From: Candidatus Gastranaerophilales bacterium
GTDB lineage: Bacteria; Cyanobacteriota; Vampirovibrionia; Gastranaerophilales; Gastranaerophilaceae
Reading direction: 5' to 3'
Length of the DNA stretch: 34,493 bases
Assembly: GCA_944325655.1 (NCBI GenBank)
Contig: CALVAW010000018.1
Coordinates: 1 to 34,493, forward strand
Part shown: positions 1-34,493 of the stretch, piece after piece
Position numbering within the stretch: position 1 is the first letter of the stretch
How the letters are laid out: each line of letters opens with the position of its first letter
The notes under the pieces: model-generated
Told to the model about the DNA's origin: nothing
What the model saw: only the letters and a program-made list of their open reading frames with translations
The model's database searches: none
Made by a program: the position numbers and the translations under genes

Positions 1-116
1 TTAGATTTTGTTAATCTTTTTGTTACAACGGGAGTGAAAGCTGCTGCTATACAACTTATTGTAATCAAGCTAATCATTAATTCGATTAAAGAAAAAGCGG
101 ACTTATATTTACTCAT
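1..116 (-). CDS. Type IV pilin/pseudopilin-like protein, N-terminal part (runs off the left edge)
   Basis: Reading leftwards from an ATG at 116, the frame is open to the window edge and gives 38 residues. They start with a short basic leader (MSKYKSA), followed by FSLIELMI and a hydrophobic stretch ending near the sequence TPVVTKR. This is the N-terminal methylation (class III) signal of type IV pilins and type II pseudopilins: a short positive leader, cleavage before Phe, Glu at mature position +5 and a hydrophobic assembly helix. The residue before the cleavage site is Ala rather than the usual Gly, which prepilin peptidases tolerate in some pilins. The rest of the gene lies outside the window. 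It could be a substrate of the pilus or secretion machinery encoded at 12457-19134, although it is not in that operon. Confidence 0.72.
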   Translation of the reverse strand, partial: MSKYKSAFSLIELMISLITISCIAAAFTPVVTKRLTKS

Positions 117-186
117 TTAATATTTCCAAAATTTGCAACAAAAAATCACCTTTTTAAATTAAAGGCACTACAAAATTACATGCTGG

Positions 187-207
187 CTACAAAAATACTT
201 TTTGTAG
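187..207. promoter_or_regulatory. Perfect inverted repeat, possible operator upstream of the XRE gene
   Basis: CTACAAAAA at 187-195 and TTTTTGTAG at 199-207 are exact reverse complements separated by three bases. A further half-site-like ACTACAAAATTAC lies just upstream near 168-180, and a diverged inverse copy (TGTAATTGTTGTA) lies near 219-231. The cluster sits between the leftward pilin-like gene and the rightward XRE regulator, where an autoregulatory operator would be expected. It could also be a short hairpin in RNA. The regulatory role is inferred. Confidence 0.4.
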
Positions 208-224
208 TATAGTTATATGTGTAA

Positions 225-253
225 TTGTTGTATTATATCTTCAATATTATTAT
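225..253 (+). promoter_or_regulatory. Candidate sigma-70 promoter for the XRE gene
   Basis: TTGTTG (225-230) and TATTAT (248-253) are separated by 17 bases and match the -35 and -10 consensus at 4/6 and 5/6 positions. The start codon of the regulator is about 50 bases downstream. In such AT-rich DNA chance matches are common, so this is only a candidate. Confidence 0.35.
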
Positions 254-305
254 ATACATAAATTACAATACTTGTCAATATATATAAATACTTATTAGGT
301 AATTT

Positions 306-599
306 ATGTCTACGCAAGGAAAAAGACTTAAAAATATCAGATGTTCTTTGAATTTAACTCAAGAGCAGCTTGGTGCTGCATTAGGTATATCAAAGCAATT
401 TTATTCAAATATTGAAACAGATAGAACATTGTTAAACAATGAAAAATTAGTATTGTTATTAAGAGACTATAATGTAAATTTAAATTATTTATTGGCGGGT
501 ATAATGCCTATGTTTTTGGATAAAAATTCATATAATGACGATTTTGAACAAAAAGTCAGAAGAGTTCTCATAAATGAAGGTTTAATAAAAAATATTTAA
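306..599 (+). CDS. Small XRE-family helix-turn-helix regulator
   Basis: A 97-residue protein whose first two thirds form a classic XRE/HTH_3 DNA-binding domain. It has an N-terminal KRLKNIR helix, then LTQEQLGAALGIS followed by KQFYSNIETDR as helix, turn and recognition helix (about residues 6-60). The remaining 35 residues are short and acidic/basic mixed, with no ligand or peptidase domain. This is the usual size of a phage-type or toxin-antitoxin-type repressor, but no toxin gene is adjacent. It is monocistronic, bounded by inverted repeats upstream and by a strong terminator directly at its stop codon. The likely role is local autoregulation and perhaps control of the divergent pilin-like gene (inference). 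Confidence 0.85.
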   Translation: MSTQGKRLKNIRCSLNLTQEQLGAALGISKQFYSNIETDRTLLNNEKLVLLLRDYNVNLNYLLAGIMPMFLDKNSYNDDFEQKVRRVLINEGLIKNI

Positions 600-622
600 G
601 CCCTCTTTGCTGAGGGCTTAAA
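595..622. terminator. Bidirectional terminator between the XRE gene and rpoD
   Basis: TTTAAGCCCTC (595-605) pairs exactly with GAGGGCTTAAA (612-622) around a six-base loop. The stop codon of the XRE gene lies inside the left arm, and the rpoD stop follows at 624. The two genes converge here, and A/T runs flank both sides, so it can serve both strands. Confidence 0.8.
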
Positions 623-623
623 T

Positions 624-1694
624 TTATACTTCTACATATTCTTTTAGTCTTTTTGAACGATTTGGATGGCGAAGTTTTCTGAGGGCCTTAGCTTCAATTT
701 GACGGATACGTTCACGAGTTACACCAAATAATTGTCCTACTTCTTCGAGTGTTCTTTGACGTCCGTCATCCATGCCAAAACGTAATCTCAAAACATCTCT
801 TTCTCTGGGCGAAAGTGATCCTAAAACTTCTGCTAAATCTTCTCTTAGCAATTCGTGAGCAACTGTTTTTACAGGGGCATCAGCGTCTTTATCTTCGATA
901 AAATCTCCTAATCTTGAATCTTCTTCTTTTCCTATCGGAGTTTCAAGAGATAGGGGTTCTTGAGCTACTTTGATTATTTCTCTTAATTTATTAATTGAAA
1001 TTCCCATTTCTGCGGATAATTCTTCTTCCGAAGGTTTTCTTGCAAGTTCTTGCGCCAGTTTGCGTGTAACTTTTTTTAATTTGTTAATTGTTTCAACCAT
1101 GTGAACAGGAATTCTTATTGTTCTTGCTTGATCAGCAATTGCTCTTGTGATTGCTTGACGAATCCACCAAGTTGCATAAGTCGAAAATTTATAGCCTCTT
1201 TCATGGTCAAATTTTTCAGCGGCACGAATTAAACCAAGATTTCCTTCTTGGATTAAATCGAGAAATAACATGCCTCTGCCTACATATTTTTTTGCTATGG
1301 ATACAACAAGTCTGAGGTTTGCTTGTACAAGTTTTCTTTTTGCAACTGCTCCGCTGTTTCCGCCGGCCACAATTTTTCTTGCCAAATCTATTTCTTCATC
1401 TGCGGTTAAAAGTTTTATTCTGCCGATTTCTCTTAAATACATTCTAACGGGGTCGTCAACAGATATTCCTCTTGGAATGCTTAAATCTGTTTCTGAATCT
1501 ACGTCGTTATCTTGTTGGTCGAAAAAGGTTGATACACCGGATGATTCAACGGTGCTTACGCCTTGAGTTCTCATAATGTTAGAGATATTGTCTGTTTCAA
1601 GACCGGTGCCTTCGAAATATTCATCTTCTTCAATCATTTCTGTTTTATCTATAACATTAATTACTGAACTGTCGGAATTTCTTTTTCTACTCAT
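624..1694 (-). CDS. rpoD: Primary sigma factor RpoD (sigma-70)
   Basis: A 356-residue group 1 sigma factor that directs RNA polymerase to housekeeping promoters. After an acidic N-terminus of about 75 residues it shows region 1.2 ([17 protein letters not shown]), region 2 with the core-binding and -10 recognition helices ([18 protein letters not shown], then [19 protein letters not shown]), region 3, and region 4 ending in the -35 recognition helix ([30 protein letters not shown]). It lacks the long non-conserved insert and extended region 1.1 of proteobacterial RpoD, and so resembles the short cyanobacterial/firmicute type. The ATG at 1694 has GGAG seven bases upstream. It lies 17 bases after dnaG on the same strand, the conserved dnaG-rpoD order. 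Confidence 0.97.
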
Positions 1695-1711
1695 TAATTA
1701 TCTCCAATCTT

Positions 1712-3586
1712 TTATTGTTTTTTAAGTTCTTGAAAAATTTTTGTTGAAATCTCAAGTTTTTCTTCGGTTGTTAAATTTTTGTCTTTTAACATTTTTTTCA
1801 ACTCATTTTTTCTATATTGTTTTTTTAAATTATCGAGTCTTATAAATGTCTCATCGACTGCTTGCTTATAGTCTTCTTGCGACAAGTTGTCAAATTCATG
1901 CGAAGAAAAAATATTGTCTGAGATTTTTTTTTGGATTTGCTGTTCATTATAAAACCCCAAAAAAAGTTTTTTTGCTAGTTCGTCAACATTATTTACTTCG
2001 TAAAATTTTTTGTCAATGCTTTCTAATATCTTCGAGTTCTCTTCATTTTGTGAATTATATCCTGATAATTTTTCTTTTAAATAATTTTTTTTATCTTCTG
2101 TGTCAGCTGCAAAAGCAAGTTTTATCAAGTTTTCTTCCATTAGTCCGTATAGGTTTGCTGAGTCTTTATTTGGTATTTTTATTTTGTCTGCCGGATTTTC
2201 GTTTTCAATTTTTAAAATCCCAAACTCGTCTGCTTGTTTGTTTAATATTTGCGTTTTTAAAATTGATTCTGCTATATCAAGTTTGAAAGCAGCTGCTTTT
2301 ATATAATCGTCCAAAATTACAGGATTTTTAATTTGATATAAAATATCGGCAATTTGTATGACAAAATGACTTTTTTCCTGCGGTGTTATATTTCCCTTTA
2401 TTTCTTTGTATATTTGATTAATTTGATAATCCAGAAGAAGCGGTGCTGTATTTACTTTTTTTAAATATTCTTCACCTCCGAATTCTCTTATAAATTCATC
2501 GGGATCTTTGCCTTGGATTTCAGAGACCACACGAATTTCGCATACATTTTCTTCATTTTCTCGAAAATTAGAATCGTATTGTTTGATATCGCCGAGTGCG
2601 GAGAAAATATTTTTGATTACGTCGGCTCCATGCTCTATTGCCTTTTTTCCTGCAGAATCGGTATCAAAAGCAAGAAAAATTCTTCTTGAAGGACTGTATC
2701 TGCTTATTAATTTAATATGTTGCGGCGTTAGAGCAGTTCCGCATGTTGCAACGGCATTTTCCACTCCTCCTAAATGTGCTGAAATTACATCAAAATAGCC
2801 TTCCATAAAAATAACAGCATCATTTTTTGAAATTGAATCCTTTGCTCTGTTTAAACCGAATAAAACCGAACTTTTATTGTATATTATGCTTTCCGGTGAA
2901 TTTATATATTTCGGCATTTGTCCTTCGATAATTGCTCTTGCACCAAAAGCTATTGTGTTGGAATTGATGTCTTTTATGGGGATAATTATTCTGTTTTTAA
3001 ATCTGTCAAAAAAAGTTCCTTCTTTTTCATATACAAGGCCGGCTTTATTTAATTCTTCTACTGTAAAGCCAAGATTAGTTAAGTGAGTTTTTAATTCAAA
3101 ATTGCCCTTTGGTGCTAATCCTAAGAAAAATTTTGAAATTGCAACTTCATTAATACCTCTTTTTTCAAGATATTCAAGTGCTTTTTGGTTGGATTCAAGA
3201 TTGTTTTTGAAGAATTTACAAGCTTGTTCCATAGCATCGTATAATCGTTCTTTTTCCGCTTTATGTTTTGATAAATCTTTAATGTTTCTTTTTGGAAGTT
3301 CTATTCCTAAGTTTGCTGCTTGTTCTTCAATAACTTCTGCGAAGGATTGGTTGTTTATTTTCATTAAAAAGGTCAGAACATCTCCGCCTTCTCCGCATCC
3401 GAAACATTTAAAAATTTGTTTATCGGGAGTTACAACAAATGAAGGTGTCTTTTCGTTATGAAAAGGACACAAACCTTGAAAATTTCTTCCGGTTTTTTTA
3501 AGCACAACATATTTTGACACAACGTCAACTATATCTAAACTGTTTTTTATTTGCTCGACTGCTTGCTGATAAGAAACTTCCGACAT
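1712..3586 (-). CDS. dnaG: DNA primase DnaG
   Basis: A 624-residue primase that makes RNA primers at the replication fork. The N-terminal zinc-binding domain shows C40-x2-H43 and C61-x2-C64 (CPFH and CFGC), followed by the RNA polymerase basic subdomain and a TOPRIM domain at about residues 255-330 with EGYFDV and FDTDSAGKKA carrying the metal-binding acidic residues. The C-terminal part (from about residue 430) is Lys/Asn-rich and would hold the helicase-binding domain; it is poorly conserved, as is normal. GGAAG abuts the start codon, too close for an ideal ribosome-binding site, but the N-terminus aligns with primases from this start. It is the first gene of a dnaG-rpoD unit; rpsU, which often precedes it, is absent. 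Confidence 0.96.
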   Translation of the reverse strand: MSEVSYQQAVEQIKNSLDIVDVVSKYVVLKKTGRNFQGLCPFHNEKTPSFVVTPDKQIFKCFGCGEGGDVLTFLMKINNQSFAEVIEEQAANLGIELPKRNIKDLSKHKAEKERLYDAMEQACKFFKNNLESNQKALEYLEKRGINEVAISKFFLGLAPKGNFELKTHLTNLGFTVEELNKAGLVYEKEGTFFDRFKNRIIIPIKDINSNTIAFGARAIIEGQMPKYINSPESIIYNKSSVLFGLNRAKDSISKNDAVIFMEGYFDVISAHLGGVENAVATCGTALTPQHIKLISRYSPSRRIFLAFDTDSAGKKAIEHGADVIKNIFSALGDIKQYDSNFRENEENVCEIRVVSEIQGKDPDEFIREFGGEEYLKKVNTAPLLLDYQINQIYKEIKGNITPQEKSHFVIQIADILYQIKNPVILDDYIKAAAFKLDIAESILKTQILNKQADEFGILKIENENPADKIKIPNKDSANLYGLMEENLIKLAFAADTEDKKNYLKEKLSGYNSQNEENSKILESIDKKFYEVNNVDELAKKLFLGFYNEQQIQKKISDNIFSSHEFDNLSQEDYKQAVDETFIRLDNLKKQYRKNELKKMLKDKNLTTEEKLEISTKIFQELKKQ

Positions 3587-3619
3587 CTTCCAAAATAAAC
3601 TCTAATTTATATTCTGTTT

Positions 3620-3660
3620 TGTTTTAACATTAAAACAGCATGTTTTAAAGGGTGTTTTAA
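3620..3660. promoter_or_regulatory. Cluster of four TGTTTTAA motifs upstream of dnaG
   Basis: TGTTTTAA occurs at 3620-3627, 3641-3648 and 3653-3660. The inverse TTAAAACA is at 3630-3637 and forms a perfect palindrome with the first copy (two-base gap). The first two direct copies are 21 bases apart, close to two helical turns. The cluster lies in the 149-base gap between the divergent dnaG and HEAT-repeat genes, so it could be a shared operator. No regulator is identified. Confidence 0.45.
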
Positions 3661-3677
3661 TGTTCTGTTAAAAAAAG

Positions 3678-3706
3678 TTTACAAGCTTTTTTATTTATGA
3701 TTAAAT
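3678..3706 (+). promoter_or_regulatory. Candidate promoter of the HEAT-queC-DUF366-SPOR operon
   Basis: TTTACA (3678-3683) and TTAAAT (3701-3706) are spaced by 17 bases, about 30 bases before the first gene. Matches to consensus are moderate (5/6 and 4/6) in a very AT-rich gap, so this is a tentative call. Confidence 0.3.
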
Positions 3707-3735
3707 TTTTTTATTAAATTATAGCGGCTTGGGTG

Positions 3736-4656
3736 ATGAAAGAGTTTTTTTGCAAAGACATAGTCACATACTTAAATGATAATATAGCTGACAACCGAAA
3801 TATTGCATCTTTATTTGATGAAATGGAAAAAAGGTTTACAAAAGCAAATTTAGCGTTTGTTTTTAGTTATATTCTTGAAAACAAGAGAGAATATAATGTT
3901 TTAAACGAAACAATAAGGAGAATCAATAAGCATAAATTCATACAAAACAAAGATGCGCTGATTGATTTTATATTGCTTAAGAATACGGATTTTGATTTTT
4001 TGAATTTAAAAGTTCTTGCAATTAAAACTTTATCGGGTTATAGGAGCCCTGAATGTGTTCCTGCTCTTTTATTTTGTTTAAATGATAAAAATTCAAATTA
4101 TAAAATCAGATTGGCTGCAGCGGAAGCGCTAGGTAAAATTGGTGATAAAGTTGCGTTTGATTCTTTGATTAATGTAGTTTGTGATGATAAAGAAAAGTCG
4201 GCTTATGTTAAAGAATCGGCCGTTACTGCTCTTGGAATGTTGGGGGATGATAGAGCGCTTGATGTGTTTGATTCAATTATTAGTGCAAAACAAATGTTTT
4301 TGGACAAATTTCAATTTTTAAAAGAGAAAATAATTGAGGCAATGTCTAAATTTGACAGTTCAAAAAATGCGAAGGCGCTTGAAATATTAAAAAAAACTCT
4401 TTCCGATTCGTCTGAAAAAATTAGAATTAGTGCAATTGAGGCAATTATGAATATGGATGTTGATGAAAGTTATAATATTATATATGATTGCTTAAAATAT
4501 GATTCCAGTTTAGAGGTTAAAAAGAATGCTTTGATTGCATTGTATAACTTATCAGACAGAAAAATACTCGATGAAGTCATAGCAGGAGATTTTGATGACG
4601 AGATAATAGAACATGCAAAAAAATTAATCCTGGTATATGAGGATAAAGATGCGTAA
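3736..4656 (+). CDS. HEAT-repeat (PBS lyase-type) scaffold protein
   Basis: About 306 residues built almost wholly of amphipathic helix pairs. Repeats are clearest at about residues 105-140 (PALLFCLNDKN, then RLAAAEALGKIGD) and 150-180 (ESAVTALGMLGDDRAL); the former is the alanine-rich signature of PBS-lyase HEAT-like repeats. It has no catalytic motif, signal peptide or membrane segment, so a cytosolic protein-protein interaction or scaffold role is likely. The start is either the ATG at 3736 or the GTG one codon upstream at 3733; the nearby GGG does not decide between them. It is the first gene of a four-gene operon, and its last codons overlap the start of queC by eight bases, suggesting translational coupling. 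Its partner is not known. Confidence 0.8.
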   Translation: MKEFFCKDIVTYLNDNIADNRNIASLFDEMEKRFTKANLAFVFSYILENKREYNVLNETIRRINKHKFIQNKDALIDFILLKNTDFDFLNLKVLAIKTLSGYRSPECVPALLFCLNDKNSNYKIRLAAAEALGKIGDKVAFDSLINVVCDDKEKSAYVKESAVTALGMLGDDRALDVFDSIISAKQMFLDKFQFLKEKIIEAMSKFDSSKNAKALEILKKTLSDSSEKIRISAIEAIMNMDVDESYNIIYDCLKYDSSLEVKKNALIALYNLSDRKILDEVIAGDFDDEIIEHAKKLILVYEDKDA

Positions 4657-5302
4657 AAAAGGAATTATACTTTTATCCGGCGGATTGGACAGCTTGGTTT
4701 CTTTGGATATTTCAAAAAAACATTTTGATATTAGTCTTGCGCTTTTTTTTAATTACGGGCAAAAAGCAGTGCTTGAAGAAAAGAAAGCAGCAAGTCAAAT
4801 AGCAGAATATTATAACGTTAAATTGGAAATAATTGATTTGATGTTTTTAAAAAATATTTCAAATTGCTCCCTAGTTGGCATGGGTGACGATTTGAATGAT
4901 TTTTCTTCAGTATGGATTCCTAATCGAAATGGTTTGTTTTTGAATATTGCAGCTTGCTATTGCGATAAATTTGAATATGATTATGTAATTTTTGGTGCAA
5001 ACAAAGAAGAAGCAGTTGATTTTTCGGATAATTCTTCGGAGTTTGTAAGTATTAGTAATGAATTTTTCAAATTATCAACATTATATAAACCTAAAGTTTT
5101 TGCACCTTGTTTACAATTTGATAAATTGGAAATTATAAATTATGCTATAGACAATAATGTACCTTTAAAATTTTTAAAAAGTTGCTATGATTCTAATACA
5201 AATACAGGTAAAAAACATTGCGGTAAGTGCATGTCGTGTAAGTTGTTATATGAAGCTATAAAAAAAAGTAAAAAACCGGAGCTTATTGGAGAATTATTTT
5301 AA
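4649..5302 (+). CDS. queC: 7-cyano-7-deazaguanine synthase QueC
   Basis: A 217-residue enzyme that converts 7-carboxy-7-deazaguanine to preQ0 with ATP and ammonia, a step in making queuosine for tRNA. The PP-loop LLSGGLDSLVSL is at the N-terminus. The family zinc site is at the C-terminus as C-x10-11-CGKC-x2-C (SCYDSNTNTGKKHCGKCMSC). An upstream in-frame ATG at 4637 exists, but the ATG at 4649 has GAGG six bases before it and gives the family N-terminus MRKKGIILLSGG. The usual GANxxDYSGYPDC block is altered here (GANKEEAVDFSDN). Other preQ0 genes (queD, queE, folE) are not in the window. It overlaps the HEAT gene and abuts the DUF366-like gene. Confidence 0.93.
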   Translation: MRKKGIILLSGGLDSLVSLDISKKHFDISLALFFNYGQKAVLEEKKAASQIAEYYNVKLEIIDLMFLKNISNCSLVGMGDDLNDFSSVWIPNRNGLFLNIAACYCDKFEYDYVIFGANKEEAVDFSDNSSEFVSISNEFFKLSTLYKPKVFAPCLQFDKLEIINYAIDNNVPLKFLKSCYDSNTNTGKKHCGKCMSCKLLYEAIKKSKKPELIGELF

Positions 5303-5857
5303 ATGCAAATACATTTTACAGACAAAGAAATAAAATATACAGGCAAAGAGCTTTCGCCTCATTGGATATATAAAAATTTTAATATTTTAGGAGATGCGAT
5401 TGTTTCTTTTATCGGTGAGGTTGATGTTATGCTCGATGAGATGGTTGATATAGAAGATGTTATTAACAATGAACCAATATATTCAAAAAAAATGTTAAAT
5501 TTTATAATTGAGTGTTTTGATTTTTCGCTTGAGCAAATGGTGTGGGCTCAAAGATTATTTGTAAGTATAATTAAAGAAACGCTCGAGACGCATGGTGTTA
5601 AAGTATTAAGAGACGGAGACGATTTATTTTACGATAACAGAAAACTATCTGTATCGATTGCTACAAAATCAACTACGTCTTCTCTTGTTCATACAGCTCT
5701 GAATATCATAAAAGAAGGTGCCATTATTAATGTATCGGATTTAAGCGAGATGGGAATTGTTGATGTAAAGAATTTTGCACTGGAAGTTATGGAACATTTT
5801 AAATTTGAAGCAGAGAGTATTAAAAAAGCAACATACAAAGTAAGGGGTTTAAATTAG
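5303..5857 (+). CDS. DUF366-like protein of unknown function
   Basis: A 184-residue soluble protein starting on the base after the queC stop. It resembles the DUF366 family of archaea and bacteria from its conserved blocks: SPHWIYKNF and GDAIVSFIGEVDV near the N-terminus, the acidic MVDIEDV, a mid-protein RDGDDLFYDNRKLSVSIAT block, and a C-terminal KKATYKVRGLN. The dense conserved Asp/Glu and the RDGDDL motif suggest an enzyme or metal-binding protein, but no reaction is established from sequence. Direct adjacency to queC, with the stop and start touching, suggests a related deazapurine or nucleotide role (inference only). The family assignment is from memory of the motif pattern. Confidence 0.7.
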   Translation: MQIHFTDKEIKYTGKELSPHWIYKNFNILGDAIVSFIGEVDVMLDEMVDIEDVINNEPIYSKKMLNFIIECFDFSLEQMVWAQRLFVSIIKETLETHGVKVLRDGDDLFYDNRKLSVSIATKSTTSSLVHTALNIIKEGAIINVSDLSEMGIVDVKNFALEVMEHFKFEAESIKKATYKVRGLN

Positions 5858-6610
5858 ATGAATTTTAACACGTCCGATTATTTTGCATATAAAAAAAATA
5901 AAATTCAATCTGAAGCACAGGAATCCCAGAAGCCTGTTTCCAGATTAAATCTTATTTTTCAACTTTTTTTGACAACATTTATAATATTTTTTATTGCAAT
6001 AGTTATTTTTATAATGAAATATTCGTCTAAAATGGATATTGAATATTCAAAGGGAGATTTATCTTTGAGAAATCCGGATACTATGGAGAATTTTTCCGGA
6101 CATTCACCCATAGTAGAAGATGAGCAGCAAAGAAAGATTGATTCTCGTTTGCTGTTGATTCAACAAGAAGAGAATGCTCCGAGTGAAGCTAAAATTATAG
6201 AAAAAGAGAAGGTAAATTCTGAAGTTATTGATCCGGTTCATATTGATAAGGATTTGAATGTTCAAAAAACAATCAAACCTGCCGAGGTCTTGGTTAAAGA
6301 GCAAAATAAAGTAGCAGAAGTAATAGAAGAAATTTCAGGTATTACAAAAAAAACACACGAAGAGACATTGCCCGAAAAGAATGTTACTATTATGTCTAAG
6401 GTTTTAATCGGCAGATATTCAAGTTTTGACGAAGCTAAAAAAATGCAAACTGCTATTAAAGTTCAAGATCCTTCTCTTACTCCTTTTGTTCGTAAAGTGG
6501 GTGATGTTTTTAGTGTTCAAATGGGTTCTTTTCAAGATTTTTCTATTGCAAAAAGTCAAGCACAAAAATTAAAATCACAAGGATTTGATGTTTGGATTTA
6601 TCAACAATAA
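5858..6610 (+). CDS. Single-pass membrane protein with C-terminal SPOR domain
   Basis: A 250-residue protein with a cytoplasmic N-terminus of about 30 residues, one strong transmembrane helix (about 31-54, FQLFLTTFIIFFIAIVIFIM), a charged low-complexity linker rich in Glu/Lys (about 60-175), and a C-terminal domain at about 176-250. That domain has the SPOR pattern VLIGRYSSFDEAKKM ... FSVQMGSFQDFSIAKSQAQKL followed by GFDVWIY. SPOR domains bind denuded peptidoglycan at division sites, so a periplasmic, FtsN- or DedD-like role in cell division or wall remodelling is likely. It starts on the base after the DUF366-like stop and ends the operon at a long palindromic terminator. Confidence 0.88.
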   Translation: MNFNTSDYFAYKKNKIQSEAQESQKPVSRLNLIFQLFLTTFIIFFIAIVIFIMKYSSKMDIEYSKGDLSLRNPDTMENFSGHSPIVEDEQQRKIDSRLLLIQQEENAPSEAKIIEKEKVNSEVIDPVHIDKDLNVQKTIKPAEVLVKEQNKVAEVIEEISGITKKTHEETLPEKNVTIMSKVLIGRYSSFDEAKKMQTAIKVQDPSLTPFVRKVGDVFSVQMGSFQDFSIAKSQAQKLKSQGFDVWIYQQ

Positions 6611-6617
6611 TTTATAA

Positions 6618-6655
6618 ATTAAAATAGACCGCTTAATTAAGCGGTCTATTTTAAT
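6618..6655. terminator. Bidirectional terminator, 38-base perfect palindrome
   Basis: Bases 6618-6636 and 6637-6655 are exact reverse complements (core GACCGCTTAATTAAGCGGTC), with A-rich and T-rich outer ends. It lies between the stop of the SPOR gene and the stop of the convergent tpsA-like gene and can terminate both. Confidence 0.85.
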
Positions 6656-6669
6656 ATGTTTAATAATTT

Positions 6670-9600
6670 TTATTCGTTTTCTTCTTCGTCTTTATCATCA
6701 GTTTTGTTATCTTGTCCAAGATCTACCTTGGCCGCTGCTGACATTATGTTTGATGTTTGGTCAACAGTGTTATCTGAAACTTTAGAAGTTTTAGAGATTT
6801 CAACCTGTTCTCTCGGAAGTTTAATTTGATTGATTAAAGAATCAATATTGTCATCACTCGGATCTACCGGTGGCGGTTCAGGACATGGTTCTTCTTCAAC
6901 CGGTCTGTCATAAACTAAGATAAAGTCTTCGTTTGTATCTCCAAAGTTAATTGTATGTTTTTCATATACATCAATTACTCCGTCATCTGTTGTAACTTGC
7001 CCTTTAACATAGTTTCCGGTGTAATCGAAATCAGTCGGATCTTTTGCAAAGTCTTTATCTTGATTGAAGCCCATATAGTCTCTTACTTCTATATAGCCTT
7101 TTGACGGAGTATTTTCCGGAAGACCCGCTAACTGTTCTTTTGTTAGAGTGGTATCCGATGCATACATCTTATCATTTGCATCCGTAAACAATTTATCAGT
7201 TATGATTTTAGAAACTGCAAGTTCATTATCAACAGCATTGATGTGTACTTCCGGTCCTTCATATTGTTTTGAATTTTCATCCCATTTTTGAGTACCTGAT
7301 AAATAGTATCCTTCTTTGAAGTGGCCTCCTGTAGGATCTTTGTCAAGTTTTTCAACATTTTGTGCAACCATTTCAACACCGGCATCTTTATTGTTAGCAT
7401 TTTTCAAGTCAACTACTATGCTGCCGTTTGTAGGATCATTAGCATCTTTTACCGTTTCTGTTGTAATTTTTAATTTGGTTTTGTTTACATCAAGAACGGT
7501 TTTACCTGTACCTGTTCTGTCGGTTGATACGCTTTGCGGGAATTTATGTGTTTTTTCAGCAACATCTGCAGCAGCTGTTCCGGTAACATCATTTGTTGTA
7601 ACGTCCCCGTTAGCAAATATTTCAGTTGTTGTATTTTTTGCATTAGCAGTTGCTTGTTTAATTGTTAAGTTGTTCATAATTACATCATGACCGGATTCAA
7701 TAAAGTTTTCCGGAGCTTCAAATGATGAATTGACAAATTGAATATCGCCTTGGGTGTAGAATTTATTGGCACCGCCTGCAATGTAATCAACATTTACTGA
7801 TTTTAGAGAATCTTGGCTTGTGAAAGTATTATCTCCTTTTGCATTAAATGTTAATCTGTCTCCATATTCAAGAATCGGCATTGTTGTTTTTTCTGCATTA
7901 ATGTCGCCGCCTGTTGATGTTATATACATATCTGCACCTGAAGCTATTTTAACTGAGTTATCAATGTTGATGTTTTCAGCTCCTTGTTTTCCGAATGTAA
8001 TTGTTTCATAAGCTTCAAGGGTTACATCGTTGCCGCCGTTTACTATTGAATTATCTTTAACATACATACCGCCTTTTGTAGCTTCCGCTTTCAGGTTTCT
8101 GTCTGCTTTTAAGGTTGAATTATCGATTTTTACATCGCCTTTTTTAGACAATAAATTAATGTCGTTATTTGTGTGAACATTTGATGTATTCGTCACTTTT
8201 ACATCGCCTTCGGTTGATGTGACATTGAGATTATTAGCATCAGCTGTGTTTAATGTGATTTTATAGTTTATTGCATCTGCTGTTCCATCATCTACAAGAG
8301 TGCCATCTTCATTTCTGTCAAATTTAAGACTGTAAGCAGCTCTTTTCATTGTAGCGTTGTCAAGCGAGAAGTTGCCGTTTGTTTCAAGATTAATATCTCC
8401 GCCAACTTTTCCGTCTGCTTGCAGCGGGCTAAATGTTGAATTGTTTGCAACTGTGACGTTATTTAAACCTGTTGTTCCGTCGTTATAGAATTTGATTTCA
8501 TCATAAACAAGCGATGAGTTATCAATTAGAGTATTGGAACCTTGGATTGATAATTTTCCGTCGGTTGCAATTAATGTTTGATTATTTCCATTGTTATCAA
8601 GGTCGCTGGAGATAATTACATTACCTGCAAGTGAACCATCTGAATATGCGGATAACATATCAATATCTCCGGTTGCATTAACAACAGAGTTATGAACTTT
8701 TACTTCGCCTGCACCTGCAAGGGTTACATTTGTAATATCATTTTGATCTACGGTATTACTTGCTTGTATTAAAGAGTTATTTACTTCAACTTTGTCTACC
8801 GATTGGACGTAAGCATCTCCTTTTGCAAGAACTTTTGAATTATCTATTTTTGCCTTACCGCCATAAGAGAAAATTCTTACTGCGCCTGCATTGCTGCCAT
8901 CTGGTTGATCTTTAGAGCCTGCAGAAATTACAAGAGAATCTTTTACCGTTACATCTTTTCCGGCTGTAATAAATACTTCACCACCATTTTGTCCTTCGGT
9001 TGTTAATGTGTTTCCGTTTTTATCTTTAACAGTTGTATTTATTGATTCAAGACGTGAATTATCAACCAATACATCTTGTGAGCCGACAATCATAATGTCG
9101 CCGTTTTCTTTATTTATTAATTTTGTACCTTTTATGATCGAATTAGAAATTTTAATATCAGATCCGGCTGCATTTGATTTGTTTATAATATGAACATCCC
9201 CTGATCTGATTGCTGTTTCATCAGGCGCTAAACCTGAATTATCTATTGAAATATTTCTTTGAACGTCATTTGCCGTATCTTCAGCTACTTGGAATGTATC
9301 AAGATAACCGTTTGCAAGATAATCAAATGTAACACCGTCAGCTGTAATCAATCTAACATTTGAGAATGATTGAGAGTTGTCTGATGTAATATAGTTGTGA
9401 TTATTTCCCGTTCTGATTAAAGAATCTTTGTATTTTATGTTATCGGAAATTATAGCAATTGATTTATTTGGGTTTGCATTGTTTAAAGTACCGTCTTCAT
9501 TGAAGTGAGCAAATGTTGTTCCATCAAGATTAACAAATGTTTCGCCTTTCTTGAAAGTTAAACCTGCTTCTTCAAAGGCATCTGTATAATTTGAATCAAA

Positions 9601-10179
9601 CGTAATTGAACCATATCTTCTGTTTTCACCATTTACTTCAGGTGTCGGCGATAATTTATTTAAAACGCCTGATTGATAAGCTGATAATTGTGATTCGGTC
9701 ATATCTTTCAGGTTTTTTGCACCTTTAAAATCAAATGTGGAAACAGTGAAAGAATTTAAGTCAACCATTGAACCTGCACCAAACATTACACCTGCAGGGT
9801 TGATTAATATTACCTTGCCTGTTGCGGCAAAAGAGTCGCAACTACCGCCATTTATACATGAATTAGTCAATTTACCTTGAATATCAGACATCTTTCCGCC
9901 TAAAACACGGTTGATGACTGTTTGTGATAACCCTGAAAAACCAAAGTTAACATGTTCGCCTCTGCCTACGGAGAAGTCATTCCAATCAACCTGTCCCACT
10001 GCACCATGCTGTCCGCCTGTAATATTTACGTCAAGTCTGTTATCCGATGTACCAAAACCAATATTTCCGGTATTGCCGATAACATTGTCTACAGATGCGC
10101 CAAAGGCTGTTGCACCGGATATTGATAAGAAAGCCAGCATAGCGGTAAAGGCTGTAATTTTCTTCTTAAATTGACTCAT
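6670..10179 (-). CDS. Two-partner secretion exoprotein (TpsA, filamentous haemagglutinin-like)
   Basis: A 1169-residue secreted protein. Residues 1-28 are a Sec signal peptide (basic start, hydrophobic core, GATAFGA). Residues of about 28-280 form the TPS (haemagglutination activity) domain, with GQVDWNDFSVGRGEHVNF, NRV at 90-92 and KVILINPAGVMFG at 122-134, the last a variant of the family NPNGI motif. The rest is repetitive beta-helix-type sequence with many short units such as VDNSRLES, VKDSLVISAG, IDNSKVLAKG and VNNSLIQAS. An acidic, proline-containing tail (EEEPCPEPPPVDPSDDN onwards) ends the protein. TPS proteins are exported by a TpsB pore and act as adhesins or toxins; no toxin module is visible here. 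Cys108 and Cys114 in the TPS domain may form a disulfide. AAGGGA lies eight bases before the ATG. It is divergent from its partner. Confidence 0.92.
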   Translation of the reverse strand: MSQFKKKITAFTAMLAFLSISGATAFGASVDNVIGNTGNIGFGTSDNRLDVNITGGQHGAVGQVDWNDFSVGRGEHVNFGFSGLSQTVINRVLGGKMSDIQGKLTNSCINGGSCDSFAATGKVILINPAGVMFGAGSMVDLNSFTVSTFDFKGAKNLKDMTESQLSAYQSGVLNKLSPTPEVNGENRRYGSITFDSNYTDAFEEAGLTFKKGETFVNLDGTTFAHFNEDGTLNNANPNKSIAIISDNIKYKDSLIRTGNNHNYITSDNSQSFSNVRLITADGVTFDYLANGYLDTFQVAEDTANDVQRNISIDNSGLAPDETAIRSGDVHIINKSNAAGSDIKISNSIIKGTKLINKENGDIMIVGSQDVLVDNSRLESINTTVKDKNGNTLTTEGQNGGEVFITAGKDVTVKDSLVISAGSKDQPDGSNAGAVRIFSYGGKAKIDNSKVLAKGDAYVQSVDKVEVNNSLIQASNTVDQNDITNVTLAGAGEVKVHNSVVNATGDIDMLSAYSDGSLAGNVIISSDLDNNGNNQTLIATDGKLSIQGSNTLIDNSSLVYDEIKFYNDGTTGLNNVTVANNSTFSPLQADGKVGGDINLETNGNFSLDNATMKRAAYSLKFDRNEDGTLVDDGTADAINYKITLNTADANNLNVTSTEGDVKVTNTSNVHTNNDINLLSKKGDVKIDNSTLKADRNLKAEATKGGMYVKDNSIVNGGNDVTLEAYETITFGKQGAENINIDNSVKIASGADMYITSTGGDINAEKTTMPILEYGDRLTFNAKGDNTFTSQDSLKSVNVDYIAGGANKFYTQGDIQFVNSSFEAPENFIESGHDVIMNNLTIKQATANAKNTTTEIFANGDVTTNDVTGTAAADVAEKTHKFPQSVSTDRTGTGKTVLDVNKTKLKITTETVKDANDPTNGSIVVDLKNANNKDAGVEMVAQNVEKLDKDPTGGHFKEGYYLSGTQKWDENSKQYEGPEVHINAVDNELAVSKIITDKLFTDANDKMYASDTTLTKEQLAGLPENTPSKGYIEVRDYMGFNQDKDFAKDPTDFDYTGNYVKGQVTTDDGVIDVYEKHTINFGDTNEDFILVYDRPVEEEPCPEPPPVDPSDDNIDSLINQIKLPREQVEISKTSKVSDNTVDQTSNIMSAAAKVDLGQDNKTDDKDEEENE

Positions 10180-10555
10180 TATAGTTCCCTTTCATAAATA
10201 CAATCTTTCTTTGCATCCATATGCTTATATAGTATAAAAACCACATAGGGGGTAAAATTTTTCAGATACAATACTTAACTTTACAAAAATTTACATTATA
10301 TTTTTGTAAAAATGGTAACAGAAAAAAAATTTTAAATCAATAAACTATATAAGTTTTATATAATATAATATATACGAATTTTATAAAATTTAACATATTG
10401 ACAAAAATGTTTCATTCTTTTCTTTTTATAGTAAGATAAAAATCATCAATATAATTTATTGTTATCATGCAAAAGTTGTTTTATGATAGTATTGCACGTT
10501 TTATAATTTATTATTGTGCAAGTTCCACAGTTTAAGATAAAGGAATTTAAGAAAA
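10180..10555. promoter_or_regulatory. Divergent control region between tpsA-like and tpsB-like genes
   Basis: This 376-base, very AT-rich gap has no gene. It holds a perfect inverted repeat, TTTACAAAAAT (10280-10290) and ATTTTTGTAAA (10300-10310), nearer the tpsA side. On the tpsB side there is a TATAAT at 10502-10507, flanked by TTGCAC (10492-10497) and GTGCAA (10516-10521), and a looser pair TATCAT/ATGATA around 10464-10488. The TATAAT with TTTTAT 17 bases upstream is the best tpsB promoter candidate. The flanking pairs look like repressor or activator sites. These roles are inferred. Confidence 0.5.
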
Positions 10556-12334
10556 GTGCAAAAGATTGATTTTCACAAGTTTAAAGTTAGTTCAATATTA
10601 CTGGCTTTGTGTTTGTTTATTTCTTCCCCAAGTGCAATTGCCGGTCCGGAAGCCGGTTCAAATCTTATACCGAATGGTATAGGAAATTTTGATGCAGGTG
10701 TAATTGACCAAACAAACTTGCGTCAAATTAAAGACTATGAACAAAAAATCAGAGATGACAGAGAAGAAGAGCACCTTGAAGAAAAAATTGAGATGAATAA
10801 GGAAATGAAGGATAAAATGAAAGACCTTCCGAATAAAGAGGTTAGTTTTACCCTTAATTCAATTCATATAACCGGAAATACGGAATATACGGAAGAACAA
10901 TTATTGAATTTGGTTTGCCAGAGAATAGGTGATGTAGTTACCATTAATGATCTTATAGGTATGGCAAATGCAATTACGGAATTTTATCAAAAGAACGGCT
11001 ATATATCGACAACAGCATATTTGCCTCCTCAAAAAGTAGAAGACGGAAATGTTGAAATTGTTGTTCTTGAAGGTAAATATGGAAATATTACAATTGAAGG
11101 CAATAAATGGGCGAGAAAGAAATATTTAAGCGCCACTTTTTTGAAGGATAAAAATATACAAGAAGATAAAGTATTAAATGTTGCCGATATACAAGAATCT
11201 TTGCGTGAATTAAATGCAACTGATTATATTAAAGGTGCGGTTGCTCTTCAAGATAATGAAGATTCTGAACAATATACAGATCTTACATTGAACGTTAAAG
11301 ACAGATTTCCTATAGACTTTGATTTTCGTTTTGATAACCAAGGTCGTTCTGCTGTCGGTTTGAATCGTTTTGTAATATTTGCCGGAATGAGTAATTTAAC
11401 CGGTTTTGGCGATCAGATTTTGTCTACAACTTCTTTGGCAAGAAGTTCTATAGGGCAAGGTGTATTTTATTCGGTTCCCATAGGTCGTCATGAAACAAAA
11501 TTGAATTTAGGTTATTCTTATTCGGGTACAAAACTTGACAGAGGTGAATTGAAAGATTTTGATGTCAAGGGTAAATCCCACAATTTCTATATAGATTTAT
11601 CAAGAAGACTTATTAAGACTGAAAACTATAAATTATACGGTGATATAGCTTTTGATATGAGAAATACAAATACGACTTTAAGAGGTTATGATTTGTATGG
11701 TTACAGGACAAGAGCTATTAAATTAAATTTAACAAATGTAAAAGATGATTTTTACGGTAAATGGTTCGGTAATATCGGTATAGCTAAAGGTATTGATATA
11801 TTTGGTGCTTCAAATGATTTATACGGATATTATTCAAAAGAAACTCCGACAAACAGAATGGTTAAAATTCAGGCTTCAATTGCAAGATTACAAGTTTTGC
11901 CTTGGAGAATGATGGGTATATTTACTGCTAACGGTCAATGGGTAAACAGAAATGTTTGGTACTCGGATAAAATGCAAATTGGTGGTATTTCATCTGTCAG
12001 AGGTTTTGAAGAAGGTTATTTCTTAAGAGATTATGGTGTGACCGCTTCCGCTGAGTTAAGAGCTCCTGTGCCATTTTTAAATCATTTACCTGAAAAATTG
12101 AGATTCATCGATGATTCTATCAGACTGGCTGCTTTTTGTGATATGGGTTGGTTTGGTGATTATGGTATCGGAATGCCGAGTTCAAGTTTTGTAATGAGTG
12201 TCGGCGGCGGTTTGGTTTTGAAAATGACCAGATATTTATCAGGTAACGTATATTTTGGTATTCCTATTGTTAATAAACCTGATGATGCTTCAAGTTTCAG
12301 AGTTCACTTTATGATTACATCAAACATATTATAA
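10556..12334 (+). CDS. Two-partner secretion outer-membrane transporter (TpsB, FhaC/ShlB-like)
   Basis: A 592-residue outer-membrane pore that recognises and exports the divergent TpsA. It starts with GTG at 10556 (AAAGGA about 11 bases upstream) and an evident signal peptide to about residue 29 (ILLALCLFISSPSAIAG). A charged helix follows (about 60-95), then two POTRA domains: the first from SIHITGNTEYTEEQLL with FYQKNGYISTTAYLPPQ, the second with VEIVVLEGKYGNITIEGN. A beta-barrel of about 350 residues with alternating strands completes it. SVRGFEEGYFLRDYG at about 479-493 is the conserved VRG(Y/F) loop 6 motif of the Omp85/TpsB superfamily. The last residue is Leu rather than the usual Phe. 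It ends at a good terminator. Confidence 0.93.
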   Translation: MQKIDFHKFKVSSILLALCLFISSPSAIAGPEAGSNLIPNGIGNFDAGVIDQTNLRQIKDYEQKIRDDREEEHLEEKIEMNKEMKDKMKDLPNKEVSFTLNSIHITGNTEYTEEQLLNLVCQRIGDVVTINDLIGMANAITEFYQKNGYISTTAYLPPQKVEDGNVEIVVLEGKYGNITIEGNKWARKKYLSATFLKDKNIQEDKVLNVADIQESLRELNATDYIKGAVALQDNEDSEQYTDLTLNVKDRFPIDFDFRFDNQGRSAVGLNRFVIFAGMSNLTGFGDQILSTTSLARSSIGQGVFYSVPIGRHETKLNLGYSYSGTKLDRGELKDFDVKGKSHNFYIDLSRRLIKTENYKLYGDIAFDMRNTNTTLRGYDLYGYRTRAIKLNLTNVKDDFYGKWFGNIGIAKGIDIFGASNDLYGYYSKETPTNRMVKIQASIARLQVLPWRMMGIFTANGQWVNRNVWYSDKMQIGGISSVRGFEEGYFLRDYGVTASAELRAPVPFLNHLPEKLRFIDDSIRLAAFCDMGWFGDYGIGMPSSSFVMSVGGGLVLKMTRYLSGNVYFGIPIVNKPDDASSFRVHFMITSNIL

Positions 12335-12355
12335 TGTGTTTGTTAGTTTAAATAT

Positions 12356-12390
12356 AAAAATAACACCGTGCCCGAATCGGTGTTATTTTT
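12356..12390 (+). terminator. Rho-independent terminator after tpsB
   Basis: AAAAATAACACCG (12356-12368) pairs exactly with CGGTGTTATTTTT (12378-12390) around a nine-base loop and runs into a T tract. The A-rich left arm means it can also work for the convergent platform-protein operon ending at 12457. Confidence 0.85.
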
Positions 12391-12456
12391 TATATTGCTG
12401 ATAGTTTTATTATATAAAAGTTTTAGATGCAATAAACTTAATATTTTTGCGATTAA

Positions 12457-13668
12457 TTATTGTTGATACGCTTGGAATAATGGCAGGTATAGAGCCAATC
12501 CCAAGAAACCGACTATCATACCAATAAATATCATAAGCAAGGGTTCAATTAGTTTGGTAAATGCATCAATAACTGAATCTAGTTTTTTGTCAATAAAATT
12601 TACGCAATGATAAAGCGAATCACCAAGACGACCTGACTGTTCTCCTGTTGCAATCATAAATGTCATCATAGACGGAACTTCTTTTACGCTTTTTAGAGCT
12701 ACAGAAAGGTGTGTACCTTGTTGCACTTTTGTTGCTACCTGCATAATTGCTGTTTTTAAAATAAAATTATCCATTGTTAAATTTGCAAGGAATAAACAAT
12801 CGACAATAGGGATACCTGCTTCGTATGATACTTGAAGCACGGCTATAAAATTTGAAAAATTGGAAAATTTCATTAATTCGGATAACATTGGGATATGAAG
12901 AACAATTTTATCTATTGTTTTTCTGACAACCGGATTTTGATAGGCTTGATTTAGTCCAAATATAATAAGTGTTATTCCGACTACCAGTATAAACCAATAT
13001 TGCTTCATAAATACACCAAGATTCATACAAGCTTTTGTTATCCAAGGCAGCGGTTTGCCTAAATTATTAAACATTTCATCGAATGCAGGAAAAACAAACA
13101 CAAGCATTATAACCACCGCTACTATTGCAAGCATGATTACTATAGCAGGATAAATTAATGCGCCGATTACCTTGCCTTTTACTGCATCTTGTTTTTTTAA
13201 TAGTTCAAGCATACGCATTAAGGTTTTATCAAGTTCTCCTGAATCTTCTCCTGCTTTTACCAAACCTATATACACTCTTCCGAATATATTTCTGTATCTT
13301 TCGAGTGTTTCACCTAAGGTTGAACCGCCAATGATTTGTTTTCTGAATTCGTGTGTTATTTTTCTTATTCTTTTTGAATCAGAGTTTTGCTCAACAAAAA
13401 GCAAGGCTTCGATAATCGGTATGCCTGTAGAAGTTAAAATTTCAAGCGTAGATGTAAAATCAATTTTTTCTCTTAAGCTTAGCGCACTAATTTTTGCAAC
13501 TTTCCCAAACTTTTTTTTGTTTTTTTTTGCATCTATATCTACTATTGATGTCGGGATTAAATCCATGCCGCGAACTTTTTTACGTGCTTCATTAATGTCG
13601 TTTGCTTCTACACGACCCGAAACTACTGTTCTATTGTTTTTTAGTGCGGTATAAAGATAAACTGCCAT
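12457..13668 (-). CDS. Type II secretion/type IV pilus inner-membrane platform protein (GspF/PilC family)
   Basis: A 403-residue polytopic protein with the two tandem GspF cytoplasmic domains (about 65-190 and 265-390). The first shows FTSTLEILTSTGIPIIEAL and GSTLGETLERY; the second shows FSNFIAVLQVSYEAGIPIVDCL and TGEQSGRLGDSL. They are separated by membrane helices near 170-195 and 222-242, with a last helix near 378-400 (LLMIFIGMIVGFLGLALYLPLF). It anchors the assembly ATPase and pushes pilin or pseudopilin subunits into the fibre. Its ATG shares one base with the ATPase stop (TAATG), so the two are translationally coupled. Sequence alone does not separate a pilus from a secretion role. 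Confidence 0.93.
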   Translation of the reverse strand: MAVYLYTALKNNRTVVSGRVEANDINEARKKVRGMDLIPTSIVDIDAKKNKKKFGKVAKISALSLREKIDFTSTLEILTSTGIPIIEALLFVEQNSDSKRIRKITHEFRKQIIGGSTLGETLERYRNIFGRVYIGLVKAGEDSGELDKTLMRMLELLKKQDAVKGKVIGALIYPAIVIMLAIVAVVIMLVFVFPAFDEMFNNLGKPLPWITKACMNLGVFMKQYWFILVVGITLIIFGLNQAYQNPVVRKTIDKIVLHIPMLSELMKFSNFSNFIAVLQVSYEAGIPIVDCLFLANLTMDNFILKTAIMQVATKVQQGTHLSVALKSVKEVPSMMTFMIATGEQSGRLGDSLYHCVNFIDKKLDSVIDAFTKLIEPLLMIFIGMIVGFLGLALYLPLFQAYQQ

Positions 13669-15974
13669 TATTGTTCGCTCGCCAATCCCAGTATTCTTAC
13701 TTGTTCTTCTATAGAAGTGCTGCCTTCTAGTATGTGTCTTAAGCAGGACATTTTAAGTGTTTTCATCCCTTGTTTTATTGCATAGTCTTCTATTTCAACA
13801 TCATGTGCTCTTTGTGCAATCATTTTTCTTATTTCGTTGTTAACAACCAATATTTCCATGACTGCAAGACGACCAAGATATCCGGAATTTTTGCAGTGTG
13901 GACATCCATGAGGTTTGTATATTTTGGTCTGAGTTAATTTTTGTATTTCGATAGGGTCTGTTAAAATTTGCCTTGCTTCTTCATAGCTTGGATAATATTC
14001 TTCTTTGCAGTTAGGACATAATTTTTTAACTAAACGTTGAGCAATTATACCTGAGATTGTTGATGAAATAAGATAATCTTTGGCTCCCATTTCAATTAAA
14101 CGTGTAATTGTTGCAGCTGCAGAGTTTGTGTGGACTGTTGACAGTACCAAGTGACCTGTAAGAGAAGCGGATATTGCAACTTCAAGTGTCTCATAGTCAC
14201 GGATTTCACCTATTAGAATTGTATCAGGGTCTTGTCTCAATATTGCACGCAGAGAATTTGCAAAGGTAATGCCTGCTTTAGTATTTATTGAAGATTGGTT
14301 AATTCCTTCAAGTTTTATTTCCACAGGATCTTCAATTGTTGTGATATTGATTGAATCCGAGTTCATATATCTTAATATTGCATATAAAGTTGTTGTTTTA
14401 CCTGAACCTGTCGGACCTGAAGTCAGAACAATGCCGTTTGGAGATGATACTAAATATCGAATTTTTTTTATATCTTCTTCAGAAGCACCTACTATTTCTA
14501 TTTTATCTGCTTTTGCTTCTTTGGAATCCATTTGCGGAGCGAGCACACGGATTACCATTTTTTCTTTTCCGGCAACAGGTAATGTGTTTACACGAAAATC
14601 TTGTGCTTTATTTTTATATTTTAAAGTGAATGAACCGTCTTGCGCACGTCGGTGTTCTGCAATGTTCATTCTTGAAATTACTTTAAACCTTGAAATAACA
14701 GCGCTATCTACTTTGGCGGGAATTTTAAGCGCTTCTTGCAAAGAGCCGTCAACCCTTAGTCGCACCCTGTAGCCCACTGATAATGGTTCTATGTGTATAT
14801 CTGATGCGCGCCTGTCAATTGCCATTGCAATAATTTTATTTGCTAATTGCGAAACCGCACCGTCAGAATCTTGAATTTCTTGTTCTACTTGTTCCCAAAG
14901 TTCAGATGAATTTGATTCAATTTTTTCATCTTCATTAATTTGCTGCAGAAGTTCATCCGTATCGGTTTTATCCATGTTGTAATATGTGTTGATAAAGTTT
15001 TCAAATTCAACATGGGTAACAAGCATTACAGTAGGTTTTAAACCGGTTTGATAAACTATTTCATTTATAACTTTTATATCATTTGGATTTACCATCCCGA
15101 CAACAAGTGATTTATCTGTCATGCTTAATGGTATAACTTTGTTTATTTTTACAAAATCTTCAGGCAAGATTGAAATGGCTGTTGGCAAGGCTTTTAATTG
15201 TTCCGCCGTTGCATATTTTAAGCCCATTTGAGCTCCAAGCGCTTCTTTAAGATCTTTAATTGTGACAAAACCCATTTTAACAAGTATAGAACCCAGAGGA
15301 ATTCCTTGCGCTTTGCTTTCCGCTAATGCTATTTGCAGTTGTTCTTCGTTGATAAGATTTTCTTCAATTAAAATTTCACCTAATTTTTTTGTTTGAGGCG
15401 ATTTTACTTTGCTTATATCGGCTGTGGGCTCTCCTTCGGTGTCGAGATTGAGTTTATTTTTTTTGTTTTTTTGTTTGTTTTTATTGCCATGCCTGCCTAT
15501 ATCGTCCGAAACATCAATGTATAAGCTGGGATCGTTGGGTTGTGTTGTTGTAATATCTTCTCTTGCATCAATTATGTTAAGCTCTTCTTCTATGTCATCA
15601 TTAATATCTAATTCTTCTTCGATATTGTTTATGTCTTCAAGTTCTTCATTTTCAAAATTAATCACATCTTGGCTTAAATCTTTAGGCGGGACGACAGTGC
15701 CGTATTTTTCAGAGAATTTCTTTAAGAAAGCATTGAATAATTCTTTAAAATTTTCTTTTGTTAAATAAATAAATTCTATTTTATTGTCTATAATTTTACT
15801 TACGTATTCAGTAATTTTTTCTTTATTTGAATTTGAATAAATCGCTATAAAGAATACATCATTTTGCATATTAACAGGGACGAAAGACAATTCTTCCGCC
15901 ACTGTTAATTCGAACTTATTTGCTAAATCAAAATTAATTTTTTTAATTAGTTTATTTATTATGCTGTTATCCAT
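13668..15974 (-). CDS. Type II secretion/type IV pilus assembly ATPase (GspE/PilB/MshE family)
   Basis: A 768-residue hexameric ATPase that powers fibre extension. An extra acidic N-terminal region of about 200 residues precedes an MshEN/GspE N-domain (about 205-340; LGEILIEENLINEEQLQIAL, PLGSILVKMGFVT). The catalytic part has Walker A GPTGSGKTTT near residue 519, an Asp box (TIEDPVEIK), Walker B with ILIGEIRDYETLE, and the His box (GHLVLSTVHTNSA). The zinc-binding tetracysteine is CPNC near 653 and CPHC near 691, typical of extension (PilB/GspE) and not retraction (PilT) ATPases. The N-terminal extension is longer than in most family members and begins with an acidic DINNIEEELDIND-like stretch after about residue 110. 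It overlaps the platform gene by one base. Confidence 0.95.
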   Translation of the reverse strand: MDNSIINKLIKKINFDLANKFELTVAEELSFVPVNMQNDVFFIAIYSNSNKEKITEYVSKIIDNKIEFIYLTKENFKELFNAFLKKFSEKYGTVVPPKDLSQDVINFENEELEDINNIEEELDINDDIEEELNIIDAREDITTTQPNDPSLYIDVSDDIGRHGNKNKQKNKKNKLNLDTEGEPTADISKVKSPQTKKLGEILIEENLINEEQLQIALAESKAQGIPLGSILVKMGFVTIKDLKEALGAQMGLKYATAEQLKALPTAISILPEDFVKINKVIPLSMTDKSLVVGMVNPNDIKVINEIVYQTGLKPTVMLVTHVEFENFINTYYNMDKTDTDELLQQINEDEKIESNSSELWEQVEQEIQDSDGAVSQLANKIIAMAIDRRASDIHIEPLSVGYRVRLRVDGSLQEALKIPAKVDSAVISRFKVISRMNIAEHRRAQDGSFTLKYKNKAQDFRVNTLPVAGKEKMVIRVLAPQMDSKEAKADKIEIVGASEEDIKKIRYLVSSPNGIVLTSGPTGSGKTTTLYAILRYMNSDSINITTIEDPVEIKLEGINQSSINTKAGITFANSLRAILRQDPDTILIGEIRDYETLEVAISASLTGHLVLSTVHTNSAAATITRLIEMGAKDYLISSTISGIIAQRLVKKLCPNCKEEYYPSYEEARQILTDPIEIQKLTQTKIYKPHGCPHCKNSGYLGRLAVMEILVVNNEIRKMIAQRAHDVEIEDYAIKQGMKTLKMSCLRHILEGSTSIEEQVRILGLASEQ

Positions 15975-15989
15975 TTTGCTTTTCTTTTT

Positions 15990-17897
15990 CTAGAGATCGT
16001 ATATCTTGTCATTTGTGAAATCTTGTTCATCTTTTACAATATGCGGTGTAACCACTATGACTAACTCTTCTCTTGTTTTCTTTGTTGCATTGCCTCTAAA
16101 GAATGCTCCTATAAAAGGAAGATCGGATAATATCGGCATTTTCTGGACTGTTTGAGTTTCATTTTCTTTGATTAATCCTGCAAGAACAAGTGTTTCACCA
16201 TCTCTAATTCTTATGTTTTTAAGTTCCAAGTCACGCCTTTGCAATAATGTTGCCGCTAATTCCTGTTGACCTAAGTCATTAGTTGTATATACTTGGCTTT
16301 TGATTGTTGCAAATTCAGGTGAAATATTCATTGACACATAGCCGTCAGGCGAGATAAAAGGAACTATTTCAATTAATAAACCTTCATCGGAGCCTATGTC
16401 ATAGGTTCTTTGAGTTGCACTTGTAACCGTATCAGAACCCTGTAAAATTTGACTTGTAACTGATTTTACATAATCAGATGTCATATCTATAGTTGCTTTT
16501 TTGCCGTTTGTAACCATTATCTTTGGATTTGTCAGTACTCTTCCGTTTCCGTTTTCAACAAGATATTTTAATTGATATGTTAAAGCCGAGTTATTCGATT
16601 TTGTAACAGTAGTAATGGTGTCTGTAGATGTAAGATTTCCATCTTTATCTGTTTCTTGGACGGTTGTTTTTGTTGGATATTGATTTCCCCATATAAAGAA
16701 CGGAGATAAAGAATTTGTTGTTAAACCATCCGACGGAGTAAATGACAGCGCTATAAACGGTGTCCATAAATTCCATGTGTTTGAGAATTCTTTGGAGCCG
16801 GTTTCATTTAATTCTATTACTGAAAGTTCTACATAGGCCATTAATTGTTTCTTGTCGTGTTCTTTTATAAAGTCTTTAATAACTTCAATTTGTTCAACTG
16901 AGCCTCCGTATGCGGAGATTTTGCCTAATTCGGGAAAATATGTAATAGTTAAAGGAGTTGTTTTAAAAGCTGAAAGAGATTCGTCATTAGATGAGCTTGT
17001 GCTCGTTTCACTGTTATCTCTGCAGGCTACAATTCCGCTTCCCAAGATAACTTCATCTGATTCTGTTGTTGCACTAGACGAAGACGAATTATTAACCGAT
17101 GAACCGTTTTCACTGTAAAATAACGAATCGCAAATTAAAGTTGCCATTTCTTTAGGAGTTGTATGGTTAACCTTGAAACTGTTTACCATAGGTTTTGTAT
17201 CTAAAACCGGCAAAACTCTTTTAACAGCAGTAACATCTGCATTTGAACCAAATACAACAATTTGATTGGTTCTTGGATTAGATGTTACTATAGGCTGGCT
17301 TGAAAGACCAAATATTTTTGATTTAAATAAATTTGCATTCAAAAACTCTGCTACGCTTTCAGCGTTAACATATTTAACAGGCAGAACAGTCATATTTCTT
17401 CTTGTGTAACCAAGTTCTTTAGCTGCATCTAATTTCATAACGGTTATTGTGTTTCCGTCCATAGTGTAAGTTAATTGAGACGATTTAAATATAACCATAA
17501 ATGCGTCATTAACATCGATATTATTTAAATCCAGGGTAATTTTTCCATCAACCGATTCGTCAAAAACTATATTTAACTTAGCTTTATCTGCAAGCATTCT
17601 TAAAGCTTGTTTTAAGTCCGAGTCTCTTAAAGATAGGTTTACTTTTGCTTTTGTATTTGTTATCACAGGCATGGAGTCAAGTTTTAGAGTTGTTTCTATG
17701 CCTTTTGCATCTACAGAATTTAGATTTAATAAACTATTGCCTTCGCCGCTTTGGTTGTCATATAGGTATGAGCTTGAAACACTGTCTAAATAAGAAACTT
17801 TGCTGTCTTCATATCCTAAAACCGCTTGACTTAACAGAGTTAAGCTTAAAAGAGTTAAGCATATTTTACTTATTTGACACGGTTTAATTTTTTGCAT
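15990..17897 (-). CDS. Secretin (GspD/PilQ/MshL family outer-membrane channel)
   Basis: A 635-residue outer-membrane pore. It has a signal peptide (about 1-28, ending QAVLG), an N0/STN-type domain (LRDSDLKQALRMLADKAKLNIVFDESVDG, about 70-150), and N1-type repeats (LPVKYVNAESVAEFLNANLF and KVNHTTPKEMATLICDSLF). A Ser-rich linker follows, then the C-terminal secretin barrel with GRVLTNPKIMVTNGKKATI, EIVPFISPDGYVSMNISPE, RRDLELKNIRIRDGETLVLAGLI and KKTREELVIVVTPHIV. The gated channel lets a pilus or secreted protein cross the outer membrane. No lipoprotein cysteine is present, and no pilotin is in the window. AGGAG lies 10 bases before the ATG. It is the second gene of the operon, 25 bases after the clamp protein. 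Confidence 0.94.
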   Translation of the reverse strand: MQKIKPCQISKICLTLLSLTLLSQAVLGYEDSKVSYLDSVSSSYLYDNQSGEGNSLLNLNSVDAKGIETTLKLDSMPVITNTKAKVNLSLRDSDLKQALRMLADKAKLNIVFDESVDGKITLDLNNIDVNDAFMVIFKSSQLTYTMDGNTITVMKLDAAKELGYTRRNMTVLPVKYVNAESVAEFLNANLFKSKIFGLSSQPIVTSNPRTNQIVVFGSNADVTAVKRVLPVLDTKPMVNSFKVNHTTPKEMATLICDSLFYSENGSSVNNSSSSSATTESDEVILGSGIVACRDNSETSTSSSNDESLSAFKTTPLTITYFPELGKISAYGGSVEQIEVIKDFIKEHDKKQLMAYVELSVIELNETGSKEFSNTWNLWTPFIALSFTPSDGLTTNSLSPFFIWGNQYPTKTTVQETDKDGNLTSTDTITTVTKSNNSALTYQLKYLVENGNGRVLTNPKIMVTNGKKATIDMTSDYVKSVTSQILQGSDTVTSATQRTYDIGSDEGLLIEIVPFISPDGYVSMNISPEFATIKSQVYTTNDLGQQELAATLLQRRDLELKNIRIRDGETLVLAGLIKENETQTVQKMPILSDLPFIGAFFRGNATKKTREELVIVVTPHIVKDEQDFTNDKIYDL

Positions 17898-17922
17898 TTT
17901 ATTATTTCTCCTAGATTGAAAA

Positions 17923-19134
17923 TTATTTTGTTGAATTTATTATTACTTCTTCTTCCGAAACATATCTATTTGTCGGAGGCCCGCTGTTGCTTTTTGCTTT
18001 TGAATCGTATTCATCAGATACCAAGTAGTATTGTCTTCCTCCCCCTTGTTTTGGAGATAGATATTTAGCGCTTCCGTAAAATCCTGATGAAATTTTGAAA
18101 TCTTCTCCCACATTGGCTTTATATAGATTTTTGCCGAGTGCGATTGTAACGGCGTTTCTTGATATATCCACAACTCTGTAATCATCTAATTTGTCGCCCT
18201 TTTGTACAAAATAGTCGTTGTTGTCAAGTGTTATTATTGCAGAAGGGCTAACTTCGTCATACATAATACCTGATACGCCTATTGTCATCATTTTGGTTGT
18301 TTTTTCGTCTTGTGTACCATACATTTCAGGAGGCTTTGGAAGTCCGGATTTATCATAGTCAACAATTGTTTCAGGTAATTCCATTGTGATATATTTCTGC
18401 AAGGGTAAAAAAGGATTTACTCTTCCTGCAGGTTTTATATCTATTACTTCTTTCTTTTCAGGAGCGGGTTTCTCATCCGGTTTTATTTCACCCACTTCAT
18501 TTTCATTTATAACGGGTATAGTTTCTTCTGTTCTTTGTGTAATTTCTTCAGGTGTTATATCGTTCATTTCATCTTGCACTGTTTTTGGCATATTAAGCTC
18601 TTTTTGGTTTAGATTGTTATTTTTGGTGTAGTTTATAACATTATAAACACCCGCAACAACAACTACCGCAAACAGTATTGCAAGTAAAAAAACAGTCATA
18701 CTTGAATTTTTCTTTTGAGTGTCTTTTTTTGGCAGAACAACTTCTTCGTTTTCAGAATTCTGACCGTTTTCTTCAGATGCAACATTTGCAAGTTGTTTAT
18801 CTATATCAAATTCATCTTCTTCTTGTTGTTTTTCATCATCTTTATTGTTACTAAATGCATCAAATGCTTTTTGCTTTGGAGATGATTCGTTAAGAATTTG
18901 TGCAAGTTCTTGTTCATCAATATCCTCATCTATATCTGAAACAAGTTCTAATTCATCTCCAAGATCAACTGTTTCTTCTTGCTTGTTTGAATTTTCTTTG
19001 GGCAGATTCTTTTTAATTGATACTAAATCTTTTTCGGTATCATTTAATACGTCTTCCCAAGTCACGGTACCATCTTCCGATATGTGGATATCGGCTCCGC
19101 CTTCTATAATATCTTTTTCATCCTCAAAAAACAT
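17923..19134 (-). CDS. PilP/GspC-like inner-membrane clamp protein of the pilus/secretion system
   Basis: A 403-residue bitopic protein: a long acidic cytoplasmic region (1-143), one transmembrane helix (about 145-168), a charged linker, and a periplasmic domain at about 275-360. That domain has the GspC/PilP homology-region pattern: VSGIMYDEVSPSAIITLDNN, then YFVQKGDKLDDYRVVDISRN and AVTIALGKNLYKANVGE. The GRVNPFLPL stretch before it recalls the (R)DPFRPL of PilP. Such proteins link the inner-membrane platform to the periplasmic domains of the secretin, which is the next gene. The large acidic cytoplasmic extension is unusual and may stand in for missing PilM/N/O or GspL/M partners (inference). 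The assignment rests on domain pattern and position. Confidence 0.72.
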   Translation of the reverse strand: MFFEDEKDIIEGGADIHISEDGTVTWEDVLNDTEKDLVSIKKNLPKENSNKQEETVDLGDELELVSDIDEDIDEQELAQILNESSPKQKAFDAFSNNKDDEKQQEEDEFDIDKQLANVASEENGQNSENEEVVLPKKDTQKKNSSMTVFLLAILFAVVVVAGVYNVINYTKNNNLNQKELNMPKTVQDEMNDITPEEITQRTEETIPVINENEVGEIKPDEKPAPEKKEVIDIKPAGRVNPFLPLQKYITMELPETIVDYDKSGLPKPPEMYGTQDEKTTKMMTIGVSGIMYDEVSPSAIITLDNNDYFVQKGDKLDDYRVVDISRNAVTIALGKNLYKANVGEDFKISSGFYGSAKYLSPKQGGGRQYYLVSDEYDSKAKSNSGPPTNRYVSEEEVIINSTK

Positions 19135-19203
19135 TAATAATTTAAACTCTTATTCTAATACTAATATTACCATATATTCTAAATTTAATTAAACCTAATT
19201 TTA

Positions 19204-19231
19204 AGTTTACTATGACTTTTTAATTTGTCAA
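19204..19231 (-). promoter_or_regulatory. Candidate promoter of the pilus/secretion operon
   Basis: On the minus strand a perfect TTGACA (complement of 19226-19231) is followed after 16 bases by TAAACT (complement of 19204-19209). It lies just after the obg stop codon and about 70 bases before the clamp gene. No terminator is visible between obg and this promoter, so read-through from obg is possible. Confidence 0.5.
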
Positions 19232-19242
19232 AATGTTATTTT

Positions 19243-20532
19243 TTAGTAATAATTTTCATCATATATAAGTTCAATTCCTTCTGCTATTATTGTATCTTCT
19301 TGTTTTATCCCGCATTTTCTAAGCTCTTCATAAACCCCCATAGAATCCAATATATTTGTAAATCTTTTTATCTGATGAATATTTTTTATGTCTGTAACAG
19401 AAGCCAGCCTTTTGATTTTACCTCCTGTTATTTTGTATGTATTTTTGTTAAGTTTTGTAATTTTATATTCGGAGTCGTCATTATTTGTTGAGTCTGTGTC
19501 TTCTTGTACATCTATTTTTATTTTAATGTCTTCAATTTCATCCAATTTTTTGTACAGATATTTTAAAAGCTTATCTATTCCATATTTTGTGGCAGTTGAA
19601 ATTATAAAAATTTCATTTTTTGATTTTGTTTTTTTACTGAATTCAAGTTTTATTTCTTCGGCATGCTCTTCGTCAACTAAATCGCATTTGTTTAAAATTA
19701 TAATTTGTTCTCTTTTGGATAAATTTGAATCAAATTTTTTTAATTCTTTATTTATTTTTTTATAATTTTCATAGCTGTTTTCAAGTGATATATCAATTAT
19801 ATGAAGCAGTAATTTACATCTTTGTACATGTTTTAAAAATTCATGACCCAATCCGAGCCCTGAGGACGCTCCTTCGATTAGTCCGGGGATATCTGCTATA
19901 ACAAAGCCGTCGCCATTTGGTTTTTTTACGGCACCAAGATTTGGTATCAATGTTGTAAAAGGATAATCGGCTATTTTGGGTTTTGCCGCGCTGACTGTGC
20001 TTATTAAGCTTGATTTTCCGGCATTAGGCATGCCTATCAATCCTACATCGGCTATCAGTTTGAGTTCAAGTTCAAGTTCTCTTTCTATAGCAGGCTCGCC
20101 GGGTTCGCAAAATTGCGGCGCTCTTTTTTGTGCTGTTGCAAAGCGAGCATTGCCTCTTCCGCCTCTTCCTCCTTTTGCTATAAGAACTGTTTTTTTGTCT
20201 GTATTTAAATCTGCAATAATTTTGTTTGTTTTTAAATCCTTTATAATGACGCCTGTGGGCATTTTAATATATAGGTCTTCCCCGTTTTTACCATGGCAAT
20301 TTTTGCTTTTTCCGTTTTCGCCCCGTTGCGCTTTAAATACGGTTTTATGCGTAAAATCCAATAAAGTTGACATATCTGATGTTGCAACAAAATATACGCT
20401 GCCTCCGGCACCCCCGTCTCCTCCTGCAGGGCCGCCTTTATCAACATATTTTTCTCTTCGCCAAGCGAGAGCTCCGTTTCCGCCTGCTCCTGAAATAACT
20501 TTTATTTTTGCTTTATCTATAAAAGTTGCCAC
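19243..20532 (-). CDS. obg: Obg family GTPase (ribosome assembly, stringent response)
   Basis: A 429-residue GTPase with all three Obg parts. The glycine-rich Obg fold spans about 1-158 (SGAGGNGALAWRREKYV, GGPAGGDGGAGGSV, GGRGGRGNARF). The G domain spans about 160-330, with G1 GMPNAGKSS, G2 YPFTT, G3 DIPGLIEGA and G4 NKCD. The C-terminal OCT domain covers about 350-429. It acts in 50S subunit maturation and growth control. The start is GTG at 20532, the codon right after the TAA of the upstream gene. It is the last gene of an operon headed by a DtxR-type regulator, an unusual context for obg. Confidence 0.97.
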   Translation of the reverse strand: MATFIDKAKIKVISGAGGNGALAWRREKYVDKGGPAGGDGGAGGSVYFVATSDMSTLLDFTHKTVFKAQRGENGKSKNCHGKNGEDLYIKMPTGVIIKDLKTNKIIADLNTDKKTVLIAKGGRGGRGNARFATAQKRAPQFCEPGEPAIERELELELKLIADVGLIGMPNAGKSSLISTVSAAKPKIADYPFTTLIPNLGAVKKPNGDGFVIADIPGLIEGASSGLGLGHEFLKHVQRCKLLLHIIDISLENSYENYKKINKELKKFDSNLSKREQIIILNKCDLVDEEHAEEIKLEFSKKTKSKNEIFIISTATKYGIDKLLKYLYKKLDEIEDIKIKIDVQEDTDSTNNDDSEYKITKLNKNTYKITGGKIKRLASVTDIKNIHQIKRFTNILDSMGVYEELRKCGIKQEDTIIAEGIELIYDENYY

Positions 20533-21120
20533 TTACCCTACAAGCCTTTCAGATTTATTTTCAAAATTTAAAATTTGATTAAAGTTAACTTTAATTTTAG
20601 GATTTTCAAATCTTTTTAATACTTCTTCTATTACGAAGTGTATCATTTCAAAAAAATAATTTCTATCAATCTTTTGATTTATAAAATTATCTATTAGTTT
20701 CATCAAATATGGGTAAACATCGAGTGCAAAGCATGAATTAATTGTATTTATTGCCTCTTCAAGTTCTTTTATTTCCGGATTTTCAAATACAATCCACAAA
20801 TAATATTTTGAATATTTTTTAATTGAGTTAATAATTTCAGAATTATTTTTTTTATTTTCAAAAAATAATACAAAATCATTATAGATATTATCATCATCTG
20901 AAAATTTACCATTTACGGTAAACAAATAATCCTTAATAAAACATCCGAATAAATTTAAATCATTATTAAATAGATGTTTTATACCGTATATTTCCCTTGC
21001 TTGTTCAAATTCAAGATTAAAATCTAAAAATTTAAACAACTTTTCCATTTGTTCTATATAGTCCATATTAGATATTTTACATTTGGTTTTTATAAATTCA
21101 AAAAAGTAATAAAACTTCAT
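20533..21120 (-). CDS. Unknown alpha-helical protein upstream of obg
   Basis: The frame is open further upstream (to 21192), but the ATG at 21120 is preferred because it lies four bases after the stop of the previous gene. This gives 195 residues. The protein is rich in Phe, Tyr, Asn, Lys and Glu and predicted mostly helical by eye. It has no signal peptide, membrane segment or recognised motif; a hydrophobic ALDVYPYLMKLIDNFI helix is near the middle of the C-terminal half. Its TAA is directly followed by the GTG of obg, so translation of the two is probably coupled. I do not recognise a family. Confidence 0.6.
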   Translation of the reverse strand: MKFYYFFEFIKTKCKISNMDYIEQMEKLFKFLDFNLEFEQAREIYGIKHLFNNDLNLFGCFIKDYLFTVNGKFSDDDNIYNDFVLFFENKKNNSEIINSIKKYSKYYLWIVFENPEIKELEEAINTINSCFALDVYPYLMKLIDNFINQKIDRNYFFEMIHFVIEEVLKRFENPKIKVNFNQILNFENKSERLVG

Positions 21121-21124
21121 TTGA

Positions 21125-22135
21125 CTAATTTCTGTAACCCATGCCTGCTTTATAACCGGATATTGTATATAAAATTGGTAATGACGGTTCAATCCATTTT
21201 AAGCCTGAAAGTAAGGATACAGTTGCAATATCATCGATATGCAAACCTAAATCCAAAAGTTCCGGTTTTCTGTTTTTTATTTCTTCTTTTTTGATTTTTG
21301 GATTTATCAAAGGACTTATTAAATTTTTTGTAATAAAATTAGCAATCTTAGATCCGCCCAAGACGCCTGTTAATACTATCCCTGTCGTCATTCCTATGCC
21401 TCTTGCCGTTTTAGATGTAATATTTAATTTTTCTAATACTGCAAGAGCGCTTCCTGCTCCGATATTACACATAAAAATATTTGCAAGATACTGATATAAA
21501 CCTTCGTTAATCTTATCGGGGATTTTCTCTTTTAAATTTTCTTTATTGTAAATATCAGCACCAATTCCACCTAAAATGCCGCCTATGACCGGTATAGCAC
21601 CATATATTGAAAGATAGCCTATTTCTTGAAAAATATCTTTTGCTTTAATATTTTCAGGGTCAGGTATTAATTTTTTTAAAAAAACTTTTTCTTTTAACGA
21701 ATTTAATGAAGAAAATAATAATTTAATTTCATTAAAACTCAATACTTTGGTTTTTGCTTTATTTAAAATATATTTATTTTTTGTATTTTGAGGTGTAGTA
21801 TTTAAAAAAGCATTAATTAGTTTTGTGTTTTTTTCTTTAACTTGTTCAATATTTTCCAATAGAGTTCTTTTTGTTAAAATAGAAGCGAATTTCGGTGCTA
21901 ATATTGCACTTGAAATTGTGCTTGTAAGAATAATTATTTTTTTTAAAATTTCTTTTTTTGCTCTGCTTTTTTCTTCATCGGATGATTTTTTAGTTTTTTC
22001 GAATAAATCGTAAGAATTTTTAGCTAAATATAATCCTCCTAAAGAAAACAAAATTTTAGGCATGGATTTATTTAATTTTGCAATTAGCATTGGTTGATCT
22101 AAAAATTTACCAAACGAAGAAAGATTATTAATCAA
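21125..22135 (-). CDS. Multi-pass membrane protein of unknown function
   Basis: A 336-residue protein with several hydrophobic, Gly/Ala-rich segments that could cross the membrane: about 25-42, 67-85, 172-195 (YLSIYGAIPVIGGILGGIGA), 214-236, 242-266 (GIGMTTGIVLTGVLGG) and 312-332. A basic, Lys-rich region of about 85 residues separates the first two from the rest. There is no signal peptide, transporter signature or catalytic motif I recognise. Its ATG overlaps the end of the DtxR-type regulator gene by eight bases, so a metal-related membrane function is a reasonable but unproven guess. It is followed after four bases by the unknown gene before obg. Confidence 0.6.
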   Translation of the reverse strand: MINNLSSFGKFLDQPMLIAKLNKSMPKILFSLGGLYLAKNSYDLFEKTKKSSDEEKSRAKKEILKKIIILTSTISSAILAPKFASILTKRTLLENIEQVKEKNTKLINAFLNTTPQNTKNKYILNKAKTKVLSFNEIKLLFSSLNSLKEKVFLKKLIPDPENIKAKDIFQEIGYLSIYGAIPVIGGILGGIGADIYNKENLKEKIPDKINEGLYQYLANIFMCNIGAGSALAVLEKLNITSKTARGIGMTTGIVLTGVLGGSKIANFITKNLISPLINPKIKKEEIKNRKPELLDLGLHIDDIATVSLLSGLKWIEPSLPILYTISGYKAGMGYRN

Positions 22136-22529
22136 TTGTATTTTCTCCGTTTATATTATTTTTGATGCAAAAGTCAGAAAAATTTTTAATTTTTTCTAAA
22201 ACGCAATCATCTGCAACATGCTCAATTTTACAAGCATTTTTATTTGCAATTTGGTAATCAATTTTTAAAACCTCGTTAAAAAATTTTAAAAGAATGTTAT
22301 GTTTATTTATTATTTTTTTTGCTTCCGTAATCCCTTTTTTAGTTATTTTAATACCCTTTCTGCCTTCATAGATTATTAAATCCAAATCAGCTAATCTTAT
22401 TAATGCTTCAGAAACAGATGAACGAGAAATATTAAATTCATTAGCTATATCAACAGCTTTTATATTTTTATTATTAAGTATTGTTTTGTATATTAATTCA
22501 AGATAATCTTCAAGACCTTTTGTTAACAT
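22128..22529 (-). CDS. DtxR/MntR-family metal-dependent transcriptional repressor
   Basis: A 133-residue regulator. Residues 1-65 are the winged helix-turn-helix: LEDYLELIYKTI, VDIANEFNISRSSVSEALIRLADLDLI, then the wing YEGRKGIKITKKG. Residues of about 66-133 match the metal-binding and dimerisation domain, with the helix starting INKHNILLKFF and CKIEHVADDCVLEKI, whose Cys, Glu and His are in the positions of DtxR/MntR metal ligands. There is no SH3-like third domain, so it is the short MntR/IdeR type. Metal (Fe or Mn) is not determined by sequence. It heads the operon to obg, and its own promoter carries two matching operator-like palindromes. Confidence 0.9.
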   Translation of the reverse strand: MLTKGLEDYLELIYKTILNNKNIKAVDIANEFNISRSSVSEALIRLADLDLIIYEGRKGIKITKKGITEAKKIINKHNILLKFFNEVLKIDYQIANKNACKIEHVADDCVLEKIKNFSDFCIKNNINGENTID

Positions 22530-22530
22530 T

Positions 22531-22546
22531 GTTAGGTACCCCTTAC
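22531..22546. promoter_or_regulatory. DtxR-like operator half-palindrome, proximal copy
   Basis: The 16-base GTTAGGTACCCCTTAC starts just before the ATG of the DtxR-type gene. On the coding strand it contains the AAGGGG ribosome-binding site, about nine bases before the start codon. It has the TTAGGTNNNCCTTA pattern of DtxR/MntR operators. Binding here would block elongation or translation start. Confidence 0.65.
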
Positions 22547-22558
22547 TAAATTAAAATT

Positions 22559-22587
22559 ATTGTAAGGTAAACCTAACATTATGTCAA
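22559..22587 (-). promoter_or_regulatory. Promoter of the DtxR-obg operon with overlapping distal operator
   Basis: On the minus strand TTGACA (complement of 22582-22587) and TACAAT (complement of 22559-22564) are spaced by exactly 17 bases, an excellent sigma-70 promoter. The 16-base GTAAGGTAAACCTAAC at 22562-22577 fills the spacer and touches the -10 box. It is a near-reverse-complement of the proximal site, 31 bases centre to centre (three helical turns). This is the layout of metal-dependent autorepression. Confidence 0.75.
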
Positions 22588-22624
22588 CAGTATTTATATA
22601 GCTTAATAAAAAATTAAATTATAA

Positions 22625-22653
22625 TTGCATTAAAAATATGTTTAATGTATGCT
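22625..22653 (+). promoter_or_regulatory. Candidate rpsB-tsf promoter
   Basis: TTGCAT (22625-22630) and TATGCT (22648-22653) are 17 bases apart. The 5' leader that follows, about 100 bases to rpsB, is less AT-rich than its surroundings and holds short pairings such as TGGC/GCCA near 22694-22707 and CCTAT/ATAGAGG near 22711-22725. It could host ribosomal-protein autoregulation, but I cannot match it to a known leader. Confidence 0.45.
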
Positions 22654-22760
22654 GTTTTTGTTATTAGATTACCTTTTCGGTTATTATTTCCAAATGGCAT
22701 TTTAGCCAGCCTATTCCATAGAGGTCAGGATTATACCGAAAAAAGAAAGGATAAGAAACT

Positions 22761-23522
22761 ATGGCAGTAGCTACTTTAGTAGAATTATTGGATGCAGGTG
22801 TACATTTTGGTCACCAAACTCAAAAATGGAACCCGAAAATGAAACAGTATATTTTCGGTGCAAAAAACGGTATTTATATTATCGATTTAAGAAAAACTTC
22901 GGATTTGTTGGATAAAGCGTACGAAGTTGTCAGAAAATTTGCCTCTCAAGGTAAAAATGTTTTATTTGTAGGAACTAAAAAACAGGCAGTTGACGTTGTT
23001 GCTCAAGAAGCTGTTCGTTGCGGCGGCTACTATATTAATCGTCGTTGGCTGGGCGGTATGATGACTAATTTTGAAACAATAAGAGGCAGAGTCAACAAAT
23101 TAAGAGAATTGGAATCATTTCTTGAATCAGGCGCTGCAAATAAACTTCCTAAAAAAGAAATAGCTCAATTAACAAGACAAGTTGCAAAATTGTCAAAAAC
23201 TTTAGGCGGTATTAAAGAAATGAAAGGCATGCCGGACATTTTGGTTGTTATTGACCAAAAGAAAGAATTGATTGCAATTAAAGAAGCAAATAAATTAGGC
23301 ATTCCTGTTGTATGTTTAGCCGATACTAATGCTGATACGGACGGAATTGATTATATTATTCCGGGTAATGATGATGCTCTTCGTTCAATTAAGTTAATAA
23401 CTTCAAAAATGGCAGACGCTGTTTTGGAAGGTAAAGAATTAAGAGCAAATAATGCTAAAACAACGGGCAAAATTGAAAAAGTCGAAGCAAAAGATGCTAA
23501 TGCTGAAGTTGTGGAAGCATAG
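22761..23522 (+). CDS. rpsB: 30S ribosomal protein S2
   Basis: A 253-residue small-subunit protein needed for late 30S assembly and S1 docking. Hallmarks are [25 protein letters not shown] at the N-terminus, [44 protein letters not shown] and the [26 protein letters not shown] block. It is about the usual length, with a short Lys/Ala/Glu tail. AAAGGA lies upstream of the ATG. It is followed after 26 bases by tsf, the widely conserved rpsB-tsf order. Confidence 0.98.
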
Positions 23523-23548
23523 GTAAAATAGAATTAGGAGAAATGACT

Positions 23549-24424
23549 ATGGAAATAAAAGCTTCAATGGTAAAAGAATTAAGAGATAAAACCGGTGCCG
23601 GCATGATGGACGCTAAAAAAGCTCTTGTTGAATCAGACGGCGATATGGATAAAGCGATAGAACTTTTAAGACAAAAAGGAATGGCTTCTGCAGATAAAAA
23701 AATGGGAAGAATTGCTGCGGAAGGTACTATTGCTTCAGTTATTGAAGGTAAAGTCGGAGCTATGGTTGAAGTAAATTGCGAAACTGACTTTGTTGCTAAG
23801 AATGAAGATTTCAAAGCTTTCGCAAACATGATGGCAAAAGCTGTAGCTGAATTAAACCCTTCTTCTGTTGAGGAATTGCTTACTTTGGATTGTCCGGTTT
23901 GCAAAAAACCTATTGAAGAAGTTATTAAAGAAAAAATAGCTAAAATAGGTGAAAAAATCACAGTAAGACGTTTTGTAAGATATGATGCTCCATGCTGTGT
24001 CAACACATATATTCACAATGGCAAAATCGGTGTTTTACTGGAAGCAAAATGTCAAACATGCGATGAAAGCTTAACTAAAGATATTTGTTTGCATATTGCA
24101 TCGAATGCTCCTGAATTTGTTTCAAGGGAAGAAATTCCGGCTTCTGTTATTGCTGAAGAAAAAAGAATAGAAATGGGTAAAGAAGATCTTGCAAAGAAAC
24201 CTGAAAATATAAGAGAAAAAATTGTTGAAGGAAGAGTTAATAAATTGATGGCTCAAAGATGTCTTTTAGAACAACCTTTCGTTAAAAATCCTGATATTAC
24301 AGTTTCACAATTAATAGAAGGAAAATGCGAAATTGTTAGATTTGAAAGATATGTTCTTGGTGAAGGTCTTGAAAAAAGACAAGATAATTTCGCCGAAGAA
24401 GTTATGAGTCAAATCAAAGGTTAG
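23549..24424 (+). CDS. tsf: Elongation factor Ts
   Basis: A 291-residue nucleotide exchange factor for EF-Tu. The UBA-like N-domain (ASMVKELRDKTGAGMMDAKKAL) and the core TDFVAKNEDFKAFANMMA and IGEKITVRRF are clear. An ATG two codons upstream (23543) is only two bases from the AGGAG, while the one at 23549 has eight-base spacing, so the latter is chosen. It is unusual in its cysteines: CPVC at 115-118, a CC pair at 149-150, CQTC at 168-171 and Cys180, all within the core domains. Most EF-Ts have few cysteines, so this could be a metal site or a redox feature, or lineage drift. It ends just before a terminator. Confidence 0.97.
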   Translation: MEIKASMVKELRDKTGAGMMDAKKALVESDGDMDKAIELLRQKGMASADKKMGRIAAEGTIASVIEGKVGAMVEVNCETDFVAKNEDFKAFANMMAKAVAELNPSSVEELLTLDCPVCKKPIEEVIKEKIAKIGEKITVRRFVRYDAPCCVNTYIHNGKIGVLLEAKCQTCDESLTKDICLHIASNAPEFVSREEIPASVIAEEKRIEMGKEDLAKKPENIREKIVEGRVNKLMAQRCLLEQPFVKNPDITVSQLIEGKCEIVRFERYVLGEGLEKRQDNFAEEVMSQIKG

Positions 24425-24435
24425 TATATAATTGC

Positions 24436-24468
24436 AAAACGCCGATTTTAAAATAATCGGCGTTTTTT
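24436..24468 (+). terminator. Rho-independent terminator after tsf
   Basis: AAAACGCCGATT (24436-24447) pairs exactly with AATCGGCGTTTT (24455-24466) around a seven-base loop and ends in a T run. The maf start codon follows only about eight bases after the T run. Confidence 0.88.
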
Positions 24469-24476
24469 ATAATTTT

Positions 24477-25049
24477 ATGAAATTTATTTTAGCAAGTGCT
24501 TCTCCAAGAAGAAAAGAAATATTATTAAATGCAGGTTATAAATTTACGGTTGTTCCGTCTTGTTACAATGAAAAGATTTGTAATATGGAATATTCTGAGG
24601 AATTGGTTGAAAATTGTGCATTTCAAAAAGCTTTAGAAGTTAAAAACAGATTAAAAAACGGTTCTTTGATTGTTTCTGCTGATACTGTTGTTGTTATAGA
24701 AAATAAGATTTTAGGTAAGCCTAGCAATGAAGCAGAAGCATTTGATATGCTATCCAAGCTCTCCGGTGCTACTCATTTTGTTGCAACTTCAATATGTATT
24801 TTAGATAATTACAATATTGTTAAAGGAATTGAAAGCACAAAGGTTATTTTCAGGGATGTTTCATCTTTTGAAATTAAAAATTATATTAAAAAGAATATGC
24901 CCTATGATAAAGCAGGCAGTTACGGCATCCAAGATAAGGATTTTGATTTTGTTAAAAAAATAGAAGGCAATATTGATAATGTTATCGGTTTTCCAATGAC
25001 ATTATTTAAGAGGCTGTCTAAAGAAATTTTTAATAATTTTAGTGTCTAA
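24477..25049 (+). CDS. maf: Maf-family nucleoside triphosphate pyrophosphatase
   Basis: A 190-residue house-cleaning enzyme that hydrolyses non-canonical or methylated nucleoside triphosphates to monophosphates. It has the N-terminal phosphate-binding motif ILASASPRRKEILLNAG, then SADTVVVIENKILGKP with the metal-binding Asp, the AFDMLSKLSGATHFV helix, and the C-terminal DKAGSYGIQD block with the catalytic-site residues. The frame is open upstream to 24432, but that region is the tsf terminator and the ATG at 24477 gives the family N-terminus. No ribosome-binding site is visible between the terminator and this ATG. Its TAA overlaps the stop codon of the convergent gene. Confidence 0.92.
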   Translation: MKFILASASPRRKEILLNAGYKFTVVPSCYNEKICNMEYSEELVENCAFQKALEVKNRLKNGSLIVSADTVVVIENKILGKPSNEAEAFDMLSKLSGATHFVATSICILDNYNIVKGIESTKVIFRDVSSFEIKNYIKKNMPYDKAGSYGIQDKDFDFVKKIEGNIDNVIGFPMTLFKRLSKEIFNNFSV

Positions 25050-26041
25050 CTAAATATTGAAAATAAACCTTCTGTATTTCCTATTTTATCGTTGAATATA
25101 TGTATTTCTTCTAATAGTCTGTCAGTAATACATTCTGCTATAATTAAGTGATTACTTCCCGTTGTATCAAACATTAATTGAAATGTTTCATATAAAATTG
25201 AATTAAATGCACTGTTTTGTTTTGACATTATTGCTATATGCTTTATGCCGTTTTGGATTAATTTTTTTATGGTTTCTTCATCATGCATAAGATTATTTTG
25301 ATACAAGATGATATATGGCATATCTAATCTTACACATCTGAATTGAAGATTTTGATCCGGATTTACGTTCAATTTTTCAAGATATCTGTAATGATCAGGC
25401 ATCTTTGGACAGTTTTGTATGCAAGGCTGATTAATAAGAATTTCCAGTCTTGAAATATCATCTATATATTCATGATGATATGGAAGAATATTTTTTGAAT
25501 ATTCCGGTCTTACAACAACTATATCGTATTCTTTTAATAATTTATTATAAAAATTTGTTTCATTTTCTATTGTAGGCTCTTCTATTTTGTCGGGCCCCTG
25601 AAAACGAAAACTTGCCTTTATTGCAGGTGATATAACTGTTGCATTTGGATTTTTTTCTTTTATATAGTCTCTTAAAATTTCTGAAAATACCATGAATCTT
25701 GAATTATATTCAAATGCTGTTTCCAGAATAAAATTTGCGTATTTATCCTTTAAATCTTCTTTTGTGATTGAACTTGAAGCAAAATTTAGAGTCGGGGTTG
25801 TATCAAATTCTTTTAGATAATTAAAAAGATTTCTAAGGGTTTCTTGTTTAAATTCGCCGTACACCCCTGGAATTTGACCTCCTGCCCATATATTAGACAT
25901 TGTTCCGTATAAGTTGACTTTTGGTATTGGTAGGCTAAATCTTTTTATTGTTTTACATATTGCAGGCCACAGGGCATCGTATTGAAATAATAAATTTAAA
26001 TCCCACTCTACATTTTCGTATTTATTTAATTTGTTTGTCAT
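25046..26041 (-). CDS. Unknown protein, paralog B (PCIQNCP/HY motif)
   Basis: A 331-residue cytosolic protein with no signal peptide or membrane helix. The alternation of strands and helices and the Cys pair in QPCIQNCPKMPDHYRYLE (about 207-224) suggest an alpha/beta barrel-like enzyme, and the general look recalls U32 collagenase-like peptidases, but this is a weak resemblance and I do not recognise a family. Residues 99-227 are nearly identical to the neighbouring paralog (about 11 differences in 129 positions by eye), while the N- and C-terminal parts have diverged. AAGGA lies about 11 bases before the ATG. It is the last gene of the run starting at 30789, and its stop overlaps that of maf. 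Confidence 0.6.
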   Translation of the reverse strand: MTNKLNKYENVEWDLNLLFQYDALWPAICKTIKRFSLPIPKVNLYGTMSNIWAGGQIPGVYGEFKQETLRNLFNYLKEFDTTPTLNFASSSITKEDLKDKYANFILETAFEYNSRFMVFSEILRDYIKEKNPNATVISPAIKASFRFQGPDKIEEPTIENETNFYNKLLKEYDIVVVRPEYSKNILPYHHEYIDDISRLEILINQPCIQNCPKMPDHYRYLEKLNVNPDQNLQFRCVRLDMPYIILYQNNLMHDEETIKKLIQNGIKHIAIMSKQNSAFNSILYETFQLMFDTTGSNHLIIAECITDRLLEEIHIFNDKIGNTEGLFSIFS

Positions 26042-26056
26042 TTTATTTTATTCCTT

Positions 26057-27055
26057 TTAAATAAAAGGTGATGTTATATCTTTTTGTTCGCCGATTAATT
26101 GACTGAAATTATAAGCTTCATGGTTTAGATTTTCTTCCATGGCACTTATTATTATTTGGTTGTTACCGTCTCTGTTAAACATTTGATCAGCAAGAAGTAG
26201 TAATAAGTCGCTTAAAGTTGTGGGCGTGCTTCTTCCTTGTAGTTTTAAATGTTTTACTCCCAGTTTAACTAATTTTTCTACTGTTTCTTGATTATGTATT
26301 AAATTATTTTCGTATAATACAGTATTTAATATACCGCTTCTGATGCAAGAAAAACGAGTATTTCTATTATGATTTACGTTCAATTTTTCCAGATATCTGT
26401 AATGATCAGGCATCTTTGGACAGTTTTGTATGCAAGGCTGATTAATAAGAACTTCCAGTCTTGAAATATCATCTATATATTCATGATGAAAAGGAAGAAT
26501 ATTTTTCGAATATTCCGGTCTCACAACAACTATATCGTATTCTTTTAATAATTTATTATAATAATTTGTTTCATTTTCTATTGTAGGCTCTTCTATTTTA
26601 TCAGGCCCTTGAAAACGGCAGCTTGCTTTTATAACCGAAGCAATAATGGTTGCATTTGGATTTTTTTCTTTTATATAGTCTCTTAAAAGTTCTGAATATA
26701 CTATAAATCTTGAATTATATTCAAATGCTGTTTCCAGAATAAAATTTGCATATTTATCCTTTAAATTTTCTTTTGTAATAACTGTTGATGTAAATGTGAA
26801 AGTAGGTGATGCATTTAATTCTGTTACATATCTAAACCACTTATCCAAAACTTCTTTTTTAAAATTGCCGTACAGTGCAGGCATTCTCCCGCCTGTCCAT
26901 ATAATTGAAGGAGAACCAAAAAGATTTGCCTTTGGCGGCGTTATATCATACATTTTTAAAGTATTATAAATTGCTCCCCAAACCGAGTCATATTGAAAAA
27001 GCAAAGGAAGCGTCCAAATAACATTATTATATTTAAATAGATTTTTAGTTGTCAT
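26057..27055 (-). CDS. Unknown protein, paralog A (PCIQNCP/HY motif)
   Basis: A 332-residue paralog of the next gene, with the same layout: an N-terminal domain with a YxNVxW...LLFQYD stretch, a strongly shared block at residues 100-228 containing EYDIVVVRPEYSKNILP and QPCIQNCPKMPDHYRYLE, and a diverged C-terminal domain. The two Cys, with the following His-Tyr, may bind metal or an Fe-S cluster (inference). The gene starts five bases after the SecA-like gene and ends 15 bases before its copy, so the three are almost certainly co-transcribed. No catalytic motif is recognised; a U32-peptidase-like barrel is one possibility. Confidence 0.6.
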   Translation of the reverse strand: MTTKNLFKYNNVIWTLPLLFQYDSVWGAIYNTLKMYDITPPKANLFGSPSIIWTGGRMPALYGNFKKEVLDKWFRYVTELNASPTFTFTSTVITKENLKDKYANFILETAFEYNSRFIVYSELLRDYIKEKNPNATIIASVIKASCRFQGPDKIEEPTIENETNYYNKLLKEYDIVVVRPEYSKNILPFHHEYIDDISRLEVLINQPCIQNCPKMPDHYRYLEKLNVNHNRNTRFSCIRSGILNTVLYENNLIHNQETVEKLVKLGVKHLKLQGRSTPTTLSDLLLLLADQMFNRDGNNQIIISAMEENLNHEAYNFSQLIGEQKDITSPFI

Positions 27056-27060
27056 ATTTG

Positions 27061-28578
27061 TTACTCGCTTTTAATAGTATATTCTATAAATTTATTTTTT
27101 TCCAATACAATTTTTTTTAGTAAAAATCTTCTAAGATAAAACGTATATAAGGATATAATTTTAAACAGGTTTTCATTGTTTTTATCCATCGGTGTATGAA
27201 CAATAGATAATTTGTCTATATTAAATTTTTTAAAAAGTTCGTCTTCTGGGCAGTTGTAGGTTATTATATTTTCCTTGGGGAGATAATTCCTGTAATTATT
27301 TATGGTGAGATATTCGTTTTTTAATTCGGAATATTTTGATGTGAAAATTAAAAATAAACTGTTGTTTTTGATAATGTTTTCAGCGTTTTTAGCTGCTATT
27401 TCTTTTTGTTTTTTTAATTCGGATTTTAATTTTTCTTTGTAAAAGTTCGTATTTTTTCCTATTTTATATGCTTCTGTTATATTTTTTGCAATATATTCAT
27501 AGTCGCCCCCAATTTCGGGTTTAACATATATACTCATCATATTTGTTAAAATCGTAACTTTTTTTTCGGTCAGCATTTTGGATATGATTTTTTTATTTGA
27601 TATTTTAAAATCTTTAACAATATCGTATTTTATTTTGTTTGAGTTTAATGAATTTATAAGATTTTTTAGATCTTTATCATCATTTGCGTCAACTATTATT
27701 GTTTTATTTTCGGATAATAATGTTTTTATTTGTTGCGCGATGTTTTTGATTTTTTCGTTTTTATTTATGTAATATAAATTTTTAATGTTTTTGAGATTGT
27801 TTAATATTTCATTTTTATTTACAGTATTTTCAATTTTTAAATTGTATTTTTTTCCGAGTGAAGGTTTTTCAAAAAGTAATTCCGGAGATACTCCAAGAAT
27901 ATTTTTGTATAATTTAAAAAAGTCTTTTAATTTTATTTCATTTTTCTTCAGATTGTGTCCCTTGATTTTAAATATGTATTCATCTCTGTCAAATAGAATA
28001 TTGTCTATATCAAAAATGAATGCCGTTTCAAATTTAAAATCAATTCTGTCGGCAATTTTTTCGATATTTATGTTTGCAATGTAATCATAAAGCAATTCTT
28101 CGAGATTTGTAAAAATGATATTACTTTTATAAATGTCTTTTTTTGACTTTAAAACAAAATTATCGTCGAGCATATCATTGGGATTGAGATTAATTTCAGC
28201 TTTTATATCAAAAAAATCGTATATTGGTTTTAAGCTCTTGTAATAATTTGATAAAAGATATCTGTTAAAAAATATGATATGAGGTTTTAACATTTTTTTA
28301 TATGTAAAAATGCTGTATAACACAAATGCATACTTAATTTCCTCATTGTTATTGATATTAAGACTAATTCCCGAAAGAAATTTTTTAAAATTTTTTATAT
28401 CTTCTTTTGTTAATGTGTAATTTAATTTTCTTTTTATGCCTTCTTTAATTATAGAAATAAAATGCGGCAAGCTAAATTTTTTGTTATTTATGTCGATATT
28501 TTTAAATTGACTTTTTAATTCTTCGTCCGATAAAGAATTGTACTTTAAATTTGAATTTGTAAATGCTTGTTTAATCAT
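27061..28578 (-). CDS. Degenerate SecA-like protein lacking ATPase motifs and the PPXD
   Basis: A 505-residue Lys/Asn/Ile-rich protein whose landmarks run in the order of SecA. LSDEELKSQF (16-25) matches the SecA N-terminus LSDEEL. PHFISIIKEGIKRKLNY (38-54) matches PEAFAVVREASKRV. FFNRYL...LKPIYDFFDIKAEIN (103-130) matches TVNDYL...RPLFEFLGLTVGIN. FIFDIDNIL (187-195) takes the place of VDEVDSIL. FFKLYKNILGVS (220-231) matches YFRLYEKLAGMT. VTILTNMM...IGG (341-358) matches VTIATNMAGRGTDIVLGG. The Walker A (GEGKT) is replaced by NNNEEI near 76-81, and motif VI (QLRGRSGRQGD) by TINNYRNYLPKEN near 425-437. The preprotein cross-linking domain is missing between about 200 and 217, and the C-terminal scaffold is very short. 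An inactive structural paralog is the best reading. Confidence 0.75.
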   Translation of the reverse strand: MIKQAFTNSNLKYNSLSDEELKSQFKNIDINNKKFSLPHFISIIKEGIKRKLNYTLTKEDIKNFKKFLSGISLNINNNEEIKYAFVLYSIFTYKKMLKPHIIFFNRYLLSNYYKSLKPIYDFFDIKAEINLNPNDMLDDNFVLKSKKDIYKSNIIFTNLEELLYDYIANINIEKIADRIDFKFETAFIFDIDNILFDRDEYIFKIKGHNLKKNEIKLKDFFKLYKNILGVSPELLFEKPSLGKKYNLKIENTVNKNEILNNLKNIKNLYYINKNEKIKNIAQQIKTLLSENKTIIVDANDDKDLKNLINSLNSNKIKYDIVKDFKISNKKIISKMLTEKKVTILTNMMSIYVKPEIGGDYEYIAKNITEAYKIGKNTNFYKEKLKSELKKQKEIAAKNAENIIKNNSLFLIFTSKYSELKNEYLTINNYRNYLPKENIITYNCPEDELFKKFNIDKLSIVHTPMDKNNENLFKIISLYTFYLRRFLLKKIVLEKNKFIEYTIKSE

Positions 28579-28625
28579 ACTTCACTTCTCAAGTTAATTT
28601 TAGCATTTGCAAATTGTATTAGCAA

Positions 28626-29573
28626 CTACTCATATAAATAACAGGCAACTATGGAGTGATCGCATTTTTTCAGTTCAGGCTTGCATTGTATGCATATTTC
28701 TTTTTTAAAGTTACACCTCGGATGGAATTTGCACCCGTTTATTATTTCTGTTATGGGTGAAATTTGACCTTTTATATTTTCAAGTTTTTTTCCTCTTTGT
28801 GTCGGTAGAGCTGCAAGTAATGCTTTAGTGTACGGATGTTTCGGATTTTGAAACAAATATTTACTTTCCGCTTTTTCTAATATATCGCCCAGATACATAA
28901 TTGTCGCTGTATCACAGTAATTGTATACTATCGAAAGGTCATGAGTTATTAAAATTATTGTTTTACCTTTGTTTTTTAACTCCAAAAGCAAATTTAGTAT
29001 TGAATTGGATACACTGACATCAAGCGCTGTTGTGGGTTCATCTGCAAGAATAAGCTCGGCATTTGAAATTAATGCCATTGCAATTATTATTCTTTGTTTC
29101 ATTCCGCCTGAAAGTTCGTGCGGATATGATTTTAGAACATTTTCTATATTTTGTATTTTAACTTCTTCAAGCGCTTGTTTTATTATTTTTAGCGCATCTT
29201 TTTTGGTTTTGTTTTTAAGAGAATTTATTTCCAACAACTGATTTTCTGTTTTATATAAGGGGTTTAAAGACATAAAAGGATCTTGGGGAATTAATGCAAT
29301 TTTTGTTCCTCTTATTTGATTAAAATTTTTTTCTTTTATTTTAATTAAATCTTGATTATTGTAATAAATCTCTCCGGATGTAATTTTTGAATTTTTGGGG
29401 AGCAGTTTTAATATTGTATTTATGAAAACTGATTTTCCGCATCCGGATTCGCCCGCTATTGCATGAATTTTTCCTTTTGAAAATTCAAGATTAATATTAT
29501 TTAATGCATTGTAAAAATTATTTTCTATATAAAATCCGACGGTTAGGTTTTTAATTTTTAAAATTGTATCCAC
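28626..29573 (-). CDS. Oligopeptide/dipeptide ABC transporter ATP-binding protein (OppD/DppD type)
   Basis: A 315-residue ABC ATPase with Walker A GESGCGKS (about 42-49), Q-loop ALIPQDPFMSLNP, signature LSGGMKQR, Walker B LILADEPTTALDVS and the switch His in LITHDLSI. The C-terminal oligo-HPY extension follows (FQNPKHPYTKALLAALP), with four cysteines in GCKFHPRCNFKKEICIQC, as in OppD/DppD proteins that carry a C-terminal cluster or zinc site. The start is GTG at 29573, with AGGA seven bases upstream. It energises peptide uptake, but no permease, second ATPase or binding protein is in the window. It sits 47 bases upstream of the SecA-like gene on the same strand. Confidence 0.92.
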   Translation of the reverse strand: MDTILKIKNLTVGFYIENNFYNALNNINLEFSKGKIHAIAGESGCGKSVFINTILKLLPKNSKITSGEIYYNNQDLIKIKEKNFNQIRGTKIALIPQDPFMSLNPLYKTENQLLEINSLKNKTKKDALKIIKQALEEVKIQNIENVLKSYPHELSGGMKQRIIIAMALISNAELILADEPTTALDVSVSNSILNLLLELKNKGKTIILITHDLSIVYNYCDTATIMYLGDILEKAESKYLFQNPKHPYTKALLAALPTQRGKKLENIKGQISPITEIINGCKFHPRCNFKKEICIQCKPELKKCDHSIVACYLYE

Positions 29574-29625
29574 TTTTTTATCCTAATTATGCGGAATTAT
29601 ATCATAGAATTGAGAATTCTTTCAA

Positions 29626-30789
29626 TTAGACTTTTTGGGTAGTTTTATTTTGAGATTCGCTCTGTTTATTATTTTGTTCAATTTTTGTTTTCATTTTTTT
29701 TCTTCGCATCAAATCAACAAAAGCTTCTAACCTTGTTATATAACCTGCTTTTCCTGTTTGTTCGTCCATAATCAGAGATAATATGGGTAAATTCACATCT
29801 TCTCTCATTTTTGGGAATATATTTTGACTCATTATTTCAGGCATGCAAGTAAAAGGTGAAACGTGGATTAATCCATCAATATTTCTTTCTTTTGCGTATA
29901 GTACGTCTGAAATACATTCAAGTGCATCACCGCCGATATCTCTCATCAGATATGGTTTTGCAAGTCTGTATGCTCTTTCTAAGTGCGTTTCTCCTTTTTT
30001 AAACATTTTTGGTATTATTGCATCTTTCAGAAACGACGATACAGTAAGTGAACGTCTTACTTGAACTCCCATTGCTCCAAGCTCGCGTTCCATATTTTGA
30101 TTTGAAAATTCATCATTCACTATATAAATTTCGCCGGTAAGATCAACGTAAAGGATATCTTTTGTTTTGTCTATTTCTACATTTGAAATCAAACTTAAGC
30201 CTGTTTTTAGAGCTTTTGATAATTCTTTTGCAGTTTTTGCCTGTCTGATTAATTTAATTGCTTTGTTGAAAGCTTTTTCGCTGTCTCCTTTATGGATTTC
30301 TCTTGCTCTGTGGTAAGAGAGAAAATTTTGTAGTTCATCAACAGCAAAAACTGTTCTTACGGCCAAATATATGGCATAAAATATTTTTAAATAATTCTTT
30401 GAACCACTTAGTCGGACAAGATAATCTATCATGCCTTTAAAACCGTCATAAAGACTAAGTTCAATATAATTTGTGTTATAGCCAAGTTCCTTTAAGACTT
30501 GTTCTATGCTTCTTCCGTATTCTCCGAGTCTGCAAATGCCGGGAGATGCTATCATAGACACATAATCAACTCCGCCTTCAATTGCTTCTATAAAATTGCC
30601 TAATATTAATTTATAAGGCAGACAAATTGCTTCGGGTGAATTTTTGGTGCCGAGAGAAAGTGTTTTTTTGCTTGTATATGGCGGAATATATGGTTCCAGC
30701 CCCATTGTTTTAAGTGCCATTTCCCAAGCTACATATATCGTTCCCATGTGGGGAAAGGCAACTTTTAATTTTTTTTCTTTTGTTTTCAT
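29626..30789 (-). CDS. 2-hydroxyacyl-CoA dehydratase-like Fe-S protein (COG3581/DUF2229 type)
   Basis: A 387-residue protein resembling the C-terminal half of the large CoA-dehydratase activase-associated proteins (the DUF2229/COG3580-COG3581 group). It has FPHMGTIYVAWEMALKTMGLE at the start, SPEAICLPYKLILGNFIEAIEGG with a conserved Cys, ASPGICRLGEYG with a second, and HVSPFTCMPEIMSQNIFP with a third, the set expected to bind a 4Fe-4S cluster. A LPILSLIMDEQTGKAGYITRLEAFVDL segment follows. The exact substrate is unknown, as for most of the family; the ATPase (BadF/HgdC-like) half is not encoded next to it. A basic Gln/Lys-rich tail ends the protein. The ATG is only six bases after a TATAAT box. 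Confidence 0.85.
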   Translation of the reverse strand: MKTKEKKLKVAFPHMGTIYVAWEMALKTMGLEPYIPPYTSKKTLSLGTKNSPEAICLPYKLILGNFIEAIEGGVDYVSMIASPGICRLGEYGRSIEQVLKELGYNTNYIELSLYDGFKGMIDYLVRLSGSKNYLKIFYAIYLAVRTVFAVDELQNFLSYHRAREIHKGDSEKAFNKAIKLIRQAKTAKELSKALKTGLSLISNVEIDKTKDILYVDLTGEIYIVNDEFSNQNMERELGAMGVQVRRSLTVSSFLKDAIIPKMFKKGETHLERAYRLAKPYLMRDIGGDALECISDVLYAKERNIDGLIHVSPFTCMPEIMSQNIFPKMREDVNLPILSLIMDEQTGKAGYITRLEAFVDLMRRKKMKTKIEQNNKQSESQNKTTQKV

Positions 30790-30795
30790 ATATGT

Positions 30796-30826
30796 ATTAT
30801 ATTATAAACAAAAAAGACTGTGTCAA
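30796..30826 (-). promoter_or_regulatory. Candidate promoter for the COG3581-OppD-SecA-like run, inside the rplL terminator
   Basis: On the minus strand TTGACA (complement of 30821-30826) lies in the terminator hairpin. Two overlapping TATAAT boxes follow (complements of 30801-30806 and 30796-30801). Spacing is 14 or 19 bases, neither ideal. The nearer box ends six bases before the ATG at 30789, so a leaderless or very short-leader transcript is possible. Confidence 0.45.
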
Positions 30827-30847
30827 TTAACACAGTCTTTTTTGTTT
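30806..30847 (-). terminator. Rho-independent terminator after rplL
   Basis: AAACAAAAAAGACTGTGT (30806-30823) and its exact reverse complement at 30830-30847 enclose a six-base loop. On the minus strand the stem (GACTGTGT core) ends in a T run. It follows the rplL stop at 30856 directly. Confidence 0.88.
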
Positions 30848-30855
30848 GAATATTG

Positions 30856-31233
30856 CTATTTAATTTCTACAGTTGCGCCTGCTTCTTCTAATTTAGCTTT
30901 GATTTCTTTAGCTTCTTCAGGTTTTACACCTTCTTTTAATGGTTTGGGAGCTCCGTCAACCAAATCTTTTGCTTCTTTTAAGCCTAAGCCTGTAATTTCA
31001 CGTACTAATTTAAGTACCGGAATTTTGTTTGCGCCAGCGGAAGCTAAAATTACATTAACTTCAGAAGGTGCTTCAGCAGCAGCTTCACCGCTTGCAGCAG
31101 GAGCAGCAGCTGCAACTGCAACAGGAGCAGCAGCAGATACGCCGAATTTTTCTTCCATAGCTTTAACTAATTCAGCTGCTTCTAATAATGTTAATTTTTC
31201 AATTGATTCTAAAATTGTTTCTACGTTACTCAT
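30856..31233 (-). CDS. rplL: 50S ribosomal protein L7/L12
   Basis: A 125-residue stalk protein that recruits translation factors to the ribosome. It has the N-terminal dimerisation domain ([28 protein letters not shown]), an Ala-rich flexible hinge (about 33-58) and the C-terminal globular domain with [41 protein letters not shown]-type sequence ending in [11 protein letters not shown]. Length is normal. AAAGG lies about 10 bases before the ATG. It follows rplJ after 26 bases; L10 and L12 together form the stalk and autoregulate through the leader upstream of rplJ. Confidence 0.98.
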
Positions 31234-31259
31234 TTTGTTATTACCTTTCTTAATTTTTA

Positions 31260-31781
31260 CTATGCCGATTTTTGTTTTGCAACAGCATCAACAGCTCTTA
31301 CAAGTGCAGACATAACTCCGTTTATAGAGTATACTAGGCCGCTTGCAGGCGAATTGATTGAACCGAGAATTTTTGCGTACAGTTCTTCTTTTGAAGGCAT
31401 TGTAGCAAGTTTTGCTGCTTCTTCTTTAGATAAAACTTTGCCATCAAGAACAGCGCCTAAAATTTCTCCTTTTTTGTTTTCTTTGATAAATTTTGCTAAA
31501 ACTTTTGCAGCTGCAACTTCGTCTCCGTATCCAAAAGCAATTGCTGTAGGACCTTGCATCAGTTCTGCTATTACTTCAAAGTTTGATCCTTTTGAAGCAA
31601 CTTTGAAAAGAGTGTTTTTTGTTACGGTAAAATCGGATTGTTCTTTTTGAAGATTGCGTCTCAGTTCAGTTATTTCTTCAACAGACAAACCACGATAGTC
31701 AGCTACAACAGCAACTTTAGCGTTTTCAAATTGTTTTTTGTAGTATTCGATTTTTTCGTTTTTAAATTCTTTAGTTGCCAT
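31260..31781 (-). CDS. rplJ: 50S ribosomal protein L10
   Basis: A 173-residue base of the ribosomal stalk. It has the L10 pattern [39 protein letters not shown], the [19 protein letters not shown] block and a C-terminal helix ([19 protein letters not shown]) for L12 dimers. The frame is open upstream into the attenuator, but [10 protein letters not shown] from the ATG at 31781 is the natural start. The AAAGGAG is 13 bases upstream, a long spacing. Between them sits the tiny frame ATG-CGC-AAA-TAA, whose stop overlaps the rplJ start. It is headed by an L10-leader-like RNA with a terminator. rplA and rplK, which often precede it, are not adjacent. Confidence 0.97.
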
Positions 31782-31828
31782 TATTTGCGCATTTCTCCTT
31801 TCTTTAAGACTTCGCAAATTTTTATAAC

Positions 31829-31859
31829 AAAAAAGTTTTGCGAGTATAGTACGCAAAAC
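31829..31859 (-). terminator. Attenuator terminator in the rplJL leader
   Basis: On the minus strand GTTTTGCG (complement of 31852-31859) and CGCAAAAC (complement of 31835-31842) form an eight-base perfect stem with a nine-base loop, followed by six T (complement of 31829-31834). It is about 48 bases before the rplJ start, downstream of the L10 leader fold. This is the usual position for L10-dependent transcription attenuation. Confidence 0.78.
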
Positions 31860-31892
31860 AGCTCAATAAGTTAAATATTATAATTTTACTTT

Positions 31893-31940
31893 TGAACCTG
31901 GATTGGAAATTAAGACAAAAGTCACCAATCGTCTTTGGTA
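31893..31940 (-). ncRNA. Ribosomal protein L10 leader RNA
   Basis: Read on the minus strand, the segment AAAGACGATTGGTGAC is followed by TTTT, then GTCTTAATTTCCAATC and CAGGT. GATTGG and CCAATC pair as the main stem, and GAC-TTTT-GTC is the inner hairpin. The spaced AAGAC, GGTG, CTTAAT and TCC elements match the pattern of L10 leaders that bind the L10(L12)4 complex (established family). It sits between the promoter and the attenuator, where free L10 would favour termination. Confidence 0.78.
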
Positions 31941-31948
31941 CTATATTT

Positions 31949-31976
31949 ATGTTATTATATTAACCTTTTTTGTCAA
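31949..31976 (-). promoter_or_regulatory. rplJL promoter
   Basis: Minus-strand TTGACA (complement of 31971-31976) is followed after 16 bases by TAACAT (complement of 31949-31954). Transcription would start about 10 bases before the L10 leader element. Confidence 0.6.
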
Positions 31977-32089
31977 TATTTTTTTTAATAAAACTTAATA
32001 AATATGTTTTTATTGTCAATTTATTTTTTTACTCTTCTTTTTTATGATGTCGCAGAAATATTAGTATACAAAAGTTAATATTTAATACT

Positions 32090-32118
32090 ACATGCTTTAT
32101 TTCAAATACAAAGCATGT
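32090..32118. promoter_or_regulatory. Perfect inverted repeat before the sigma factor gene
   Basis: ACATGCTTT (32090-32098) and AAAGCATGT (32110-32118) are exact reverse complements 11 bases apart, ending 27 bases before the start codon. It could be an operator or a 5' hairpin that limits translation; the gene has no good ribosome-binding site. The rest of the gap, 31977-32145, shows no gene. Confidence 0.5.
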
Positions 32119-32145
32119 TAATATATCATCTCTGGTTGAAAATAT

Positions 32146-32766
32146 ATGCAAAATGTAAAAGAAAAAGTTTTAAAAGATATTAGTTTAAGACAATACGCTG
32201 ACCTAATTAACAAGATTGCCAAAGTTGAATTCAAATCATTGGGAGTACAGTATCTCATTGAGTTTGAGGAATTGATAAATATCGGCTTTCAGACCGTAAA
32301 CATATTATTGTCTGATTCTGATTTTGATTCTTATAATGAATCATACATTTCAACTGCTATAAAATGGGCTATCAGAAATGAGCTTCGTAATAGATACAGA
32401 TGGTACGGCGTTAGACAAAATAAGCTTTTAAGTGAAGATGAGAGCAATGAACTGAGAGAAGCTATTTATAAGACTATTTTGTCAACAGACGAGCTTTGCG
32501 ATTCTGAACGAACTTTTGAAGTTAAGGATGTTAGAAAAAATCCCGAAGAAAATTGCGAATTTTCTATGCTTTCAAGTGGAATTAAAGAAGCTGTAATGAC
32601 TCTTCCGAAGCGCGAAAGAGAACTGATTGAGTCAAAGTTTTTCAAAGATAAAAAACTACACGAATTATCAGATGAATTTTCAATATCCCCAAGCAGAATT
32701 TCAAGAATTATAAAATCAGGTTTAGATAAGATTAAAGACGAGTTAATAAAAAGTGAAGTTATATAA
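32146..32766 (+). CDS. Small sigma-70 family factor (regions 2 and 4)
   Basis: A 206-residue alternative sigma factor. Region 2 is at about 35-90 (FEELINIGFQTVNILL, YISTAIKWAIRNELRNRYRWY). A region 3-like linker follows, then region 4 at about 147-200 (MTLPKRERELIESKFFKDKKLHELSDEFSISPSRISRIIKSGL), with a clear recognition helix. Region 1 is absent and region 3 is reduced, as in compact group 3/4 sigma factors, but the sequence is divergent and I cannot name a subtype. No anti-sigma gene is adjacent. The weak ribosome-binding site and the hairpin in front suggest post-transcriptional limits on its level. It ends inside a palindromic terminator. Confidence 0.85.
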   Translation: MQNVKEKVLKDISLRQYADLINKIAKVEFKSLGVQYLIEFEELINIGFQTVNILLSDSDFDSYNESYISTAIKWAIRNELRNRYRWYGVRQNKLLSEDESNELREAIYKTILSTDELCDSERTFEVKDVRKNPEENCEFSMLSSGIKEAVMTLPKRERELIESKFFKDKKLHELSDEFSISPSRISRIIKSGLDKIKDELIKSEVI

Positions 32767-32777
32767 CTTCACTTTTT
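32748..32777. terminator. Bidirectional terminator, 30-base perfect palindrome
   Basis: Bases 32748-32762 and 32763-32777 are exact reverse complements (core AAGTGAAGTTAT), with A and T runs at the ends. The stop codon of the sigma gene lies in its centre. It also serves the convergent gene ending at 32801. Confidence 0.82.
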
Positions 32778-32800
32778 ATTTTAAATTATTTACAATCTAT

Positions 32801-33265
32801 CTAATCGTCAATATAAACTTTTGAAAAAACAAATTTTGTTTGATTTTGATTTTCAACAGAATTTCCAATCAGAAAAGCGGATTTTGCAACTAAAAAATCG
32901 ACAAACATTTTAAAGTTTTCTATATTGTCTTTGCATTTTGCTATTTCTTTTAAAAGTTTTGCGTTTCTTTTTTCCAATTTTTCTAAGTTCCTTACTATTC
33001 TAAATAAAAAATCGTTGTAGCTTTCTGATTGATTTATTGTTTTATCTTTTTCGTATTTAATTAATGCGAAATTTAATATTTTTATCTTGTTATCATCCAA
33101 ATTCAGTCTATTCATGATGTATCCGGCATCAAAAGCTGTTATATTTTTTATGGACAATATTTGATATAAATATTTTTTGTTTTCGATTTTTGAAAATTTT
33201 AAAATATCTTGTATTTCGCTTTTTTCAAAATCGTTTTGCTCAATTTTTGTATGATTGTATTTCAT
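32801..33265 (-). CDS. Unknown helical protein
   Basis: A 154-residue, Lys/Asn/Ile-rich protein, predicted mostly helical, with a likely coiled-coil segment at about 92-120 (RNLEKLEKRNAKLLKEIAKCKDN). It has no signal peptide, transmembrane helix or known motif. It has no good ribosome-binding site, lies 67 bases after rph on the same strand and may be its operon partner. The coding frame is intact and ends just before a terminator, so it is likely a real gene. I do not recognise a family. Confidence 0.6.
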   Translation of the reverse strand: MKYNHTKIEQNDFEKSEIQDILKFSKIENKKYLYQILSIKNITAFDAGYIMNRLNLDDNKIKILNFALIKYEKDKTINQSESYNDFLFRIVRNLEKLEKRNAKLLKEIAKCKDNIENFKMFVDFLVAKSAFLIGNSVENQNQTKFVFSKVYIDD

Positions 33266-33332
33266 TTTTATTCAGAGTCTATAAAAATTTATAATGATAT
33301 ATTTTATAAAGTAAAATTTTAAACAGAAATTG

Positions 33333-34028
33333 CTAGTACATTTCTATTATTTTATTAATTGAGTTTTTAGCAAGTTCAAAAATTTCGTCCATTTGTTTTT
33401 TTTCAAACGGCAGTCCTTCTGCTGTGGTTTGAAATTCAATTATTTTTCCTGACTTACTTAATACAATGTTTGAATCTGCCTGAGCCGAGGAATCTTCTTC
33501 GTAGCATAAGTCAACCATAACTTCATTGTCTACTATTCCCGCTGAAATTGCAGCGATTGGTTCTATTATTGGATTTTTTTCAATTAATTTTTCTTTTAAT
33601 AATTTTTCAACCATATCATTGACTGCTGCAAAAGCTCCGCAAATTGATGCTGTTCTTGTTCCTCCGTCCGCTTGCAATACATCTGCGTCAATTATAAATG
33701 TTTTTCCTTTTATTAGTTTCAAATCAATGCAAGAACGCAAGGAGCGTCCGATTAGTCTTTGTATTTCTTGAGTTCTGCCGGATAGTTTTGTTCTTTCTCT
33801 TTGACATCTTATGTTTGTGCTTTGCGGAAGCAAAGAATATTCTGCAGTGAGCCATCCTTGATCGGATTCTTTATCCATCCATTTTGGTATTGTATTTTCC
33901 CAATTGGCACACACCAGAACTTTTGTATTACCAAATTCAACTAACACAGACCCCGGTGAGTGGTTTGTGTAGTTATGAGTGAATTTAATATGTCTTAATT
34001 CGTTGTTTTTTCTGTTATCTTTTCTCAT
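33333..34028 (-). CDS. rph: Ribonuclease PH
   Basis: A 231-residue phosphorolytic 3'-exoribonuclease that trims the 3' ends of tRNA precursors as a hexamer. It has GSVLVEFGNTKVLVCANWE at the N-terminus, the central GWLTAEYSLLPQSTNIR with the R-E block SGRTQEIQRLIGRSLRS, the phosphate/metal-site sequence IDADVLQADGGTRTASICGAF, and EFQTTAEGLPF near the C-terminus. Length is close to the family norm. GAGG lies five bases before the ATG. In the final block, AQADSNIVLSKSGKIIEFQTTAEG replaces the usual DMNVVMTG..FVEVQGTAEG, a divergent but alignable region. Confidence 0.96.
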   Translation of the reverse strand: MRKDNRKNNELRHIKFTHNYTNHSPGSVLVEFGNTKVLVCANWENTIPKWMDKESDQGWLTAEYSLLPQSTNIRCQRERTKLSGRTQEIQRLIGRSLRSCIDLKLIKGKTFIIDADVLQADGGTRTASICGAFAAVNDMVEKLLKEKLIEKNPIIEPIAAISAGIVDNEVMVDLCYEEDSSAQADSNIVLSKSGKIIEFQTTAEGLPFEKKQMDEIFELAKNSINKIIEMY

Positions 34029-34161
34029 TTTTTCCTCTTTTTTTAATATATTAACATATTTTGGTAATTTTTCTTATTAAAAATTATCACAAAATCTAAT
34101 TAAAAATGAAAGAAAAAAATTTATATTAATAATGTAAATCCTCAACTCTTCTGATTGCTAT
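34029..34161. other. AT-rich gap upstream of rph
   Basis: No gene is visible in this stretch. TATATTAATAAT near 34121-34132 on the plus strand could be a -10 region for a short transcript ending at the terminator at 34162-34185, giving an RNA of about 50-60 bases, but there is no good -35 box. Confidence 0.25.
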
Positions 34162-34185
34162 GCCCTGTTTATCAGGGCTTTTTTT
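34162..34185 (+). terminator. Rho-independent terminator with no obvious upstream gene
   Basis: GCCCTG (34162-34167) and CAGGGC (34173-34178) form a stem with the loop TTTAT, followed by seven T. The nearest plus-strand gene, the sigma factor, ends 1.4 kb upstream at its own terminator, so this probably ends a small unannotated RNA or belongs to the repeat element. Confidence 0.7.
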
Positions 34186-34191
34186 GCACCC

Positions 34192-34237
34192 GAGTCGAGC
34201 GAGTTTAGCGACAGCTTAACGAGCGAAGACGAGGGCA
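34192..34237 (+). repeat. 46-base direct repeat, copy 1
   Basis: This 46-base segment (GAGTCGAGCGAG... ending GACGAGGGCA) is identical to 34300-34345, 108 bases further on. It is far richer in GC than its surroundings and contains GTTTAGC-GACA-GCTTAAC, a near-perfect small hairpin. Confidence 0.85.
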
Positions 34238-34299
34238 TAGGTGTGTGCAGCACGAAGGCAGGAGCGATGAGCTCATGCCGAGTGCGTAACCGTACCATA

Positions 34300-34345
34300 G
34301 AGTCGAGCGAGTTTAGCGACAGCTTAACGAGCGAAGACGAGGGCA
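34300..34345 (+). repeat. 46-base direct repeat, copy 2
   Basis: Exact copy of 34192-34237. A diverged third copy seems to start near 34430 (TCGAGCAAACGAACGACAGC, then GTAAGCGATAG). The minus-strand open frame across both copies repeats the peptide MPSSSLVKLSLNSLDS and is best read as a by-product of the repeat, not a gene. Confidence 0.85.
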
Positions 34346-34369
34346 AACAAAAAGCGTGTGGAGCTTGAA

Positions 34370-34396
34370 GTTATCAAACCGTTGAGGTTTGATAAC
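34370..34396. repeat. Perfect hairpin within the repeat region
   Basis: GTTATCAAACC (34370-34380) and GGTTTGATAAC (34386-34396) are exact reverse complements around a five-base loop. A second small palindrome, ATCCTA/TAGGAT, is at 34409-34414 and 34423-34428. The 34186-34493 stretch otherwise shows no gene; it looks like an intergenic repeat element with RNA-folding potential. Confidence 0.75.
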
Positions 34397-34493
34397 AAAA
34401 GCGCAACCATCCTATAGCGACGTAGGATAATCGAGCAAACGAACGACAGCGTAAGCGATAGTGAAGTCTTGCGAGATACCCGCAGGAGCAAAA

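Follow-up and report, generated by a model that had tools for sequence, protein, structure and literature searches.

The window, that is, the whole stretch of 34,493 nt analysed here (contig CALVAW010000018.1 of a Candidatus Gastranaerophilales bacterium), carries a tandem pair of paralogous genes, A and B, next to a relative of SecA. The features of the locus are as follows:

25046..26041, minus strand: gene A, 331 aa, U32-like TIM barrel, the maf-proximal copy (open reading frame; AlphaFold2 model; orthologs in genomes G001 and G004)
25361..25765, minus strand: converted core tract in A, matching B codons ~94–228 (codon-level border list, sliding identity)
26057..27055, minus strand: gene B, 332 aa, U32-like TIM barrel (open reading frame; AlphaFold2 model; orthologs in G001 and G004)
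26372..26776, minus strand: converted core tract in B, codons ~94–228 (codon-level border list, sliding identity)
26420..26434, minus strand: invariant cysteine loop of B, C208-x3-C212 (CIQNC), followed by H218 (34 family rows)
27061..28578, minus strand: 505-aa degenerate paralogue of SecA without Walker A, lying 5 bp upstream of B (Pfam/NCBIfam, alignment with true SecA, co-occurrence)

Over their full length A and B are 60% identical. In the core (129 codons), nucleotide identity rises to 92.8% and amino acid identity to 91.5%, and 11 of 129 residues differ; recounting on a codon alignment reproduced exactly this number and the coordinates given in the initial annotation, whose span for A (25361–25747) is contained within the tract delimited here (25361..25765). 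Per 20-codon block, nucleotide difference amounted to 30–43% upstream of codon 100, 2–15% in codons 101–220 and 33–57% past codon 220, confirming the strong divergence of the termini (30–57% per block overall). Synonymous sites of the core, also claimed to be nearly identical, followed suit: by NG86, dN and dS were 0.036 and 0.27 in the 129-codon core, 0.40 and 1.6 in the N-terminal part and 0.68 and 1.3 in the C-terminal part (dS of the ends overall 1.3–1.9). Sliding-window identity and synonymous divergence were thus neither uniform along the genes nor equal between core and ends. Where both proteins have the same amino acid, the codons were identical at 102/115 core positions versus 43/78 in the ends (Fisher p = 1.8e-7). 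In a GENECONV-type check, comparing the longest identical run with 2000 permutations of the polymorphic sites, 0/2000 permutations matched the window pair over all sites, and 80/2000 with silent sites only.

We compared the window genome (G000) with its sister species G001 and G004, all genomes compared in this work being metagenome assemblies (MAGs). In both sister species the same locus holds the two genes, A and B, in the order seen in the window. Within genomes, the A and B cores were 99.5% (G001) and 96.6% (G004) identical at the nucleotide level, with a dS of 0.01 and 0.08, respectively, while the ends of the three pairs reached 52–67%. Between species, orthologs were 78–87% identical in the core (dS 0.75–2.0) and 64–78% in the ends. 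Against the sister-species ortholog, the cores of G001 and G004 reached 86–87% identity; their ends showed 54–67% identity to the paralogue versus 67–78% to the ortholog. Likewise, the protein ends of A were 53–69% identical to A of other species versus 31–54% to B of their own genome.

Codon choice at residues shared by the compared proteins followed the same division. Identical codons were found at 126/126 core versus 53/96 end positions in the G001 pair and at 122/123 versus 56/88 in the G004 pair, and in each of the three pairs compared within a genome, core and ends contrasted strongly (p between 2e-19 and 2e-7). Ortholog comparisons among these species displayed little or no such contrast (p 0.02–0.5), with 63–84 of ~101–116 core codons identical. 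For both the G001 and the G004 pair, the longest identical run was matched in 0/2000 permutations, over all sites and silent sites alike. Inside a delimited tract, paralogues are therefore closer to each other than orthologs are, silent sites included, as characterizes ectopic gene conversion. Outside it, the ends track orthology, and both genes are syntenic in G000, G001 and G004, which is the pattern of a duplication that predates the species split.

Phylogenetic trees agreed with these comparisons. In the core tree, A grouped with B inside G001 (support 100) and inside G004 (support 90), and the G000 pair was set apart with support 100. The end trees split the sequences into A-type and B-type; owing to saturated silent sites, several of their nodes had modest to weak support. 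Core variants specific to one species occurred in both its A and its B copy. Both cores were slightly nearer to B-type relatives, a difference too small to indicate the direction of copying.

A list of every differing codon delimited the tracts. In G001 the tract spans codons 92–227 with zero differences inside, in G004 codons 93–220 with a single silent difference, and in the window codons ~94–228 with 25 differing codons, which we read as marks of an older conversion event. The left border, at codon 92–93, agrees to one or two codons across the three species, and the right border falls at codon 220, 227 or 228. A shorter tract was detected in G003, at codons 146–159; it was significant over all sites (0/2000 permutations) but not with silent sites alone.

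Recurrent partial gene conversion accounts, with high confidence, for the like cores and unlike ends of A and B. As the ends follow orthology and the cores match within each genome, the duplication is older than the species and the core was recopied in each lineage. The alignments and trees show that A and B are old tandem paralogues, duplicated before the compared species split, and that core homogenization is species-specific, with borders in common.

The initial annotation had left the choice between gene conversion and strong core constraint. The orthologous pairs uphold the former. In principle, A and B could be kept similar with no copying at all if strong purifying selection acted on the protein sequence and codons of the core, and among orthologs the core is indeed the slower-changing part of the protein (dN 0.05–0.11 versus 0.12–0.37 in the ends). 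However, silent positions are homogenized within genomes (126/126 and 122/123) and not between orthologs (63–84 of ~101–116), so that protein-level constraint is not the main cause, and the species-specific variants shared by A and B of one genome argue against it as well. Constraint by itself is therefore highly improbable and refuted as the sole cause; it may act alongside conversion.

Similar cores and dissimilar ends would likewise be expected if the genes had duplicated recently in each species and their ends had then been replaced or had undergone diversifying evolution. This scenario is extremely unlikely, since the A ends resemble the A of other species more than their own B, the gene order of the locus is constant in three species, and dS in the ends is high or saturated. 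Finally, an assembler might have placed one core in both genes. That all genomes are MAGs, and that two contigs of G021 break inside the core with an exact overlap of 127 bases, would favor such an artefact, but the 25 codons that differ inside the window tract speak against a collapsed repeat, and three separate assemblies yielded the same pattern with different sequences and nearly equal borders. We consider this explanation very unlikely.

Under recurrent conversion, a homology island of ~130 codons is recopied between A and B in each lineage by ectopic gene conversion through homologous recombination, and the ends, now too diverged to recombine, go on diverging under purifying selection. 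The borders would perpetuate themselves, since only the core would still be a substrate for recombination, which needs near-identical sequence. Copying may be tolerated or favored if the half-barrel of strands 4–7 and the C-x3-C loop is required in A and B alike, with strands 1–3, strand 8 and the C-terminal helices presumably serving the individual role of each copy. The process has a precedent in the essential bacterial release factors RF1 and RF2, paralogues converted only in the part of shared function while the specificity parts stay distinct, with two independent cases in distant lineages (PMC4530459). In contrast, A and B are tandem genes of an uncharacterized protein family, and their copying recurred between the same borders in sister species. 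With three sister species, one locus and one left border, they document naturally occurring partial conversion in bacteria with unusual clarity, the diverged ends serving as an internal control.

To place the variable parts on the protein, as the initial annotation had proposed, we predicted structures with AlphaFold2 (mean pLDDT 94.5 for B and 93.8 for A). Realignment with VIA-align ranked the U32 protein Mk0906 (5d88) first for both models (B: Z 14.7, rmsd 3.7, 218 aligned residues; A: Z 15.5, rmsd 3.5, 217 aligned residues), 4–5 Z units above the next entry (10.5–10.7), all remaining TIM barrels scoring Z ≤10.7. On these predicted models, A and B are thus U32-type TIM barrels; Foldseek alone put other TIM barrels on top, and U32 was singled out only by the realignment. 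The copied tract begins immediately past strand 3 and takes in strands 4–7 plus the helix of the C-x3-C loop, which make up the second half of the barrel, and the diverged parts comprise strands 1–3, strand 8 and the C-terminal helices. The suggested anatomy of specificity domains flanking a catalytic core does not apply, as each protein is a single TIM barrel. From TIM-barrel topology, the diverged parts should lie side by side in the closed barrel. A fixed half for putative catalysis and a diverged half for putative specificity or pairing is plausible, and the tract would indicate the half of a TIM barrel that two paralogues must or may share, a prediction on their division of labor.

Sequence searches in Pfam, NCBIfam and the PDB returned no convincing match for A or B. 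The Pfam cut-off of Peptidase_U32 (PF01136; TrhP, RlhA, Mk0906) was not reached, with no match for A and 12.3 bits for B versus a gathering threshold of 22.4. By hhalign, the family profile matched ordinary U32 proteins of the lineage with a probability of 88% over 203 columns; the window genome itself carries two such genes besides A and B. In this comparison the LEVLINQPC strand of the family aligned with LEMFVHGAQC of the ordinary-U32 consensus, and the GVKHLKLQGR strand resembles GIDSFKVEGR of U32. E201 and C208, the motif glutamate and first cysteine, align with the Glu and Cys that are essential in TrhP (PMC6599085). Three cysteines (C208, C212 and C237) were kept in 34/34 family rows and H218 in 30/34; the copied tract holds two of the three, C237 falling outside. 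The motif, C208-x3-C212-x24-C237, is shorter than and different from the four-cysteine motif of U32, CX6CX15CX3C (PMC6747719, PMC11574389), and the family lacks the wider form of that motif, CX6CX15CX3/4C, as well. We therefore class the family as U32-related and, by its motif, not as a member of U32, and with three invariant cysteines in place of the usual four, an iron-sulfur cluster and catalysis remain putative.

The gene upstream of B, probably on the same transcript, encodes a SecA paralogue which, aligned with true SecA, lacks Walker A and the preprotein cross-linking domain and has an altered Walker B region. It is under purifying selection (dN 0.22–0.30, dS 0.9–1.6). Within the genus it was seen only beside the U32-like array, in 7/12 array-bearing genomes and 0/16 others (p 0.0007, indicative only, as related genomes were treated as independent). 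In another genus, a distant A/B relative likewise follows a SecA-like gene (L039). The G003 copy retains the C-terminal CPCGSGKKYKNCCG zinc motif.

Regarding function, we infer that a UbiU/UbiV-like iron-sulfur heterodimer is the likeliest role, and tentatively propose that A and B form an anaerobic U32-type enzyme of this kind. UbiU and UbiV (E. coli yhbU-yhbV, Peptidase_U32; 331 and 292 aa) are adjacent paralogues that form an active heterodimer with conserved cysteines and one [4Fe-4S] cluster each, needed for oxygen-independent hydroxylation (PMC6747719). A distinct and persistent U32-related tandem pair in an anaerobic gut lineage would fit this model. Unlike UbiU-UbiV, the putative A-B heterodimer has no above-cut-off Pfam match, no ubiT neighbor and a CX3C...C pattern in place of CX6CX16CX38C and CXnCX12CX3C. 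Alternatively, A and B could be non-enzymatic binding or scaffold proteins that partner the ATPase-less SecA-like protein, for example on a secreted or modified substrate. This is favored by the SecA-like gene directly upstream in seven array genomes and by the one next to a distant relative outside the genus, but the invariant cysteines, the match of E201 and C208 to TrhP-essential residues and the lack of the gene in 5/12 array genomes speak against it, and we regard a scaffold role as unlikely. More speculative still is an undescribed anaerobic modification or export-linked module, composed of a U32-derived pair with a new three-cysteine site and an ATPase-dead SecA relative, in which conversion would actively keep half of both barrels identical for pairing or a shared catalytic face. 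In any case, the locus points to an uncharacterized U32-related family in gut Gastranaerophilales that is tied to an ATPase-less relative of SecA.

A copy-number survey of related genomes, as the initial annotation had advised, found the family in 12/28 genomes of the genus with one to three copies each; wherever the contig shows the location, most often maf lies on one side and an ABC transporter gene on the other. A triplet in G008 showed no significant conversion tract, and an older pair in G009 gave no significant run and only a weak silent-site contrast. In G021, two contigs (start of L034, end of L040) stop inside the U32-like core, where they share the exact overlap of 127 bases, a typical result of assembling across a repeat; this genome was left out of the conversion count because one gene and two are indistinguishable.

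No A/B relatives were found in IMG/VR (single-sequence and profile searches) or in plasmids, and the best match in BFVD, an E. coli phage 'peptidase', was by fold only. Residues 199–283 of B (26057–27055) weakly match the phage family phrog_1458 of unknown function; the homologue in G003 matches it better (E 4.5e-7). Two records from human faeces labelled 'Bacteriophage sp.', MT836355 and MT836087, hold a distant relative with the C-x3-C...HY...C motif (L084 9674–10588 and L085 2624–3541). A viral origin was rejected. Both records contain polA and ABC transporters among other genes of chromosomal type, and resemble fragments of bacterial chromosomes. Further distant relatives adjoin or overlap radical SAM/SPASM and TupA-like ATP-grasp genes (L066 3683–9141, L076 4650–6975, L077 2102–6951), possible peptide or glycan modification clusters, and L066 also holds a second U32-like protein.

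Follow-up and report, generated by a model that had tools for sequence, protein, structure and literature searches.

The Rickettsia palindromic elements (RPEs) are, according to the account in PMC2229807, lineage-specific stem-loop repeats of 105–146 bp, which are found between genes and, in frame, within protein genes. The same account places RPEs in two RNA genes, those for tmRNA and RNase P (M1) RNA (PMC2229807). Bacterial MITEs, such as Correia/NEMIS, ERIC, RUP and YPAL, are described there as small, non-autonomous, dispersed, hairpin-forming sequences that are mainly intergenic (PMC2229807). The repeats from Gastranaerophilales described below are likewise small, non-autonomous, dispersed, hairpin-forming and mainly intergenic. 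To our knowledge, no transposase is known for RPEs.

REP/BIME sequences are dispersed palindromic repeats with mismatched stems. The Gastranaerophilales repeats are also dispersed and palindromic and have mismatched stems, but they form longer composite units. In cyanobacteria, STRR repeats were reportedly described by Vioque in 1997 in the rnpB gene of heterocyst-forming species. STRRs are tandem runs of very short units, whereas the repeats described here consist of structured modules, 48 to 150 nt in length, although they too occur within an RNase P RNA gene of cyanobacteria.

The DNA analysed, termed the window, is the whole 34,493-nt contig CALVAW010000018.1 (C18) of a Candidatus Gastranaerophilales bacterium (G000; GCA_944325655.1), whose assembly comprises 1,688,995 bases in 58 contigs and is 98.8% complete. 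The final 307 bases of the window (34187–34493) contain an array of repeats. This array is quite probably made of non-autonomous dispersed repeat modules (A1, A2, X and B), which work like RPEs and are tolerated because their RNA folds on its own. The likeness to RPEs is one of habits and not of sequence comparison, and by this analogy it appears well supported: the element is dispersed, lineage-restricted and about 100–150 bp long (with matches in 26 of 28 genus genomes, G000 included, by BLAST with the window array), it forms stem-loops, it is inserted in frame in a protein gene (one sense-strand case, compared to many in Rickettsia), and it is inserted in RNase P RNA. The Gastranaerophilales repeats differ from RPEs in belonging to another phylum, in forming tandem and composite arrays, which combine four or more modules and show tandem G.A mismatches and GNNGA loops, and in their flanking duplications and duplications of tRNA 5′ parts. 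RPEs are known for invading proteins and RNase P RNA, and an apparently independent family would show the same habits in a distant phylum.

Layout of the array

The array is preceded by the gene rph (RNase PH; 33333–34028, − strand; Pfam RNase_PH and RNase_PH_C) and by a conserved non-coding element at 34140–34185 (+ strand), whose core CAACTCTTCTGATT is found in all 26 rph loci of the genus. A terminator scan places an intrinsic terminator at the end of this element (34162–34185), and the array begins directly behind its T-run. GC content is 0.515 in 34187–34493 compared to 0.312 before it, where the highest 307-bp stretch reaches 0.469. The original prediction, which had been made from the letters of the window, described a GC-rich stretch with no evident gene right after a terminator, in which an exact direct repeat, a perfect hairpin and a small palindrome occur and which continues past the window edge. 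All of these features are real. Its suggestion that the stretch may be an origin of small RNA is unsupported for the repeat itself, which begins past the terminator of the separate conserved element directly upstream.

Two dispersed repeat units are found in the array: A, which consists of the hairpins A1 and A2, and B, which is about 147 bp long. The modules follow one another in the order A1-A2-A1-X-B, and a second contig of the same genome, C23, adds further X-B; the periods in the window and C23 are 108 bp for A and about 147 bp for B. A1 is a 48-nt hairpin in which short helices are parted by tandem G.A mismatches (CCC-GA-GUC-GA-GC-GA-stem). The first copy, at 34188–34235 (+ strand), scores 72.7 bits with the A1 covariance model and carries the first copy of the exact 46-base repeat (34192–34237), while the second, at 34294–34342 (+ strand; 55.2 bits), also found by repeat search, carries most of the other (34300–34345), at a spacing of 108. 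With up to three mismatches allowed, a 20-base piece of this 46-mer is matched twice in the window, and no match arises in 100 shuffles. A diverged third copy had also been claimed; by repeat search and by the A1 model, however, no more than two A1 copies are found in the window, and the look-alike around 34432–34466 is, in our reading, probably the inner hairpin of the different unit B.

Between both A1 copies lies A2, the second hairpin module of unit A (34236–34299, + strand; GGTGTGTG, hairpin, AACCGTACC), which was delimited by comparison with other A copies, the covariation analysis covering A1 and B. The small palindrome is ATGAGCTCAT at 34267–34276. X, the first part of the X+B unit, spans 34346–34416 (+ strand) and contains the 11-bp hairpin GTTATCAAACC-GTTGA-GGTTTGATAAC at 34370–34396, whose loop fits the GNNGA of other copies. 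The B core follows at 34417–34489 (+ strand) as GCGACGTAGGATAATCGAG-variable hairpin-CGAGATACCCGCAGGAGC, and is supported by covariation and by a B covariance model match of 90.9 bits at C18:34413–34493. The general layout of B is GCGACGTAGGATAATYGAG-hairpin-YGARATACCCACAGGAGC, preceded by the hairpin module X. A CRISPR-like reading of the array as repeats and spacers was dropped, as the “spacers” themselves form a homologous family.

The last 149 bases of C18 (34345–34493) recur exactly at C23:75–223, beyond which C23 carries further B sequence and then ilvC, identified by Pfam as ketol-acid reductoisomerase. In nine other genomes of the genus, the rph-side terminator is followed after 107–115 nt by a second conserved element, which is also found on C23 ahead of ilvC. 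It is therefore most likely that the array in the own genome lies between rph (C18) and ilvC (C23).

Copies and taxonomic range

The modules are multi-copy, occur in tandem and composite arrays, and have both filled and empty orthologous sites. In G000, 11 A1 model matches were counted on C18, C7, C13, C9 and C57, and four B-core model matches on C18, C23 and C40; one more match, of 32 bases and at the end of C15, came from BLAST. The repeat is thus not a single occurrence, and the prediction of a lineage-specific mobile or REP-like intergenic element is supported by dispersed copies in the own genome and genus and by the filled and empty sites.

With stricter filters, which lose weak matches, the B model matched 21 of 97 genomes in a search of the family; the wider searches gave 37 of 240 genomes for the class and 37 of 292 for the phylum. 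In the class search, 36 of the 37 positive genomes belong to the own family, where related repeats also occur in other genera, and one to a second family of the order. The A1 model matched 14 of the 240 class genomes. In a collection of named genomes, the B-core pattern was found in at least 108 stretches, and among the matches listed, the titles read Candidatus Gastranaerophilales, Candidatus Galligastranaerophilus, Melainabacteria, Cyanobacteria, or bacteria without further name. The B pattern is also present on three viral contigs, and nothing in a phage collection matched at E 1e-5. In the phylum search, no more than three B model matches fell outside the order, all of them weak (25–29 bits). 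As these are located in open frames (of 117, 279 and 298 codons), they were taken as chance, the first less surely. Judged by these searches, the repeat family appears to be found only in Gastranaerophilales.

Searches of Rfam returned no known family: the window end gave three weak matches (E 0.41–0.78) under the gathering scores, and nine element loci, at E up to 0.1, gave no matches other than to RNase P, a tRNA and, weakly, cobalamin. A literature search on Gastranaerophilales or Melainabacteria found no account of these repeats, most results being off topic, which is weak evidence that the family is undescribed so far.

Conservation of the fold

A1 and B carry clear compensatory changes, and the sense strand is conserved as a fold. 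Fifteen own-genome loci overlapping others were left out before counting. For B, 151 matches were reduced to 143 complete ones and, after removal of identical copies, to 97. In the RNAalifold structure of these 97 distinct copies, 99.1% of 1067 cells are paired and 129 cells are changed on both sides, with a covariation score of 0.322, compared to 0.092 for shuffles and no more than 0.064 on sliding. The 5′ block of B is conserved partly by construction, as most loci were found with a pattern there, while its partner block and the hairpin are free. For A1, 72 matches yielded 23 that fit the expression used, from which one near-identical row was removed; the ends were set by hand, and the structure tested was the one named from the window copy. 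Among these 22 copies, 97.1% of 307 cells are paired, 46 cells are double-changed, and the covariation score is 0.422 compared to 0.208 in shuffles. Two of five measures for A1 were not clearly above shuffles, with the number of both-side-changed pairs reached by 70 of 500 and that of further pair types by 500 of 500.

A1 folds better on the + strand, with z −4.63 compared to −2.40 on the − strand. A1 and A2 together give z −5.07, and one X+B copy gives z −5.27; one B copy with a short flank (L029) folds unremarkably (z −0.55). The best hairpins upstream of B have different stems and a common loop: among 83 distinct hairpins, 30 have other loop sizes, and 37 of the 53 five-base loops read GNNGA, a count made without a shuffled control and with a finder that slightly favoured five-base loops.

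A conserved, stranded fold would also be expected if the hairpins were selected regulatory RNA modules, which act in cis on mRNA or pre-tRNA (on stability, processing or translation of the next gene) and spread by recruitment. Besides covariation and the shared loop, this explanation can draw on the orientation of the elements. Among 150 clusters, 133 remained after two mixed-strand clusters and repeated ones had been removed, and 85 of these had an upstream gene, genes being taken crudely as open reading frames of 100 aa or more that lie within 300 bp. The upstream gene is on the same strand as the element in 66 of the 85 and on the opposite strand in 19, a count that is inflated by orthologous loci, as are those of stop codons and flanking duplications given below, and for which the p-value of the strand bias is too small.

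It can also draw on the ends of some B copies, which lie 1–9 nt before the start of a same-strand open reading frame in seven loci (L052, L059, L082, L096, L115, L122 and L152). In L052, L082 and L096, B is read to end in AGGAG a few bases ahead of a long open reading frame, and the other four were placed by distance only. Such a B copy, found near a start codon in some orthologues, could hold a ribosome-binding site, and a repeat may here have been turned into one.

Against a regulatory explanation, orthologous sites differ in content and many are empty. Beside rph, an array is found at exactly the same place in six of 26 genus loci and is missing from 20; between rpsH and rplF, 11 of 26 loci judged by reading are filled, 14 (that of G000 among them) are empty and one is unread. 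Tolerance also explains better than regulation why modules are found within rnpB and within a protein gene. Selection as regulatory modules is therefore possible but rather unlikely as an account of the family, although a regulatory role of some copies is compatible with a selfish or neutral family. With clear covariation and many pairs of filled and empty sites, element movement and tolerance become testable.

Sites of probably tolerated insertion

The elements lie at positions that an insertion should harm little: close to stop codons, behind terminators, ahead of intact tRNAs and, within RNase P RNA, at the expected position of helix P3. For stop codons, 38 B units were used whose 5′ edge is set by a flanking duplication, seven of which had no open reading frame end nearby and were dropped. 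The unit starts −11 to +2 nt from a stop codon in 20 of the remaining 31, some of which are orthologues. Arrays that lie directly after a terminator-like T-run are found in the window and in L023, L025, L143 and L267. Of the eight loci that were checked for tRNA association, seven have an intact tRNA according to ARAGORN (for Arg, Leu, Pro or Met), the exception being L102. In L017, L029, L048, L062 and L076, among others, leader or tRNA 5′ sequence is duplicated upstream with elements nearby.

In rnpB, P1 and the conserved GAGGAAAGTCC lie 35–57 nt apart in 11 of 25 loci and 176–394 nt apart in 10 of 25, with 302 nt in G000. This distance was unmeasurable in the other four: in three, no P1 was found, as the contig starts at that point and the motif is preceded by element sequence, and in one the motif was not found. 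On reading, the long loci hold A- or B-type modules, and the A1 model matches all seven rnpB loci tried. The position of the insert is, in our reading, probably helix P3. The repeat family accounts for the 140 to 350 nucleotides by which some rnpB genes are longer. In the minimum-energy structure predicted for the RNase P RNA of G000, one long rod is closed by pairing between the 5′ half of the first A1 and the 3′ half of the last. One genome, G007, has two rnpB loci (L168 and L191), one of which does not differ from the G012 locus (L169) along the stretch shown, possibly due to contamination.

The protein gene lies in the interior of C13, a 45.5-kb contig, on which an array A1-A2-A1-A2-A1 is contained in frame in an open frame of 556 codons. 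This frame matches Peptidase_M50 (E 4.1e-52; RseP-type protease). Query residues 76 and 183 align to residues 67 and 74 of the chain of an Aquifex homologue, 9j82, so that the protease has about 100 residues extra, and the peptide EPSELSESLASEGE occurs in it three times. In a scan of 436 element matches, many of which are the same copy, this was the only sense-strand in-frame case (frame of at least 450 nt, open for at least 120 nt before and at least 90 nt after the match); the other open frames were antisense.

These sites suggest how the modules may persist. They would be selfish or neutral elements, kept because the RNA of the insert forms its own fold and leaves the host RNA functional. 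When insertion is accompanied by duplication, in an X-Y-X pattern, the outer halves of the duplicated hairpin would still pair around the insert, as predicted for the G000 RNase P RNA. The modules may be mobilised by an enzyme acting in trans, or by slippage and template switching at hairpins during replication.

Flanking duplications and mobility

The sequence before B is duplicated after B in 47 of 116 copies at a score of at least 20, compared to three of 116 in a control in which right flanks were swapped between loci; at a score of 15, the counts are 51 and six. The sample was not restricted by hairpin length; each B copy had 130 nt of flank on either side, and repeats were removed. The right copy starts 0–3 nt past B in 38 of the 47, and the duplications include earlier modules or tRNA 5′ parts. 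A target-site duplication of fixed length was not seen: the lengths range from 22 to 114 nt, and 69 of the 116 copies have no duplication at the threshold used. Rolling-circle or circular copies, a candidate reading of the right copies that start 0–3 nt past B, were put aside because host tRNA sequence is also duplicated (L029, L062 and L102).

A classical MITE, that is, a deletion derivative of an insertion sequence that is moved by a transposase in trans and has terminal inverted repeats and a fixed target duplication, would resemble the present modules in size, in copy number and in its bias towards intergenic positions, and would likewise have empty sites and duplicated flanks. It is an improbable explanation, given the variable duplications, which take in earlier modules or tRNA 5′ parts, and the terminal inverted repeats, none of which was common to the boundaries read, by eye only. 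In contrast to MITEs, no parent insertion sequence was found for the present family in enzyme searches that covered Y1_Tnp and RVT_1.

The same duplications, together with the sites at stop codons, terminator T-runs, tRNA 5′ parts and P3 of RNase P RNA, could instead reflect a structure-directed spread at hairpins or RNA ends, in which the target hairpin is duplicated, an X-Y-X pattern results and insertion is neutral by design. This is a speculative and doubtful proposal. If true, it would define mobile RNA-like elements of a new kind in bacteria, which have no protein of their own encoded in them.

The search for a mobilising enzyme covered two families. Y1_Tnp (RAYT) was found in one of 27 genus genomes and RVT_1 (reverse transcriptase) in 12 of 27, G000 having neither, so that the transposase link named in the original prediction was not found. 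Movement of REP/BIME-type elements by a RAYT (TnpA-REP) transposase, which recognises single-stranded hairpins, would suit the mismatched stems and the better folding of the + strand of A1, but it is very unlikely with Y1_Tnp in only that one genome and missing from the 98.8% complete G000, and with composite units of 108–150 bp that are unlike single REPs.

That the array is a mere local tandem repeat or a contig-end assembly artefact could be argued from the six of eight contig places with the repeat family in G000 that lie less than 500 bp from a contig end, but this is refuted by the dispersed copies, arrays being found also in the interior of C7 and C13 and at orthologous sites of other assemblies, and has next to no probability. 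Those six places suggest that the family tends to break the assembly, and it would account for several contig breaks in G000.

Neighbouring sequences

The rph-side element at 34140–34185 (L192–L217) is strongly conserved and ends in a terminator, and is a candidate small RNA or leader. The second conserved element, TTGTTCTCTTTTCCACTCCTTCCTCCATATGCAGATTTT and following, is located at about 405–490 of L016 (C23, before ilvC) and in L197, L201–L204, L206, L210, L216 and L217, with similar sequences in L136 and L151; its CUCCUUCCUCC part could pair with Shine-Dalgarno sequences. In the rpsH-rplF loci (L233–L257), a motif GGGTTAAATCG...CGATGCGTTCCCGCT...AGCAAAAGGAG precedes rplF in most readable loci and is a candidate ribosomal-protein leader structure. 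Elsewhere in the window, 6670–12334 encodes what we take, from the translation only, to be a large repetitive protein with a filamentous-haemagglutinin-like start, whose neighbour resembles a two-partner-secretion transporter.
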